DNA from: Bdellovibrio bacteriovorus HD100 | GTDB taxonomy: Bacteria > Bdellovibrionota > Bdellovibrionia > Bdellovibrionales > Bdellovibrionaceae | Direction of reading: 5' to 3' | Assembly (NCBI RefSeq): GCF_000196175.1 | Contig: NC_005363.1 | Coordinates: 1,674,001-1,738,000, forward strand | Length of the DNA stretch: 64,000 bases | Shown here: one piece after another, positions 1-64,000 of the stretch | Layout: every line of letters begins with the position of its first letter | Numbering within the stretch: position 1 is the stretch's first letter | The notes under the pieces: generated by a model | Told to the model about the DNA's origin: nothing | The model's database searches: none | Seen by the model: only the letters and a program-made list of their open reading frames with translations | Made by a program: the position numbers and the translations under genes

Positions 1-161
1 TCTTTAAGCCTTGGGGCAAGTTTATAGAGACCTATTTTGTAAAGCGCGGCTTTATGGATGGGATGCCGGGCTTTGTGATCGCCGTCGGAGCAGCCTATTC
101 GCTGTTCTTGAAGTTCGCCAAACAGTGGGAGATGGAACGTGTTCACAAAAAGCCTGAATAG
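1..161 (+). CDS. Family 2 glycosyltransferase, C-terminal fragment
   Basis: Only the last 52 codons are in the window, read in frame from base 3 to the TAG at 159-161. The residues resemble the tail of WaaE/KdtX-like lipopolysaccharide core glycosyltransferases: an aromatic amphipathic stretch (KPWGKFIETYFVKRGF), then DGMPGFVIAVGAAYSLFLKFAK, a hydrophobic segment ending in basic and acidic residues. In that family this part lies at the inner face of the cytoplasmic membrane. The reading frame overlaps the next gene's GTG start by 23 bp, so the two are probably co-transcribed. The family call rests on the tail alone; the catalytic domain is outside the window. Confidence 0.6.
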   Translation, partial: FKPWGKFIETYFVKRGFMDGMPGFVIAVGAAYSLFLKFAKQWEMERVHKKPE

Positions 162-1122
162 TCTTCTTGCGGTTCTTTTGCTGGCGGGGGGCTCTTTGGT
201 GGATTCCCATGCTTTTGCGACTCCTCCCAAATATCCCGCGGTTCGTGAGGTTCGTGGACAGGTGTGGGTGACGGGGAAAGACGGCAAACGTTTGTCTCTA
301 AGGGGCGCCACCACTCTGCGTGAAAAGGCGACCCTGGAAACCTCTCTGGACGGGGAAGTTAAAGTACAACTTGATGAAAAACGCAGTTTCACCGTTTTGG
401 GTGCAAGTGAGCTGGTTATTCCTGTGATCAGTTGGGAAGGCGGCGAGGCTCCGGTTTTGAACCTGAAGTCGGGCCATCTTCACTGGCGTCAGTCCCTCAA
501 GGACAAGGGGGCTTACAATGTGGCCGTGCGTTCGGACATTTTCGAATTCATCGCCCCGGCCGGGGATTATGTCCTGAGTATGGATCCGGACAAAGCTTTT
601 GCCGGCGTGAAGATGTTTGAAGGTTCCATGGAGTTTTCCGCCCTGAACGGCGAAGATTCGGCGAAGGTTCAAAGTGGGCAGCAGGTCGGGTTCCAGGGTG
701 TGCTTGAGGGCGGTGAAATTGCCTATGACATCCTTTTGCAGGGCCGGAAGATCCCTCGCGGGCGACTGACCTCAGTCACGGCTATTGATTTGAAGGAATT
801 GTCCAAGGCCAGTGAGGCGGAAAAAATGCGCCTGAAAAAACAGGCCTCGGAAAAAGAGCGTGCTGCCAAGGCGAGGGCTGAAAACAAGAGAGCGGGATCC
901 ATTTGTGAAAAGCCTGCCGGGCGCTTTAACGAATGCTCGTGGACCTGTTTAAACAATCCCAAGAAAGAAAAGAAGGTCTGTCGGGTGGAAATGGCAGGGG
1001 TGTCCTGCGTTCGTCACCGCTGTAACGCCAATGGCGAATGGGCCGAAGAAACGGTCCTTGATGCCGAAAAAGGGGGCAGCGCCTGTAAGGCGCAGGTGGT
1101 CGTAGGCCCTTGTGATTATTAG
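139..1122 (+). CDS. Exported FecR-like domain protein with Cys-rich C-terminus
   Basis: 327 aa from a GTG start. A signal peptide is visible (hydrophobic core LLAVLLLAGGSL, then a likely cleavage near SHAFA). Residues about 35-200 have the beta-strand pattern of a FecR-like domain: VREVRGQVWVTG, LRGATTLREKATLET, VLNLKSGHLHW, GDYVLSMDP and KVQSGQQVGFQ. This is followed by a Lys/Glu/Ala-rich helix at about 225-250 and a tail with eight Cys (CEKPAGRFNECSWTC and onward) that probably forms disulfides. FecR domains in such proteins are often envelope or polysaccharide associated rather than TonB signalling. It overlaps the glycosyltransferase gene upstream. The exact role is unknown. Confidence 0.6.
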   Translation: MFTKSLNSLLAVLLLAGGSLVDSHAFATPPKYPAVREVRGQVWVTGKDGKRLSLRGATTLREKATLETSLDGEVKVQLDEKRSFTVLGASELVIPVISWEGGEAPVLNLKSGHLHWRQSLKDKGAYNVAVRSDIFEFIAPAGDYVLSMDPDKAFAGVKMFEGSMEFSALNGEDSAKVQSGQQVGFQGVLEGGEIAYDILLQGRKIPRGRLTSVTAIDLKELSKASEAEKMRLKKQASEKERAAKARAENKRAGSICEKPAGRFNECSWTCLNNPKKEKKVCRVEMAGVSCVRHRCNANGEWAEETVLDAEKGGSACKAQVVVGPCDY

Positions 1123-1203
1123 ACCTTTTTAAAATCTGTCATCCGGGGCCATTTTCGTGCTTGCACTTTCTTTGGCAAGGCCCTATAAAAGATCTTCCTT
1201 TGT

Positions 1204-1280
1204 GGTGGGTATAGCTCAGTTGGTAGAGCATCGGATTGTGATTCCGAGTGTCGCGGGTTCAAGCCCCGTTACTCACCCCA
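1204..1280 (+). tRNA. tRNA-His (anticodon GTG)
   Basis: A cloverleaf is readable: acceptor arms GTGGGTA and TACTCAC, D arm GCTC...GAGC, anticodon arm TCGGA-TTGTGAT-TCCGA, and T arm GCGGG-TTCAAGC-CCCGT. The anticodon is GTG. The extra G at 1204 can pair with C73 (1277), the G-1:C73 identity element of bacterial tRNA-His, and CCA is encoded at 1278-1280. A hairpin terminator follows. Confidence 0.95.
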
Positions 1281-1298
1281 ATTTTTCTTCGAATTTCA

Positions 1299-1328
1299 AA
1301 AGGGAGCTGATTCAGCTCCCTTTTTTTA
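1299..1328 (+). terminator. Rho-independent terminator after tRNA-His
   Basis: The arms GGGAGCTGA and TCAGCTCCC are followed directly by a run of seven to eight T. Confidence 0.85.
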
Positions 1329-1388
1329 TTTCTAAACTCCTGTAAAAGACAAAGTGCCGCGACTCTGAACCCGGCGTATGCTTTTTCT

Positions 1389-1910
1389 ATGAAGTTACTT
1401 CTGTTGATCGCATTTTCGCTTCTGTTGGGGTGTCAAACCCGTCCGGGTCCTATTCAGATTGATCTGCCTCAGTTGAAGTCTTATTTGACTCAGAAAAATG
1501 AAGTCGCCCCGTGGAGCAGTAAAGCTCGCACGGCATCCTTGGGGGGACGTGCCCCCAGTCAGCAATTAGCACCGACCTTCGGAATGCCTTTCAGTCAGGC
1601 CAAACACAAGGCCCATGTTCTGGATGTGCGCAGCGAAGCGGATTTTGCGCAGTTTAATATGAGCATGGATCCCAGCACCCAAATGCCCGTCAGTAATATT
1701 CCGGCCTTCGTGTTAAAACCTTTGTCGCCGGAGGCGGCTGTAAAGGTGATCGGAGAAAAGGGCATGACGGCGGATTCGATCATTATCGTGGTTTGCAGTC
1801 AGGGGGCGGGGGCTCCGGATATCGCTCAGCAGATTTTCACTTGGGGCTTTCCCCGGGTGTTGAATTATTCCGGCGGTTATTCCGGACTGCCAGGCTGCCG
1901 GGGACAGTAA
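1389..1910 (+). CDS. Rhodanese-like lipoprotein
   Basis: 173 aa. The N-terminus is a lipoprotein signal peptide with lipobox LLGC, so Cys15 would be lipidated and the protein anchored in the envelope. The rest matches a rhodanese fold: HVLDVRSEADFAQFN near the middle (the CH2A-like DVR motif), then IIIVVCSQGAGAPDIA with the candidate active-site Cys in the loop CSQGAG, and a C-terminal GFPRVLNYSGGYSGL that matches the usual rhodanese 'G-gy.nV..l.GG...w' ending. Rhodaneses carry persulfide sulfur or reduce thiols; in the periplasm they may handle sulfur or redox chemistry. It stands alone between tRNA-His and the large repeat protein. Confidence 0.75.
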   Translation: MKLLLLIAFSLLLGCQTRPGPIQIDLPQLKSYLTQKNEVAPWSSKARTASLGGRAPSQQLAPTFGMPFSQAKHKAHVLDVRSEADFAQFNMSMDPSTQMPVSNIPAFVLKPLSPEAAVKVIGEKGMTADSIIIVVCSQGAGAPDIAQQIFTWGFPRVLNYSGGYSGLPGCRGQ

Positions 1911-2007
1911 TATTTTCCAACCAACTATAAACAAAAAGTCTTTTCTTTGTGTTCGATGAAAATGCCCGTATATGAATTGCACTCAATTAAATTCAACGGA
2001 GCCTTGG

Positions 2008-4845
2008 ATGAACATGAAGGTACTGGTATCCCTTTTGGTGATCGCGTCTGTCGTAAATGCACAGGAGCAAAATCCCCCTCTGACCCTGGAAGAAGCCGCC
2101 AAGCTTTATAAGCCCACCTACAAGACCAACTTCAGTACCGATATGACGGCTTTCATGCAGAACTCGCCGATCTTTAATGGACTGGGTTTTGTATATGTCA
2201 ATCCCAACGGGGTTTCTCCAAAGATCACTGAAACGGTGACCTTCAACACCAATACAATCAAAGTCCCGGTCACTACGACGACAATTGTGGATGTGCCATA
2301 CACTTATACGGTGCCTGTGACCACCACCACCACGGTCACGGTGCCTTACACCTACACAGTCCCTGTAACGACCAGCTGGACAACGACTTCTGTGGTTCGC
2401 ACCGAAGTTGTCACTCCGTACTCAGTTATTTCAAATTCGGGCAATTTCAACCTTACTGCTGGAGTGTCTCCGGTCATTCAATCCACCGTGGGTGATGTGG
2501 TCAATATGGCAATGGCCAGCCCCCACAGCCTGCCAAAGAGTGAAAACTACCAGCTCGTGGGAACTGATGCTCCGGGATACTGGGTGGTGAATGGCGCTCC
2601 GACGAGCGCTGCGGACGTTCGCGCCGCGATTGGGTCAAAGGGTTCTAATCAGCCCTTTGATCCCTGGGGTGCGGGGGCGGTGGATCTGTCGGGCTGGACG
2701 ACTACGGGAACAAGCAGCTCGTCTGTCACAAATGTTGTCACCAATCCTGCAGACTATGTCGATGGCAACGGAGTTCTGCACCGTGGTCGCACTGTGACCG
2801 TTTCAACTTATTCTTCCGTTGAAGATCGTACCATTGTTCGTTTGTATTCTTGGAATGACTCCAACGGAAATGGCATCGTTGATGATACGGATCAGGTTCA
2901 GATCCTGCAAGGCGGGCGCTTCACTGGCGAGGCCACATCAGTGGACACCATTGAAAGTGGCGAACGCGTCACCTACCGAGAAGAAACGGTGACTGAACAT
3001 CACACGGCCACCCATCAGGAAGAGCGCACAGGCACTCGTGAAGAAACCCGCACCGAAACTCACGATGAAGAGCGCACCGGTGTTCGTCAGGAAGAGCGCA
3101 CTGAAACCCATGAAGAGGAACGCACCGAAACAACCAAACAGGTGACCCAGAACAAGAAAAACGTCTGGAAATTCAGTTTCTCTCCGATCCTGTCATTGGA
3201 CGTGCAAACTCCGACCAAGATCACAAGTCTTGATTCCCAGTTTGTGGTTCCGACGGTGTCTGAAGGTGTCAGCAGAAAATTCATTGAGCCGGCATCTCAA
3301 AACAAGGGCTTCCTTGTTGAAAAGAAAATCGCCGTAACAGGTGTCGTGGGCGGGAATGTGGTGGCTCAGTATTCCTCTTGGAAACCGGGCACGGCGATCA
3401 CCTTGGGGATGGCTCCCATTGCCGGGACAGAGAAAACTTACCGTACTGTTGTTAAAACCGGCTACGAGGCCGAAAACGTATCGGTGCCTTCTGTTCCGTC
3501 GAAGCTGGCGGATCTGAAAAAGCTTAAAGTCGGCGACTCCCTGAGTTTTGCTCAAACGGGTGGGGTTATGTTCTCTGCGGGTGTGGCTTACGTGGCCATG
3601 AACGTGGGTGTGAACTATGTGGCTTTCGGCCAGTGGAAAACCGAAGTTCAAAGAGTCGGCGACAGCATCTATTATGTGAATCGCACGGCACTGAAGCTGA
3701 ATAACTTTGGTGCTTCTATCGGAACCACCCTGACAGTGGCCTATACGGCCAACCAGTTTAAATCCACAGATTCTCAGTTCTCGTGGTTGTTCAACGCCGC
3801 CGACCCACAAGGAGCCAAGGCCCTGGAGAACTTTGTTTTCAAAGGGATTGCCCTGGATGCCCAGAAAGTTGTGGACTCCAATGGTGAAGCTTCAGTGATG
3901 AAAGTCACCAAGCAGGAAAATATCGCCCGCGGCGCCATGCGCACGATCAGCATGGGGGTGCCTTATGTCACCGCCAGCTGGGGTAAAGGTCGTATCAACT
4001 CCACTCAGTTGACCCAGTACTTCCCTGACAACACGTTGGGGGATGCGAACTATTCTGTGTACTTGAAAGCGCGTGACAGTCGCATGTTCAACTGGATTGA
4101 AAACTCAACGACAGCATTCTCTGCTGGCCGCTACTTTGTTCGTGATGTGAATACCAATGATCTTCAGGACTCCGGCTATATGGGGCAGTTCATTGTGTCT
4201 TACACGGACACTCATACCAAGGGCTCAGAGCTACAGCGCGTGGTGAATCAACTGGTGGCATTGACGGGGATGCATAAAGAGCTTTATGTCAAAGTTCCGG
4301 ATATGAAGAACATCGGTTATAGCACTCTGGCCTTCAGTTTGAATTTTGATAAGTCAGCCACGGATTTCCTGATGGCTTTGGCAACGGACCGCCAGGCTTC
4401 GCGCAAGCTTGAAAGAGACGCTCAGGTGTTCCTGAATGGTTATATCCGCTCCAACGGCTTCAACAGAGCGCAAAACTCTTCCGACCAGGATCCTATCAAA
4501 ATGTGCGGGACGGTGTACAACCTTGATATCAGTGTTTGTATCCGCCAGGCGCAGGACGCCACTTTGCACGCCACCGGCGAGGCAATTGTTAATCTTCGTG
4601 ATATGAAGCTGGCTTTGGATCGCGGTAATCGTAAGGCCTTCACTGTGGCTTATGCGGACTTCGGCAAGTCTTTGACTTCCAGCCCGTTCACATTCCAGGC
4701 GATCTTGTCTGCGGCGGTGGCGGGGACAGCGGGTAAAGGTGTGACCTCTTCTTACAGTGTCTCTGGGACACGCATTAAGAACTACTCTTTGACGCCAAGC
4801 TGGGACGCTGCTTTGGTGAATGAAGTAAAACCTTTGGTTCAATAG
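2008..4845 (+). CDS. Large exported protein with two internal repeat blocks
   Basis: 945 aa from the ATG at 2008, which has CGGAG just upstream and begins a good signal peptide (MNMKVLVSLLVIASVVNAQ). An ATG at 1972 is in frame but would put 12 polar residues before it. No family is recognised. Residues about 86-125 hold 16-residue units VPVTTTT.V.VPYTYT. Near 290-305 DSNGNGIVDDTD looks like a calcium-binding loop. Residues about 335-374 are five 8-residue charged units of the type T-H-x-E-E-R-T-G/E. The remaining ~570 residues are beta-rich (SAGVAYVAMNVGVNYVAFGQW and similar), suggesting a surface or periplasmic structural protein. It is monocistronic, with a terminator immediately after. Confidence 0.7.
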   Translation: MNMKVLVSLLVIASVVNAQEQNPPLTLEEAAKLYKPTYKTNFSTDMTAFMQNSPIFNGLGFVYVNPNGVSPKITETVTFNTNTIKVPVTTTTIVDVPYTYTVPVTTTTTVTVPYTYTVPVTTSWTTTSVVRTEVVTPYSVISNSGNFNLTAGVSPVIQSTVGDVVNMAMASPHSLPKSENYQLVGTDAPGYWVVNGAPTSAADVRAAIGSKGSNQPFDPWGAGAVDLSGWTTTGTSSSSVTNVVTNPADYVDGNGVLHRGRTVTVSTYSSVEDRTIVRLYSWNDSNGNGIVDDTDQVQILQGGRFTGEATSVDTIESGERVTYREETVTEHHTATHQEERTGTREETRTETHDEERTGVRQEERTETHEEERTETTKQVTQNKKNVWKFSFSPILSLDVQTPTKITSLDSQFVVPTVSEGVSRKFIEPASQNKGFLVEKKIAVTGVVGGNVVAQYSSWKPGTAITLGMAPIAGTEKTYRTVVKTGYEAENVSVPSVPSKLADLKKLKVGDSLSFAQTGGVMFSAGVAYVAMNVGVNYVAFGQWKTEVQRVGDSIYYVNRTALKLNNFGASIGTTLTVAYTANQFKSTDSQFSWLFNAADPQGAKALENFVFKGIALDAQKVVDSNGEASVMKVTKQENIARGAMRTISMGVPYVTASWGKGRINSTQLTQYFPDNTLGDANYSVYLKARDSRMFNWIENSTTAFSAGRYFVRDVNTNDLQDSGYMGQFIVSYTDTHTKGSELQRVVNQLVALTGMHKELYVKVPDMKNIGYSTLAFSLNFDKSATDFLMALATDRQASRKLERDAQVFLNGYIRSNGFNRAQNSSDQDPIKMCGTVYNLDISVCIRQAQDATLHATGEAIVNLRDMKLALDRGNRKAFTVAYADFGKSLTSSPFTFQAILSAAVAGTAGKGVTSSYSVSGTRIKNYSLTPSWDAALVNEVKPLVQ
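2263..2382 (+). repeat. 48-bp coding tandem repeat (Thr/Val/Tyr-rich)
   Basis: Two units of 48 bp (2263-2310 and 2311-2358) encode VPVTTTTIVDVPYTYT and VPVTTTTTVTVPYTYT, followed by a decayed third copy beginning VPVTTSW. The alternating Val/Thr pattern predicts beta strands. Confidence 0.85.
3010..3129 (+). repeat. 24-bp coding tandem repeat (charged octapeptide x5)
   Basis: Exactly five 24-bp units encode THQEERTG, TREETRTE, THDEERTG, VRQEERTE and THEEERTE. The block is highly charged and likely helical or extended, and sits between beta-rich parts of the 945-aa protein. Confidence 0.9.
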
Positions 4846-4871
4846 GCCCCCGACATTCAAAATTCTTAACG

Positions 4872-4903
4872 AAAGCCAGGTTTCAGGACCTGGCTTTTTT
4901 GTT
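4872..4903 (+). terminator. Rho-independent terminator of the repeat-protein gene
   Basis: Inverted arms AAAGCCAGG and CCTGGCTTT, separated by a short loop, run into a T-rich stretch. Confidence 0.85.
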
Positions 4904-4941
4904 TTTCATTGCTATAGTTCTGAATGGATTGCGAGGTGCTT

Positions 4942-5931
4942 ATGCAGGCCGGTTCCGTTTCAGACGTTGTGGGTCACACACCGTTAATCAAACTTCAATC
5001 TCTTTCAAAAATCACCGGATGTGAGATCTTTGCCAAAGCCGAATATCTGAATCCAGGTGGCAGCGTGAAAGATCGCACAGCGCTGGGAATCATTCAAAGC
5101 GCCGAAAAACAAGGTCTGCTGAAGCCCGGGGACACGATTGTGGAAGGCACCGCAGGGAATACGGGGATTGGTCTTGCCACGCTGGCGGCGCAGCGGGGGT
5201 ACCACTGTGTGATCGTGATGCCGGACAACCAGTCCAAAGAAAAATACCATGCGCTCGAAGCCCTGGGTGTGGAGCTTGTGAAGGTCGCTCCCTGTCCCTT
5301 TGCCAATCCCAACCACTTCTACCACACAGCACGCGCCCTGGCTGAATCTCGCCCCAATTCCTTTTGGGCCAACCAGTTTGAGAACACCGCCAATTTCGAG
5401 ATTCACTACAAGACGACCGGCCCTGAGATCTGGGAGCAGATGGGTCAAAGGGTGGACGCCTTTGTTTCCTCTGTCGGAACCGGAGGAACGCTGGCGGGAG
5501 TGTCGGCCTATTTAAAAGAACAAGATCCCAAGGTATTCACGCTTCTGGCGGACCCCATGGGCTCGGGTCTTTATTCGTTTGTAAAAAGTGGAAAGTTCGA
5601 AGCGCAGGGCAGCTCGATCACTGAGGGGATCGGGATCATGCGCCTGACCGAAAACTTTAAAAAGGCCCGTGTTGATGAGGCCGTTCAAATCCACGACGAA
5701 CAAATGCTTTCGATGCTTTATTACCTGGCTCAGCATGAAGGATTGCTGGTGGGGACATCGGCGGCCTTGAACATCTTTGCCTCATACCAGTATGCCTTGC
5801 AAAACCAGGGAAAGGGATTGCGGATTGCGACTGTGATGGGAGACTCGGCCCTTCGCTATCAATCCAAGGTGTTTAATCCACAGTTCCTGAATGAAAAGAA
5901 CCTGAAAATTATGCCTTTGATTCATAGTTAA
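4942..5931 (+). CDS. PLP-dependent cysteine synthase family protein
   Basis: 329 aa from the ATG at 4942, which has GAGG five bases upstream; the ATG at 4924 is in frame but lacks a ribosome binding site. The fold-type II PLP features are all present: the PLP lysine in PGGSVKDR (Lys43), the substrate loop EGTAGNTGIGLA, and the phosphate-binding SVGTGGTLAG. Family members make L-cysteine from O-acetylserine and sulfide, or act as cystathionine beta-synthase-like enzymes. No CBS regulatory domain is present, so O-acetylserine sulfhydrylase is the likeliest activity. It is followed after 38 bp by a LysR regulator on the same strand, so sulfur-responsive control is plausible. Confidence 0.8.
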   Translation: MQAGSVSDVVGHTPLIKLQSLSKITGCEIFAKAEYLNPGGSVKDRTALGIIQSAEKQGLLKPGDTIVEGTAGNTGIGLATLAAQRGYHCVIVMPDNQSKEKYHALEALGVELVKVAPCPFANPNHFYHTARALAESRPNSFWANQFENTANFEIHYKTTGPEIWEQMGQRVDAFVSSVGTGGTLAGVSAYLKEQDPKVFTLLADPMGSGLYSFVKSGKFEAQGSSITEGIGIMRLTENFKKARVDEAVQIHDEQMLSMLYYLAQHEGLLVGTSAALNIFASYQYALQNQGKGLRIATVMGDSALRYQSKVFNPQFLNEKNLKIMPLIHS

Positions 5932-5969
5932 CGGTGGATAAGAGTCCGGATTGTGATAGGTGTTTACTT

Positions 5970-6806
5970 ATGAAGTACAAGATCCGCGATATCGAAAATT
6001 TTATCCATACCAGCACCTGCTCCACGATCATTCAGGCGGCGCAAAAGCTTGAAATCAGCCAGCCGGCACTTTCAGAAAGCCTGAAACGTCTTGAAGCAGA
6101 CTTGGGCACAATTCTTTTCTATCGTTCCCGGTCTGGAATTCAGCTGACCCCGAGTGGTCGGGTGTTTTTGGGAAAAGCCCAAAGAGCGCTGCAGTCTTTG
6201 CAGGAACTGGATTTTTCTTCTGACCAAGTGCGTGTTTTTGCCGGGCGCACGGTGACCATTGGTTGTCATGGGACCGTCGCTCAGTACTCCATCCCCAAAG
6301 CTGTTGCTTATTTGAAGGAAAAAGCACCGGACTTTAAAATTGATCTTCGTCATGACCTTTCACGCAGTATTCAGACGGAAATTCAAAGGGGAAATATTGA
6401 TATCGGCGTGGTGATCAATCCTGCCGAGGTCCCGGACCTGGTGATTCAAAAGATGGCCCAGGACACGGTCGGTGTTTGGGCGGCAAAGAATGAATCCTAC
6501 GACACCATCATCTGCAACCTGAATTTGTTCCAGACGCAGTCCATCCTGAAAAAATGGAAGGGCCGCCCGGAAAAGGTGATTTCCACCGACAGCCTGGAGC
6601 TGATTTGTAAAATGGCGCATGAGCGCATTGGCTACGGAGTTGTTCCGGGGCGCGCCGTGGAGATGTCCGGACTTAACCTGAAACACCTTTCTCAGTTTCC
6701 AGTCTACAGGGATCAGATTTCTTTGGTGTACCGTCCCGAGTTTGGAAAAATTCCGGCAGAGAAAATGGTCATTGAGGCTTTGAAGCATTCCATCCTCGGG
6801 CTATAG
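5970..6806 (+). CDS. LysR-family transcriptional regulator
   Basis: 278 aa from the ATG at 5970, preceded by ATAGGTG; a GTG at 5934 is in frame but would add 12 residues before the usual LysR start. The N-terminal winged helix is clear: IRDIENFIHT, AAQKLEISQPALSESLKRLEADLG, LFYRSRSGIQLTPSGRVFL. Residues about 90-278 are a substrate-binding effector domain (VTIGCHGTVAQYSIPKAVAYL). It lies just downstream of the cysteine-synthase-like gene and may control it, although that is inferred from position only. Its 3' end overlaps the convergent esterase-like gene by 6 bp. Confidence 0.85.
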   Translation: MKYKIRDIENFIHTSTCSTIIQAAQKLEISQPALSESLKRLEADLGTILFYRSRSGIQLTPSGRVFLGKAQRALQSLQELDFSSDQVRVFAGRTVTIGCHGTVAQYSIPKAVAYLKEKAPDFKIDLRHDLSRSIQTEIQRGNIDIGVVINPAEVPDLVIQKMAQDTVGVWAAKNESYDTIICNLNLFQTQSILKKWKGRPEKVISTDSLELICKMAHERIGYGVVPGRAVEMSGLNLKHLSQFPVYRDQISLVYRPEFGKIPAEKMVIEALKHSILGL

Positions 6807-8087
6807 GCCCGAAGGATAGGTTTCAGGTATTTCGCTCCGGTCGATTTCCTGTTTCAGCGGGCTCAGGGCGCGGGACTCATCAAAAAACAAAAAACTGTCA
6901 TAGCGTTCTGCAATTTTGGTCGAAACATAATTGCCGCGCTCGTGGTGAGGATTATAGACGACGCCCACGGCGCGATGTCCCCGGGACTGGGCCCAGGGCT
7001 TTAAATGATCGTCGCTGCTGAAGTTCAAAGAAAAGTTTTTGAATCCCGAAGCAAAGGCCACCTGATGGAAGAGGTCCTCATAGCTTCCGCTCTGCGCCCG
7101 GGGAAGATTCATGACCCGCACAGGACCGGCCCAGGCCGGAGAGGCAATAACACTTCCCTGATAGCTTCCAAAACCCACCAAGGCCACATTGTTAGCGCCA
7201 AAGATCTCCCGGGCAAGTCCGCCAATGTTAACGCTTCCTTCAAGTACCATGTCGGTGGCGCGGTAATCGCCAACATGGGTGTTGTGTGCCCAGACGATGG
7301 CTTTGGAGTCCCGTCCATAGTGTTCCAGCAAGGCCTCCAAAGACTCCAGCATGTGCCGGTCCCGCACATTCCAAGAGCTGTCTTCAAAGGAAGTCATGGC
7401 TCTGTAATAGTTCTCCGCGTTTTTGATCACCCGGGCATTTTGGATGGCATCAAACAAGGCGCCATCAGGCCGGGTCATGTGCTTCTCAAGCAGGTCTTCC
7501 AGCGCGGCGACTGCTTCGTCTCTGCAGCCCTTAAAGTTCCGCAGCAGATCTTTCACGTACTTCTTTTCGTCATGCCGGTAAGAGGCAAAGCAGCTGTAGT
7601 ATTCCTTAAGAGGTCCCGCCAGGTCGGGCTCAATCCCTCCCACGGTTTTGATGATGGCATCAATGGATTCAAACAACGAATAAACATCCAGTCCGTGAAA
7701 GCCAACGGGCTTTTCGTTTTTCAGGTGATTGTGTGAACGAAGCCAAGTGGTGAAGTCCCGGACTTCTTCATTGGCCCACATCCACGCTGGCCAGCGTACG
7801 AAATGAGAAAAAGGCAGTTTGTCCAAAGTGCTGGCACGGACATAGCGGTCCAGGTTCTGGCAAGATGGCCAGTCGCCTTCCACGGCGACGAAACTGAAGC
7901 CGTGTTTGCTGATCAGTTCCTGGGTGATTTGCGCGCGCCAGTGATAGTACTCATGTGTACCGTGTGAGGCTTCTCCCAGCATGACCACTTTGCGGTCTTT
8001 GATATTATAGATCACGTCCTGCAGATCTTCGTGACGCTGCAGGGGGGATTGGCGTTTTACAAGCTCTTCAATATTGGTGGGGATCAT
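6801..8087 (-). CDS. Erythromycin-esterase-like family protein
   Basis: 428 aa. The EreA/EreB family signature is visible near the start as MLGEASHGTHEYYHWRAQIT (His42, Glu46), followed by VAVEGDWPSCQNLDRYVR and, later, VWAHNTHVGDYRATDM, which supply the acid and His residues of the proposed catalytic centre. Characterised members hydrolyse the macrolide lactone ring, but many chromosomal homologues (the succinoglycan-biosynthesis-related group) have unknown substrates, so macrolide resistance should not be assumed. It probably forms a unit with the 60-aa gene 11 bp upstream. Confidence 0.75.
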   Translation of the reverse strand: MIPTNIEELVKRQSPLQRHEDLQDVIYNIKDRKVVMLGEASHGTHEYYHWRAQITQELISKHGFSFVAVEGDWPSCQNLDRYVRASTLDKLPFSHFVRWPAWMWANEEVRDFTTWLRSHNHLKNEKPVGFHGLDVYSLFESIDAIIKTVGGIEPDLAGPLKEYYSCFASYRHDEKKYVKDLLRNFKGCRDEAVAALEDLLEKHMTRPDGALFDAIQNARVIKNAENYYRAMTSFEDSSWNVRDRHMLESLEALLEHYGRDSKAIVWAHNTHVGDYRATDMVLEGSVNIGGLAREIFGANNVALVGFGSYQGSVIASPAWAGPVRVMNLPRAQSGSYEDLFHQVAFASGFKNFSLNFSSDDHLKPWAQSRGHRAVGVVYNPHHERGNYVSTKIAERYDSFLFFDESRALSPLKQEIDRSEIPETYPSGL

Positions 8088-8098
8088 AAGTGCTCCGG

Positions 8099-8281
8099 CT
8101 ACTTTTTGGAGCTGTGTGCGGAAGAGCTGCGGTTGCGGGTGAGACCGTCATGGCGGGTGTTGGTGTCTATTTGATCAGCACCCTGATGCCCTGAACGATA
8201 ATTTTCACCTTTTTCCAGTGACGCTTCCATTTTCTTTCGCAACTCGGATCCCCGGACTGCATGAACTTTTTTGTCAGGCAT
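8099..8281 (-). CDS. Small basic hypothetical protein
   Basis: 60 aa, rich in Lys, Arg and Ser, with no hydrophobic segment, so cytoplasmic. The start is well supported by GGAGG four bases upstream of the ATG. It sits 11 bp before the esterase-like gene on the same strand and is probably its operon partner. No family is recognised. It begins MPDKKVHAVRGSELRKKMEA. Confidence 0.55.
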   Translation of the reverse strand: MPDKKVHAVRGSELRKKMEASLEKGENYRSGHQGADQIDTNTRHDGLTRNRSSSAHSSKK

Positions 8282-8320
8282 AAGGCCTCCTGCAACTATT
8301 TTCCTTCTTTTAAGCCGGTC

Positions 8321-8338
8321 CGGGGATTTAAATCCCCG
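8321..8338. promoter_or_regulatory. Perfect 18-bp palindrome (possible operator)
   Basis: CGGGGATTTAAATCCCCG is a perfect inverted repeat centred on TTTAAA. It lies in the 119-bp gap between the XRE regulator and the small basic gene, both on the minus strand. No T run follows on either strand, so an operator is more likely than a terminator. Confidence 0.45.
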
Positions 8339-8400
8339 CGAACTGATTTAAAACAAGAGCATGATCTGTCAAAAGGCCTGTGGATCCTCAATTTTCCTTT

Positions 8401-9210
8401 TTAGAAGTTGGTGATCTCACCAAAGGTGGAGCTGATTTTTTTCAAGCCCTCATAATCATGTTTCAAAATCGTGTGGGCTGAAACAATCACTGCAGACATC
8501 AGCTCTTCGGGGGCTTTGGTTTTTTCCTCATAGGTCGCAAGCTTTTCAAAACTGCGCATGGACTTTTGCTGCTCTTCAATCCATGCCAGATAGCTGGCTT
8601 TAGAGACTTTGACCACCTGAGTGGAGAAGGTCGCCTGGTTGCGCTCTTCCTTTTTCTTCTGCGAATAAAGACCTTCACGTACCAGATCAATAAAGAAATA
8701 CGCGATGCTTTTAATAAAGGATTCCGAATGGGCCCGGGCCAGGGCGCCGTTTCCCAGATTGGGAACCGTTTTAAAGGCCGGTTTAACCTTTTGTTTGCCG
8801 GTCACACGAATCAGATCATGTTTTTCCAGGCCAATAAGATATTTGTCGGTGGATCGGGCCGTTAGTTGATACTCGTCAGCAATCTGTTTGGGGGTCATTC
8901 CGTCAAAAAGCTTCATCAGGTATGCAAAGTAATTTTTGTTCTTGGCCAGGAAGGCATCCTGCTCTTCGGTGAACGAAGGACTTCCGGTTTCTTCTTCTGC
9001 AGTCAAAGTTTCGATCTCTGCAAGATTGGTATCTAAAATCTCACACAGGTGCAGAAGCCGATTCAGCGTAAGTTCTTCGGGCCCCAGAATTCTTTTGATT
9101 GTGGGAACGGAGCATTCCATCTGTTCGGCCAGGCTTTCATAAGTCAGACCTTTCTTTTTTAGAAGAACTTTAAGAACTGCTTTTATTTTCTGGGACTTAA
9201 ACTCGTTCAC
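8401..9210 (-). CDS. XRE-type helix-turn-helix regulator
   Basis: 269 aa from a GTG start. Residues about 7-60 are a Cro/CI-type HTH (KGLTYESLAEQMECSVPTIKRIL followed by LTLNRLLHLCEILDTN). A second DNA-binding-like segment at about 95-140 (LMKLFDGMTPKQIADEYQLTARSTDKYLIGLEKHDLIRVTG) looks like a winged helix. The remaining C-terminal ~130 residues are helical and may sense a ligand or dimerise. Two HTH-like segments in one protein is a layout I associate with Bdellovibrio regulators, from memory. A 35-aa reading frame lies immediately upstream on the same strand. Confidence 0.75.
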   Translation of the reverse strand: MNEFKSQKIKAVLKVLLKKKGLTYESLAEQMECSVPTIKRILGPEELTLNRLLHLCEILDTNLAEIETLTAEEETGSPSFTEEQDAFLAKNKNYFAYLMKLFDGMTPKQIADEYQLTARSTDKYLIGLEKHDLIRVTGKQKVKPAFKTVPNLGNGALARAHSESFIKSIAYFFIDLVREGLYSQKKKEERNQATFSTQVVKVSKASYLAWIEEQQKSMRSFEKLATYEEKTKAPEELMSAVIVSAHTILKHDYEGLKKISSTFGEITNF

Positions 9211-9216
9211 GGGATC

Positions 9217-9324
9217 CTACCTTTTAAAGTGTTTGCGAAATTCGCGTTCCAGAATGTGACTGCTATCCACATCAAGACTGTCAAAACCAAGAAGCGAACA
9301 CACAATGTAAAAAACTTTTTTCAT
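9217..9324 (-). CDS. Possible 35-aa leader or small protein
   Basis: An ATG with AGGCAGG upstream opens a 35-codon frame beginning MKKVFYIVCSLLGFDSL and ending in a basic helix (EREFRKHFKR). It stops 6 bp before the GTG of the XRE regulator, consistent with translational coupling. There is no homology to cite; it may be a leader peptide or chance. Confidence 0.35.
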   Translation of the reverse strand: MKKVFYIVCSLLGFDSLDVDSSHILEREFRKHFKR

Positions 9325-9556
9325 TTGAGACCTGCCTCTTTCTGAAAGCCTCATCGCTTTCTGAAACCAGATTGCGGCATTTGGTTCGGAGTCTCAACCA
9401 TCATCCCAAGGGTATCAATATTTGATCTTTAAATCCATAAAAAGGCTCAAAAACAGATTATAGTATCGTAAATAGATCCCTATGCTGGGACTGCTTCGCC
9501 CCTCGAATATCTCTCCAGTTGTCGGCATTCTTGCTTGCTGCTAATTTCCCGCCACT
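9325..9556. other. Intergenic region between XRE unit and RND gene
   Basis: A 232-bp divergent promoter region, AT-rich between about 9415 and 9480. No confident -35/-10 pair, RNA gene or repeat was recognised. Confidence 0.4.
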
Positions 9557-12500
9557 ATGTCACCAGCTTTATTATCAGTACGCCAACCTGTTCTTATCAT
9601 GTCTCTGGTCATTCTTATGCTGACTCTTGGAGGCATCTCTTTAAAAAACCTTCCCATCGATTTGTATCCGGATGTCACGCTTCCCACGGTGGTGGTTGTG
9701 ACCTCTTATGCCGGTGCCGGTCCTCAGGAGGTAGAAACCGAAATCACCAAGGTACTGGAGGATCAGGTCTCGACCATCTCCGGAGTGCAAAAGGTCTCTT
9801 CCCAGAATATGGAAGGGGTGAGCATCCTTAGTATCGAGTTCTCTTTAAAGACCAATTTGAATTTCGCCGAACAGGAGGTCCGCGCCAAAGTACAAAACTC
9901 CATGCGTGAACTTCCTGATGATGTCGACGAACCGGTCATCAGAAAGGTCGGGCCATCAGATGCGCCGATCATGTATATTTCACTCCAGGCGGATATGGAG
10001 GACGGGAAGCTTTACGATCTCGCCAAAGAGATCATTTCCCCGCAATTCGAACAGGTCTATCAGGTCGGGCAGGTCGAAATCCTCGGGGGCCGCAAACGTG
10101 AAATTCATGTCAGCTTAAATCGAGATCGTCTGAACGGTACGGACATCTCGGCCAGCACTGTGGCTGAAGCCCTGCGCAGCGGGGGGCGAAACATTCCCGC
10201 TGGTAAAATTGATGTTGGTGAAACCCAGTTTTCTTTCCGCACCCTGGGGCAATATCAATCGGTGAATGAGATCGGTTCGACCGTGCTTCGCCTGGCTGAC
10301 GTCTATCATCCAATCACCATCGGCACGGTGGCCAGGATCGAAGACACTTTGCAGGACGAAAGCTCGCGCAGCCGTCTGAATGGAAAAAAAGCCATTAACT
10401 TTAGCATCTATCGCCAGTCCGGAGCCAACTCGGTGAAGGTGGCCGACGACATCGCCAAGAAGGTCGCCAAGATCAACGAGGACTTCAAAGCTCAAGGTGT
10501 TGATGCTCAAATGAAGATCGTTCAGGACACCAGCAACAAGATTCGCGCGAATGTCTATGACGTTTATGAATCCATCATCTTTGGGGTGATCCTGACGATT
10601 CTGGTGGTTTATTTCTTCCTTGGCAGCATGAAGTCCACGCTGATTACGGGCTTTGCGCTGCCGAACTCGCTGTTGGGGGCGTGTATTATGATGGGGATCT
10701 TCGGGTTTTCCATCAATATCATGAGTCTGCTGGCAATGAGCCTGGTCGTGGGTCTTTTGGTGGATGACGCCATCGTGGTGCGGGAAAACATCTTCCGTAA
10801 ACTTGAAATCGGCATGTCTCCGAAAAAAGCCGCGGTGGTCGGCACCAATGAAGTGACTCTGGCGGTTGTGGCCACCACGTTGACGATCCTTGCTGTGTTC
10901 GGTCCGATCGGAAATCTGCAGGGTATTGTCGGGCAGTTCTTTAAACAGTTTGGTCTGACAATCTGTTTTGCCATGATCGTCAGTTTGTTTGACGGCCTGT
11001 TTGTGGCGCCGACCCTGTCAGCTTATGTGGCGGGGGAACATTCACACAAACCTCCTACATCCAAGTTTGGCATCTGGAATCAAAGAGCTTTGAAAGCCTT
11101 TGACCGCTTCCAGACCCGTATGGAGCAATGGTATGTGAAAACTTTGGGCTGGGCCCTGGCGCATCCGGCGAAAACCATTCTGGCCTCGGTCGGGATCTTT
11201 GTCTTTTCCCTCTTTATTGCCACGCGCGTGCCGTTCACGTTCCTGCCGGCGCAGGACAACGGGGAATTCTATGTGCAGTTCGAGCTTGCCCCAGGGGCCA
11301 GCCTGGACGGCACGGACGTGATTGCCAAAGAAATCGAAAACCGCACCCGCAAGTTCCCAGAGATCGAGGATATTTTGACCTTTGTGGGGACCGGCAACGG
11401 TGAGCCTCACAAGGGAAGTCTGTATATCCGCCTGGTGCCGTCTAAAAAACGCAGCATGAACACCACAGAGACCAAAGCGGCTTTGCGTGAAGCCTATAAG
11501 GGGTTGGAGAAGTACAACATCATCGTGACTGACAATCCCGGGCAGCAGAACAGCCGTCAGTTCAACCTGAATATCGTGGGTCAGAACATGAACGATCTGA
11601 TTCAGTACTCTGAAAAGGTGCTGGCAAAGCTGAAGGCCGAGCCAGGGCTGTCCCAGCCGGACACAAGCTATCGCGCCGGAAAGCCCGAGTTCCAGGTTCA
11701 GCTAAAGCGTGAAAATGCCCAAGCCTCCGGGGTTTCCCTGATCGGCGTGGGTATGGAGCTTCGTACTTTGATCGAAGGTCAGACTCCAGCCATCTATCGT
11801 GAAAATGGGGTGAACTATGATGTGCGTGTGCGCCTGCAGCCGGATCAGCGTGACTTGCGTGAACAGTATCCAAGCCTGAAGGTTCCAAACTTAAGCCAGC
11901 GCCTGGTGCCTTTGGTGAATGTGGCCCATTTGAAAGAGGCGCAAGGCCCGTCAGTGATCCTGCGTGAAAATCGCAACCGTTACATCCAGCTTTCCGCCGA
12001 TATCACGCCGGGCGGTAAAGGTCTTGGGGGCGTGATCGCTGAAATCAACAGTCTTTCCAAGACAGAGTTGAAGCCACCTCCAGGTGTGACCTTTAGTTTC
12101 GTGGGTGAGGCCGAACGTTTTGCCGAGCTCATGACCAACATTCTGGTTTCTTTGGGGTTGGGTGTGATGTTCATTTATCTGGTGCTGGCAAGCTTGTATG
12201 GCTCGTTCATCACTCCGGTGACTATCATGTCGGTGATTCCGCTGGCAGCCTGCGGGGCCTTTTTGTCGTTGTTTATCACTCGCTCCAGCTTCGATTTGTT
12301 CTCGATGATTGGGTGTGTGATGTTGATGGGCCTTGCGACGAAGAACTCCATCTTGCTGATTGATTCTGCGGCCGAACAGCAAAAGCACGGCACATCTCCG
12401 ACTGAGGCGCTGCTGAAAGCCGGTGAAACCCGTCTTCGTCCGATCATCATGACCAGTCTTGCCCTGATTGCCGGGATGGTTCCAGTGGCGATTGGGTTGA

Positions 12501-12676
12501 ACGAAGCTTCCAAGTCCCGCACAAGCCTTGGGATTGTCGTGATCGGGGGAACAATCAGTTCGACGTTGCTGACACTATATGTGATTCCTGCTGTTCACCT
12601 GTATGTGGATCGGTTCCAGAACTGGTTCATGGCAAAGTACCGCAAGGTCTTCGGCCACGACGAAACAGTGATCTAA
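9557..12676 (+). CDS. RND-family inner-membrane efflux transporter
   Basis: 1039 aa, the normal size for HAE1/AcrB-type RND pumps. TM1 is near residues 10-30 (VLIMSLVILMLTLGGISL). The first porter loop follows (YPDVTLPTVVVVTSYAGAGPQEVE), then TM2-6 at about 335-480, with the proton-relay motif region GLLVDDAIVVRENIFRKLE; the second periplasmic loop and TM8-12 end in LRPIIMTSLALIAGMVPVAIG. Such pumps export drugs, lipids or other hydrophobic compounds using proton motive force, and normally need an MFP adaptor and a TolC channel. Neither is adjacent: the gene appears monocistronic, with a terminator right after it. It is a close paralogue of the RND gene at 50 kb. Confidence 0.9.
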   Translation: MSPALLSVRQPVLIMSLVILMLTLGGISLKNLPIDLYPDVTLPTVVVVTSYAGAGPQEVETEITKVLEDQVSTISGVQKVSSQNMEGVSILSIEFSLKTNLNFAEQEVRAKVQNSMRELPDDVDEPVIRKVGPSDAPIMYISLQADMEDGKLYDLAKEIISPQFEQVYQVGQVEILGGRKREIHVSLNRDRLNGTDISASTVAEALRSGGRNIPAGKIDVGETQFSFRTLGQYQSVNEIGSTVLRLADVYHPITIGTVARIEDTLQDESSRSRLNGKKAINFSIYRQSGANSVKVADDIAKKVAKINEDFKAQGVDAQMKIVQDTSNKIRANVYDVYESIIFGVILTILVVYFFLGSMKSTLITGFALPNSLLGACIMMGIFGFSINIMSLLAMSLVVGLLVDDAIVVRENIFRKLEIGMSPKKAAVVGTNEVTLAVVATTLTILAVFGPIGNLQGIVGQFFKQFGLTICFAMIVSLFDGLFVAPTLSAYVAGEHSHKPPTSKFGIWNQRALKAFDRFQTRMEQWYVKTLGWALAHPAKTILASVGIFVFSLFIATRVPFTFLPAQDNGEFYVQFELAPGASLDGTDVIAKEIENRTRKFPEIEDILTFVGTGNGEPHKGSLYIRLVPSKKRSMNTTETKAALREAYKGLEKYNIIVTDNPGQQNSRQFNLNIVGQNMNDLIQYSEKVLAKLKAEPGLSQPDTSYRAGKPEFQVQLKRENAQASGVSLIGVGMELRTLIEGQTPAIYRENGVNYDVRVRLQPDQRDLREQYPSLKVPNLSQRLVPLVNVAHLKEAQGPSVILRENRNRYIQLSADITPGGKGLGGVIAEINSLSKTELKPPPGVTFSFVGEAERFAELMTNILVSLGLGVMFIYLVLASLYGSFITPVTIMSVIPLAACGAFLSLFITRSSFDLFSMIGCVMLMGLATKNSILLIDSAAEQQKHGTSPTEALLKAGETRLRPIIMTSLALIAGMVPVAIGLNEASKSRTSLGIVVIGGTISSTLLTLYVIPAVHLYVDRFQNWFMAKYRKVFGHDETVI

Positions 12677-12680
12677 ATAT

Positions 12681-12709
12681 AGAAGCCGTCCCAAGGGGCG
12701 GCTTTTTTT
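12681..12709 (+). terminator. Rho-independent terminator of the RND gene
   Basis: AAGCCGTCCC and GGGGCGGCTT pair (with one G-T pair) and are followed by a run of seven T. Confidence 0.85.
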
Positions 12710-12837
12710 ATGCCCAAATTCACTCGGCCTCTGCACCAAGGTGAAGGGTTGTAAATGTAAGCTGGCACTATAGATGGATTCTTTCTTGAGCGACTCTTTT
12801 CAGTAATAGAATAGAACAAACGAACCAGGAGGTTCTT

Positions 12838-13008
12838 ATGGCTTCAAAACAAGGTGAGAAAGAAAGCCTCTCCCATAAAGTGGGGGACAAAATCGAGAAG
12901 GTTGGTCAGAAGATCTCTGAGAAAGCCCCCAAAACAGGTAAGGCCATCCATGATCTGGGGGATAAGATTGAACACATGAATGACAATAAGAAGTCCCGCC
13001 GTACTTAA
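12838..13008 (+). CDS. 56-aa Lys/Glu-rich small protein
   Basis: An ATG with an ideal AGGAGG seven bases upstream opens a 56-codon frame that ends in TAA followed immediately by another TAA-like stop region and then a terminator, so this is very likely a real gene. The sequence has near-repeats HKVGDKIEKVGQKI and HDLGDKIEHM, suggesting an amphipathic helix. No Cys, no membrane segment. The composition recalls small stress-induced proteins, but no family is recognised and no function is claimed. Confidence 0.7.
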   Translation: MASKQGEKESLSHKVGDKIEKVGQKISEKAPKTGKAIHDLGDKIEHMNDNKKSRRT

Positions 13009-13020
13009 TAAGCGGTTTCA

Positions 13021-13054
13021 GGGCCCCTTTTCTTATATAGAAGGGGCTTTTTTC
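13021..13054 (+). terminator. Terminator of the 56-aa gene
   Basis: GCCCCTT and AAGGGGC arms around a loop (TTCTTATATAG), followed by six T. Confidence 0.85.
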
Positions 13055-13639
13055 GTTTTGCGATCTCTTTTAATGGGGCAAAAGACGGTTGTATCCAGAG
13101 ATTTCCTCTGAAATGCGGGATAAATGGGCTCCTCTTTTCTAGGCATGAAGCGCTGCGGAGTCGTTTTGTGCCCATTAAGGCGGCATAAAGCGCAATTTTT
13201 GCCCTATTTTTCTACACTTTTATTTATTTAAAAAAGGCCTTGCCTGAAAAGGGCATTAGGCCTATAAATCAGGACCTCACCGACGTTATGTTTGATTCCA
13301 AACACAGACAGGGTTCTTAAGTAGTTGATTTGAATTCAATTATTTTCGGCGCGTTTGAACGTTGATTGAGGATCAAATATTTTTTCGAAAAAGTTCTTTT
13401 GAAAATTTTCGAAAAAATGTTTGAGAGGGTGTTGACAAGAGCTTAGCTCTTCGATAAAACCTCTACCTCGCCGCTAAGTTAAATTAACGGTGAGCAAGAT
13501 TCGCTCTTTGAAAACTGAATAGCTAGATAAAATAGATTTTTGGGCTCTTTGAATACCGAGTAATTGGTATTCACAATTTCAAAAAATATTCGAACAAACA
13601 ATAGCGTAAAAGCTAGCTGTTTGCTTCTAAACAGAATTT
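13055..13639 (+). promoter_or_regulatory. rRNA operon promoter and leader region
   Basis: No gene is seen in this 585 bp. A likely sigma70 promoter has -35 TTGACA at 13432-13437 and -10 GATAAA at 13453-13458 (15-bp spacer), behind an A/T-rich tract at about 13370-13425 that would serve as an UP element. A boxA-like stretch GCTCTTTGAAAACTG lies at 13503. Bases 13521-13544 are complementary to 15249-15267 after the 16S gene, forming the RNase III processing stem for pre-16S. Additional upstream promoters are possible. Confidence 0.65.
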
Positions 13640-15161
<1,522 letters not shown>

Positions 15162-15295
15162 TATCCGGTCAATCTTCATCAAGACTTGTTCTTGATAAGT
15201 TAAAATGACCCAATCTTAGGTCAACTTACTCTTCCCGAGTAAGTGAGTCCCAAAAATCTATCTAGCTGTTTAGTTTTGAGAGAGTGAAGCCTAAT

Positions 15296-15372
<77 letters not shown>

Positions 15373-15487
15373 AGTTCTACTGTACTGGAATGCGGTGTAA
15401 GTTAGCGTTTTACTTTGAACGATTTTCGTTCTTTGACAATTGAATAGATTGATTTAGTTGATTTTTAGCGAGGTTAGTTCCATTTTT

Positions 15488-18424
<2,937 letters not shown>

Positions 18425-18679
18425 AAAAAACATTCTTCTTAGATTTATCTAACGAAGATTTCGTCTCAGAGACTTCCTTAATTGGAACGAGAGACTAGCT
18501 CTCTGAATAAGTAAGAGAGTGAAATGTGGAACTAACAGCGACTCGCTAAAAATCAATTAAATCAATCATTCAGTTGTAATGATAAAAAAGAAAGTAACTT
18601 CTCCATTTGTATTGGAAGTAAGTTGCAAAGAACGAAAAGGTTAGTGTAAGAAGCTAACCACTTTGATTAATAAACGCTT
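18425..18679 (+). other. 23S-5S spacer with processing structures
   Basis: No tRNA is found in this 255-bp spacer. Bases 18527-18573 complement the 23S leader. A hairpin GGTTAG...CTAACC at about 18640-18661 lies just before 5S and probably guides its maturation. Confidence 0.6.
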
Positions 18680-18796
18680 TGCTGGTGTTTATAGCAGAGG
18701 GGCCACACCTGATCCCATTCCGAACTCAGAAGTTAAGTCCTCTTGCGGCGATGGTATTGCATTGGTGACAATGTGGGAGAGTAGCACGACGCCAGC
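18680..18796 (+). rRNA. rrf: 5S ribosomal RNA
   Basis: Contains CCACACCTGATCCCATTCCGAACTCAGAAGT-type conserved bases at 18703-18735 and terminal complementary ends GCTGG/CCAGC. About 117 nt. Confidence 0.93.
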
Positions 18797-18810
18797 TCTA
18801 TTTTACTTGA

Positions 18811-18842
18811 ACCCGGGTTACGAAAGTAATCCGGGTTTTTTT
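18811..18842 (+). terminator. Terminator of the rRNA operon
   Basis: CCCGGGTTAC-GAAA-GTAATCCGGG with a GNRA-type loop, followed by seven T. Confidence 0.92.
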
Positions 18843-19382
18843 GTATCCAAAATCCTGCCCGAAACCTACTCCGTGGGCTTCGCGTTGAAGTGCCTTCCTG
18901 GCAGTTCAATAGGACCGACAACCTCTTTATCGCCTCAATCAGATGCAAAATTTTACTGGTGAAGGTGCTTACCAGGGTTGGTGAGTGCGACCGCTGGCGA
19001 AGAGGCTCGGATCTTTTCTGCCATTTTCACATCAATCAGAGACGTCGAGCTTGTCCTTTAGAGGTCCCTTTTTGTTTCAAAAGGGGAATATCTATAAACA
19101 CAGAAATGTGTAATCAAACAAAATTTTGACTAAAAATATTCACTGTGTCTCATCACTAAAGCCATGAAATGACTGCATAATCTCATTGGAGTCGAGTCGC
19201 TAGAGCTTTTTTTGAAGGGCTGTGGTATTCTAGTTATATCAAATACAGGAGATTTCTCCTGTTCGCTTTTTAAGTCTTTTTTGTCGACTGGTTCAAAAAA
19301 AGATCTCTCGGAGATTCATCCGAGACACGGGGTAAACACAATTTAATACGATAGAAAGGGTCGAGATGCGACAGGGTGTCTT
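18843..19382 (+). promoter_or_regulatory. Gene-free region with promoter and structured leader of the SMR gene
   Basis: No convincing gene in 540 bp. A sigma70-like promoter is at 19212-19217 (TTGAAG) and 19235-19240 (TATATC) with an ideal 17-bp spacer. Transcription from it would make a leader of roughly 135 nt that contains a hairpin at about 19246-19262 (CAGGAGA/TCTCCTG, then CGCTTTTT) and a second at about 19304-19324 (TCTCGG/CCGAGA). SMR genes are often under riboswitch control, but no known guanidine riboswitch consensus was recognised here. Confidence 0.5.
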
Positions 19383-19820
19383 ATGGCATACGTGTATCTT
19401 GCAGCAGCAATTATCTTTGAGGTTTTCGGTACGATCACAATGAAGTACTCAGAGGGGTTTACAAAGGTGCTCCCATCCGTGCTCACGGTAGCATGTCATG
19501 GGATCTGCTTTATAAGCCTCACTGTGGCGCTTAAATATCTTCCGGTCAGCAACGTCTATGCGATCTGGGCGGGAGTGGGAACGGCTTTGATGGCCTTCCT
19601 GGGACTGGTTATCTTCAATGAACCGCTGCCACTTCAAAAAGTGGTCGCCACAACATTGATTATCGCCGGTGTGGTCATCCTGAATCTGGGTGAAAGCAAA
19701 AAAACCGAAGAGCAGGTCGCTAAGGTGGAGGCTCCGCATATTGAGCCGATTCCTTCGGCCGTGGTTGTGCCGGTTCCAGCGGCTCCAACCGTGTCGGCGG
19801 CTCCACGCAACGCGGGTTGA
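19383..19820 (+). CDS. SMR-family small multidrug exporter with a C-terminal tail
   Basis: 145 aa. Four TM helices match EmrE/QacE: AAAIIFEVFGTITMKYSEGFT carries the essential membrane Glu (Glu13), followed by YAIWAGVGTALMAFLG and a final LIIAGVVILNLGES. The protein exchanges protons for cationic drugs or guanidinium-like compounds across the inner membrane as a dimer. Typical SMR proteins end at about 105-110 residues; here a further ~37 residues rich in Pro, Ala and Val follow (IPSAVVVPVPAAPTVSAAP), which is unusual. The gene has its own promoter, leader and terminator. Confidence 0.85.
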   Translation: MAYVYLAAAIIFEVFGTITMKYSEGFTKVLPSVLTVACHGICFISLTVALKYLPVSNVYAIWAGVGTALMAFLGLVIFNEPLPLQKVVATTLIIAGVVILNLGESKKTEEQVAKVEAPHIEPIPSAVVVPVPAAPTVSAAPRNAG

Positions 19821-19849
19821 GGCATTTCCTCAGCAGTAAAATTCAAAAC

Positions 19850-19885
19850 AAAAGAGAGTGGTTCAATACCACTCTCTTTTTTTAT
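19850..19885 (+). terminator. Terminator of the SMR gene
   Basis: AAAGAGAGTGG-TTCAATA-CCACTCTCTTT followed by T residues. Confidence 0.88.
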
Positions 19886-19910
19886 TTTCTCTAGAAAGAA
19901 TGTACGTTCA

Positions 19911-20036
<126 letters not shown>

Positions 20037-20062
20037 GCCTCTGCCTTTTGAAGGAACAGCTA

Positions 20063-20674
20063 CTAGTTGTGGCGCTCGTGGAGTTTTTCATCCACAAATT
20101 CTGTGAGCCTTTCAAAAGGTGTCTCTTTGCGAGAAGCATAATGAATAAAGTCTGTCAGCAGGGTCTGCAGCTTTTCAAACTGTTTTTCGTCCTTGATTTG
20201 ATCGTTCTGATCAAATGCCTGGTCTGCCTTGGCCAGGCCAAAATATTCCGGATACACATAGGAACCTAAAATATGCAGCGGCACTCTTGCGTGCAGGTTG
20301 CCTCGCACTCCCCCCAGATGACCCGGTGAGGCTCCAATCAGCAGAATCTGTTTTTTACTCAGAGGCACCGGTTTGATTCTGGACAGCCAGTCGATGGCGT
20401 TTTTGAAAGTGCCGGGAATGCTGCCGTTATATTCAGGACTGGAGATGATCACCGCATCGGCATCGCTGATCATTTTTCCCAGAGAAAGGGCTCCGACAGG
20501 GATGCCTTCGGTGCTTTCCAGATCGGCATCATACATGGGAAGTGGGAATTCGTTGAATTCATGCAGTTCCACTTCGCAAAAAGGCAGGGCCATGACACTT
20601 TCTGCAGCTACGCGGATAAGTTTTTTATTGTAGGAACCATGACGTAAAGACGCCGCGAACATAAAGACTTTCAT
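20063..20674 (-). CDS. NAD(P)H-dependent FMN reductase (flavodoxin-like fold)
   Basis: 203 aa. The N-terminal FMN phosphate loop is AASLRHGSYNKKL, and the family motif ISSPEYNGSIPGTFKNAIDWLSR occupies about residues 97-120. Members of this azoreductase/ChrR/ArsH-like group transfer electrons from NAD(P)H to FMN and reduce quinones, chromate or azo compounds. A central GASPGHLGGVRGN is also typical. The C-terminal ~60 residues are helical and charged. The gene is alone and reads toward the microsatellite, which starts 27 bp beyond its stop codon. Confidence 0.85.
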   Translation of the reverse strand: MKVFMFAASLRHGSYNKKLIRVAAESVMALPFCEVELHEFNEFPLPMYDADLESTEGIPVGALSLGKMISDADAVIISSPEYNGSIPGTFKNAIDWLSRIKPVPLSKKQILLIGASPGHLGGVRGNLHARVPLHILGSYVYPEYFGLAKADQAFDQNDQIKDEKQFEKLQTLLTDFIHYASRKETPFERLTEFVDEKLHERHN

Positions 20675-20847
20675 TTGGCACCTCGCTGACCAAGGTAGTG
20701 TCTCATTGCGACGCCAAAGGGCGGATGAAATTGCGAAGAATGTTCCAAAATACAGATTTTTACTTTTTCTTTATGCGATCCGGGGCCGAATTTACTCGGC
20801 CTTGAGGGGTAGAGTTCTAAATTGTTGTCATACAAAGGACAGTGATT

Positions 20848-21773
20848 ATGGGTTTTAACTCTGCAGATCTTATTCAGATCATTTTGACGTTGGGCGTGGT
20901 TGTCGTGGCAACTCCGATCCTGGGCAGCTATATGGCCAAAGTCTTTCAAGGCGAAAAGACATGGCTTTCTTCTTTACTTCGCCCCCTGGAGTCGGGGACT
21001 TACCGTCTGACCGGGGTTCGGGAAAATGATGAGATGGACTGGAAGGAATACTTCCTGTCTCTGCTTTTCTTCAACCTGATCGGTATTGTCGTGGTGATGT
21101 TTCTGCAGATGTTGCAGGCGGCGCTGCCTCTGAATCCGCAAGCCTTGCCGAATACGAGCTGGCATCTGGCTTTTAATACAGCAGCGAGCTTTGTTACCAA
21201 TACCAACTGGCAGGCTTACTCTGGTGAAAGCACCTTGAGTTATCTGACTCAGATGCTGGGGCTGGGAGTGTAGAACTTTGTCAGTGCGGCTACGGGGTTC
21301 TCTGTGTTCCTGGCATTCACTCGCGGGATTGCGCGCAAGCAGGTGACGGGGCTGGGGAATTTTTGGGTCGACCTGACTCGTTCCACGGTGCATGTGCTTT
21401 TGACGTTTTCTCTGGTGCTGGCTTTGTTCCTGGTGGGCGAAGGTGTCGTGCAAAACTTTTCCGCCTATGTTCCTGCCAAGACCATCGAGGGTGCGGAACA
21501 ACTTCTTCCGCAAGGCCCGGCGGCTTCTCAGGTGGCGATCAAACAGCTGGGTTCCAATGGTGGGGGTTTCTTTGGAGTAAACAGTGCTCATCCTTATGAA
21601 AATCCGACTCCATGGAGCAACTTCCTGGAGATGATTTCTTTGATTCTTCTGGCCTCCGCCTGCACGTATGTATTTGGTGTGATGGTGGGATCAAAAAGAC
21701 AGGGTTGGGGCTTGTTTGCCGCTATGATGTCTATGCTGGTGGTGATGCTCGCTCTGTCGTTGTGGTCGGAATA
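20848..21773 (+). pseudogene. kdpA: kdpA remnant: nonsense codon plus 3' truncation
   Basis: The frame opens at ATG 20848 with AGGAC upstream. It encodes the N-terminal half of the KdpA potassium-channel-like subunit, including the first filter loop VTNTNWQAYSGE, GNFWVDL, and GGGFFGVNSAHPYENPTP. Two lesions are visible. A TAG at 21271-21273 replaces the conserved Gln in the V-Q-N-F-V-S-A-A-T-G motif, and the frame continues unchanged after it. At about 21771 the sequence switches to the tail of kdpD in another frame. The rest of kdpA and all of kdpB and kdpC are missing, so no ATP-driven K+ uptake can come from this locus. Confidence 0.9.
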
Positions 21774-22433
21774 CGAACTCCGCTGACGGCCATTATTGGC
21801 TCGGCATCGGCGGTGCTGGATGAAAAAGTTTCTGCCAATAAAGAAACCCGTGAGCAACTGGCTCAGGACATTGTGGATTCGTCTTTGCGCCTGAATCAGG
21901 TGGTGGAAAATCTTTTGGACATGTCCCGGTTGAATTCCGGGGCTTTGCGTTTGAAAAAAGAGTGGGTTGATCTGGAGGATGTTCTTTCCGGCCTGCCGGG
22001 TAAGCTGGGCCGTCTGGTGGCACGCCACAAGCTGTCAGTGGTGAACTATCTGGGGTCTTGTTATGCCCAGATTGATGAAAAGCTGTTTGAACACGTGCTG
22101 TTGAATCTTTTGAGCAATGCTGTTCGTTATGCGCCTGAAGGTACTGAAATCACATTACGCCTTGAAATGGAAAATCGCCGCATTCTTTTGCGGATATTGG
22201 ATCAAGGGCCGGGGATTCCACAGGACAACCTGAAAAATATCTTTGAAGCCTTCTATCGCGTTCCTGGCAGTGCCACGGGCGGTGTTGGGTTGGGGCTGGC
22301 AATTGTGAAAGCTTTGATTGAAGCCCATGGCGGCAGGGTCTATGCTCAGAATCGCAAGGATAGGTCCGGAGCGGAGTTCGTCGTGGAACTTCCCTACGAG
22401 AGTCCTCCTGCGGATTTAGAGGACGGAAGATGA
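21774..22433 (+). pseudogene. kdpD: kdpD remnant: C-terminal histidine kinase piece without its H-box His
   Basis: From 21774 the frame reads RTPLTAIIGSASAVLD, the downstream part of the KdpD dimerisation helix, then the ATPase domain with the N box NLLSNAVRYAPEG, G1 DQGPGIP and G2 GVGLGLAIVKALIEAHGG. The deletion removed the Lys/ATP-binding KdpD domain, USP-like and membrane segments, and the phosphorylated His that lies two residues before this RTP. No start codon for the piece is evident except within the out-of-frame kdpA sequence. It ends in an ATGA overlap with kdpE, the original operon arrangement. Confidence 0.9.
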
Positions 22434-23122
22434 AAGAGAACTTGAAGAAAGTTTTGGTGATTGATGATGAAGCCTCCATCCGTAAGCTTTTGCGGGTGAG
22501 TCTGGAAGCCAACGCCTATCAGGTGGAAGAGGCTCCCAGCGGGCGAGACGGGTTGGCGGCGGCGGCGTCATTGCGACCGGATCTGGTTCTTTTGGATCTG
22601 GGCCTGCCGGATATGACAGGGCTGCATGTGCTGTCGGAGCTGCGCAGTTGGTCTAAAGTGCCGGTGATTGTTTTAACTGTGCAGGATTCCGACAATGATA
22701 AGATTGCCGCTTTGGATGGCGGCGCGGATGATTACATCACCAAACCTTTTAGTGTGCCGGAGCTGTTGGTGCGCATGCGTGTGGCTTTAAGGCATTCACC
22801 GCAGAACGCCGCTGAAAAAACCGAGATGGTCAGTGGGCCGTTGAAAGTGGATGTTCCCGGTCACACCGTGACGGTGGAAGGGGAGCTCGTTAAGCTGACC
22901 GCGACCGAGTTTAATATTTTAAAAGTGCTGATCAAAAACAAAGACAAAGTGGTCACCCATCGCATGCTTTTAAATGAAGTCTGGGGGCCTAATTCTGTGG
23001 AGCACACTCATTATTTGAGGGTGTATGTGGGCGGTTTGCGTAAGAAGCTTCACATCCGAGAGGAGTTGGCCGAGATCATCGTCACAGAAGCCGGCGTTGG
23101 ATACCGGCTGCTGGATCTTTAG
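22430..23122 (+). CDS. kdpE: OmpR-family response regulator KdpE
   Basis: 230 aa and apparently intact. The receiver domain has the acidic pocket (VLVIDDEAS), phospho-acceptor Asp56 in LVLLDLGLPD, and Lys105 in DYITKPF. The C-terminal winged helix has LTATEFNILKVLIKNKDKVVTHRMLL and YLRVYVGGLRKKL, typical of KdpE, which activates kdpFABC when K+ is limiting. Its partner kinase and its target transporter are broken just upstream, so this protein is either a relic or has been reused by another kinase. It ends 1 bp before the convergent gene. Confidence 0.88.
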   Translation: MKENLKKVLVIDDEASIRKLLRVSLEANAYQVEEAPSGRDGLAAAASLRPDLVLLDLGLPDMTGLHVLSELRSWSKVPVIVLTVQDSDNDKIAALDGGADDYITKPFSVPELLVRMRVALRHSPQNAAEKTEMVSGPLKVDVPGHTVTVEGELVKLTATEFNILKVLIKNKDKVVTHRMLLNEVWGPNSVEHTHYLRVYVGGLRKKLHIREELAEIIVTEAGVGYRLLDL

Positions 23123-23123
23123 A

Positions 23124-23765
23124 TTACTTTTTCAGGATGGATTTTTTAAGGGTGGCTACGCCATCGTCAGAAGGCTTGCCCAGCCAGATGGAGAAGATCT
23201 TTTCGATGAATCCCGCCGGACCTTTGATTTCAGACACGTTGCCGGAAGTTGTTTCGTAAAGAACAGCTTCGCTGCCATCTTTCAATTTTGCACCCAGAAC
23301 AGTCAGCGCTTTGCCTTCTTTGGCTTCGCCGCCTTTTGCGACAGAGTCCAGGAACTGTTTCACGGACGCTTCGTCAGAGCTCACGCCGTTGGCTTTCAGA
23401 GCTTCTTTGAAGGACTTTTGCACGTTATCGGCATCCACGCCACGCAGGAAGTGCATCTGGATGGCAACGGCTTGCTGATCCTTCAGCGAAGTCAGGGCTT
23501 CAGCATCGGTTTTCTTGAAGGTTTCAGGGGAGCTGACGAAAAGCTGGCCCACGTAGACTTTCACGTTTACGAAAACCACTTTCTTGGCGCGAAGACCGGC
23601 CCCCACAGAGGTCAGCTTCAGCGATTCGTTTTCAACGTTGGCGGTGGCGGAAGTGGACAGAGTCACTTTTTCCACTTTTTCACCGGTTCCCTCCGGTGTC
23701 AGCAGGGCGGCCATGGAGTTTACAGACAAAAGAACGGTCGCAAGGGCTGCGATAAGACGTTTCAT
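23124..23765 (-). CDS. Exported chalcone-isomerase-like domain protein
   Basis: 213 aa from the ATG at 23765, with AAAGGA upstream; an in-frame start at 23822 would place 19 polar residues before the signal peptide. The signal peptide is MKRLIAALATVLLSVNSMAA. The mature part has the pattern of the bacterial chalcone-isomerase-like family: LTSVGAGLRAKKVVFVNVKVYVGQLFV, then MHFLRGVDADNVQKSFKEAL. Bacterial members have no established flavonoid activity; some may bind fatty acids. Likely periplasmic. Confidence 0.7.
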   Translation of the reverse strand: MKRLIAALATVLLSVNSMAALLTPEGTGEKVEKVTLSTSATANVENESLKLTSVGAGLRAKKVVFVNVKVYVGQLFVSSPETFKKTDAEALTSLKDQQAVAIQMHFLRGVDADNVQKSFKEALKANGVSSDEASVKQFLDSVAKGGEAKEGKALTVLGAKLKDGSEAVLYETTSGNVSEIKGPAGFIEKIFSIWLGKPSDDGVATLKKSILKK

Positions 23766-23876
23766 ACAGGTCCTTTCTCGTATTGGTCCAGATAGGATTG
23801 GTTGAGGGGGATTAATTGTCAACCCGGAAAAGTTTTGTTGGCAGCTCCTGTGCGGAAGTTTAGAATTTTGAAAGCA

Positions 23877-25250
23877 ATGACTGACACGCGGGCGCAGACC
23901 TTATTCAGGCAAAAATTGGAACTTCTAATCCTGTCCGAGGATGAGGCGATCTTAAACCGCGCCAGGGAAGTCATTTCCCGCCACTATCTGACCTTCAAAC
24001 AAATGCCTTACTCTGAACTGGATTCAAGTTCGCGCTCGGAGCTGATGCGTGCGCAGATGGTTTTGATGGTGCAGGAGGAGAGTGAGGATCTGTCCGCATT
24101 TGCGGCGCGTGTGGATCAGGTCTTGAATCTGTTCCCGCGATCCCGGATTGTGACGGTCATGGCGGCCTCGTTGTCGCGCGAGAATCTGGAAGGAACCCAG
24201 AATCCGCGTGTCACACCACTTTCGCAAAGTGAATTCAACCGCACCTTGAAGTTTGAGTATATCTGCCTGTATCGTTGTCGGGCGCAGTACTTTGAGATTC
24301 AGATCGGTGATTTGTTCCCAATGACCACCATGGCCTTCCCGGTGTTTGTGCGCATGCCTCTGAATCAGCGTTATCTTGCGGTTGTGTATAGCAACTCAGT
24401 TCTGAGTGATGAGCGCTTCCAGCGGGTGGGAAAAGCTGAAAGCACCTTTATTCAAAATCGCGACAGTGAAAAGTATCTGGATTACATCACGACTTATTAC
24501 GACACCTCCGGGCGCGGTCTGAGAAAACGCGCGCGTGCGCTGTTTTTGTCCCTGTGTCATGGGGCTTTGCACTTGAATGAAATTCTGCTTTTTGATTTTA
24601 AATCCCCGGGGCCTGAGGCTTTCCGCGCCCGTTATGAGGCGCTTCAGAAAACGGCAACAGATCTGCTGCATCTTTTGGGAACCGAAGAGGATCTGTGGGA
24701 TCTTTTCCGTGAGGTCTTAAAGGGCGAGTTCTACGAATTGTGGCGCGCCCCTTGGATTGCTGTTTACGGCGCCATGATTGCGAAGAAAAGCGGTCAGGGG
24801 GATCCTCTGACTGTGTTAATGGCGGGCCTGCTGACGGACGTGGGGCTGTTTGATATTGACGATCAGATCAGCCGTGAGTTTTTAACTTCCGAAAGCAGGA
24901 CTGTTTTGGAAGAGCAGCAGCGTGAATTCAACAATCATCCGATTCTGTCCTTGAACCGCAGCCTGATCAAAGGGCTTCCGTTGTCAGAAGAAATCAAGGC
25001 TGTGATGGTTTGCACGCATGAGCGCTTTGATGAAAAGGGCTTCCCGAATCAGGTCCCGGCGGACAAGATTCCGGTGGAGGCTTATATTCTGCAGTTTGCG
25101 GAAAAGATTGATCAGGGTGTGCTGACGACGATGAAAAAGAATGGTGTGGGGTTTCGCTTCTTGAAGGAAAAAATCTGGGAGGCTGAAAACAACGCTGGCA
25201 CAACATTTTCGCCAGCGTTCCTCGCAGCCATTGCCGAGTCTTTGCTTTAA
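23877..25250 (+). CDS. Degenerate HD-GYP-like protein with a receiver-like N-terminus
   Basis: 457 aa from the ATG at 23877; an alternative in-frame start at 23802 overlaps the divergent gene. Residues 15-110 look like a receiver-type alpha/beta domain without a clear phospho-acceptor pocket. Residues 290-415 resemble HD-GYP phosphodiesterase domains but the metal-binding HD is T320-D321 (LLTDVGLFDID), the GYP motif is G388-F389-P390 (HERFDEKGFPNQVPADKIP), while His354 (NHPILS) and His381 are kept. HD-GYP proteins normally hydrolyse cyclic di-GMP; this one has lost a catalytic metal ligand and is more likely a binding or scaffold protein. Its 3' end overlaps the convergent L,D-transpeptidase gene by 4 bp. 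Confidence 0.7.
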   Translation: MTDTRAQTLFRQKLELLILSEDEAILNRAREVISRHYLTFKQMPYSELDSSSRSELMRAQMVLMVQEESEDLSAFAARVDQVLNLFPRSRIVTVMAASLSRENLEGTQNPRVTPLSQSEFNRTLKFEYICLYRCRAQYFEIQIGDLFPMTTMAFPVFVRMPLNQRYLAVVYSNSVLSDERFQRVGKAESTFIQNRDSEKYLDYITTYYDTSGRGLRKRARALFLSLCHGALHLNEILLFDFKSPGPEAFRARYEALQKTATDLLHLLGTEEDLWDLFREVLKGEFYELWRAPWIAVYGAMIAKKSGQGDPLTVLMAGLLTDVGLFDIDDQISREFLTSESRTVLEEQQREFNNHPILSLNRSLIKGLPLSEEIKAVMVCTHERFDEKGFPNQVPADKIPVEAYILQFAEKIDQGVLTTMKKNGVGFRFLKEKIWEAENNAGTTFSPAFLAAIAESLL

Positions 25251-25876
25251 GGGCAGATCTCGATCATTCCACCCAGCTCCATGTTGGCGTAGATCTCTTC
25301 AATTTCATAATTACGAACGGCCATGCATCCCTTGGTCCAATCCCGCGGATGGCGGATGACTTTGCGTTTCACCCAGCTGTTGGGAAGACCGTGAATCAAA
25401 ATACTGTCACCTGGATTTTTGATGCCGTTCTTTTTGGCTTCCGCAAGATCGCGGGCATTGGGATAGTTGATGCGAAGACCCAGATGGTATTCGCTTTTCG
25501 CTTTTTTGAGGTCAAAGAAATAGCGGCCTTCCGGCGTTCGCTGATCGCCTTCGTTTTTCTTGTGACCTTGCGGGTTTCCGCCCAGGGCGACGGCGTAGGT
25601 GGCCAGCACCTGCCCGTGGCGCATCACATGCAACATGCGGCGTTTCTTGTCGACCAGAACGAAATCCAATTTTTGAGAAATAGGAGCGTGATCCCAGCGC
25701 GCTTTTTCGGCGAATTCCTTGGCGCGGGGGCACAGACTGGGAAGCTCCGAGGACTCCAGCCCCACTTCCAGCATGCGGCTTTCTTCAGGGCTGAGCATTT
25801 CAAAGCCATCGCCCTTGATGATGGCAAAAGAAGTGATGGGGGCAAGAATCAGCAGAGCGAACCGAAGGGATTTCAT
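25247..25876 (-). CDS. L,D-transpeptidase (YkuD domain), exported
   Basis: 209 aa with a signal peptide (LRFALLILAPITSFA). The YkuD catalytic motif is complete: His162 in ILIHGLPNSW and Cys184 in DWTKGCMAVRNYEIEE. The domain starts about residue 70 (LDFVLVDKKRRMLHVMRHGQVL). These enzymes make 3-3 peptidoglycan crosslinks or attach proteins to murein. B. bacteriovorus uses many L,D-transpeptidases to modify prey and self wall during its growth inside prey, so either wall may be the target. Confidence 0.88.
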   Translation of the reverse strand: MKSLRFALLILAPITSFAIIKGDGFEMLSPEESRMLEVGLESSELPSLCPRAKEFAEKARWDHAPISQKLDFVLVDKKRRMLHVMRHGQVLATYAVALGGNPQGHKKNEGDQRTPEGRYFFDLKKAKSEYHLGLRINYPNARDLAEAKKNGIKNPGDSILIHGLPNSWVKRKVIRHPRDWTKGCMAVRNYEIEEIYANMELGGMIEICP

Positions 25877-26022
25877 GGACCTGATTTCCCACGAAGGCAG
25901 GTTTTGCGCAAGGGGGCTTTTGACCCCTTTGACACTGTCCGTAAGATGGAAAAACCTTTGCGCCCCTTCATCCTTTTGCCTTTAATAAGAGGGCTAAAAA
26001 ATTCGATCACAAGGAGATCAAA

Positions 26023-26511
26023 GTGCTTAAAAAAGTGGCGTTGGCGCTATGCCTGGTAACAGTTATTTTTGCAGCTCAAGGGGAGGCCAAAGAGTTGACC
26101 AATCGTTTGGGTGTGGGTGTGAAAAGCCACTCTGCTCTGGATCTGGCTCAGTTGGCTGCAGTTTATTATATTGCTCCGGATGTTTCCATCTCTGGTGGTT
26201 TGGGTATTGACACTCAGGAAGACTATTCCAAGTTTGCCTTCAACGCCGGCATCCGCCGCATCGTTTTCAAAGAAGACAACATGAACTTCTACATGGGTGG
26301 TACTTTGGGTATCCTGAACAACGAAGTGGCTGGCGATAAAGAATCCGGCTTTGAACTGAACGCGTTGTTCGGTGGTGAGTTCTTCTTCACCGGCCTTGAT
26401 TCCCTGGCATTCACCTTTGAGGGGGGCGTGGGTGTGATCTCTGGCGACAACGTGCGCTTCAGAACCATCGGCGACGGCCCTTTCAGCGCGGGAATCATCT
26501 TCTACTTCTAA
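26023..26511 (+). CDS. Small outer-membrane beta-barrel-like protein
   Basis: 162 aa from a GTG with AAGGAG nine bases upstream. A signal peptide (LALCLVTVIFAAQGEA) is followed by alternating hydrophobic strands (AAVYYIAPDVSISGGLGI, NFYMGGTLGIL, LAFTFEGGVGVI), ending in Phe, which suits BAM recognition. About six to eight strands would fit an OmpA-like or OmpX-size barrel. Its partner and ligand are unknown. Confidence 0.65.
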   Translation: MLKKVALALCLVTVIFAAQGEAKELTNRLGVGVKSHSALDLAQLAAVYYIAPDVSISGGLGIDTQEDYSKFAFNAGIRRIVFKEDNMNFYMGGTLGILNNEVAGDKESGFELNALFGGEFFFTGLDSLAFTFEGGVGVISGDNVRFRTIGDGPFSAGIIFYF

Positions 26512-26548
26512 TCCTCAAACAAATTTCCAATCTCCAAAAAGGATATTT

Positions 26549-26926
26549 ATGAAAAAAGTTATTCACACAGACAATGCGCCGAAAGCGGTGGGTCCTTATT
26601 CTCAGGCAATTCAGATCGGGGACATGTTGTTCTGTTCCGGTCAGATTTCCATCGACCCAAAAACCAATGAAGTTTTCACGGGCGATATCAAAACCCAGAC
26701 TGAAATGGTTTTGAAAAACATCGAAGCGGTACTGGCCGCTGCCAACATGAAATACAGCAACATCGTGAAAACCACGATCTTTCTGACCAGCATGTCGGAC
26801 TTTGCGACTGTAAACGAGATCTACTCCAAAGCTTTCACAGACGCTCCTCCGGCGCGTTCGACTGTGGCGGTTGCAGGTTTGCCTAAAGGTGTGAACGTGG
26901 AGATCGAAGTCATTGCGCATCGCTAA
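26549..26926 (+). CDS. ridA: RidA-family enamine/imine deaminase
   Basis: 125 aa, the standard length. It has AVGPYSQAIQIGDMLFCSGQI, where the Gly-Pro-Tyr-Ser loop binds substrate, the catalytic-site Arg in PPARSTVAV and the ending VEIEVIAHR. RidA hydrolyses reactive 2-aminoacrylate formed by PLP enzymes. AAGGAT precedes the ATG. The next gene overlaps its 3' end by 14 bp. Confidence 0.92.
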   Translation: MKKVIHTDNAPKAVGPYSQAIQIGDMLFCSGQISIDPKTNEVFTGDIKTQTEMVLKNIEAVLAAANMKYSNIVKTTIFLTSMSDFATVNEIYSKAFTDAPPARSTVAVAGLPKGVNVEIEVIAHR

Positions 26927-27488
26927 GTCCCTGTTGAAATCCCGTTCATTCTGGGCTCTGGCATTCCTGAGCGCGGTGGTGCTTTACCGCTTCGTCGATG
27001 AATTTCAGAAGGTGCAGAGTGAGCGGATTCAATCCTGGACGAAAACTCCTTCCGCGGACTGCGCCGTCGTACTTACTGGTGGCGCAGGAAGGGTGCGGGA
27101 GGGGTTTGACCTTCTGGTGAATCAGAACGTCAAGAAGCTGGTGATTTCGGGGGTGTACTCCAATGCGCGCCTGCGCGAGATCATGCCGGTGTGGCCCTTC
27201 TATGGGAATTTGAGCGAGAACGATGTGGTCTTGGACCGCCGTTCTGAGACGACCTATGGAAACGCCCAGCAAAGTCTGCCGATTGTTGAGGCCTTGAAGT
27301 GCCGGGACATCCTGCTGGTGACTTCCAGACTGCACATGTACCGATCTTACCGGACGTTCCGGGCCACCTTCCCGGAAAACATCTATATCGAAAAACATGC
27401 GATTATTGGCGGTCGCTTTGAGTCTTCCGTCTGGGAGTCGGGCTTTGAGGCCCTAAAATCGCTGTTTTACTCCTTCTGGGCCTATTAA
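26913..27488 (+). CDS. YdcF/SanA-like DUF218 membrane-anchored protein
   Basis: 191 aa. The only upstream start that includes the whole TM segment is TTG 26913, inside the end of ridA, with GGAG about ten bases before it. One N-terminal TM helix (SFWALAFLSAVVLYRFV) is followed by the DUF218 pattern: DCAVVLTGGAGRVREGFDLL, KKLVISGVYSNARL, ETTYGNAQQSLPIVEALKCRDILLVTSRLHMYRS. E. coli members such as SanA and ElyC affect envelope integrity and lipid-carrier handling. The adjacency to the Mla-type operon fits an envelope role, but this is inference. Confidence 0.7.
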   Translation: MRIAKSLLKSRSFWALAFLSAVVLYRFVDEFQKVQSERIQSWTKTPSADCAVVLTGGAGRVREGFDLLVNQNVKKLVISGVYSNARLREIMPVWPFYGNLSENDVVLDRRSETTYGNAQQSLPIVEALKCRDILLVTSRLHMYRSYRTFRATFPENIYIEKHAIIGGRFESSVWESGFEALKSLFYSFWAY

Positions 27489-27559
27489 AACCAGACCTTT
27501 GACCAAAACATCTTTTCCAGAATTGATCCGATAAATCCTTGAGAAATCGAGGGTGAATC

Positions 27560-28384
27560 ATGACTTCTTTACTGGCGCAAATTGACTCGCTAGGAAGATC
27601 AGTAACAAAGAATTTGGAGTACACGGCACGTGTTCTCCTGATGGTTTACCTTTCTCTGCGCGCAACTATTTTGGACCGCGCTCAGGGCTTCCGCCAGATC
27701 GTGGGCGTTATTTCCGCACAGATCTATTTCACGGGGTGGCAGGCGCTGCCACTGATTTCGGTTCTGGCTTTGGGAACCGGCTCGATCATTCTGCTTCAAT
27801 CCTTGTCCAATCTGTCACTTTTAGGCGGCACCCAGATGATCGGGAATTTCCTGATCGTCATGATCGTGCGTGAAGCGGGACCATTGCTGGTGGCATTGGT
27901 GGTGATCGCGCGTTCCGGAACGGCGGTGGCGTCGGAAGTCGGGAACATGCGGGCCAATCGCGAGATTGAGGCGCTGGAAAGCATGGGGATCAACCCTTTG
28001 AGTTTCATCGTCTTTCCGCGGGTGCTGGGGGGGATTATCAGTGTTCTGGGCCTGGCATTCTATTTCAACTTCATCGCATTGATTGGCGGCTTCCTGGTCA
28101 CGAAGTTCGTGCAGGATTTGCCTTTGGCTTTTTATACAGATTCATTGATGCGCGCCTTTGCCAAAGAGGATGTGCTGATCTTCCTGCTGAAGAACGGGTT
28201 CAGTGGGATGATTATTTTTGTGGTGTGCTGCTATCAGGGGCTTTCCGTGAAACGCAGTCCGCATGAGGTTCCCCAGGTCACGACCCAGGCCGTGGTGAAC
28301 AGTATTATATTTGTGGTCGTGTTTAATTTGATTGTGACAGCTTTGTTTTATCTGAATCAACTTCGCAGTTTAGGGGTGGTGTGA
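27560..28384 (+). CDS. mlaE: MlaE-family ABC transporter permease
   Basis: 274 aa with about five to six TM helices and the conserved MlaE signature EAGPLLVALVVIARSGTAVASEVGNMRANREIEALESMGINP. In the Mla system MlaE forms the inner-membrane channel through which phospholipids pass between the inner membrane and MlaD. The stop codon overlaps the ATG of the ATPase gene (TGATG), so translation is likely coupled. The operon order E-F-D is standard, although no MlaC or MlaB gene is found here. Confidence 0.88.
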   Translation: MTSLLAQIDSLGRSVTKNLEYTARVLLMVYLSLRATILDRAQGFRQIVGVISAQIYFTGWQALPLISVLALGTGSIILLQSLSNLSLLGGTQMIGNFLIVMIVREAGPLLVALVVIARSGTAVASEVGNMRANREIEALESMGINPLSFIVFPRVLGGIISVLGLAFYFNFIALIGGFLVTKFVQDLPLAFYTDSLMRAFAKEDVLIFLLKNGFSGMIIFVVCCYQGLSVKRSPHEVPQVTTQAVVNSIIFVVVFNLIVTALFYLNQLRSLGVV

Positions 28385-29094
28385 TGAAAATCGAAAATCT
28401 AAAATTTGAAGGTGTGTCTTTCACTCATGAAGGGCAGGAACCAATTGTTCAGAATGTGGAGTTTGATTTTCCCATGAATGAAATCCTGTGGGTGAAAGCC
28501 GATGAAGGCGCCGGGAAAAGCTCCTTGCTGCAGATCTTGGCGGGCCTGCAGATTCCCCAGTCCGGGAAGTATCTGATCAACGGTGAAAACGTGGTGGATA
28601 TGTCCTTTGAGGAGTTTTTGCCATTCCGACTGAAGATTGGCTATTCCTTCGATTATGGCGGTCTGATCAACAACCGCACTTTGTATGACAATCTGATGTT
28701 GCCGCTTTTGTATCATAAGGTTTTGACGCCCGAAGAGTGCAAGTCCCGGGTGGAGGCGATGATCAAGGAGTTCGGCATTGAGAAATTTGCCCATGAAAGA
28801 CCGGCCCATGTTCCGGGTCGCATTCGCAAGCTGACGTGCCTGATGCGCGCGGTGGTGATGCAGCCGGAAATGCTGCTGTTGGATGATCCAAGCGTGGGTC
28901 TGGGGCAGGACAGTGTTTACATCTTTGCCGATCATATTCATCGTCTGCGCAAAGAGGGGCACTTGAAGCATATCTTTATCAGTTCCTATGATGAAAAGTT
29001 TATGAATCTTTTCAATTATCAGATCATTCATCTGGATGACGGGCAGATTTACCTTCAGACTGTGGATCCTGAGAAGCGAGTTGTTCATTTATGA
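28384..29094 (+). CDS. mlaF: MlaF-like ABC ATPase with degenerate motifs
   Basis: 236 aa from the ATG overlapping the mlaE stop. Walker A is ADEGAGKSS (39-47), close to normal. The signature LSGGQ is replaced by about PGRIRKL (144-150). Walker B is LLLDD (164-168), with Asp in place of the catalytic Glu. The H-loop region reads ISSYDE, with no His. Together these suggest weak or altered ATP hydrolysis compared with canonical MlaF. The gene nevertheless sits in an intact E-F-D operon and has no frameshift, so the protein is probably functional in some form. The next gene overlaps by 4 bp. Confidence 0.8.
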   Translation: MKIENLKFEGVSFTHEGQEPIVQNVEFDFPMNEILWVKADEGAGKSSLLQILAGLQIPQSGKYLINGENVVDMSFEEFLPFRLKIGYSFDYGGLINNRTLYDNLMLPLLYHKVLTPEECKSRVEAMIKEFGIEKFAHERPAHVPGRIRKLTCLMRAVVMQPEMLLLDDPSVGLGQDSVYIFADHIHRLRKEGHLKHIFISSYDEKFMNLFNYQIIHLDDGQIYLQTVDPEKRVVHL

Positions 29095-30044
29095 TGAAAG
29101 TGAAGTTCAACAAGTTTGAAAGAATTGCCGGCCTGTTTGTGGTTCTGGCCATCGTGGGTGTGATCCTCACGGCCATCAGTGCGGCAGTGAAGCAGGGTTG
29201 GTTTGAGCCGAAGGTGCGTTATACCACGACCTTTGAGAATGCCGATGGCATCCATCAGGGGACGCTGGTGCAGATGGCGGGTCTTCGTGCCGGGGCTGTT
29301 GAAACTGTCGAGCTGGAAAGTGACAACCGCATTCGAGTGGGCTTTTACGTCCTGGGAAAATTCCAGGACCGCATTCGTGAAAACAGCACGGTGCAGTTGA
29401 TTCGCCCGTTCATCATTGGTGAGCGGGTGCTGGAACTGACTGTGGGTAATGAAGAGTTTGAAGTCATTCCTGGCCACAGTGCCGTGAAATCCATCGAGAC
29501 CGTGGATTTGATGACATTGATGAGCGGTAAACATCTGAATTCCTACCTCAGTAAGTTGGGGGGGATTTTGGAGAGTGTGCAGGTTCTGGTGGATGCTTTT
29601 GCGGATAAAAGCCGCGCAGAAAGCCTGGTTCGTGTCATTGACCGCTTGGATCCCCTGGTGAAGAACTTAAACACGATGTCTATGGAAGTGATCAAGCTTT
29701 CCAAGCAGGCGACACATGATGATGGTGTGCAAAAACTGGTTGGGAATCTGGCGGTGACCACACGGGAGATCAACAAGATTCTGCCGGAGTTGAACGAGCA
29801 GAATCCGGAAATGGCCAAAGACCTGGCGGTGATGACTCAGAATCTGGCAGTGATGACCAAAGCGCTGGGGCCAGCAGTGAAACAGGTCGAAGGCGAGTTG
29901 CCGGGGGCCAGCGTGCGTTTGGTACAGGCACTGGACGAAACAGTTGTCGTATTGAAGGCCATGCAAAAAAGTTTCTTCATGAGAAGCAGTGTCAAAGAGG
30001 TCAAAGATGAGGAAACTCAAGACCGGCTGCCCGCCAACAAATAG
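29091..30044 (+). CDS. mlaD: MlaD/MCE-domain lipid-binding protein
   Basis: 317 aa. One N-terminal TM helix (IAGLFVVLAIVGVILTAIS) is followed by an MCE domain at about 38-125 (VRYTTTFENADGIHQGTLVQMAGLRAGAVETVEL), then a long helical C-terminus with heptad-like segments (TMSMEVIKLSKQATHD, NLAVMTQNLAVMTKALG). MCE proteins form hexameric rings that shuttle lipids across the periplasm. At 317 residues it is longer than E. coli MlaD (about 180), and the helical tail may extend the tunnel. Confidence 0.85.
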   Translation: MMKVKFNKFERIAGLFVVLAIVGVILTAISAAVKQGWFEPKVRYTTTFENADGIHQGTLVQMAGLRAGAVETVELESDNRIRVGFYVLGKFQDRIRENSTVQLIRPFIIGERVLELTVGNEEFEVIPGHSAVKSIETVDLMTLMSGKHLNSYLSKLGGILESVQVLVDAFADKSRAESLVRVIDRLDPLVKNLNTMSMEVIKLSKQATHDDGVQKLVGNLAVTTREINKILPELNEQNPEMAKDLAVMTQNLAVMTKALGPAVKQVEGELPGASVRLVQALDETVVVLKAMQKSFFMRSSVKEVKDEETQDRLPANK

Positions 30045-30054
30045 TTGGAACCTA

Positions 30055-30083
30055 GTAATGTGTCCCGAATCGGGACACATTAC
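30055..30083. repeat. Perfect 29-bp inverted repeat
   Basis: Two 13-bp arms, GTAATGTGTCCCG and CGGGACACATTAC, flank a 3-base AAT centre. It lies 10 bp after the mlaD stop. No T run follows, so it may be a transcript-end hairpin without a tail, an mRNA-stability stem, or a protein-binding site upstream of the next operon. Confidence 0.9.
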
Positions 30084-30176
30084 ATGATGTCAAAAATTCT
30101 TAATTACTCTTCAGTAATATTTCAAATCGCACGATAATACCTTTGCTCACAATGTTGAGCATGGGGATGGTTGATC

Positions 30177-30962
30177 ATGCGAAATGTTTTTCGCTTCCTG
30201 ACAATCTTACTTCTGAACGTCATACCGGTACAAATGGACGCTAAACCTTTGAAGGTTGCTTTTGGAAAGAGCAAGCCGCCTTATATCTATGAGGAGAGCG
30301 GCGCTGTTCACGGAATTGAAGTGGATCTTGTTCGGGAGATTTTAAAGTCCCTGAAAAAGCCCCACGATTTCAAAAGTCTTTCCTATCTGCGACTGGAAGC
30401 AGAAGCCAGTCATGGTGATGCCTATGACATCGTCGTGGGTGTGCGCAACCGTGAAGGCGGCCGCTATTATTCCCAGGCCTTTATGGATCACGAGGTCTGT
30501 GCCTTCAGTCTGAAATCGCGCAGTTTGAATATCAAAAGCGCCAGGGATCTTGAGCCCCTGAAGGTGGCCGTGTGGCGCGGGGCCTGGAAGGATCTGGGCG
30601 CGGATTTCAAAAGAATCTTTCAGCCCAGATTTAACGGCAAGGTTCCGGGGAATCTTGTTGAGTATGTTCAGATTCAGGATCGTTTTGCCAGTTTGTACAA
30701 GGGCGAGGTGGATGTTCTGGTCATGGATCGATTTATCTTTGAGTGGTATCGTCTGATGCCGCAAGAGGGCGCACACTTCCTGCAGGACGTGAAGGTGCAT
30801 GAGATCTTTCCTGAAAACATTCCGGCCTTTGTTTCCTTCCGCGATGAAAAGACCCGCGACGCTTTCAATCGCGAGCTGAAACGTCTGCGGGACAGTGGGG
30901 AGTATGCGCGAATGGTGTGGGCCTACACTGGGGAACGTCTGGTGCGATTGGGTAAAAAATGA
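30177..30962 (+). CDS. Periplasmic solute-binding protein (SBP_bac_3)
   Basis: 261 aa from the ATG at 30177. A signal peptide (FRFLTILLLNVIPVQMDA) precedes a family 3 binding domain: LKVAFGKSKPPYIYEESGAVHGIEVDLVREIL, later RDLEPLKVAVWRGAWKDLG and DVLVMDRFIFEWY. These proteins bind amino acids or related small ligands. No ABC permease or ATPase gene is adjacent, so it may be a sensor or a free binding protein. Its stop overlaps the ATG of the following paralogue (ATGA). Confidence 0.82.
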   Translation: MRNVFRFLTILLLNVIPVQMDAKPLKVAFGKSKPPYIYEESGAVHGIEVDLVREILKSLKKPHDFKSLSYLRLEAEASHGDAYDIVVGVRNREGGRYYSQAFMDHEVCAFSLKSRSLNIKSARDLEPLKVAVWRGAWKDLGADFKRIFQPRFNGKVPGNLVEYVQIQDRFASLYKGEVDVLVMDRFIFEWYRLMPQEGAHFLQDVKVHEIFPENIPAFVSFRDEKTRDAFNRELKRLRDSGEYARMVWAYTGERLVRLGKK

Positions 30963-31756
30963 AACTGATTCTGGCGCTTTTGTTTTTCTGCTCATTTGCC
31001 GGCGCGGAAGAGTCCAAATCTCTGGCTGTGGCATTCGGTAAAGGTCGTCCCCCGTACTCTTTTTCAGAGCGTGGCAATTCCCGCGGCATTGAGGTGGATC
31101 TGGCTTTGGAGATTCTGAAACGCCTGGGGTACAAGGTGCGTTCACAGGTGATGTCGCCTTACCGTATTGAAGCGGAAGCCAAACATGGCAACACATTTGA
31201 CGTGGTGGTCGGGGTTCCTCGTGGTGGTGATGGTGCCGGTCACTTTTATTCAAAGCCCTTTGTGGCTTATGAAAATTACCTGATAGCTCTGAGGTCCCGC
31301 AAGATCGGGGCTAAGAAAATCTCGGACCTGTCGGGATTGCGTGTGGGAGCCTGGCACAATGCCTGGAAAGATCTGGGGAAGGACTTTAACCGGGTGTTTT
31401 CGCCCAAGGCCAATGGACGCCTGCCTGACAACTATCGTGAGTTTGTCCGGCAGGAGGATCAGGTGCGGGCCCTGTGGGCCGGGGACGTTGATGCTCTGGT
31501 GATGGATCGTAATATTTTTGGTTGGTTTCGAATGACCTTGGCTTCCCAGGTCAACACCGCTGTGGACGTGGATGTCTTTGACTTGTTCCCGGTTGTGAAT
31601 CACAGCTATGTCGCTTTTCGTGATGCGAAATTGCGATTGGCCTTCGATAAAGAGCTCGAACGCCTGCGCCAAAGTGGCGAATACGACAGTATCGTGCGGA
31701 TATACGTGGGCGAGCGCCTTGCCGCCATGTTTAAAAGTGGTCCCAAATCCCATTGA
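30959..31756 (+). CDS. Periplasmic solute-binding protein, tandem paralogue
   Basis: 265 aa with the same layout as the upstream gene. The two align along their length: AFGKGRPPYSF with AFGKSKPPYIY, GIEVDLALEILK with GIEVDLVREILK, AWHNAWKDLG with VWRGAWKDLG, and DALVMDRNIF with DVLVMDRFIF. A local duplication followed by divergence explains this best. A signal peptide (LILALLFFCSFAGA) is present. The ligands of the two may differ, as the residues between these motifs are diverged. Confidence 0.82.
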   Translation: MKLILALLFFCSFAGAEESKSLAVAFGKGRPPYSFSERGNSRGIEVDLALEILKRLGYKVRSQVMSPYRIEAEAKHGNTFDVVVGVPRGGDGAGHFYSKPFVAYENYLIALRSRKIGAKKISDLSGLRVGAWHNAWKDLGKDFNRVFSPKANGRLPDNYREFVRQEDQVRALWAGDVDALVMDRNIFGWFRMTLASQVNTAVDVDVFDLFPVVNHSYVAFRDAKLRLAFDKELERLRQSGEYDSIVRIYVGERLAAMFKSGPKSH

Positions 31757-31793
31757 GGCTTGAATCCGGGTCCCCAGGCTCTATGATGGGGGA

Positions 31794-33044
31794 ATGTTAG
31801 TAGGCCACCTTTTCCGTCATTTTATTTTTTCTCCGCGAGCGGGTTCTTTGGTGAAACGCATCGCTTGGTTGTCCATGATTGGGATCACAATCAGCGTGAC
31901 GGCATTCCTGGTGGTTTTGTTTGTCATGAACGGTATGAATGCCAGCATTCATAAGCGTATTCTGGGGCTGGAGCCACATCTGTATGTGCAGGTGGCCGGA
32001 GCTGACACCGCGCAAAGCCTGGAATCAAGCCCGGCGTTCCAACGCCTTCAGGAAGACCCTGCCAATCGGGCCTATGTCTATGAAACCATGGATGTCATCA
32101 TTCGCAGTCAGGATGGGCAGTTCCGTGGTGGTATCGCGCGCGGTGTGACGCGCGAAAGTCTTGAGCACTTCATTGAGCAGCTTCAGCGCATCGACCGCAA
32201 ACCCACGGACCGGGATTCTCAGGTCTATTTCTGGGACCCGCAGGATGTGCCTGGACGGGGGGAAGTCGTTGTTGGAGTGGATCTGGCTCAGTCCCTCGGA
32301 GTTTTTGAGGGTGACTTTCTGACGGTGGTGTCGCCATCGGGATTGTTGTTGCCTCCAGGGGAAACGCCGAAGTTTGAGCGTGTGCGTATCAAGCGTATTG
32401 TCACCACCAGTTTGCCGGATCTGGACGGACAATTTATTTTCTATCAGCGTGGTGAGGCCTTGAGTGCATTGGTCAGTGAAGGCCTGGGCAAGAACGGGAT
32501 CGAAGTGTGGCTGCCGGATGAGGGGCGCATAGAGTCCGTTAAAGAAGATCTGATGAAATTCGAAGGCGTCAGTGTTGAGACCTGGATGGATCGAAATTCC
32601 GCTTTGCTGTATGCGCTGAAGCTTGAAAAGCTGACCATCGGGATTTTCCTGGGCCTTGCCGGTATGATCGCGGGAAGCTCCATTCTGACGGTGCTGGCTT
32701 TGTTGTTGTCGCAGAAAAAACGCGACATCGCGATCTTGCGCACGATTGGTTTTTCATCCCGTCAGACGGTTCGCACGTTCACGCAGATTGGCTTTTTCCT
32801 GGCCGGAATTGGTGTTGTGGGCGGAGTTGTGCTGGGTACAGGTTTGAGTCTTTACATTCAGGCCAATCCGATTCAGTTTTTGCCGTCGGATGTTTACTAT
32901 GATTCTTCCATCCCGGCTTTGGTCAACTATGGCCTGGTCTTTGGGGTTTTGATTGTCAGTGGATTGATTGCCTTGCTCGGTTCTTATATTCCGGCGAGGA
33001 CGGCTGCAGAGGTGCAGCCGTCTGATGCCTTAAGAATGAAATAA
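31794..33044 (+). CDS. LolC/LolE-family lipoprotein-release permease
   Basis: 416 aa, with TM1 near 22-45 (IAWLSMIGITISVTAFLVVLFVMNGM), a large periplasmic domain, and three C-terminal TM helices of the FtsX type (FLGLAGMIAGSSILTVLALLLSQKKRDIAILRTIGF). The KKRDIAILRTIG loop is the usual ATPase-coupling region. LolCDE moves lipoproteins from the inner membrane to LolA. No LolD ATPase lies next to it; its partner is probably elsewhere in the genome. A Bdellovibrio with many lipoproteins could use such a single-permease version. Confidence 0.82.
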   Translation: MLVGHLFRHFIFSPRAGSLVKRIAWLSMIGITISVTAFLVVLFVMNGMNASIHKRILGLEPHLYVQVAGADTAQSLESSPAFQRLQEDPANRAYVYETMDVIIRSQDGQFRGGIARGVTRESLEHFIEQLQRIDRKPTDRDSQVYFWDPQDVPGRGEVVVGVDLAQSLGVFEGDFLTVVSPSGLLLPPGETPKFERVRIKRIVTTSLPDLDGQFIFYQRGEALSALVSEGLGKNGIEVWLPDEGRIESVKEDLMKFEGVSVETWMDRNSALLYALKLEKLTIGIFLGLAGMIAGSSILTVLALLLSQKKRDIAILRTIGFSSRQTVRTFTQIGFFLAGIGVVGGVVLGTGLSLYIQANPIQFLPSDVYYDSSIPALVNYGLVFGVLIVSGLIALLGSYIPARTAAEVQPSDALRMK

Positions 33045-33054
33045 TACTTAAAAA

Positions 33055-33876
33055 CTAAACGCTCACCTGATGGTCGCGAAGGGCGTCGGTCAGGGAGGTT
33101 TTCAAGTCCGTGCTGGCCTTGCGTTTACCGATGATCAGCGCGCATGGAACCCCATAAGAGCCTGCCGCAAAGTCCTTCATCTGTGTGCCCGGAATCACCA
33201 CGGAATTGGCCGGCACACGGCCTTTGTATTCCACAGGTGTTGAACCGGTCACATCGATGATTTTAGTGCTGGCTGTGATCGTCACGCCGGCGCCCAGAAC
33301 CGCGCCTTCTTCAATCACGGCGCCTTCAACCACGATACAACGGCTGCCAATGAAGGCATTGTCTTCCACGATCACTGGGGAGGCTTGAATCGGTTCCAGT
33401 ACGCCGCCGATACCCACGCCGCCAGACAAGTGCACATTTTTACCGATCTGGGCACAAGAACCCACTGTCGCCCAGGTGTCCACCATCGTGCCGGAACCCA
33501 CATAGGCGCCGATGTTCACGTAAGATGGCATCAGGATTGCGCCTTTTTCAATAAAGCAGCCTTTGCGGGCCACTGCCGGTGGCACCACGCGCACGCCGTC
33601 TTCTTCAGACCAGCGCTTCAGTGGAATTTTGTCAAAGAAAGCAAGATCACCGGCGTTCATCGGTTCCATTTTTTGAATGCGGAAATAAAGCAGGATGGCT
33701 TTTTTGATCCATTCGTTGGTGATCCATTTGCCATCTTGTTTTTGGCAAACGCGCAAAGTGCCCGCATCCAGGCCTTCGATAGTTTCAAAAACGGATTTCA
33801 ACTCTGCCGTTGAAAGTTGATCGATGGTTTTTCCGCCTTGAATTTCGGTCCATAGTTTTGAGACTTGTTCTTGCAT
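33055..33876 (-). CDS. dapD: Tetrahydrodipicolinate N-succinyltransferase
   Basis: 273 aa, normal for DapD. It carries the left-handed beta-helix hexapeptide repeats: [51 protein letters not shown] and [22 protein letters not shown]. The enzyme adds succinyl from succinyl-CoA in the lysine/meso-diaminopimelate pathway. It is upstream of an M14 amidase gene and near lysA on the opposite strand, forming a diaminopimelate block. Confidence 0.95.
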
Positions 33877-33888
33877 GGTGTTCCTTCC

Positions 33889-34536
33889 TTATTCCAGTAC
33901 TTTCAAAGATTCCAGGATTGCCGGGACGTGGATTTCGATGATTTTTTCAGCCGAAAGACCGCGTTCGATTTCGTAAGTCAGGGTCGGGCAGTTTCTTTCA
34001 AGGCCCGCATAGGTGCCCAGGCAGCCCGGGGTTGGGTAACCGATGTCATCGTCGATTTTGTAGCCGGTCAGGCGGGACAAAACTTCCGCCACCGGACGGC
34101 AGTCACCATTGACGTTCAAAACCGGATGCCAGGAGTGCAGTGACAGCACATAGACCGGTTTTTTTTCATCCAGATAGGTCATCAGCCCGTGGTTTTCTTT
34201 TTCGCTGCCGGCAAACGGTCCCGGGTGATAGCGCGGGGTTTTGACTTCCGGAGACCAGTCCTTGGTTGGCAGGTTGCGGTTCAAGTCCACACCGTTGCCG
34301 TTACCGCGGGTTTTAAAAATCACACCTTCAAGGTTGAACTGCGGAACCAGGGTGATATTCAGTTTGTAGGGATTGGAGTTCATGAAGTGTTTCAGCAGCT
34401 CTTGCGCGGCGATAACGCCTTCGACCTCGTCGCCATGAACGCCGCCCAGAATCAGAACTTCAGGGCCGTTGTTGTTGAAGTGCCAGGCCGGTACCGGCAA
34501 ACCTTTGGAAGTGTAAGTAAAAATAGAAGTTTTCAT
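33889..34536 (-). CDS. M14-family zinc amidase, MpaA-like
   Basis: 215 aa without a signal peptide, so cytoplasmic. The zinc ligands are visible as His34 and Glu37 in GGVHGDEVEG and His134 in LSLHSWHP. The Arg-binding motif is DLNRN (84-88), and a catalytic Glu lies in LTYEIERG. The closest fit is MpaA, which cuts the gamma-D-Glu-meso-DAP bond of recycled murein tripeptide, releasing DAP. Next to dapD and lysA, it would let the predator feed DAP taken from prey peptidoglycan into its own wall or into lysine. Confidence 0.75.
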   Translation of the reverse strand: MKTSIFTYTSKGLPVPAWHFNNNGPEVLILGGVHGDEVEGVIAAQELLKHFMNSNPYKLNITLVPQFNLEGVIFKTRGNGNGVDLNRNLPTKDWSPEVKTPRYHPGPFAGSEKENHGLMTYLDEKKPVYVLSLHSWHPVLNVNGDCRPVAEVLSRLTGYKIDDDIGYPTPGCLGTYAGLERNCPTLTYEIERGLSAEKIIEIHVPAILESLKVLE

Positions 34537-34580
34537 GACAAATCATCCTTCATGGGCCATCATACTAGCACGAGGTTTTC

Positions 34581-35756
34581 GTGGAATACATCAATAATGA
34601 ATTGTGTCTTGGTCCGTTAAAAAAACCACTTTTGCCCCTGGTGGCCAATTACATGCGCCCCATTTATGTCTACGATCTTGATTCTGTCGCGCAAAGGTAT
34701 CAGGCGATGTCTCAGGCTTTGAAGGGGACTCGTCTTTTTTTCGCGGTGAAATCCAATCCCAATCCTGGTGTTCTGCAAAAACTTAAAAGCCTCGGCGCCG
34801 GGGCCGATGTGGTTTCTTTGGGCGAGATCAAACGCGCCCTGGAATGCGGCTTTTCTCCGCAGGACATTGTCTATAGCGGCGTGGGGAAAACCAAATTTGA
34901 ACTGGCCGAGGCACTGAAGCTCGGCATTTATCAGATCAATGTGGAAAGTTTGCCGGAGCTTGAGCGGATTGGTGTGCTGGCTCGTGAATTAAATAAAAAA
35001 GCCCAGGTGGCTTTGCGCTTGAACCCGGATGTGGATATTAATACGCATCCCTATATTGCCACGGGTTTGAAGGACAATAAATTCGGTATGGAACGCTCGA
35101 TGGTTCCGGCTTTGGTGAAATGTCTTAAAAGCTATTCGGATTCCATCGATCTGGTGGGCGTCAGTTTGCATCTGGGGTCCCAAATGCTGGAGTTCTCCGG
35201 TTACGATGAAGCGCTAAAAAGGCTTAAGACCGTGTATCTGGAGCTGCAGGCCCAGTTCCCGACATTGAAAAAGTTCGACTTTGGCGGGGGTCTGGGGATT
35301 TTCTATGATCGTGTTGACCTTCAATTGGAAGAATCCCTGCTGCAGAAGTACGCGCAAATCACTTTGGAAAACCTGTCGGATCTTAACTGTGAACTGCAGG
35401 CAGAACCCGGCCGCTGGCTGGTGGCGCATTGCGGGGCTTTGATCACGCAAGTGCAGTACATCAAAGAAACCAGTGCAAAAACATTTGTGATCGTCGATGC
35501 AGGTATGAATCACCTGATTCGTCCTTCGTTGTATGAGGCCACACACCGTATCGAGCCGCTGAAAAGAAAAGACGCGGCCTTTGTAGTGGATGTTGTGGGG
35601 CCGATCTGTGAGTCTTCGGATTTCTTCGCGAAAGAAATCTCTCTGACGAAGGTGCAAGAAGGCGACTTTGTGGCGATCATGGATTCCGGGGCCTATGGGT
35701 ATTCCATGGCCAGCGTCTATAACCTGCAGGAACTGCCTTTGGAGATTTGCATCTAA
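34581..35756 (+). CDS. lysA: Diaminopimelate decarboxylase
   Basis: 391 aa from a GTG start. The PLP Lys57 is in FFAVKSNPNPGV. The glycine-rich phosphate loop FDFGGGLGIFYD, the active-site region AEPGRWLVA, and the catalytic Cys in GPICESSDFFAKE with the terminal SGAYGYSMASVYN are all present. It makes L-lysine from meso-DAP. It is divergent from the amidase/dapD pair and convergent with murI, overlapping it by 4 bp. Confidence 0.94.
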   Translation: MEYINNELCLGPLKKPLLPLVANYMRPIYVYDLDSVAQRYQAMSQALKGTRLFFAVKSNPNPGVLQKLKSLGAGADVVSLGEIKRALECGFSPQDIVYSGVGKTKFELAEALKLGIYQINVESLPELERIGVLARELNKKAQVALRLNPDVDINTHPYIATGLKDNKFGMERSMVPALVKCLKSYSDSIDLVGVSLHLGSQMLEFSGYDEALKRLKTVYLELQAQFPTLKKFDFGGGLGIFYDRVDLQLEESLLQKYAQITLENLSDLNCELQAEPGRWLVAHCGALITQVQYIKETSAKTFVIVDAGMNHLIRPSLYEATHRIEPLKRKDAAFVVDVVGPICESSDFFAKEISLTKVQEGDFVAIMDSGAYGYSMASVYNLQELPLEICI

Positions 35757-36559
35757 ACGTCGACGACCGCGTACTGATCGGCTTTGGCGGGTTTTAAAAT
35801 CCGCTGGGCCATTTCAGTGAAGTGCGCGGAGGAATCCGTCGTCATGATGTCAATGCGGCGGGGTTCGCCGCTTTTGTTCGGGCCCAGTCGGCCGCTCTTG
35901 AAGTCGCGCGACAGCCACTGCGCAATCGCTTCGCCGGAATCCACCAGCTCAATCGAACTTCCGGTCACCCGGGCAATGGAATTTTTCAAAATCGGATAAT
36001 GAGTGCAACCCAAAATCAGTGTGTCGATATGGTTCTGCAATAGCGGGCTTAAGTAACGGAACACAATCAGATTGGTGACGGGATCTGCGTCCCAGCCTTC
36101 TTCCGCCAGCGGAACAAACAACGGGCAGGCCTGGTCAAACACCTGCGCCTGCGGATCCAGGGCATGAATCTTGTGAGTGTAAGCCTGGCTGTTAACCGTC
36201 GCACGCGTGGCCAGGACGCCGATGCGTTTACCAGAGGAAAGCTCCAGCGCACGTTGAGAACCAGGCTCAATCACATTGTAAATCGGCAGGCCATCGATCT
36301 CGCGTTCGGGCACCTGGCTTGAAGCCGTGTTGCAGGCAATCACGATGGCTTTGACGTTTTGTTTTTCCAGGAACTGAATGATCTGTTCAGAGTACTTGCG
36401 AATGGTTTGCGGGGATTTCGAACCATAGGGAAGGCGAGCGGTGTCGCCTACATATAAGAAGCTTTCATGAGGAAACTGCAGAGCCAGCTCTTTTAGAACT
36501 GTCAATCCGCCGATACCTGAATCAAAGACACCTATGGGACGGGAATCCTGGTCTGCCAT
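35753..36559 (-). CDS. murI: Glutamate racemase
   Basis: 268 aa with both catalytic cysteines: Cys76 in AIVIACNTASS and Cys185 in LILGCTHYPIL. The N-terminus DSRPIGVFDSGIGGLTVL is characteristic. It supplies D-glutamate for peptidoglycan precursors. The gene lies 2 bp downstream of the GMP-reductase-like gene on the same strand, suggesting co-transcription. Confidence 0.95.
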   Translation of the reverse strand: MADQDSRPIGVFDSGIGGLTVLKELALQFPHESFLYVGDTARLPYGSKSPQTIRKYSEQIIQFLEKQNVKAIVIACNTASSQVPEREIDGLPIYNVIEPGSQRALELSSGKRIGVLATRATVNSQAYTHKIHALDPQAQVFDQACPLFVPLAEEGWDADPVTNLIVFRYLSPLLQNHIDTLILGCTHYPILKNSIARVTGSSIELVDSGEAIAQWLSRDFKSGRLGPNKSGEPRRIDIMTTDSSAHFTEMAQRILKPAKADQYAVVDV

Positions 36560-36561
36560 TC

Positions 36562-37611
36562 TTAGTTTTTCACTCCGTGTGCGCGAGACTCAGCAATACC
36601 ATTGGAAGACATTTCCATAAAGAGGGCTTTGTCTTTAATTTCAGCAATGCTTGTCGCATTGATGTAGCTCATGCCGCTGCGGATACCGCCGGTGACTTCC
36701 AGGATCACGTCTTTAACGTGGCCTTTGACGGTCACTTGAGTGGATTCCCCTTCAGGAGCCATGCCCTCAGGCACGCCACCGCGCCACGAATCCTGAGCGG
36801 ATCTGGAGGCCATACCGCGGTATTGTTTTTTACCGTTTTTGATTTCCCCGGGAGTTTCAATCGTGCCAGACAGCATGCTTCCAAGCATCACAGTGCTTGC
36901 GCCCGCAGCAAAGGCTTTCACCATGTCTCCGGAGGTGCGGATGCCACCATCAGCGATCACTGGAACGCCGTAAGATTCACCGATCTCGGCGCACAGGCCG
37001 ATCGCAGTCAGTTGCGGGACCCCACAGCCCGTGATGATGCGCGTGGTGCACATGGAGCCAGGCCCGATGCCGACTTTAATCGCATCAGCGCCAGCTTCGA
37101 TCAAATCACGAGCCGCATCCGGAGTCGCCAGGTTGCCGGCAATCAGATCCACTTGCGGGTATTGGTCTTTCAACCACTTCATAGTTTCCATCATCTGCAC
37201 AGAGTGACCGTGAGCAATGTCGATCGTGATGATGTTCACGCCGGCTTCAACCAGGGCTTTTGCGCGGGTCTTGAATTCTTCACCCACACCCACGCTGCCA
37301 GAAATCACTTTCACGCCATTTTCTTTCAGGCGACGGGCCTGAGCGGCTTGTTCTTCAATATCCAGGAAGCGGTGAAGAATCCCCATGCCACCCAGTTGGT
37401 TCATCGCAAACGCCATGTCGTATTCAGTGACCATGTCCATGTTTGCACTGACGATCGGAGTTTCAATCGTGAAGTTTTTGGTCACTTTGGAAGTCAGACG
37501 CGGGTCGCGGCGGGAGCGCACATCAGATCTTGCCGGGATGATCAGCACGTCGTCGAAGGTCAGGCCTTTGCCGCGATTCTTGATATCTTTCCAGTTAAAC
37601 ATGAGCGTCAT
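36562..37611 (-). CDS. guaC: GMP reductase-like protein (IMPDH/GMPR family, no CBS domains)
   Basis: 349 aa. The catalytic loop [21 protein letters not shown] has Cys188. The flap region ([21 protein letters not shown]) has the length and spacing of GMP reductase rather than the longer IMP dehydrogenase flap with its Arg-Tyr pair. The two CBS domains of ordinary IMPDH are absent. GMP reductase converts GMP to IMP with NADPH. The alternative is a CBS-less IMP dehydrogenase; the nucleotide and assay needed to settle this are not visible here. Its start overlaps the upstream membrane protein gene by 17 bp. Confidence 0.65.
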
Positions 37612-38275
37612 GACGTCTTACCTCGCTTCTAAATATATTGAACAGAATGTGAGTTGAAACCAAAAGCAAATAGGTGTCCAGGGCGGAAAGCAGCAGGCTT
37701 TGCAGCGGTGTCTTCCAGATCAGGCGATAAGCATCGAAAATGGTGGTGAGTATTCCTGGAATAAAGAGATGGAATAAAACCAGAATCGACAAAACCACAA
37801 ACCAGCGACGGCGCACAATCTGGGCAGAACCTTTGAGTGCATCGACTTTGCCTTCGTCGTATTGCTGGCTGGAAGTCACAACAAAGGGCACCATGGAAAG
37901 CTCCACGTACTTCCAGATCCCCGGGATGATCAGCAGCAATGTCCATTGCAGGGTCTTACCCCAGGCGCGCAGGGTCTCAATGTACATTTGATTCAGATGC
38001 CTGTCCCAGAAGTCCTGCAGGGTTTTGGTGGTGGAATCCAAGCTGTTCAGGGCAAAAAGAGCAATGCTGGCCAGCAGGACCGGGAACAGGATGCTGCTTA
38101 AAATTGAGAGGAAGCCATAGTAAACAACCTGGGTTTGAACTCCCAAAGGGTCCCGAAGGGCGGTTTCCATTTTAAGATTTAGGTACTGGTCTATGTTGCT
38201 CGACAGAACGACCAGCGCGAACAGGGGCAAGAAAACTTTTTTAAAGACCTTCAGGTTCTCGGCAAAAAAATTCAC
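37595..38275 (-). CDS. Multi-pass membrane protein of unknown function
   Basis: 226 aa with about five hydrophobic segments (VFLPLFALVVLSS, YGFLSILSSILFPVLLASIALFAL, WTLLLIIPGIWKYVEL, FVVLSILVLFHLFIPGIL and SALDTYLLLVSTHILFNIF). The segment LIIPGIWKYVELSMVPFVVTSSQQYDEGKVDALKGS resembles DUF975-type integral membrane proteins. No function is known. It is co-directional with, and overlaps, the GMP-reductase-like gene. Confidence 0.6.
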   Translation of the reverse strand: MNFFAENLKVFKKVFLPLFALVVLSSNIDQYLNLKMETALRDPLGVQTQVVYYGFLSILSSILFPVLLASIALFALNSLDSTTKTLQDFWDRHLNQMYIETLRAWGKTLQWTLLLIIPGIWKYVELSMVPFVVTSSQQYDEGKVDALKGSAQIVRRRWFVVLSILVLFHLFIPGILTTIFDAYRLIWKTPLQSLLLSALDTYLLLVSTHILFNIFRSEVRRHDAHV

Positions 38276-38383
38276 TTAAGTATTTACATCCCTAAAGCCT
38301 GTTTGAGTCAAGCGGACTCTTGCTAAGAAACAGATCACCTTAAAGCCCAAGATTTTGTCATAATAAAGGCTCTGGGAGGCCTT

Positions 38384-39262
38384 ATGGAACTGCGAATTAT
38401 GGTGACGGGCGCCACCGGGACCATGGGGGCGGAACTGGTTCGCCAACTGCATTCTAAAAGCGCCGATGTCGTGGCTGTCAGCCGGGATCTGGAGCGCTTA
38501 CCGAAGGATATCAAGGGGATGCAGGTTCCTCTGGAGAATCGTTATCTATTGGAGCAGGCCTTCCGCGATATTGATGTCCTGGTGTTTATCCAGCCTCTTT
38601 GTGAAAATATGATTCAGCAGGCCGAAAACGTGGTGGGGGCGGCTCGAGCCTCGGGCGTGCAGTTTGTCTTGAAGGTTTCGGGATTGGGGGCGTCACCAGT
38701 GTCTCGATATCTGTATCAGCGGGTTCAAGGCGAGGCCGATGAGATCCTGGTGCAAAGTGGTCTGCGTTATTGTCTGCTGAAACCCAATATCTATATGCAA
38801 TGCTTTTTAAAGTCGCACTATGAGTCCCTGATGGCGGGGACTTTGTATTTGCCGCAAGGAGAGGGGCGGACGTCTTTTGTGGATGCCCGGGACGTGGCCG
38901 ACGTGGCAGCGCTTCTGCTGCAGGACCCTTGGCGCCATCAAAAACGGGAATTCGTCTTGACCGGGGAAAGGGCCCTTTCCAATGCCGAGGCCGTATCGAT
39001 TATCTCTCATTATGCCCGTCGAAGGGTGTCCTATGTGCCTGTGACCGAGGAGGCAGCCCGCAAGACGTTCAATCGCGAGGCATCACCTTGGATGATGGAG
39101 GCGCAGATGAGTCTGCACAGGGCAACCCGGGAAGGGGCCGCCGCCGAAGTGTCGGGAGTCATTAATAAGCTGCTGGGTCGGGATCCCCGCAGCTTTGAAG
39201 AGTTCTGCGAGGATATGAAAAAGGCCTGGGTTTTGCCCGAGCCCCAGGAAGGTTTACTCTGA
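38384..39262 (+). CDS. NmrA-like NAD(P)-binding protein
   Basis: 292 aa with an extended SDR Rossmann start (RIMVTGATGTMGAELVRQL) and VSRDLERLPKDI, in which Arg suits NADP binding. Internal LKVSGLGASPVSRYLYQRVQGEADEIL and SGLRYCLLKPNIYMQCFL match NmrA/quinone-reductase-2-type atypical SDRs, which may be redox sensors or reduce quinones. It overlaps the small exported protein gene by 9 bp at the 3' end. Confidence 0.75.
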   Translation: MELRIMVTGATGTMGAELVRQLHSKSADVVAVSRDLERLPKDIKGMQVPLENRYLLEQAFRDIDVLVFIQPLCENMIQQAENVVGAARASGVQFVLKVSGLGASPVSRYLYQRVQGEADEILVQSGLRYCLLKPNIYMQCFLKSHYESLMAGTLYLPQGEGRTSFVDARDVADVAALLLQDPWRHQKREFVLTGERALSNAEAVSIISHYARRRVSYVPVTEEAARKTFNREASPWMMEAQMSLHRATREGAAAEVSGVINKLLGRDPRSFEEFCEDMKKAWVLPEPQEGLL

Positions 39263-39514
39263 CCAAAGTTCGCGAACATCCAGAATTTCACATTTTGGAC
39301 TGGTGGTCACCTCGGAAGCGGCGTCGCCACCCCAATAGTTCGTGCGCACGTGATAAACCTTGTCACCTGATTCCAGTTCTTTCTGGAATTGCACCAGACG
39401 AACCTGATAACCCTGTTGGCGGAAGTGGTTTTCAACTTGCCAAGAGCAGGACTTGGATTTTGCGAAAGAGACAGAGGAAAGCAAAAGCGTCGCGAGGATC
39501 GTGAGTGTCTTCAT
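39254..39514 (-). CDS. Small exported protein
   Basis: 86 aa with a clean signal peptide (MKTLTILATLLLSSVSFA) and a mature part of about 68 residues with two Cys. The sequence KVYHVRTNYWGGDAAS and CEILDVRELW look like a compact beta domain. No family is recognised. Confidence 0.55.
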   Translation of the reverse strand: MKTLTILATLLLSSVSFAKSKSCSWQVENHFRQQGYQVRLVQFQKELESGDKVYHVRTNYWGGDAASEVTTSPKCEILDVRELWSE

Positions 39515-39615
39515 AAAAAGCCCCTTGTTACTGACTTGGTTTCGGGGCTTTTATAAAATTCCTTGCGGTCATTTGCCAGTTAGGATTTTGTTTGGAAAAC
39601 GTTTCAAAAATTTCT

Positions 39616-40044
39616 TCAATCATCCAGATACGATTTAAGCTCTTTCAGGTGATAACCCCAGCCGACTTTGAAGTCCTTGATGGTTTTGGCGCGGATTTCT
39701 GCCGGCAGGGTGTCCCAGCCGCTGTGTTCCAGCGTCAGAACACGTTCCTTTCCAGTGTCTTCAATGGTGAAGGTGCATTCGGTGACCGCCGTTTTAGGCC
39801 AGCTTTTTTCCCTCCAGGTGAAGGTGATAAACTGTTCTTTTTTTAGTTTGACCACTTTACCAGAGGCCATTTGTTTGTCGCCTTCATCATCCATCCACGG
39901 CTCTTTAAAGGCGCCGCCGACTTTGGGTTCCAGCACCACAGATTCACTCCACCAGTTTTCAAGTTCCCCGCGATCAGTCAGGGCATTCCAGATCCAGCCA
40001 CTGCTGGCTTTGAGATTGATGGAAAGTTCGATGCTGTCTTTCAT
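39616..40044 (-). CDS. AHSA1/SRPBCC-type START-like domain protein
   Basis: 142 aa from the ATG at 40044, with AGGAG five bases upstream; an in-frame start at 40071 would add nine residues and lacks a site. The pattern SIELSINLKASSGWIWNALTDRGELENWW, GGAFKEPWMDDEG and a C-terminal helix GWGYHLKELKSYLDD match the Aha1-like ATPase-activator/START fold, a hydrophobic-ligand-binding domain. Its ligand is unknown. The spacing to the metallopeptidase gene is 8 bp. Confidence 0.75.
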   Translation of the reverse strand: MKDSIELSINLKASSGWIWNALTDRGELENWWSESVVLEPKVGGAFKEPWMDDEGDKQMASGKVVKLKKEQFITFTWREKSWPKTAVTECTFTIEDTGKERVLTLEHSGWDTLPAEIRAKTIKDFKVGWGYHLKELKSYLDD

Positions 40045-40052
40045 GGGAACTC

Positions 40053-41009
40053 CTAAGGTGAGGAACTGCACTGATCTTGCGACAAATATTCCTGAGAGGC
40101 AAACACCTGTTTTTTCAGGAACTCGTATTTTTGCGGATGCAGTTTTTTCAGTCGGGGGGCGGTGAAACGATAGGCCACCACGGATTCGGCAAAGTCTTCT
40201 GATGGATTGATCTTGCCGTATTCAGAAACTGCTTTGGACGGATCAAGCAAAACATAGTCGCGGTAAAGGATGCCGTTGACGGTGCGGCGGTTCTCCTGCC
40301 AGCCCCCCAGACGCAGCCATTCTGACGAGGTATCAAGCTTTCCACGGTAAGCCAGAGTGTGTCCCAGTTCGTGCAGGAAGGTCTGCTGACGTTCCGGAGC
40401 GGAAAGTTCATTCCACAGGTCAAATACTTCCATGCTGGCGTTGGCCACGACATCCTGGCCGAATCCATAGCGCACGCCTCGCGGGAAGTGGATCAGGCGT
40501 TTGTTGTACTCTACCGGGTAAAGATGCAAAGGGTAGTCGGCCAAAGCCTGCAGGATCTCGTTCAGTTCATCGGCACGCCACGCGGAAGCCAGGTTGGTGC
40601 GCAGGTGCGAACCATTGAAGCCGAAGGTCTTTAGCAAATAGAGCAGTTGCACACCTTCTGTGTCACCATAGATCTTTTTAACGGCGCACAGGACTTTGTC
40701 GCAAGAAAGGGTGAAGCTCAGTTCCGGGCGGCCACGCAGGCTGATATCCAGTTTGTGCAGATCCGAGAAAAGCTCCAGCCGGCGGGGGCTTTCATTTTTA
40801 AAGCTGATGCCGTTCAGGGTTTTTGAAGCCCCGGATCCCGGTAAAGCCAGCAGGGTGGCTTCCATGGCTGTGATTGAAGGGGCACTTTGGGTTTTGCATG
40901 GTGCCTTTTCCACATCTTCAGCGGTGGCAGCCCACCAATTCAGCTCTTCGGCGCGGGCAGAGCCGACGACGGTCAAAACTAGAGCTGTCAGGAGGAAAAG
41001 GATCTTCAT
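40053..41009 (-). CDS. Secreted HExxH metallopeptidase-like protein
   Basis: 318 aa with a signal peptide (MKILFLLTALVLTVVGSARA). The zinc-binding motif HELGH is at 213-217, and Glu residues in the EDFAE stretch at 271-275 can supply the third ligand, as in gluzincin and anthrax-lethal-factor-like peptidases. Two Cys pairs may form disulfides. Secreted peptidases suit prey digestion, although the substrate is unknown. It is likely co-transcribed with the START-domain gene downstream. Confidence 0.65.
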   Translation of the reverse strand: MKILFLLTALVLTVVGSARAEELNWWAATAEDVEKAPCKTQSAPSITAMEATLLALPGSGASKTLNGISFKNESPRRLELFSDLHKLDISLRGRPELSFTLSCDKVLCAVKKIYGDTEGVQLLYLLKTFGFNGSHLRTNLASAWRADELNEILQALADYPLHLYPVEYNKRLIHFPRGVRYGFGQDVVANASMEVFDLWNELSAPERQQTFLHELGHTLAYRGKLDTSSEWLRLGGWQENRRTVNGILYRDYVLLDPSKAVSEYGKINPSEDFAESVVAYRFTAPRLKKLHPQKYEFLKKQVFASQEYLSQDQCSSSP

Positions 41010-41065
41010 CGGACCTAGATCGCAGGAACCAACCTGTGAGTCAAGAAAGGCCGGAGCCAGGGGGC

Positions 41066-41809
41066 CTAATTGTAGGATTTGAGGATTTTTTCCAAGGTTC
41101 CGTTTTTTCTGATGGTGTCGATGGCCCTATTCAGCTCTTCCAGGCTGACGGGGGCCTTGGGGGACAGGGCGCACTTGGTGATTACTTCATCCATTCCCAG
41201 ATCGGCGGATTCCAGGCTGGAATAGATTTTCTTGTAGTACTCAAATTCAAGGTTCGACATGATGATATAGTCGATGCGACCGTTCAGCAGTTTTTGAATG
41301 TTGCTTTCGTTGTTGGGCCCGTCTTCGCGCAGGATCAGGCCTTTTTTGAAATAGTCATTCATGTACTGGTAGATGAAATTCAAGACCCCGCCCACACGCT
41401 TACCATAGAGATCCTTGGCTTTGTGAATGGGCTTTCCGCCGATATACACAATCAGATTCGAACTGCGGTAAAGTTCGTGACTCCAGGAAACGGTGTCTCT
41501 GATTGAGGGTTGCCAGACCTCATTCAGGTGACAGACCAGATGCACGTTGCTGGAGGTGAGGTTCGAGGCGACCCGGCTTTTGGGCAAAAGGATCCACGTG
41601 GGGTCGAGATTCAATTCCTTAAAAAGGGCCAGTCCCAGGTCCTTCAGCAATCCCCCTTCCAGCTTGGGGGTGTTCTGAACACGTTCTACATTAATTAAAG
41701 GCATGGCGTAGTTGGAGTTGATGCCATAGCGAATGACCTTTGGCTCCGAAGATTTTGCCAAAGAACATAATGGGGTCAGAATGAGGGCCAAAGCCATCAA
41801 CGCTTTCAT
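41066..41809 (-). CDS. Periplasmic solute-binding protein (SBP_bac_3-like)
   Basis: 247 aa. The signal peptide MKALMALALILTPLCSLA is followed by LLKDLGLALFKELNLDPTWILLPKSRV, LYGKRVGGVLNFIYQYMNDYF and INKLLNGRIDY-like sequence typical of family 3 binding domains. It is not close to the tandem pair at 30-31.7 kb in sequence. No ABC components are near, so it may act as an independent sensor or binder. Confidence 0.75.
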   Translation of the reverse strand: MKALMALALILTPLCSLAKSSEPKVIRYGINSNYAMPLINVERVQNTPKLEGGLLKDLGLALFKELNLDPTWILLPKSRVASNLTSSNVHLVCHLNEVWQPSIRDTVSWSHELYRSSNLIVYIGGKPIHKAKDLYGKRVGGVLNFIYQYMNDYFKKGLILREDGPNNESNIQKLLNGRIDYIIMSNLEFEYYKKIYSSLESADLGMDEVITKCALSPKAPVSLEELNRAIDTIRKNGTLEKILKSYN

Positions 41810-41896
41810 GGAACTAAGGTCATACAGTGATCGACTGTTGTCACTGCCTTTTTCGGGGGAGACAGTATTACGAATTAGAAACTTTAAAGAGGACCT

Positions 41897-42235
41897 TCAG
41901 CGCAGGTGCATGAAGCGCAGCAAGCGTTCCAACAAAGTCACCGGAGGGGCGGATTTCACAAGAATGTCGATAATTTCCTGCCGCTTAAAGGCTTTGGCGG
42001 CCTGTAAAGGGGTCATGTTGTCGAATTCTGAAAGTAAATTGGGGTCGGCTCCATTTTCAAGCAGGAACTTGGCGATCGTCAGATGACCGTTGGTGATGCT
42101 GGCAACCAAAGCGCTGGAGAGGATCTCGGGGTGTTGATAGTTGGGATCCACACCATTTTTGATATGGTATTGCACCAGCTCCATGTTGCCGGTGGCAGCG
42201 GCATTGTACATTTCTTTCCAGTCCCCAGCTGACAT
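41897..42235 (-). CDS. Ankyrin-repeat protein
   Basis: 112 aa with about three ankyrin repeats: GNMELVQYHIKNGVDPNYQ, GHLTIAKFLLENGADPN and MTPLQAAKAFKRQEIIDILV. It lacks a signal peptide. Its ATG directly follows the stop of the upstream gene on this strand, so expression is coupled. Ankyrin repeats mediate protein-protein contact; the partner may be the 323-aa membrane protein encoded upstream. Confidence 0.8.
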   Translation of the reverse strand: MSAGDWKEMYNAAATGNMELVQYHIKNGVDPNYQHPEILSSALVASITNGHLTIAKFLLENGADPNLLSEFDNMTPLQAAKAFKRQEIIDILVKSAPPVTLLERLLRFMHLR

Positions 42236-43207
42236 TTATTCTCCGATACTGCCTGGTGGAAGACCCAGGGCATTTTCAATGCGGGTTTGCATCAGGGTGC
42301 GTTCAGCAGGCGTGGGTTCTTCACCCCACTTCGCTTCAAACCCTTTCAGGGCCTGGTGGAAGGCGGATCGAGCCTCTTGCACTTTGACCTGCGATACGTC
42401 CTTGTCCAAAGCTTCGCGTTGATTCTGAAGATTTTCAATCAACAATTCCACGCCGGTATCGATTTCGTGGCGGTACTCGTCGTAAGACTTATCAACGATA
42501 AAAATAAAGATCAGGGCAAAGACGACAGGTTTGTAAATTCGCGCAAAAGTATTGTAGGCATCGCGGGCGTTTTGGGACTTCAAAGCCACGGCGATTTCTT
42601 TTTGGTGGGTGTTGTAGCCATCACGCAGTACTTTGAACAGCAGGTCTTTGGAAATGGCCTTGTCTTTGATCTTTGGGAGCCAATAAGGAATGCCGGCAAA
42701 CTCCATCACGCGGCTGTTTTGGAAGCGCCACACCCGGTCCAGAACTTTGGCAAGGGAGCTTAGGGATTGGGGATCGTGATGGTCGGCCCAGGTTTTTACC
42801 AAACCTTCTTTCAGCAGATTTTCTTTGATAATAAGAACGGCGGATTCCTCCATCCGTTCGACGCCATTTTTTTTGATCCAGCGGTTCAGCGAATCTTTTC
42901 GGCCAAATAAAAGTGTACCCAGTTCCACGGCCTGGCGTTCGAGAGTGGCTTGGGAGGGAACTTTGTCTATTTCCAGCTGGTTTAGGAGCTTTCGGATTTT
43001 GCGTTTGCGGTTCCAGGACAGGGAATGACTGTGTTCCGGGACGGATTTTCCGCCAAATAGATACTGAGAATTTTCGCGGTCGACAGTTTCCAGAACTTCT
43101 TTCAGGGAAGGAATGAAAACGGACTCGCAGCGCATGGCAGAACCTTGGGTCTTCAGCGGAAGTCCCAGGGTTAATGCCATTAAAAAGCAAAGAGTCCGTT
43201 TCAGCAT
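42236..43207 (-). CDS. Exported or membrane-anchored helical protein
   Basis: 323 aa. A signal peptide (LCFLMALTLGLPLKTQGSA) is followed by a long helical region and a hydrophobic segment near 225-243 (PVVFALIFIFIVDKSYDEY), then a charged coiled-coil-like C-terminus. No family is recognised. It is coupled to the ankyrin gene and follows the 266-aa gene after 6 bp, so the three form one unit. Confidence 0.6.
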   Translation of the reverse strand: MLKRTLCFLMALTLGLPLKTQGSAMRCESVFIPSLKEVLETVDRENSQYLFGGKSVPEHSHSLSWNRKRKIRKLLNQLEIDKVPSQATLERQAVELGTLLFGRKDSLNRWIKKNGVERMEESAVLIIKENLLKEGLVKTWADHHDPQSLSSLAKVLDRVWRFQNSRVMEFAGIPYWLPKIKDKAISKDLLFKVLRDGYNTHQKEIAVALKSQNARDAYNTFARIYKPVVFALIFIFIVDKSYDEYRHEIDTGVELLIENLQNQREALDKDVSQVKVQEARSAFHQALKGFEAKWGEEPTPAERTLMQTRIENALGLPPGSIGE

Positions 43208-43213
43208 CAGGGG

Positions 43214-44014
43214 TTACTCCAGGATCATGGCCGCCGTGCGCAGACTGGTGCGTGTGGATTTAATTTCTTTTAAAACCATCTCGGCCTGAGAGTCACTCAT
43301 GCCGGCCACGATGCGAGTCAGATTGCCGGCACTAAGCAGCAGTCCGCCCACCAAAATGGTCTTGTTGCTGGCATTTCTTTGTGTCGCAGAATAAAAGAGC
43401 AGCGCGGTTCCAAGACCTTGTGAGATATGTGCCATCAACTTGGTGCGGTCGGTTCCATCTTCATCTTTTTGATAGGCCTGCAGAGAGCTGCGCATGCCGG
43501 AGACCGAGGCGGAAAGCTGGATCAACAGCGCCGAGGTCTCTTTGGATTGACCCTGGCTGTTGGCGGCGATTTCTTTTTCAAGGGCTTCGAGTTGCTTGTC
43601 GATGGCAGCGGTGTCAATGTCCTCTTTCAGTACGGCGCTTCCGGTACCGGTAACGATCGAAGTGATTGTTGCCACCAACGAAGTTGCAAGTCCCACCATC
43701 GCCCCAATCCCGGAGCCTTCACGGCCGGTATGAGCAGTAAAGTAAGTCAGCGCAGACAGGCCAAGGCCGACCGCCGCGCCTGCGATGGTAATACCGTTGG
43801 TGATCCCGCCCGAGTTGTCACGAGCTTCAATTGTGGCAGCTGTTTCAGCCAGAGCACTGTCCAGGCTCTGCAGGTTGACTCGCAAAGTGGAGATATTTTG
43901 CTGGGCTTGGGCAATGGCTTGATCCGCGACCTCGGCAGTGCGGTCGACTTGTGCTAAGGCAACGCTTTGGGAAATCATAACGGCGGTGACCGACAAAGTG
44001 ATTGTTCTTTTCAT
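43214..44014 (-). CDS. Exported coiled-coil protein with glycine-rich hydrophobic segments
   Basis: 266 aa. The signal peptide ends near SVALAQ. Residues 25-65 form a predicted coiled coil (AIAQAQQNISTLRVNLQSLDSALAETAA), followed by Gly/Ala-rich hydrophobic stretches at about 72-115 and 210-232 that could insert in a membrane. The pattern recalls pore or effector proteins, but no function can be assigned. It leads the 43.2-41.9 kb unit. Confidence 0.6.
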   Translation of the reverse strand: MKRTITLSVTAVMISQSVALAQVDRTAEVADQAIAQAQQNISTLRVNLQSLDSALAETAATIEARDNSGGITNGITIAGAAVGLGLSALTYFTAHTGREGSGIGAMVGLATSLVATITSIVTGTGSAVLKEDIDTAAIDKQLEALEKEIAANSQGQSKETSALLIQLSASVSGMRSSLQAYQKDEDGTDRTKLMAHISQGLGTALLFYSATQRNASNKTILVGGLLLSAGNLTRIVAGMSDSQAEMVLKEIKSTRTSLRTAAMILE

Positions 44015-44233
44015 GGGTTTCTCTCCTTTTTATGTTCTTTTTCTCTGTCTCAAAATGAGACTTACGAGGGCTCTCTCTGCCAATGAGATAAAGATTCAAG
44101 CTCTGGGCCAGCTGCTTTGCATTCAGTAACATCTGGAGAGGGGGCTTCTTGCTTGAAGGACAAAAAGTGCAACGGGCTGAAAACTTGCTTTCCAGCGATT
44201 ATTGTAATGAGAGTTGTTGGCGGGGGGGGAAAG

Positions 44234-44258
44234 AAAAAGCCGCTGTTGAGGCGGCTTT
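44234..44258 (-). terminator. Terminator of the 44.3 kb lipoprotein gene
   Basis: On the minus strand AAGCCGCC and GGCGGCTT-type arms (AAAGCCGCCTCAACAGCGGCTTT) are followed by T-rich bases. It lies 6 bp after the stop codon. Confidence 0.75.
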
Positions 44259-44263
44259 TGTGT

Positions 44264-45019
44264 TTAAGGCAGTTTGTCGAAAGCCTCTTTCAGTTTTTGT
44301 GATTCCACCATCAGCTGATGTCCCAGTGGATAGTTTGCCGGAGCTCTTTCTCGGGCGAGCTGTTCCAAGCGCCCTTGAATGCTTGCGATGTTCTGGCGCC
44401 ATTCGATCAGGGACTTTTTTACGGTTTCATGAGGCAGGCCGTATTCAACCAGAATGCGGGCGCTGTAGCACTGGCCGGGATTGCTGACGGTGTTTTCCCA
44501 GTGCATGACCGCGGGGGCTGGGATCGTCTTTTGCGGTTGCGCCTGGTACTGGGCTGCATAGACATCATAGTTGAAATAATCAGAGTTTACCGTGTAGGCC
44601 GAGCTAGGGTTGGCATTGATTGGCAAAGAGTATCCGCCCATCTGCAAAGTTCCAACACCTAAAGAGCTCATCTGACGGCAGATCTGCCATACGTTCACCC
44701 GGTTGATCACCAGTCCCACTTGCGAGCTGTCAGCACGCAGGGCCTGATTTTCTGTCAACGAGTCATAGCTGCGGGCTTCGGTCATGCCACGCAAAGGGAT
44801 GATGGCCTTAAGTTCGTTCAGCTGGCGGTTTAGGAACTCCTGCTGGGTTGGAGCCAAAGTGCTTTCGCGGTCATGAGTGCGAATGGTGGAATCAAAAGAG
44901 GCCATGACGAATTCGTACTTTTGCTGGAATTCGGCCTTGATGGACGGGACTTCTTCTTCAACCTTGGTGCAAGCAGTTAGAGCCAGAGCCGCGATCAGCA
45001 GCAGGTGTTGTATCTTCAT
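44264..45019 (-). CDS. Lipoprotein of unknown function
   Basis: 251 aa from the ATG at 45019 with GGGGGA upstream; an in-frame start at 45049 puts nine residues before the signal peptide. The lipobox is ALTAC. The mature protein is mostly helical, with a central Gly/Tyr-rich segment (QMGGYSLPINANPSSAYTVNSDYF) and two Cys. No family is recognised. The gene is flanked by its own terminator. Confidence 0.6.
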   Translation of the reverse strand: MKIQHLLLIAALALTACTKVEEEVPSIKAEFQQKYEFVMASFDSTIRTHDRESTLAPTQQEFLNRQLNELKAIIPLRGMTEARSYDSLTENQALRADSSQVGLVINRVNVWQICRQMSSLGVGTLQMGGYSLPINANPSSAYTVNSDYFNYDVYAAQYQAQPQKTIPAPAVMHWENTVSNPGQCYSARILVEYGLPHETVKKSLIEWRQNIASIQGRLEQLARERAPANYPLGHQLMVESQKLKEAFDKLP

Positions 45020-45184
45020 GTTGTTCCCCCTGTACAAAACTATAGGCAAAGGATGGGACGTGGAGCAACCGTTTATGTTGCCGGACTTGGCGCACTGCCA
45101 GCGTCATTTTTCGATGTTGGCAGTGTCTTTCACTTGTTTTCTGGGAAAACTCGGGCTTAAGATTTTGCTGAGGAAGCAGCTTCC

Positions 45185-45697
45185 ATGAAATCCACTTTTC
45201 ATACTTTTTCCCAAAGGACACAGACTGTGATTTTATTTATCTTTTCGTTACTGCTGGGAAGCACTTCGCTGGCCGCTGACGTTCCCGCAGGTTGTAAAGC
45301 TTCCCGTAATTTTTCCGCCGAAGCGTATAGAGTCTGGATCAGTGACGGAACAAAGGTGTCCGCGAGTGTTGAACAGGCGAGGGGGCCCATTGTTGCCACG
45401 GGCCAGCGGATCGAATTGTCGTTGATGTCGGGTGGGTCCGGCTCAAACGGTTTTGTGAAGTTCGACGTCGCGACACCCGGATCTTATGTGATTGTATCAG
45501 ATGCCTATCCACGCATGGATGTGACTGAACTTGCTTCAGGCACTTCTTTTAATCCGGTGGATTTTGGTAAGATCCGTGACTGCGGTACCGTCAGCAAAGC
45601 CCTGCGCTTTGAGTTTGCCAAGACCGGAAGCTACAGTCTGGGTTTTGTAAGCAGTCACGGCGCCAGGTTGAATTTTATGATTTTCAAAATGCCTTAG
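45185..45697 (+). CDS. Small exported beta-rich protein
   Basis: 170 aa with an N-terminal signal anchor (ILFIFSLLLGSTSLAA). The mature portion is beta-rich, with two Cys (VPAGCKAS, IRDCGTVS) that may pair, and GSYVIVSDAYPRMDV, LRFEFAKTGSYSLGFVSS. The alternating GSY..F pattern resembles pre-peptidase C-terminal (PPC) or jelly-roll-like folds, only as a guess. It converges on a membrane protein gene, 1 bp apart. Confidence 0.5.
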   Translation: MKSTFHTFSQRTQTVILFIFSLLLGSTSLAADVPAGCKASRNFSAEAYRVWISDGTKVSASVEQARGPIVATGQRIELSLMSGGSGSNGFVKFDVATPGSYVIVSDAYPRMDVTELASGTSFNPVDFGKIRDCGTVSKALRFEFAKTGSYSLGFVSSHGARLNFMIFKMP

Positions 45698-45698
45698 A

Positions 45699-46103
45699 TC
45701 AGATCGCAGTTTTGCCAAAGGATCTGCGGTACACCGACCACTCGATGAGCACAACCCCGAGCAAGACCAGGATTTCAGCCAACAGGAATGAATAGCCCCA
45801 CGTGGTGATTCCCTGAACAGTCAGCATCACGGTCCCTGAAACAAGGGCATAAAGGACATTGGCAAAGATGATGGCCAAAAGCATCCAGGTTCTTCTGCTG
45901 GTCAGCTTGTAGCAGACAAACGAAAACACGCAGTAAAGAAGCGGGAACACCGCTAAGAAATACAGAACATTTGGCTGAAGTCCCGTCCAATTGGAAAGCA
46001 GTGGTAAAATCCCTGCCGTCAAAACCAGGCTTAAGAGGGCTCCGATTGCATCCACTAAAAAAATATTATGAGAGTTTAAAATCTTCTGATTCACTAAAGG
46101 CAT
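45699..46103 (-). CDS. Four-TM membrane protein of unknown function
   Basis: 134 aa with four TM helices: LVDAIGALLSLVLTAGILPLL, VLYFLAVFPLLYCVFSFVCYKL, WMLLAIIFANVLYALVSGTVML, and SFLLAEILVLLGVVLIEWSVY. No catalytic or transport motif is seen. I have no family name to offer. Confidence 0.6.
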   Translation of the reverse strand: MPLVNQKILNSHNIFLVDAIGALLSLVLTAGILPLLSNWTGLQPNVLYFLAVFPLLYCVFSFVCYKLTSRRTWMLLAIIFANVLYALVSGTVMLTVQGITTWGYSFLLAEILVLLGVVLIEWSVYRRSFGKTAI

Positions 46104-46225
46104 CCTGTTTTGTTTTTCAGTTTACCTTGTGGCCCTATCTCTATTCCACTAATATGTGATTTTGCTTTTCGTTCTTACCAGGGGTAAATCAATTCGGGTG
46201 CAAAAAAGCAGGTAAATTTAGACGA

Positions 46226-46377
46226 GGCACCATTCCCTCTCCAAATTTCAAGTTCCGCAGGCCTTTGTAGCCAACACGAAGCCAACGAAAAATCATTGAA
46301 CCCATCAATCAACAAAATGTAACCGAAGCAAAAAAGAACGAGGACTGTCCGAAGAAATTTGGAGAGGGAATGGTGCC
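46226..46377. repeat. 24-bp perfect inverted repeat involving the tRNA-Leu 3' end
   Basis: Bases 46226-46249 and 46354-46377 are perfect inverted copies of 24 bp, separated by 104 bp. The right arm contains the last seven bases of the tRNA-Leu gene, including CCA. No gene is found in the loop. In the transcript the trailer could pair with the tRNA 3' end. Confidence 0.9.
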
Positions 46378-46462
46378 CCGGGCCGGACTTGAACCGGCAC
46401 GCCCGTTTAAACGAAGCTCAGGATTTTAAGTCCTGTGCGTCTACCGATTTCGCCACCGGGGC
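46371..46462 (-). tRNA. tRNA-Leu (anticodon TAA)
   Basis: The minus strand folds to a class II tRNA. Acceptor arms are GCCCCGG/CCGGGGC, the anticodon arm CAGGA-CTTAAAA-TCCTG has TAA, a long variable arm precedes the T arm CCGG-TTCAAGT-CCGG, and CCA is encoded. It begins 12 bp after the stop of the RluA-family gene on the same strand, so it is probably co-transcribed with it. Confidence 0.95.
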
Positions 46463-46474
46463 ACAAGGGTCAAC

Positions 46475-47170
46475 TCAATCATTTTTAGAATGAAACGTCA
46501 ATGTCTTCATGAATTGCGCCATGTCTGCAGGAACTGCACATTCTATACGCACAAATTCTTTGGTGAATGGGTGAGTGAACTCCAGCGCATGGGCGTGGAG
46601 CATCAGTCGCGGAGCCACGGGATTTTTCGGTGCTTGATAGATGTCGTCACCATAGATGCCCATGCCTCTATCCGCGAGATGCACTCGGATCTGGTGCATC
46701 CGTCCGGTCAGGGGCTGGGCCTCGATCAGCAAGGCTTCGGGGAAAACCTCGAGCTTGCGGAACTTGGTGTAGGCGCGATCGCCCCCGGACTGGGTGCGAA
46801 CCATCTTGGTTTTTTTAAGTTTGGTGTCTTTCATCTCGACAAGATGGTTGTCGACTTCCCAGGCATCGGCCGCCTTCTGGGTTCTTTTGGTCAGACAAAG
46901 ATAGGTTTTTTGAATCTTGTGAGTTTTGAACAGATCCGCCAGGGGCTCGTTGGCCTCTTTGGTTTTGGCAAAGATCATCACGCCGGAGGTGTCGCGATCC
47001 AGGCGGTGGTGCAGAGCCAGATAAAAAGCGTCACCCCGTTCGTTGCGCAGTTGGTTTTTAAGGGCGGTGAAGAAGTCCTGGCGGCTTTTATCAACTGTGG
47101 CCTGGGAGGGCATGCCGGCCGGTTTGGCGGCGGCTAGAAAGAACTCATCTTCGAAAAGAATCTCGATCAT
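46475..47170 (-). CDS. RluA-family rRNA/tRNA pseudouridine synthase
   Basis: 231 aa. The catalytic Asp58 is in HRLDRDTSG (55-63), followed by LTGRMHQIRVHLADRGMGIYGDDIY, the usual RluA-type pattern. No N-terminal S4 domain is present, so it is a compact form like RluE/TruC rather than RluD. It isomerises uridine in structured RNA. Its position between a nuclease gene (4-bp overlap) and tRNA-Leu is notable. Confidence 0.85.
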   Translation of the reverse strand: MIEILFEDEFFLAAAKPAGMPSQATVDKSRQDFFTALKNQLRNERGDAFYLALHHRLDRDTSGVMIFAKTKEANEPLADLFKTHKIQKTYLCLTKRTQKAADAWEVDNHLVEMKDTKLKKTKMVRTQSGGDRAYTKFRKLEVFPEALLIEAQPLTGRMHQIRVHLADRGMGIYGDDIYQAPKNPVAPRLMLHAHALEFTHPFTKEFVRIECAVPADMAQFMKTLTFHSKND

Positions 47171-48048
47171 CTTTTATTGATCATGCAGAAATCAAGATTG
47201 GCGTTGATGTATTCACGCTGGCTCTCAAGTTCGGCTTTGCTGAATTTGAAGTCAGAGGCTTTGCAGCCATAGTTGGTCACCACATCGTGGATCGCCTGAA
47301 CTTCATCCATGGTCATGTTAAGCTTCCAGATCAGTTTTACCGCCAGCCAGTCACGGACGTACTGACAGCGGTATCCCAGATTGGAGGGAAGGTATTTGTC
47401 GGGGGCACGGTCGCCTTTGGACATGTTGGCGCTGGCATCGGCTGCAACCAGGTGGTTTTTGTAGCCCATGTAGTTTGCATACAGACAGCGAGTTTTATAG
47501 TCCCACTGCCACGCGCCGGACACATAGGCGTTTTTCAAAGGCACCATGTGGTCGATCTGAATTTCTTTGGCGACGACGACTTCTTTGCCAGCGTAAGGAT
47601 CATTCCAGTGGCCGGAATCCACCACGCACTGTCTGTTGCCGCGGTAAGTGACTTCCTGATTGGAGTCGCGAACCAGCACTTTTGCACGAGTGTTCATGCA
47701 GGTGTCGTCCGTAGGATCATTGATCCAGCGTCCGAAGTGAAGTTTGCGCATGTATTTTTCTTCTGGCGTGGGAGGAGCTTCTTCGTGAAGAGTCCACTTC
47801 AGAAGGTTGATCACCACTTTTTTAAGACCCTGGATGAACTGGTGAGGTCCAAATTCAGGTGTGTACTCCATGAAAGAGTATTCTTTTCTGCGGGTGGTGT
47901 CTGATTCCAGGTTTTCCTCGTCCACAGTAAAGAATTCGTGGGCGGGAGCTGCGGTGGCGGGGGCTGCATACACAGGAGCTGCGGACATTGCGACCATAAT
48001 AACGGTCACAAACTGCAAGCTGGCTGTCTTCAGTTTTAATTGTTTCAT
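47167..48048 (-). CDS. Secreted HNH-type nuclease
   Basis: 293 aa. A signal peptide (VTVIMVAMSAAPVYA) is followed by a linker and, from about residue 110, an extracellular HNH (DUF1524/GmrSD-like) nuclease domain. The motif QIDHMVPLKNAYVSGAW (164-180) supplies the D-H, and NHLVAADASANMSKGDRAP (198-216) supplies the Asn and Lys/Arg. Four Cys may form disulfides in an oxidising compartment. B. bacteriovorus degrades prey DNA after invasion, so a secreted nuclease fits, although which nucleic acid it cuts is unknown. Confidence 0.78.
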   Translation of the reverse strand: MKQLKLKTASLQFVTVIMVAMSAAPVYAAPATAAPAHEFFTVDEENLESDTTRRKEYSFMEYTPEFGPHQFIQGLKKVVINLLKWTLHEEAPPTPEEKYMRKLHFGRWINDPTDDTCMNTRAKVLVRDSNQEVTYRGNRQCVVDSGHWNDPYAGKEVVVAKEIQIDHMVPLKNAYVSGAWQWDYKTRCLYANYMGYKNHLVAADASANMSKGDRAPDKYLPSNLGYRCQYVRDWLAVKLIWKLNMTMDEVQAIHDVVTNYGCKASDFKFSKAELESQREYINANLDFCMINKR

Positions 48049-48354
48049 TCTCGGTTCCCCCTCCGCGAATCGGACCCATTAAGCCCCAGATCGGAGGCAG
48101 TTTCAAGAATTCATTTTGTCAGGATTCCGTTCAATTTAGCCACCTTGCATTAAGTTCCCGACGGAACGTGTGAATGCTGTAAGTTTGCGCATTTTTAAGG
48201 GAATTTCCGCCTGGATTGTCGGTAAAAAGGGAAAAGGATTGGCGCAAATTGTCACTGATTTCGCGGTTTGAGGACCAGAAGTCGGGCTGTTTGCTTGCCC
48301 CGTGGCAAGGGCTGTCGCTAAGCTTAAAGCTCACTATTTTGGAGGATTGGTTCC
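48049..48354. other. Intergenic region before the Cys-rich lipoprotein gene
   Basis: 306 bp with no gene. It is a divergent promoter region; TTTGGAGGATTGG at about 48340 gives the ribosome binding site of the 64-aa gene. No clear repeat, RNA or operator was recognised. Confidence 0.4.
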
Positions 48355-48549
48355 ATGAAAATGCTTTTGCTGTCATCTGTTTTGGTTTTGGGTTTGGCTT
48401 CTTGTGCACACAAGGCACACAACCACGAAAATTGTGGCTGTGGTGGGGCGAAGGCTGAAAAGTCCGCTTGTTCCGGCACTGAGTGTGCTACGAAAAAAGG
48501 TGGATGCGCTGATTGTGCGAAGAAGGAAGAGGCTGCTGCAGCAAAATAG
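48355..48549 (+). CDS. Small Cys-rich lipoprotein
   Basis: 64 aa with a lipobox (LGLASC) and GGAGG upstream. The mature part has seven Cys in metal-ligand-like spacing (ENCGCGG, SACSGTEC, GGCADC) and an Ala/Lys/Glu tail. It may bind metal or form disulfides at the outer membrane. A strong terminator follows, so it is expressed alone. Confidence 0.65.
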   Translation: MKMLLLSSVLVLGLASCAHKAHNHENCGCGGAKAEKSACSGTECATKKGGCADCAKKEEAAAAK

Positions 48550-48578
48550 TGCAGCCCGGGTTGCGCTTGTCAGTCTTT

Positions 48579-48609
48579 TCAAAACCCCGCAGTCTGCGGG
48601 GTTTTTTCG
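48579..48609 (+). terminator. Terminator of the Cys-rich lipoprotein gene
   Basis: CCCCGCAG-T-CTGCGGGG followed by six T. Confidence 0.9.
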
Positions 48610-48731
48610 TTTGGAGCAGATGGATTTACGCACCCCCGTCGGGATGAGTTCAAATCATTAAATGTTTTGATTTGGATAGTCTGCTAAATTACTTTTTCCT
48701 TCGAAAGTGCATTTCGGAAGGAAATTGAAAA

Positions 48732-50189
48732 ATGAAAAAGGGCGCCCTTTTAGGACTTCTGCTCGGACTTCTGGTCGGCCTATGGCAACCGCAAGCGCTG
48801 GCGATGAATCTTCAGGAATATCTTCAGGCTGTCATCAACAAGAACAAATCCATTCAGGCTTTTGATGTTTCCAAAGAGGCGGCGGAAGACCGTCGTGTCT
48901 CCGGTGACATTGAACTGGTCCCGGTTTTCACTGCGGGAGTGGGCTATCTGAATGACAAAAGCCCGTTGGGTCAGTTTGCGCAACTGGGGGGAACTCAGAC
49001 CACCGCCACGGATTTGAAGCTGGGACTTGCCAAAAGATTTTCCTCTGGCACCGATGTGGCTGTGACCGCCAACGCCACGGAAGTTGAGAATGAAGGGGCG
49101 CTATTAAATCCCAGTTTTCAAAAATTCTCCTATGGCACCCTGGGACTGGGTTTGAGTCAGTCCTTGTGGAAGAACTCTTTTGGTAATGCCACCAGGTTGC
49201 GCCAGGATCGTCAGGAAGCCGTGGCGACGGCCGAGGTCGGCAGATTCGACTTGCAGAAAAAAGTCCTGCTGGTCAGCGCGGAAGCCGCGTATTGGGATTA
49301 TGTCTATCAGAATGAAAACCTGCGCATCGGCCGCGCTTCTTTGGAGCGGGCCCGTCGTATTGAATCCTGGACCCGCCGTCGTGTGAACGATGGCATCAGT
49401 GACCGTGCTGACTTGTTGTCGGCTCAGGCTTTGGTCGCCGCTCGCCAGTTGCAACTGGTTTCGGCGGAGGATGATCTGGCGGCGGCAAAAAGACAGATCC
49501 GCGACTATCTTGAGCTGCGCGATGATGAAGCGATGCCGGAAATTTCCGGGGATATTTCCCGCTCACGCGCTTTGAACTCGATGGTGGATGGCAATGGCGG
49601 CAAGGTTGTGGCACTGGAGGCTTATCTGTCTTCATTGAATGCCCGGGCCATGTCCTTGGTGGCTAAAGAAACAGAAGACGGCTATCGTCCGGATCTGGTG
49701 CTTTCAGGATCCTACAACACCAACAACTTCCAGCCGGACAAAAGCATTCCGGATGCGACCTCCAAATGGACGGACAGCAAACTTCCGACCTGGAAGGTGG
49801 GTCTGAATCTGATCTATTTGTTCGACACGGACGTCAAAGGATCTGCCCAGTCAGCGGCCCGCAAAGATGCTTTGGCCGCCCAGTTGCAAAGTGAAAGAAA
49901 GATCCTGGACAGCGAAAGCTCGTGGATCGAGCTGAATCGTCGTTATTCCGAGATGAACAAGCGGATTGAATCCGCCTCGCTCATTGCGCGTCTGCAGACT
50001 GATGCCGCCAAGGCTCAGACGGATTTGTTCAACAAGGGCCGTTCGATCACGGCCAATGTGATCAATGCGGAAGAAGATGCCGCGGATGCAGAGCTGACTT
50101 TGACCAGACTGAAATCAGAACAAAGAAAGATGGAGGCTCAGGCCCGCTTGTTCGTCACACTGGATGAAAACAACCGGGAGGAGAAATAA
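48732..50189 (+). CDS. TolC-like outer-membrane efflux protein
   Basis: 485 aa with a signal peptide (LLGLLLGLLVGLWQPQALA). The long helical repeats typical of TolC-family channels are seen: AEAAYWDYVYQNENLRIGRASLERARRIESWTRRRVNDGISDRADLLSAQ, and the symmetric C-terminal half (AQTDLFNKGRSITANVINAEEDAADAELTLTRLKSEQ). It forms the trimeric outer-membrane exit duct of an efflux system. The stop is one base before the ATG of the RND gene, whose ribosome binding site is inside its final codons, so the two are co-translated. Confidence 0.9.
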   Translation: MKKGALLGLLLGLLVGLWQPQALAMNLQEYLQAVINKNKSIQAFDVSKEAAEDRRVSGDIELVPVFTAGVGYLNDKSPLGQFAQLGGTQTTATDLKLGLAKRFSSGTDVAVTANATEVENEGALLNPSFQKFSYGTLGLGLSQSLWKNSFGNATRLRQDRQEAVATAEVGRFDLQKKVLLVSAEAAYWDYVYQNENLRIGRASLERARRIESWTRRRVNDGISDRADLLSAQALVAARQLQLVSAEDDLAAAKRQIRDYLELRDDEAMPEISGDISRSRALNSMVDGNGGKVVALEAYLSSLNARAMSLVAKETEDGYRPDLVLSGSYNTNNFQPDKSIPDATSKWTDSKLPTWKVGLNLIYLFDTDVKGSAQSAARKDALAAQLQSERKILDSESSWIELNRRYSEMNKRIESASLIARLQTDAAKAQTDLFNKGRSITANVINAEEDAADAELTLTRLKSEQRKMEAQARLFVTLDENNREEK

Positions 50190-50190
50190 T

Positions 50191-53100
50191 ATGAATTTGC
50201 CTGGTCTTTCGATTAAACGACCTATTTTTATTTCCTGTATCGTTATTCTGATGCTGATCCTGGGGGCGTTCTCGCTGCGCAAAATGCCGGTGGACATGTT
50301 CCCGGATGTGACTTTCCCGATTCTGTTTGTGCAAGTGACCTATCCAGGGGCGTCACCTTTGGATCTGGAAAAACAGGTTTCAAAACTGATTGAAGATGAA
50401 GTGGGCAGTATCTCGGGTCTGAAGACCCTGCGATCCAACAACCTCGACAGTGTCGCCGTCATCATTCTGGAGTTCCAGCTGGGGACGGACATCAAAGAGG
50501 TCGAGCAGGAGGTGCGCAACCGCATCGGCAATATCCGCCGTGACCTGCCGTCTGAAATTTATGAGCCGGTCATTCGCCGGTTTGACCCGGCCGATCAACC
50601 GATCGTGACCCTGGCGGTGACGACGGAACTGGACGAGGGGGCGGCCTATGACCTTGCCAATGAAGTCATCAAGCCGCGCTTTGAACGGATCAAAGACGTG
50701 GGGCAGGTGGACATCTTTGGCGGTCGCAAACAGGAAATTCACGTTCTGGTCGACAAGAACAAGCTGCAGGATCGCAAGATTTCGATGCTGCAGGTTTCCC
50801 AGCGTGTGATTGACACCTCTAAAGACATTCCCATCGGTAAAATTGAAAACCCCATCGATGAAACGACTTTAAGAACCAACGGGGAGTTTGATTCCCTGAA
50901 ACAAATTGAGGAAGTGAATGTCAATTTCGTGGGTTCGGACAAAGCCATCCTGGTGAAGGATGTCGGCAGAGTCGTTAAAAGTCTTGAAGACCAAAAAACC
51001 ATGGGCCGTGTGAAAGGGAAGCGTGCCCTGCTGATGAACGTGTACAAACAGCGTGGTGCCAACACCGTGGCTGTGGCAGAGGCGGTGAAAAAGAACATCG
51101 AAACCGTCAATGCGATGCTGAAGGAAAAAGGCCTGAAAGGCTCTGTGACGATGGTGCGAGACACCTCTCGTCCGATTCAGATGAACGTGTATGACGTGAA
51201 GGAATCCATCATCATCGGTATCATCCTTTGTGTCATCGTCGTGTTCTTCTTCCTGGGCTCCGCGCGTTCAACCTTTATCACGGCCATGGCTTTGCCAAAC
51301 TCCCTTTTGGGTGGATTTGTCATCATGTGGGCCATGGGTTTTTCCATCAACTTGATGACCTTGCTGGCGCTTTCCCTGGCGGTGGGACTTTTGATCGATG
51401 ATGCGATCGTCGTGCGGGAAAATATCTTCCGACATCTGGAAATGGGTAAAAAACCCAAAGATGCCGCATTGGATGGAACCAAAGAGGTGGCGATGGCTGT
51501 TATCGCCACGACTCTCGTGGTGATCGCGGTGTTTGGTCCTATCTCGTTCCTGCAGGGGATCGTGGGGCAGTTCTTCAAACAATTCGGTCTGACCGTCGTC
51601 TTTACGATGTTGATTTCCCTGTTTGATGCCTTCACCGTGGCGCCGATGTTGTCAGCATATATGGCGCACCCGAACGAGCACGTCAAAGGCACCGGCATTG
51701 TCGGCCGCATGTTGACAGCGTTTGATAAGTTTCAGACCTGGCTGGAAGAATGGTATGAAAAAGCCCTGAAATACACCCTGGGGAATCCGAAAAAGATTCT
51801 GGCAGGTGGGGTTGTGATCTTCGTGGCTTCTTTGGGGACTTTGGCCTTTATTCCGGCGACATTCCTGCCGGCGGCGGATAATGGTGAATTTGTGGTGAAT
51901 GTCGAGCTTCCAGTGGGAAGCTCCCTGATGGCGACCAGCAAGTTCACGGAAAAAGTTGAAAAGATCTTTGAAAATGATCCTGCCGTGGACATGGTCATGA
52001 CGATTGTTGGAAACTCCAACAATGAGTCGAATAAATCGACGATGTTCATCCGCCTGGTGGAACGCAAAAACCGCAGCATGAACACCACGGACTATAAAGA
52101 GTCGGTGCGCAAAAAGTTCCCGCAGTTTGAAAAAGACGCCATTGTTTCCATTGGTGATATTGATGCCGTGAACTCGGGCGAAAAACCGCTGAACGTGAAT
52201 ATTCAGGGCGAGGATCTGGATCAGTTGAATGCTTATGCCACCAAGTTGGTGGAGCGCATGAAAAAGATCCCGGGTCTGGTGGATGTGGATACGAACTTCC
52301 GCTCTGGGAAACCGGAGTTCCACGTGGTGTTTGACCGTAAGAAATCCGAGGCTCTGGGTGTTTCCACTGTGACAGCGGGAGCCGAGCTGCGCAATCGTAC
52401 TGAGGGTAACGAGCAGGCGATCTATCGCGAGAACGGCATCGACTATAAAATCCGCGTGCGCTTTGAGGAAATGTACCGCGATCTGCGCAGTCAGTTCAAT
52501 ACGACACTGGTGCCGAATGCGAACTACAACATGATTCCTCTTTCACGCATTGCTCAGGGGGAAAATGCCTCCGGGTTCTCGCAGATCAACCGCATGAACA
52601 AAGGTCGTTATATTCAGATTTCCGGGAACCTGGCCAAGGGTGGGGCTCTGGGGAATATTTCGGCCGAAGTTGAAAGAATCATCAAAAAGGAAATGCCGCC
52701 ACCTCCGGGTGTGGACTTTGCCTTCAAGGGTCAGGCGGATGACTTTAAGGAACTGATTGAGAACATGCTCCTGGCAATTATTCTGGGAGTGACGTTCATC
52801 TATCTGGTGCTGGCGAGCTTGTACGAAAGCTTTATCACGCCGTTCACGATTTTGCTGGCACTGCCCCTGGCTATGACCGGGGCCTTCCTGGCGCTGTTGA
52901 TGTTTGGCAAGACCATCGATATCTTCTCGCTGATAGGTATCGTCCTGCTGTTGGGGGTTGTGGCGAAGAACTCGATCCTGCTTGTGGATTATACCAATCA
53001 TCTGATCCACGAGGGTGTCGAGCGCAATACGGCGATCATTAAAGCCTGCCGCACGCGTCTTCGTCCGATTTTGATGACGTCTTTGGCATTGATTGCCGGG

Positions 53101-53292
53101 ATGATTCCAATTGCCATCGGACTGAATGAGGCCTCAGCAATGAGAACCTCCATGGGTGTCGCCATCATCGGCGGTCTGATCAGCTCGACTTTGCTGACGC
53201 TTTTGATCGTTCCTGCGGCCTTTGGTTTCGTGGAGGATTTCAAAGCGTGGTTCCGCGCAAAACTTGCGAAGATCACCGGTTATCAGCCGTAA
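50191..53292 (+). CDS. RND-family efflux transporter
   Basis: 1033 aa from the ATG at 50191, with GGGAGGAG upstream; an in-frame start at 50164 lies inside the TolC gene. TM1 is FISCIVILMLILGAFSL. TM4 carries GLLIDDAIVVRENIFRHLEMG, and the C-terminal LRPILMTSLALIAGMIPIAIGLNEASAMRTSMG mirrors the other RND gene. It is a paralogue of the transporter at 9.6-12.7 kb. No periplasmic adaptor (MFP) gene lies between it and the TolC-like gene or next to either, which is unusual for this operon type. Confidence 0.92.
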   Translation: MNLPGLSIKRPIFISCIVILMLILGAFSLRKMPVDMFPDVTFPILFVQVTYPGASPLDLEKQVSKLIEDEVGSISGLKTLRSNNLDSVAVIILEFQLGTDIKEVEQEVRNRIGNIRRDLPSEIYEPVIRRFDPADQPIVTLAVTTELDEGAAYDLANEVIKPRFERIKDVGQVDIFGGRKQEIHVLVDKNKLQDRKISMLQVSQRVIDTSKDIPIGKIENPIDETTLRTNGEFDSLKQIEEVNVNFVGSDKAILVKDVGRVVKSLEDQKTMGRVKGKRALLMNVYKQRGANTVAVAEAVKKNIETVNAMLKEKGLKGSVTMVRDTSRPIQMNVYDVKESIIIGIILCVIVVFFFLGSARSTFITAMALPNSLLGGFVIMWAMGFSINLMTLLALSLAVGLLIDDAIVVRENIFRHLEMGKKPKDAALDGTKEVAMAVIATTLVVIAVFGPISFLQGIVGQFFKQFGLTVVFTMLISLFDAFTVAPMLSAYMAHPNEHVKGTGIVGRMLTAFDKFQTWLEEWYEKALKYTLGNPKKILAGGVVIFVASLGTLAFIPATFLPAADNGEFVVNVELPVGSSLMATSKFTEKVEKIFENDPAVDMVMTIVGNSNNESNKSTMFIRLVERKNRSMNTTDYKESVRKKFPQFEKDAIVSIGDIDAVNSGEKPLNVNIQGEDLDQLNAYATKLVERMKKIPGLVDVDTNFRSGKPEFHVVFDRKKSEALGVSTVTAGAELRNRTEGNEQAIYRENGIDYKIRVRFEEMYRDLRSQFNTTLVPNANYNMIPLSRIAQGENASGFSQINRMNKGRYIQISGNLAKGGALGNISAEVERIIKKEMPPPPGVDFAFKGQADDFKELIENMLLAIILGVTFIYLVLASLYESFITPFTILLALPLAMTGAFLALLMFGKTIDIFSLIGIVLLLGVVAKNSILLVDYTNHLIHEGVERNTAIIKACRTRLRPILMTSLALIAGMIPIAIGLNEASAMRTSMGVAIIGGLISSTLLTLLIVPAAFGFVEDFKAWFRAKLAKITGYQP

Positions 53293-54695
53293 AGTCCGCG
53301 GAAGCTGCGAATCTCAAGCAGCTTCCTTTCAAACGGTCCCCAGTCGTCCTGTTCGGCGATGGGGGCCCACAGAGCCTCCAGTTCATCAATGACCAGGGCG
53401 CAGGCTTTGCCGGTTTGCAGGTAACTGTGGCGGGCTTTGTCTTCGTCTTCGATTTCAAAGCAGGCCAGAGTCTCGCGTAAGTTGTTAAAAGATTCTTTTT
53501 GATAAAGGTCTTTTTGAACGGATCTGTGCAGTCGCTCTGGCGAGGCGCCGGAATGCAAGTCATACAGGGTTTGTTCAAAGGCGCCTTTTTCCGTGTCCAT
53601 GAATTGGAAAATTCCTGAGACCAGTTCCGCATTCAGGTCATGAATGGCGGTGATTTCCTGCAGTGGATTTTTCAGGTTCAGGCGTTTCAGCAGGCGGTTT
53701 TGCACCTCCACGTTGAAGGTGTCGCCGAATTCCTCCAAAAGCTCGGGAACGGCAAGTTCGGGATAGGCCGTTTTCAGTGCGCCACCCAGTTGATGCAGAT
53801 TCCACAGGACCGCCGAAGGCTGGCGGCCAAAACAGTAAAGGCCGCTCTGATCAAAGTACGCTGCGGTGAAGGCCGGGTCGTAAACCGGCAGGAAGCGGTA
53901 GGGGCCATAGTCAAAACTTTCACCCGTGATGTTCATGTTGTCGGTGTTCAAAACTCCGTGAACAAATCCCGCCATCATCCAGGCGGCGACGGTTTCGGCG
54001 GTTTTCTGGGAAACGGCACGCAGGAACTCGGCGGCCAGTTCAGCTTCGCTAAATCCGGTCAGGTGTGGATAGTAATGGCGCACGCAGTAGTGCAGCAGTT
54101 TCTTGATGTTGTCGGTCTGATTGAAAAATGCCAGTCGCTGGAAGGTTCCAAAGCGGATGTGACTGTGGCTTAGGCGTACTAAAACACCGGCGCGGGTGGG
54201 TGAGGGTTCATCGTGGCGTTCGAGGCTTTCGCCCGTTTCAAACACTGAAAATGTTTTGCTGGTGTTCACGCCATAAGATTGCAAAAGTTCTGTCGCCAGG
54301 ATTTCGCGGAAGGCGCCTTTCAAAGTCAGGCGTCCGTCGCCGCGACGGGAATAGGGGGTGGTTCCGCTGCCTTTGGTGCCCAGGTCCAACAGACGGTCTT
54401 GGTCGCGGACTTGGGCGAACAAAAAGCCTCTTCCGTCACCTAGGTCTGGATTGTAGCTGCGGAACTGATGGCCATGGTAGCGCAAGGCCAAGGGTGTTTT
54501 GATATTCTGAGGAAGGCTCTCAAAGGCCCAGAAGTGTTTCTGCCACTCCTGCGGGGTCAGCAGCCCCAGCCCTACGCTTTCTGCGGCGTCCTGGTTGCGA
54601 TATCGCAACAGGGCCTTGGGGAATACAGCAGGGCGGACTTCATCATAGAAATCAGGCCCCAGTTCGTAAATTGGTGGAATGAATGGAGTGCTCAC
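53283..54695 (-). CDS. selO: SelO-family protein adenylyltransferase
   Basis: 470 aa from a GTG at 54695 with AAGGA upstream; starts further upstream would overlap the divergent gene at 54794. The sequence ALRYHGHQFRSYNPDLGDGRGFLFAQV, the nucleotide-binding region DLGTKGSGTTPYSRRGDGR, the catalytic/metal loop GVLNTDNMNITGESFDYGPYRF and the terminal features match E. coli YdiU (478 aa). SelO transfers AMP to protein Ser, Thr or Tyr under oxidative stress. The typical C-terminal redox-active Cys motif of eukaryotic SelO is not present. Confidence 0.88.
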   Translation of the reverse strand: MSTPFIPPIYELGPDFYDEVRPAVFPKALLRYRNQDAAESVGLGLLTPQEWQKHFWAFESLPQNIKTPLALRYHGHQFRSYNPDLGDGRGFLFAQVRDQDRLLDLGTKGSGTTPYSRRGDGRLTLKGAFREILATELLQSYGVNTSKTFSVFETGESLERHDEPSPTRAGVLVRLSHSHIRFGTFQRLAFFNQTDNIKKLLHYCVRHYYPHLTGFSEAELAAEFLRAVSQKTAETVAAWMMAGFVHGVLNTDNMNITGESFDYGPYRFLPVYDPAFTAAYFDQSGLYCFGRQPSAVLWNLHQLGGALKTAYPELAVPELLEEFGDTFNVEVQNRLLKRLNLKNPLQEITAIHDLNAELVSGIFQFMDTEKGAFEQTLYDLHSGASPERLHRSVQKDLYQKESFNNLRETLACFEIEDEDKARHSYLQTGKACALVIDELEALWAPIAEQDDWGPFERKLLEIRSFRGLYG

Positions 54696-54793
54696 TTGTT
54701 CCTTATCTTCTTTTCCAAGGGGAAACGCAAAAGGTAATCTAGTTGACAGTAACTTGCATTTAGGAGACAAAGGGGATTCCAAAGGCGGTATCC

Positions 54794-55270
54794 GTGGACG
54801 AAACAATCCTGAACCCAAGCTCTGTCAACACCGGCAAATCACATGATTCCTGCTGTGAGGTGGATCACACCCAGCACGAGGTCTTTGAAGAAAAGACGCT
54901 GACCTGGGATCGTATCGGGATTGTGCTTTCTTCGTTGTGTGCGATTCATTGTCTGGTCACGCCGCTGTTGATCCTGACTTTGCCGGTGATGGGAGAATTC
55001 TTCCACGCAGAATGGGTGCATATCCTGATGGCCGTGGTGATTATGCCAGTGGGCCTGTTTGCATTCTGGAGCGGTTACAAACACCACCGTCAGGCCGGAG
55101 TATTGTCTTTGGGAGTGCTGGGGCTTTCGATGATTGCGGCGGCTTCGGTGCTTCCGCATGAATGGGTGGAAGTGATGGAGCACGATATCGTGACCATCAT
55201 TGGAAGTGTGCTTTTGATTGTGGCCCACATTCTGAATCGTCGCGCCTGTCTTTGTCACAAACACGCCTAG
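54794..55270 (+). CDS. MerC-domain membrane protein
   Basis: 158 aa from a GTG with AAAGGCGG upstream. Four TM helices follow a Cys/His-rich N-terminal stretch (SCCEVDHTQHE). The MerC signature SLCAIHCLVTPLLILTL is at about 47-63, and the protein ends in CLCHKHA. MerC proteins bind and transport mercury, but many chromosomal relatives have other or unknown metal roles. No mer operon is adjacent, so mercury resistance is not implied. It is divergent from selO. Confidence 0.75.
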   Translation: MDETILNPSSVNTGKSHDSCCEVDHTQHEVFEEKTLTWDRIGIVLSSLCAIHCLVTPLLILTLPVMGEFFHAEWVHILMAVVIMPVGLFAFWSGYKHHRQAGVLSLGVLGLSMIAAASVLPHEWVEVMEHDIVTIIGSVLLIVAHILNRRACLCHKHA

Positions 55271-55462
55271 AGCTCAGGGGGGATGGTCTAAAGTCGCCCC
55301 CGTCAAGGCCACCTTTTGTGGTAGATGACGCAACATTTCGTTGCAATCTTCATAACTTAGGTCAGATTTTTTCGGTGCAAACCCGTCAAATTTCGTCTTT
55401 CCAATTGAAAACCAAGTGATTTCAGGTAGTGTCTAGTTGAAAACCAAATGATGGAGGCATCA

Positions 55463-55849
55463 ATGATTGAGACTAAAATGAATCGCCGTGGTTTCTTCAC
55501 GACTCTTGCGAAAATCACAGGTGTGGCCGTAGTTGCACCAACAGCTTTGAACGCTGTTTTCTCTTCTTCTGCACAGGCTCAGAAAAAACGCGGAGCTGCT
55601 CCGGCTGCTGGTGGCGCTGCTGCAGGTGGAATGCCGTTGGTTGATCCCAATGACTCCGTGGCAAAAGCTGTAAAGTACGTTGAGGACTACAAAAAAGCTC
55701 CTGAAGCCAAAGGCAACAACTGCACGACTTGCGGCTTCTATGCGAAAAAAGAATCCCGCAACGGCAAAGAGGCCGGCACTTGCACAATCTTCGCTGGCAA
55801 ACTTGTCTACGGCGACGCTTGGTGCGCATCCTGGAATAAAAAGGCTTAA
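55463..55849 (+). CDS. High-potential iron-sulfur protein, Tat-exported
   Basis: 128 aa from the ATG at 55463, which has GGAGG five bases upstream; ATGs at 55448 and 55451 are in frame but precede that site. A twin-arginine signal (MNRRGFFTTL) is followed by an Ala/Gly linker and a HiPIP-like domain with four Cys in the order C-x2-C ... C ... C (NCTTCGFYAKKE, GTCTIFAGKLVYGDAWCASW). HiPIPs carry one [4Fe-4S] cluster and pass electrons in the periplasm, often to a cytochrome or terminal reductase. It is a single gene. Confidence 0.85.
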   Translation: MIETKMNRRGFFTTLAKITGVAVVAPTALNAVFSSSAQAQKKRGAAPAAGGAAAGGMPLVDPNDSVAKAVKYVEDYKKAPEAKGNNCTTCGFYAKKESRNGKEAGTCTIFAGKLVYGDAWCASWNKKA

Positions 55850-55912
55850 TCCGGCCTCGCCGGGCAGAGCTGAGGTGCCGGCAGGCACTTCAGCTGAAGC
55901 AGCTCAAAAACA

Positions 55913-55950
55913 AAAAAAGCCTGATAAGTTTCCTTATCAGGCTTTTTCTT
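55913..55950. terminator. Bidirectional terminator between HiPIP and fadD
   Basis: AAAAAGCCTGATAAG and CTTATCAGGCTTTTT arms have T runs on both strands, serving the two convergent genes. Confidence 0.85.
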
Positions 55951-55968
55951 TTTTAACTTGGCGAAAAA

Positions 55969-57633
55969 CTATTTCACATTGTCACGCAAAGCGCGACGCA
56001 GGATTTTTCCGACATTCGTTTTCGGAAGCTCAGTGCGGAATTCCACCAGACGCGGAACCTTATAGTTCGTCAAACTCTTGCGGGCATGAGCAATCACGTC
56101 TTCGGCTGTCAGATTTGGATCTTTTTTCACGACCACGGCCTTCACGATTTCGCCAGAGTGCTGGTCGACCACGCCGATAGCCGCCACTTCCAGGACACCT
56201 GGGTGGGACGCGATGGCCTCTTCCACTTCATTCGGGTAGACGTTGAAGCCGGAAACCAGGATCATGTCTTTTTTGCGATCCACGATTTTGAAGAAACCAT
56301 CCGCATCAGCAACAGCCACGTCACCGGTTTTCAGCCAGCCGTCATTCAGAACCTGGGCGGTTTCATCAGGACGATTCCAATAGCCGGCCATCACCTGAGG
56401 ACCACGGCAGACAAGTTCACCTGGCTCTCCCAGGGCAACTTCTTTGCCATCATCATCAATCAGCATGATGTCTGTGCTTGGGAAGGGCAGGCCGATCGTG
56501 CCCACGCGGTCAGTGCCGTCAATCGGGTTGCAGCACACAACTGGAGAAGCCTCGGTCAAGCCGTAACCTTCCACAATCACGGACTTGGTCAGTTCCATCC
56601 ATTTTTCTGCCACAGGTTTTTGCAGTGTCATAGCGCCTGCCACGCTGACTTTCACACGAGTGAAATCAATGGTGGTGAAAGCCGGGTTGTTCATCAAAGC
56701 GTTGAACAGCGTGTTCACGCCCGCCATCACGGTGAATGGAGTGTTTTTAAGTTCTTTGATAAAGCCCGGGATGTCGCGCGGATTCAAGATCAGCACGTTT
56801 TCGCTGCCGTAACGAAGCAGGCCCAGACAGTTCAGGGTCAAAGCAAAGATGTGATACATTGGCAAAGCCGCAATTGCGACCTCTTCACCTTCGCGCAATT
56901 TTGGTTTCATCCAGTCGCAGATCTGCAGCATGTTCGCTGCGACATTTCTGTGGGTCAGCATCGCACCCTTTGCCACACCCGTCGTACCGCCGGTGTATTG
57001 CAGGAAGGCGACGTCTTCAAGACTTGTTGGAACTTTGGATGATGGTTTCATCGCGCCCAGTTCCAAAGCCTGACGGAAGGTGTAGGCCTGCGGCAGGTGA
57101 TAGGCCGGAACCATTTTTTTGATGTACTTCACAACCGAGTTCACCAGGATTCTTTTCGGAGTCGGGAACAGGTCGGCGACTTCCGTGATCACAACACTTT
57201 CAATGTCCGTTTCTTTCAGGATTTCCTGAAGCAGATGGGCATAGTTTGCCAGAATCACAATGGCTTTGGCGCCAGAGTCCTTGAACTGGTGACGCATCTC
57301 TTTGGCTGTGTACAGCGGATTGGTGTTCACGATAGTCAGGCCTGAGCGCAGAGCCGCAAAAGCCACGATCGGGAACTGCAGCAGGTTTGGCATCTGAATG
57401 GCGATGCGGTCGCCTTTTTTCAGTTTCAGCTCGTTTTGCAGGAAAGAGGCAAACTGATCCACTTTGCGATCCAGTTCGCTGAAGGTGAGGCTGACTCCCA
57501 TGCTGGTGAAAGCTTTTTTAGTCTTGAATTTGCCGATGGCTTCTTCGTAGACATCCACCAGTGATCCATATTTGGAAAGATCCACCTCGTGGGGAACGCC
57601 TTTCGGGTAATTCTTAAGCCAAATTCTTTCCAT
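55969..57633 (-). CDS. fadD: Long-chain fatty acid-CoA ligase
   Basis: 554 aa from the ATG at 57633, which has GGAGG six bases upstream; an in-frame start at 57693 would add 20 residues without a site. The AMP-binding motif is YTGGTTGVAKGAMLTHRN, and the fatty-acyl CoA ligase motif region is DGWLKTGDVAVADADGFFKIVDRKKDMILVSGFNVYPNEVEE, ending in the catalytic Lys in TNVGKILRR. It activates fatty acids for beta-oxidation or membrane use; Bdellovibrio takes up prey lipids. The length matches the family (E. coli 561 aa). Confidence 0.92.
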   Translation of the reverse strand: MERIWLKNYPKGVPHEVDLSKYGSLVDVYEEAIGKFKTKKAFTSMGVSLTFSELDRKVDQFASFLQNELKLKKGDRIAIQMPNLLQFPIVAFAALRSGLTIVNTNPLYTAKEMRHQFKDSGAKAIVILANYAHLLQEILKETDIESVVITEVADLFPTPKRILVNSVVKYIKKMVPAYHLPQAYTFRQALELGAMKPSSKVPTSLEDVAFLQYTGGTTGVAKGAMLTHRNVAANMLQICDWMKPKLREGEEVAIAALPMYHIFALTLNCLGLLRYGSENVLILNPRDIPGFIKELKNTPFTVMAGVNTLFNALMNNPAFTTIDFTRVKVSVAGAMTLQKPVAEKWMELTKSVIVEGYGLTEASPVVCCNPIDGTDRVGTIGLPFPSTDIMLIDDDGKEVALGEPGELVCRGPQVMAGYWNRPDETAQVLNDGWLKTGDVAVADADGFFKIVDRKKDMILVSGFNVYPNEVEEAIASHPGVLEVAAIGVVDQHSGEIVKAVVVKKDPNLTAEDVIAHARKSLTNYKVPRLVEFRTELPKTNVGKILRRALRDNVK

Positions 57634-57746
57634 GAGAACCTCCTGCAAAAGTGCTTCAATTTGATTCTTAGAAAGTTTAGAGTAAAGATTCAAACGAGGT
57701 AAAGTAAATTCTTGTTTTCACAGGGCCTATTTGCAAGACTCTAGGT

Positions 57747-58886
57747 ATGAAGCTTTGCTGCCTGATTATTCTTTCTTTGACTGCGCTGGGGCTTTCCTCC
57801 TGTTTCTGGAAGAAAGAAGACGGGCCCGTTGTGGAAGAAAAAGTCGTCAAAGTGCTCACTCCGAAGGCAGAAGATTCCGCCCCTAGAGATAAAAGTCTGG
57901 ATGTGCTGGTGCGCTATCTGGCTGAAGCCGACGGTATTCATCGTGAGGCGTGGTGGGTTTTGACCGCAGCACGTCCCCCGATCAGCAAATCACCCTTTGG
58001 GAAAGTTCAAAGAGCATTGTTGGCCTCACAAAACATCAAACTGACCAACAAGTCGATGTTCCGCTGTGATCGTTATCTCGTGAAACGCGACGTGCTGGGG
58101 CTTTTGGGATACCCGCAAAAAGGCGAGGTCTTTGAAAAGTGCAGCGATAAAGCCGACGCCAAGCGCATTGCCAGTTTTGATGTTCCGAAAGAGGGCGAGC
58201 TGAATCTGATTTTTTACCCCGAGAATCTGCAGGAGGTCCTGGGTCTGGGGGCCGGCATATTGAACCGCCAGATTCACTGTTCACTGAAGGGGAAAGAAAA
58301 GCTTGAGAGCTTAAATTGCAAAGACTGGGCTCAAGATCGCACCAAAGAGCAAATGATCCGCCTGGATGTCTATGATTATCAAAAATCCGGTAAAAATCTG
58401 ATTAAATTGCGCGGAAAAGTTTATGAGAATCTGACGGACATCCGCAAGATCGAAGCCGATGTTCCGATGGAAGGAAAGATCACCGTCACTGAAACGGAAT
58501 TGTACGCGCCAGAAGAGCCACCTGTGGCTCCGGCACCGGCTCCTGGGGTAACACCTGCGCCGGGTGCGCCGAAGGCGGGTGGTCCTGTTTCGATGCCGTC
58601 AGGCCAGGCTCCTGCCAGCAATGAACCTCTGCACCCAAGGAATCCAGAGCTTGGAATGCCCGCGGGACGTGACGTGGATCCGGATGTGTTGTTGCAGCGT
58701 CAGCGCAGTCAGAACCCGGGAATGGACATGATTGAAGTGCCGCCTGAAAACGCGGACCCTTCGAATGAAGGTTTCCCGGAAGGCTATGATCCGAACAATC
58801 CGCCGGTGCCGGAGCCGCAAGACGAATCTCAGCAACAGCAATTGCCCCCTCAAGAACAACCACAAGGAATTCCCAATGGCCGCTAA
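57747..58886 (+). CDS. Proline-rich lipoprotein of unknown function
   Basis: 379 aa with lipobox LSSC. The first ~260 residues contain a compact region with Cys pairs (FRCDRYLVKRD, VFEKCSDKAD, QIHCSLKG, LNCKDW). The last ~120 residues are rich in Pro, Gln, Ala and Gly (VAPAPAPGVTPAPGAP, QQQQLPPQEQPQGIP), which could span the periplasm. It overlaps the start of the Bcp gene by 11 bp, so the two are co-transcribed. Confidence 0.65.
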   Translation: MKLCCLIILSLTALGLSSCFWKKEDGPVVEEKVVKVLTPKAEDSAPRDKSLDVLVRYLAEADGIHREAWWVLTAARPPISKSPFGKVQRALLASQNIKLTNKSMFRCDRYLVKRDVLGLLGYPQKGEVFEKCSDKADAKRIASFDVPKEGELNLIFYPENLQEVLGLGAGILNRQIHCSLKGKEKLESLNCKDWAQDRTKEQMIRLDVYDYQKSGKNLIKLRGKVYENLTDIRKIEADVPMEGKITVTETELYAPEEPPVAPAPAPGVTPAPGAPKAGGPVSMPSGQAPASNEPLHPRNPELGMPAGRDVDPDVLLQRQRSQNPGMDMIEVPPENADPSNEGFPEGYDPNNPPVPEPQDESQQQQLPPQEQPQGIPNGR

Positions 58887-59346
58887 AATTGAACTTGGTA
58901 AAAAAGTCCCTAACTTCAAAATCCCATCCTCCAGCGGAGAGACATTGAGTCTGTCTTCGTTGAAGGGGAAAAAGGTCGTGCTTTATTTTTACCCGAAGGA
59001 CAGCACTCCGGGCTGCACGATAGAAGGCATTGAATTCAACGATCTTCTGGCGCAATTTAAAAAGCAAAATGCCGTGGTCTTTGGTGTTTCCCGCGACAGT
59101 CTGAAGTCCCATGACAAGTTCATCTGCAAGTATGATTTCAAGTTTGAACTTTTGTCCGACGAAGATGAAGAGCTGTGCCAGCTGTTTGATGTCATCAAAG
59201 AAAAGAACATGTACGGCAAGAAAGTGATGGGCATTGAGCGCAGCACGTTCGTGATCGACGAAGATCAGAAACTGGTCGGGGAGTTCCGTAAAATTAAAGC
59301 ACAGGGCCATGCGGCCGAGATGCTGAAATTCATCAAAGATTTGTAA
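58876..59346 (+). CDS. bcp: Bcp-family peroxiredoxin
   Basis: 156 aa from the ATG at 58876. The peroxidatic Cys47 is in YPKDSTPGCTIEG. The resolving Cys that many Bcp proteins have five residues later is absent (replaced by Gly/Ile), so it may be a one-Cys type or use another Cys (ICKYD, ELCQLF). The fold motifs VVLYFYPKDSTPGC and FGVSRDSLKSHDKFI match. It reduces hydroperoxides, and the ending KIKAQGHAAEMLKFIK is usual for the family. Confidence 0.92.
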   Translation: MAAKIELGKKVPNFKIPSSSGETLSLSSLKGKKVVLYFYPKDSTPGCTIEGIEFNDLLAQFKKQNAVVFGVSRDSLKSHDKFICKYDFKFELLSDEDEELCQLFDVIKEKNMYGKKVMGIERSTFVIDEDQKLVGEFRKIKAQGHAAEMLKFIKDL

Positions 59347-59356
59347 ATGAAGAAAT

Positions 59357-59387
59357 GAAAAAGGGCTCCGGAGGGAGCCCTTTTAGT
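59357..59387 (+). terminator. Terminator after bcp
   Basis: AAAGGGCTCC and GGAGCCCTTT arms followed by T residues; the mirrored A run means it may also serve htpG. Confidence 0.85.
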
Positions 59388-59416
59388 TACTCCAGCACTG
59401 TCCGGGCAGGGCCGGA

Positions 59417-61294
59417 TTAGTGTTTGGTACTATCCGCAGCCTGCACCATCAGTTCCGCGATCTGCTGAGAGAACTTCACTGGGTCGGGAAGGTTGGAGCC
59501 TTCGGTCAGCAAAGCCTGGGCATAAAGGATTTCCGCCCATTTGGTTTGCTGCTCTGGAGAAGCCTTCAGCATCTTTTCAAACACCGGGTGGTTCGGGTTG
59601 ATCTCCATGATGCGTTTGACCTGCTGACCCGCGTACTCTTTCCCCATTTGCGCCATCAGTTTTTGCATGTGTGCGGAAGGGTCGGCAGAAGAAGCCACCA
59701 GACACGCTGGGGTGTTCGTTAAGCGGTCTGAAAGAACCACGTCTTTCACATCGCTTTCCAAAGTCTTCTTCATGGATTCCAATACAGGTTTCAAAGTGAC
59801 TTCGGCCTGTTTCTTTTCCTGTTCCTTTTGCTGTTTTTCTTCAGCCGTGTCCAGGTCCAGACCTTCACGCATGATGGATTGCAGTTTTTTGCCTTTGAAT
59901 TCACTCAAAGCATCGACAACCCATTCGTCCACCGGATCCACCAGCAACAGAACCTCAAAGCCTTTTTCTTTCAGCTTCTCAAGGTACGGGCTGTTTGAAA
60001 CCTGGGAAAGGGAATCGCCCGTAATATAGTAAATATCCTTCTGGGTTTCTTTCATGCGCGCCACGTATTCATCCATAGTCGTCATCTTGTCAGAGGACGT
60101 GGAGTGGAACAGCAACAGATCCTGAAGCTTTTCTTTGTTAGCCGCGTCGGACGGCAGACCTTCTTTCAAAGTCGCACCAAATTCAGTCCAGAAGTCTTCA
60201 TAAGCTGAGCGCTCTTTGGTCAAAAGATCTTTCAAAGTGGAAAGAGCCTTATTGGTCACGTTCTTGCGGATCTGCGTGACCTGACGGTCCTGCTGAAGCA
60301 ATTCACGGGATACGTTCAAAGACAAATCACTGCTGTCCACCAGGCCTTTTACAAAACGCAGGTAAGGAGGCAGAAGGTCTTTGCAGTCAGCCATGATAAA
60401 CACACGCTTGATGTAAAGGCTCAGGCCGTATTCCATGTCGCGCATGTTGTAGTTCCATGGCTTTTTGCCAGGAACATAAAGAAGGGCATTGAATTCCATC
60501 GTGCCTTCCGCGCGATAGTGAACCGTGCGCAGAGGCTCGTTCCAGTCATGGGTCAAATGCTGATAGAATTCCTTGTATTCTTCTTTGGTCACTTCGGATG
60601 GGGATTTCAACCAAAGAGCTTTTTGCGAGTTCAGTGTTTCTTCTTCCGTTTCGCCCATCATCTTGATTGGGTGAGCGATAAAGTCAGAATACTTTTTCAC
60701 CAGGGATTTCAGGACCCACTTGTCGGTGAAATTCTGGACTTCGTCTTCTTCCTTGAAGTCCTTCATGTGCAAAGTGATGGTGGTGCCAGTGCCTTCCGGA
60801 CGGGGAACGCTGTCCAGTGAATATGTTCCATCCCCCATGGATTCCCACACCGTGCCGTCATTGCTGCCAGCTTTTTGTGTGTGCAGGGTCACGCGGTCCG
60901 CGACCATAAAAGCAGAATAGAAGCCCACACCGAATTGACCGATCAGTTCCGGTTTGGTCTTCATTTCCGCATTCATCTGCATGAAGGCTTTGGCGCCGGA
61001 ACGGGCGATGGTGCCGATGAACTCGACAACTTCTTCCTGGGTCATGCCGATACCGTTATCGATGATCTTCAGGGTCTTGGTCTCAGAGTTTGGCTCCAGG
61101 CGGATCGCCGGCTGCCAGTTTTCCGGAAGCAAAGACGGGTGAGTCAAAGAGTTGAATTTCAGTTTGTCGATCGCATCAGACGCGTTGGACAAAAGTTCGC
61201 GCAAAAAGATCTCTTTGTGCGAATAAAGGGAGTGGATCACGATATCCAGAAGTTGTTTGATTTCAGCGTTAAAGTTTTGAACCTGCTTGGCCAT
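59417..61294 (-). CDS. htpG: Chaperone HtpG (Hsp90)
   Basis: 625 aa, close to E. coli (624). The ATPase N-domain motifs are present: LRELLSNASDAIDKL, IDNGIGMTQEEV, GQFGVGFYSAFMVADRV and GTTITLHM, followed by the middle-domain LYVPGKKPWNYNMRD and GLVDSSDLSLNVSRELLQQ. It is an ATP-dependent chaperone for late folding of stress-sensitive proteins. AAGGAG precedes the ATG, and a sigma32-like promoter lies just upstream. Confidence 0.97.
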   Translation of the reverse strand: MAKQVQNFNAEIKQLLDIVIHSLYSHKEIFLRELLSNASDAIDKLKFNSLTHPSLLPENWQPAIRLEPNSETKTLKIIDNGIGMTQEEVVEFIGTIARSGAKAFMQMNAEMKTKPELIGQFGVGFYSAFMVADRVTLHTQKAGSNDGTVWESMGDGTYSLDSVPRPEGTGTTITLHMKDFKEEDEVQNFTDKWVLKSLVKKYSDFIAHPIKMMGETEEETLNSQKALWLKSPSEVTKEEYKEFYQHLTHDWNEPLRTVHYRAEGTMEFNALLYVPGKKPWNYNMRDMEYGLSLYIKRVFIMADCKDLLPPYLRFVKGLVDSSDLSLNVSRELLQQDRQVTQIRKNVTNKALSTLKDLLTKERSAYEDFWTEFGATLKEGLPSDAANKEKLQDLLLFHSTSSDKMTTMDEYVARMKETQKDIYYITGDSLSQVSNSPYLEKLKEKGFEVLLLVDPVDEWVVDALSEFKGKKLQSIMREGLDLDTAEEKQQKEQEKKQAEVTLKPVLESMKKTLESDVKDVVLSDRLTNTPACLVASSADPSAHMQKLMAQMGKEYAGQQVKRIMEINPNHPVFEKMLKASPEQQTKWAEILYAQALLTEGSNLPDPVKFSQQIAELMVQAADSTKH

Positions 61295-61315
61295 GGTTTC
61301 TCCTTAATGCAGTCA

Positions 61316-61344
61316 ATTTGGGGCCGGGGGCCCGGTTTGGCAAG
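61316..61344 (-). promoter_or_regulatory. Candidate sigma32 heat-shock promoter of htpG
   Basis: On the minus strand CTTGCC (61344-61339) is separated by 15 bp from CCCCAAAT (61323-61316), a good match to the sigma32 consensus CTTGAA-N13-15-CCCCATNT. The predicted start site is about 14 bp before the htpG ATG. Confidence 0.6.
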
Positions 61345-61425
61345 GTCAGGTGCCGGTATTTCTTATGGGAAATCTAAAAAAGTTCGATTGGTCCGGGCAG
61401 GAAGCTTTGTGTTATTGTCATTTTT

Positions 61426-61488
61426 ATGAGCTTTGACCTGTCTTTCAGCCTCATTCTTGTTTTCGCCACCCCGGCGACCACCCCGTAG
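61426..61488 (+). CDS. Threonine-codon leader peptide upstream of the ThrRS-like gene
   Basis: A 20-codon frame begins at ATG 61426 and ends at TAG 61486-61488, with the last seven codons reading ATPATTP: three ACC (Thr) and two CCG (Pro). A hydrophobic stretch (LSFSLILVF) precedes them. It lies 99 bp before the synthetase-like gene and just ahead of a GC-rich hairpin. This is the layout of a ribosome-mediated attenuator; Thr-tRNA shortage would stall ribosomes at the ACC codons. It is too short for a family match. Confidence 0.6.
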   Translation: MSFDLSFSLILVFATPATTP

Positions 61489-61504
61489 GGGTCTATAATC
61501 TATT

Positions 61505-61536
61505 GGCCGCCCAACTGGCGGCCCCGACGCATTTTT
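61505..61536 (+). promoter_or_regulatory. Candidate attenuator hairpin of the ThrRS-like gene
   Basis: GGCCGCC (61505-61511) pairs perfectly with GGCGGCC (61517-61523) around CAACT, followed after eight bases by TTTTT. The 5' arm can also pair with GGCGACC inside the leader's Thr codons (6 of 7 bases), an alternative fold. A third hairpin TCCGC-TGAA-GCGGA at 61561-61574 touches the ribosome binding site. Which fold turns the gene on cannot be decided by reading. Confidence 0.5.
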
Positions 61537-61587
61537 CCATATTTTTATAAAATTTTAAGATCCGCTGAAGCGGAGAGAGATTTATTT

Positions 61588-62838
61588 ATGTCTTCCTTTA
61601 AAAAAGGACAGGCCGGGTCCTGTCATGTCCAAAAAGATCATCGTGAGTTGAATCAGTATCTTTCGTATTTCCATAGTGATGAATCCATCGGCGCAGGGCT
61701 GCCATTGTGGCTTCCTGCCGGGGTGGTGATTCGTGATGAGCTTGAAAAGCTGGCGCGGGAATTGGAATTCCTGGCCGGGTACCAGCGTGTGGTCAGCCCG
61801 CATCTGGCCAAAGAGGATCTTTATCATCAGTCCGGGCATCTGCCTTACTACGAAGATTCCATGTATCCATCGATGGATCTTGAAAACGTGCGCTATCGTT
61901 TAAGGCCCATGTGCTGCCCGCATCATCACAAAATTTTTTCAGCCAAATTGCACAGCTATCGCGAACTGCCGTTGCGGTTGGCGGAATACGGTCAGGTCTA
62001 TCGTTACGAGGGCTCCGGGGCGCTTTCCGGGCTGATGCGGGTCCGCGGTCTTTGTCAGAACGATGCGCATCTTTACGTGCGACAAAATCAGGTGAAAGTC
62101 GAGATTCACAAGGTGCTTGAGATGTACCAGAAGGCTTACCGGATCTTGGGGATCTCCGATTACCGCCTGCGCCTGTCCCGCGGTGTGGAGGCTGAAGAGG
62201 CTTCGCAAAAGTATGTGGCGAATCCGCTGTGGGATTGGGCCGAGGGTATCTTGCGCGAGGTTTTGGTGGAAAGTGGTCTGCCATTTTTTGAAGCCCCTGG
62301 TGAAGCGGCCTTTTATGGTCCCAAGATTGATGTGCAAATCATGTCCGTGCATGGCAAAGAGGAAAGTGCCTCCACTGTGCAAGTGGACTTTATCAGTGCT
62401 GAGCGCTTTGATCTGTCGTTCATAAATGAAGAGGGTCATAAAGAGCGACCGGTGATTTTGCACCGGGCACCGCTGGGATCACATGAACGTATGGTGGCTT
62501 TGCTGATTGAGCTATATCAAGGAGCCTTCCCGTTGTGGTTGTCGCCGGAACAGGTGCGCATTGTGCCTTTGGCAGACCGGCACCAGGAAGCGGCTGAAGG
62601 TCTTCGTTTGCTGTTACATAATTCTTTCATCCGGGTCCGTGTCGATGATCGCGCAGAATCCCTGTCGCGCAAAATGGCCGAATGCTGGCAGGAGAAAGTG
62701 CATTCAGTTGTGGTGATCGGCGACAAGGAACTGCAGGCCGGGAAGTTCAGTCTGCAGCGAAGAGGTGCCTCTGCGCAAAGTGTGTCGGCGCAGGAACTGC
62801 TGTCTTTGCTTCAGAATGAAATACGCGACCGGAAGTAA
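61588..62838 (+). CDS. Threonyl-tRNA synthetase-like protein lacking TGS and editing domains
   Basis: 416 aa, against about 640 for full ThrRS. It aligns with the catalytic and anticodon-binding domains only. Zinc ligands are seen as Cys in RPMCCPHHHKIF, His in QNDAHLYV and His in ILHRAPLGSHERM. Motif 2 is LMRVRGLCQNDAH and motif 3 is HRAPLGSHERMVALLIE; FYGPKIDVQI is also conserved. The N-terminal TGS and the editing domain that clears Ser-tRNA(Thr) are missing, and the start follows directly from the ribosome binding site, so this is not a mere start error. It may be a second, stress-induced ThrRS or act with a separate editing protein. Confidence 0.85.
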   Translation: MSSFKKGQAGSCHVQKDHRELNQYLSYFHSDESIGAGLPLWLPAGVVIRDELEKLARELEFLAGYQRVVSPHLAKEDLYHQSGHLPYYEDSMYPSMDLENVRYRLRPMCCPHHHKIFSAKLHSYRELPLRLAEYGQVYRYEGSGALSGLMRVRGLCQNDAHLYVRQNQVKVEIHKVLEMYQKAYRILGISDYRLRLSRGVEAEEASQKYVANPLWDWAEGILREVLVESGLPFFEAPGEAAFYGPKIDVQIMSVHGKEESASTVQVDFISAERFDLSFINEEGHKERPVILHRAPLGSHERMVALLIELYQGAFPLWLSPEQVRIVPLADRHQEAAEGLRLLLHNSFIRVRVDDRAESLSRKMAECWQEKVHSVVVIGDKELQAGKFSLQRRGASAQSVSAQELLSLLQNEIRDRK

Positions 62839-62933
62839 TGTCTTTCCTCAAAAACGGGGACAGATCCTTTTTCATTCTTTGGGGTGGGCTCATAATGGTG
62901 TTTTGGATCTGGCCCCGTGATTGGAGGTTCGCA

Positions 62934-64000
62934 ATGAAATATTTCAATAAACTCGGAACAACGGGCAAAGTGATTTTGGGTGTGGTGTTGCTGCTGGTTG
63001 TGGCGCGGGCATTCCTGCCTGCGGGGATGAAGTACGGCATCAACTGGTATCTTGGCAATAAAATGGAAAACTATGAAGGCCGCATCGACGATTTTGATCT
63101 GACCCTGTATCGCGGGGCCTATCAGATCGAAGGTCTGAAGATCTGGAAGAAAGGAGCCAACCCCGAGCAGCCCTTGATCTCGGCCGAACAGCTGGATCTT
63201 TCCATCGCTTGGCGGGCCCTGCTGAAAAAAGAATTTCTGGGGGATCTTTCCGTTCAAAGAGCCAAAATTGTTTTAAGCGACAGCAAGGATGAAAAGAAAG
63301 AGGATCTGGGGCAGGGGCAGGACTGGCGTGCAGTTTTTAAGAAACTGATTCCCCTGCGACTTGAATCCGTGAAAGTTGCTGACAGTTCATTTAACTTTGT
63401 AAATCGGGATTTTAAAGTGCCGGTGGATGTGCGTCTGGATCGTATCGAAGGGCGTGTTGATAATATCCGCAATACTGATGAAAACAAAGATCCTCTGCCC
63501 ACCCGGGCCTCGGTGGTTGCGCGGATGCAGGGGCATGCCGATGTAAAGGGTCAGGCTCGTTTGAATCTACTTTCGAAAGTGCCCACCTTCGATACTGATG
63601 CCCAGTTACAGAATTTGAAACTGGAAACACTGAATGAATTTTTTATCGCTTATGGCCCTTTTACCTTCAACAGGGGGCAATTCAGTTTGTATATGGAAAG
63701 TGTCAGTCGCGACGGACGCATCAAGGGTTACGCCAAACCGTTTATCAAGGATCTGGATGTCATTGATGACAAGGAGTCTTTTAAAAGCATGGGACAGGCG
63801 TTTAACGAAGTGGGTCTAGCCTTGGTGAATCTGATTTTGCGCGACGGGGACAGCAAGTCCCTGGGGGCCAGGATTGAATTTGAAGGAGCTTCCAAAGCAC
63901 CCAGCATTGATAAATGGGGTGCTTTTTGGTCCTCAGTTCAAAACGGATTTTTTGAGTCGATCCACCAGAGCCTTGAGCACTCCATCTCTCCCAAAGACCT
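62934..64000 (+). CDS. DUF748/AsmA-like envelope protein, 5' part
   Basis: The frame is open from the ATG at 62934 (GGAGG eight bases before it) to the window end, at least 355 codons. One N-terminal TM segment (VILGVVLLLVVARAFLPAGM) is followed by the DUF748 pattern: YGINWYLGNKMENYEGRIDDFDLTLYRGAYQIEGLKIWKK, later SVKVADSSFNFVNRDFKVPVDVRLDRIEG and FTFNRGQFSLYMESVSRDGRIKGYAKPF. DUF748 proteins are AsmA-like and probably span the periplasm to move lipids between membranes. The 3' end lies beyond the window. Confidence 0.8.
   Translation, partial: MKYFNKLGTTGKVILGVVLLLVVARAFLPAGMKYGINWYLGNKMENYEGRIDDFDLTLYRGAYQIEGLKIWKKGANPEQPLISAEQLDLSIAWRALLKKEFLGDLSVQRAKIVLSDSKDEKKEDLGQGQDWRAVFKKLIPLRLESVKVADSSFNFVNRDFKVPVDVRLDRIEGRVDNIRNTDENKDPLPTRASVVARMQGHADVKGQARLNLLSKVPTFDTDAQLQNLKLETLNEFFIAYGPFTFNRGQFSLYMESVSRDGRIKGYAKPFIKDLDVIDDKESFKSMGQAFNEVGLALVNLILRDGDSKSLGARIEFEGASKAPSIDKWGAFWSSVQNGFFESIHQSLEHSISPKD

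Follow-up and report, generated by a model that had tools for sequence, protein, structure and literature searches.

Ribosome-mediated attenuators that work through leader peptides are known from the his, trp and thr operons and from pheST of Escherichia coli. Like these, the Bdellovibrio locus described here has cognate codons near the end of a leader open reading frame (ORF), a 1:2-type hairpin across them, a pause-like sequence after the hairpin and a target in the pathway of the same amino acid. Unlike them, its target is a threonyl-tRNA synthetase (ThrRS) that lacks the editing domain, its start adjoins a -10 box, no intrinsic terminator lies by the second hairpin, and no common antiterminator pairing was found.

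Second copies of ThrRS under special control have been described elsewhere. In Bacillus subtilis, thrZ is a second ThrRS gene behind several T-boxes (PMC2494555). This gene is induced by starvation. The Bdellovibrio locus likewise places a spare ThrRS behind what would be a sensor of tRNA-Thr charging; it differs from thrZ in having a translated leader instead of a T-box and an enzyme without the editing domain. The Anabaena T2 ThrRS is induced by zinc shortage via Zur (PMC4787780). Like the present enzyme, T2 is a second ThrRS poor in proofreading, and it is made only under stress, as we propose for the present one. Unlike T2, which is controlled by Zur repression at the promoter and keeps a damaged editing domain, the enzyme studied here follows a leader peptide and has lost that domain altogether. 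Two further systems share single features with the locus. The trpL mRNA of Sinorhizobium meliloti has the AUG of its leader peptide at the very 5' end (PMC7298713), as we infer here; trpL differs in being an attenuator of Trp biosynthesis with a known start. Leader peptides have also been proposed, by prediction, before hisS paralogues of bacilli (PMC2965389); those concern His in another lineage and were found via intrinsic terminators. An earlier note on this locus knew of no described Thr leader before a truncated ThrRS in Bdellovibrio, and the open-access literature (on leaders of thrS and on leader peptides and ThrRS of Bdellovibrio; titles and starts of abstracts) yielded no description of such a system.

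A second threonyl-tRNA synthetase without an editing domain

The window analysed is a 64,000-nt stretch of the Bdellovibrio bacteriovorus HD100 chromosome, and all positions refer to it. The features of the locus, all on the forward strand, are the following.

61362–61378, forward strand: conserved block CTTATGG-N5-CTAAA upstream of the promoter (by eye, alignment of 26 loci)
61388–61416, forward strand: putative promoter, -35 TTGGTC, 17-nt spacer, -10 GTTATT (from sequence)
61426–61488, forward strand: leader ORF of 20 codons, MSFDLSFSLILVFATPATTP and a stop, with Thr at codons 15, 18 and 19
61480–61492, forward strand: hairpin P1, ACCCC-GTA-GGGGT (from folding; present in 38/38 loci)
61493–61504, forward strand: P1–P2 spacer (in relatives, a U-tract ending in U-G about 12–14 nt after P1)
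61505–61523, forward strand: hairpin P2, a perfect 7-bp stem, GGCCGCC-CAACT-GGCGGCC (structure conserved, sequence not)
61561–61574, forward strand: hairpin P3, adjoining the ribosome binding site (from folding; in a subset of relatives)
61575–61579, forward strand: ribosome binding site GAGAG of the ThrRS gene (from sequence)
61588–62838, forward strand: editing-less second ThrRS, 416 aa, class II core and anticodon domain

The gene at 61588–62838, which the earlier note had called a truncated ThrRS-like gene, is indeed a ThrRS (TIGR00418 score 431 bits, cutoff 384), and a Pfam search of its product found the core and anticodon domains only, with no TGS and no editing domain. A full-length thrS is encoded elsewhere in the same genome as a 664-aa open frame (matched at G000:C1:1548310), and the two proteins are 36% identical across the shared part.

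Alignment to 6l2p indicates that the equivalents of C334, R363, H385, Y462, G463, K465, H511 and R520 (E. coli numbering) are kept, and the zinc ligands and catalytic residues are invariant in 13/13 aligned proteins of the same family (family 1, below). In the E. coli enzyme C334, H385 and H511 are the zinc ligands. Because these three and R363, K465 and R520 are kept and invariant, we infer that the core should be active. An Anabaena T2 mutant without the N domains has no editing activity (PMC4787780), and by analogy the editing-less ThrRS may be expected to form Ser-tRNA-Thr. A change of Gly463 to Ser renders ObaO immune to obafluorin (PMC11252418). We rejected an antibiotic-immune ThrRS of the ObaO type, since the equivalent residue, G244, is unchanged in 13/13 proteins; other routes to resistance are not excluded.

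The leader accompanies editing-less ThrRS genes throughout the phylum

Editing-less ThrRS genes were gathered from 368 genomes of the phylum, 39 in all. The window protein was searched against 59 relatives, and the protein of one relative against nested sets of 140 (order), 143 (class) and 368 (phylum) genomes. These searches returned 27 genes of family 1; the upstream DNA of one (G113) is cut off by a contig edge, and the other 26 carry the leader. Two more family-1 genes (G095, G082) came from a motif search, and a search for a second group, family 2, which the earlier note had not seen, gave ten editing-less genes, all ten with the leader. Thus 38/38 editing-less loci with upstream DNA have an ORF near a -10-like box that ends in Thr-Thr(-Pro) and runs into P1. 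A DNA search with the leader region, by comparison, matched only the window's own genome and two close ones (3/59).

Protein searches alone had detected 26 of the family-1 genes with a leader and four of family 2; the motif ACCACCCCNNNGGGGT gave the first sight of G095, G082 and the other six family-2 genes. The motif has 28 matches in 28 of the 368 genomes, and the reversed pattern, used as a control, has 22, so the count is unremarkable on its own and the evidence lies in where the matches fall. Seventeen stand before family-1 and six before family-2 genes (23 editing-less genes); the rest comprise one orphan leader (G200) and four matches inside open frames of 137–492 codons, which look like chance. 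The four family-2 genes that the motif does not match (G247, G182, G179, G180) nonetheless carry the leader.

An automatic rule (hairpin, in-frame start 39–69 nt upstream, no stop, at least two Thr codons in the last seven) detected a leader before 36/36 editing-less and 0/58 full-length ThrRS genes. The rule was written after the leaders of both families had been seen, and as a control it is blind only for the 58 full-length genes. It left out G021 and G082, whose frames are broken or cut, and the full-length locus L131, which has no upstream DNA. The 0/58 control, the Thr-codon bias described below and the four family-2 genes missed by the motif hold regardless of start choice, of the reversed-pattern control, of the genomes without a visible second ThrRS and of the rule not being blind for family 2.

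A full-length ThrRS was not found at the search cut-off in G013, G091, G092, G095 and G096, all of which are 57–88% complete; G013 gave one ThrRS match in the search with the window protein. The Hydrogenedentota relatives L036–L042, met in a contig scan, were excluded as they have full-length ThrRS.

The leader frame, its Thr codons and its promoter

The earlier note had described a 20-codon frame with three ACC codons among its last six sense codons. This held: ACC occupies codons 15, 18 and 19 of the ORF at 61426–61488. The frame is also conserved in relatives, where it spans 16–26 codons and ends in Thr-Thr(-Pro). The start codon lies 45 nt 5' of P1 in 21/36 leaders and 42–63 nt in the remainder, and the peptide has 17 residues in 16/36. 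Some of these starts involve judgement. Among the 21 at 45 nt, the start is the sole ATG 36–69 nt upstream in 12; the others were picked by hand among several or are GTG codons. Overall, 11/36 leaders have zero or more than one ATG 36–69 nt upstream, and starts were hand-picked where several were possible. A comparable ATG occurs in the other two frames in 1/52 cases (family 1).

Thr codons are not freely substituted. Thr-Thr is found at P1 in 33/36 leaders; G179 and G151 have a single Thr among the two P1-proximal codons, and in G046 the pair is Gly-Thr. Additional Thr codons cluster beside the conserved pair, with 39/180 in the five codons preceding it vs 0/324 further off (36 leaders; Fisher p 2e-19, in which independence is overstated as the loci are related). 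In family 1 these include ACA, ACT and ACG, and therefore the Thr bias does not merely reflect the hairpin arm. Five consecutive Thr codons are present in G148 and G152. The leader stop is the second codon past the P1 Thr codon in 29/36 leaders and lies 4–5 codons past it in 7/36, and the last Thr is followed by Pro in 30/36, by Arg in 3, by Leu in 2 and by His in 1. From this conservation we infer that the leader is translated.

Family-1 leaders are composed of 13% G, 37% T and 28% C. Phe, Ile, Leu and Ser make up about 61% of the 324 residues of the non-Thr part (36 loci; for example 61426–61470 in the window), the sequence of which is unconserved. A requirement for T/C-rich, G-poor RNA, or else for a hydrophobic peptide, may explain this richness.

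In the window the -10 box ends 9 nt ahead of the leader ATG, and in relatives a -10-like hexamer ends 6–11 nt ahead of the start codon (by eye); the earlier note had missed this promoter-adjacent start. In the alignments of relatives, also judged by eye, no Shine-Dalgarno sequence fits between the hexamer and the start. Because the -10-like box adjoins the start codon and leaves no room for a Shine-Dalgarno sequence, we infer that the leader mRNA is leaderless or nearly so; the transcription start is unmapped. A scan with a strict promoter consensus listed no promoter at the leader, and a published start-site map of HD100 contains 140 attack-phase promoters (PMC3627812).

Further upstream, the block CTTATGG-N5-CTAAA occurs mainly in the window's own order, and in some relatives it is near an inverted repeat, TTATGG...CCATAA. 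The copy at 61362–61378 is the sole perfect match among seven in the window with at most two mismatches. It could be an operator or an A-rich, UP-like element; its role is unknown.

Hairpins from the end of the leader frame to the synthetase gene

P1 is built from the last Thr codon. Its 5' arm (61480–61484) consists of this codon (61480–61482) and the CC of the Pro codon, its 3' arm occupies 61488–61492, and the leader stop TAG (61486–61488) reaches from the loop into the 3' arm by one base. In relatives it has the general form ACCC(C)/(G)GGGT and varies little, with one double change from C-G to G-C in G029, and its loops are unconserved (GTA, ATA, TCA, TTA, GTTA, TTC and others). After P1, U is found at +12 in 31/36 loci, and UG occurs 10–17 nt downstream in 27/36 vs 10.6 +/- 2.6 in shuffles. 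In the his pause, the polymerase halts downstream of a hairpin, Y being at -1 and G at +1 (PMC9291695); by analogy, the U-tract ending in U-G resembles a hairpin-stabilised RNA polymerase pause.

P2 starts 10–16 nt after P1 in 25/26 family-1 loci. Its sequence varies freely, yet the stem stays paired, and each position of the stem shows several types of pair (26 family-1 loci). Pairs were tabulated from individually folded stems, as a MAFFT alignment of the P1–P2 region misaligned P2, and no tree-based covariation statistic was computed. The first 50 nt past P1 fold more stably than their shuffles do (Stouffer -11.0, 36 loci; upstream control -0.3, 35 loci); such sums overstate independence, the loci being related. 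P2 is absent or weak in G268, G179, G180 and G097. Since a U-run directly after P2 (at least 4 U in 7 nt) is present in only 2/26 family-1 loci, the window not among them, an intrinsic terminator at P2 was rejected for 24/26 loci. The leader would act like an attenuator without belonging to the type that uses an intrinsic terminator. With the P1 5' arm masked, no common antiterminator that would break P2 was found in the 26 loci, and alternative pairings of the P1 3' arm vary by locus, being strong in G035 and G148 and absent in others. A loosely conserved stretch, CACATTT/CGCATTTTT, follows P2 by about 8–14 nt in many family-1 loci (window 61524–61535; by eye). It is perhaps the true termination or pause site; its role is unknown.

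P3 is not general, as z lies above -0.1 in 9/26 loci. Over the same 26 loci, the stretch of up to 60 nt before the synthetase start folds better than shuffles (Stouffer -4.0), and four loci (the window, G023, G042 and G155) have predicted pairs that extend to the ribosome site. The whole 175-nt leader of the window also folds better than shuffles (z -2.2), and the distance from P1 to the gene ranges from 89 to 171 nt. The sensing half of the leader is classical-looking and the output half is not. Finally, cmscan of window positions 61250–61700 at E up to 10 gave five sub-threshold matches, none of them a T-box or a Thr leader family, and with no fitting match a T-box or other Rfam family was rejected for the window's leader.

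The earlier note had reported both a perfect 7-bp GC hairpin and a hairpin at the ribosome binding site; these held and correspond to P2 and P3. Its proposal that the 5' arm of the 7-bp hairpin pairs with the Thr codons held in part: the arm can pair with GGCGACC in the window with one mismatch, and the pairing is not kept in relatives (by eye). The hairpin that does overlap a Thr codon is P1, at the stop codon, which had been missed. On the compensatory stem changes that the note wanted sought, P1 shows the double change in G029, and P2 keeps its pairing despite its changing sequence.

A proposed mechanism of attenuation

The most probable explanation is ribosome-mediated attenuation, in which the leader would sense charged tRNA-Thr and so control an emergency ThrRS without proofreading. 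The frame, the Thr bias, P1, P2, their spacing, the pause-like U-tract and the association with editing-less ThrRS are shown; stalling, direction and output are inferred.

In this model, transcription would begin at the leader AUG or a few bases away, and a ribosome following RNA polymerase would translate the leader. When Thr-tRNA is plentiful, the ribosome would pass ACC-ACC to the adjoining stop and leave; P1 could then form at the polymerase exit, the polymerase would pause at the U-tract, and P2 would form next. Expression of the synthetase would be low, presumably through early termination, perhaps Rho-dependent, or through poor translation. Rho is considered because the leader is G-poor. 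When Thr-tRNA is uncharged, the ribosome would stall on the Thr codons; as the last of these is the P1 5' arm, P1 would be blocked and the synthetase made. Induction on shortage of Thr-tRNA is inferred because P1 is built from a Thr codon and from the role of the protein. Against the attenuation reading, there is no measured transcript, stall or response. The earlier note's suggestion of an attenuator sensing charged tRNA-Thr is thus supported, and transcription termination as its output remains unproven.

If the model is true, predatory and related bacteria have a leader-peptide switch for a spare aminoacyl-tRNA synthetase. Regulation would be tied to fidelity, with all editing-less copies that have upstream DNA under the switch and none of the 58 full-length ones. 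The conserved leader suggests that the low-fidelity ThrRS is switched on only when charged Thr-tRNA is short, the response to charging being inferred, and with this system one can ask directly whether error-prone synthetases are rationed by bacteria. It also hints at a non-classical off-step in attenuation.

Alternative explanations

The alternative that survives best keeps the same Thr sensor and gives it a translational output: stalling would rearrange the RNA and free the ribosome site of the synthetase gene, with a logic like that of ermC. This is possible but less probable. P2 is no intrinsic terminator in 24/26 loci, and the folding before the gene start, with pairs reaching the ribosome site in the window and three relatives, speaks for it. 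However, P3 is not general, and the variable distance from P1 to the gene also counts against it.

A TnaC-like arrest of the nascent chain appears unlikely; in this case free threonine or a drug, and not uncharged tRNA, would make Thr-Thr-Pro stall at the stop. In its favour, Pro follows the last Thr in 30/36 leaders, with the stop directly after it in most. Pro before the stop is typical of arrest peptides. However, the rest of the peptide is unconserved beyond its Phe/Ile/Leu/Ser-rich make-up, Arg, Leu or His replaces Pro in six leaders, P1 itself favours CC at this place, and the Thr codons vary in number and place.

Autorepression in the style of E. coli thrS, where the enzyme recognises hairpins resembling tRNA in the leader of its own mRNA, is very unlikely. 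Hairpins do precede the ThrRS gene here; however, the loops of P1 and P2 are unconserved and do not keep a Thr anticodon, for which reason tRNA mimicry was rejected. Nor does this model predict a conserved Thr leader frame, and no Rfam family fits the window's leader.

That only the hairpin is conserved and the frame is an accident of its C-rich arm, as ACC-CC is codon and stem arm at once, is all but excluded by the enrichment of Thr codons outside the stem, ACA, ACT and ACG included, and by the conserved start position and frame.

Two families of editing-less ThrRS

A quick tree (SH-aLRT support only) of 60 ThrRS cores (24 of family 1, 10 of family 2 and 26 full-length ones chosen by hand) contains a branch with support 100 that separates family 1 and 7 full-length proteins from family 2 and 19 full-length proteins. 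The full-length ThrRS of the window genome groups on the family-2 side. Family 1 as a single clade has a support of only 54, and forcing both editing-less families into one clade was rejected (p-AU 0.0005). The simplest account has at least two losses of the editing part, with the same leader standing ahead of both families. Neither reuse of the leader by gene replacement nor its evolving twice is favoured.

A bolder reading, offered tentatively and with the balance slightly against it, is that in this phylum a ThrRS free of proofreading has come under one and the same near-leaderless, Thr-sensing leader, which works without an intrinsic terminator, on at least two occasions. It would be a fail-safe that accepts Ser-at-Thr mistranslation only when Thr-tRNA charging collapses, through starvation or poisoning of the housekeeping enzyme.

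Three loci depart from the usual arrangement. The orphan leader L100 (G200), MMKEIRHSFIHASTTTP with a stop and P1, is followed by an ORF of 39 codons, and the stretch examined contains no synthetase. In G021 (L007), the leader and the start of the ThrRS are present and the reading frame is lost near the N-terminus, so the gene looks decayed. In G015 (L014, L053), the editing-less ThrRS gene is split: a piece matching residues 1–218, with an intact leader, and a piece matching residues 206–415 lie about 0.39 Mb from each other, as if the gene had been cut by a rearrangement.
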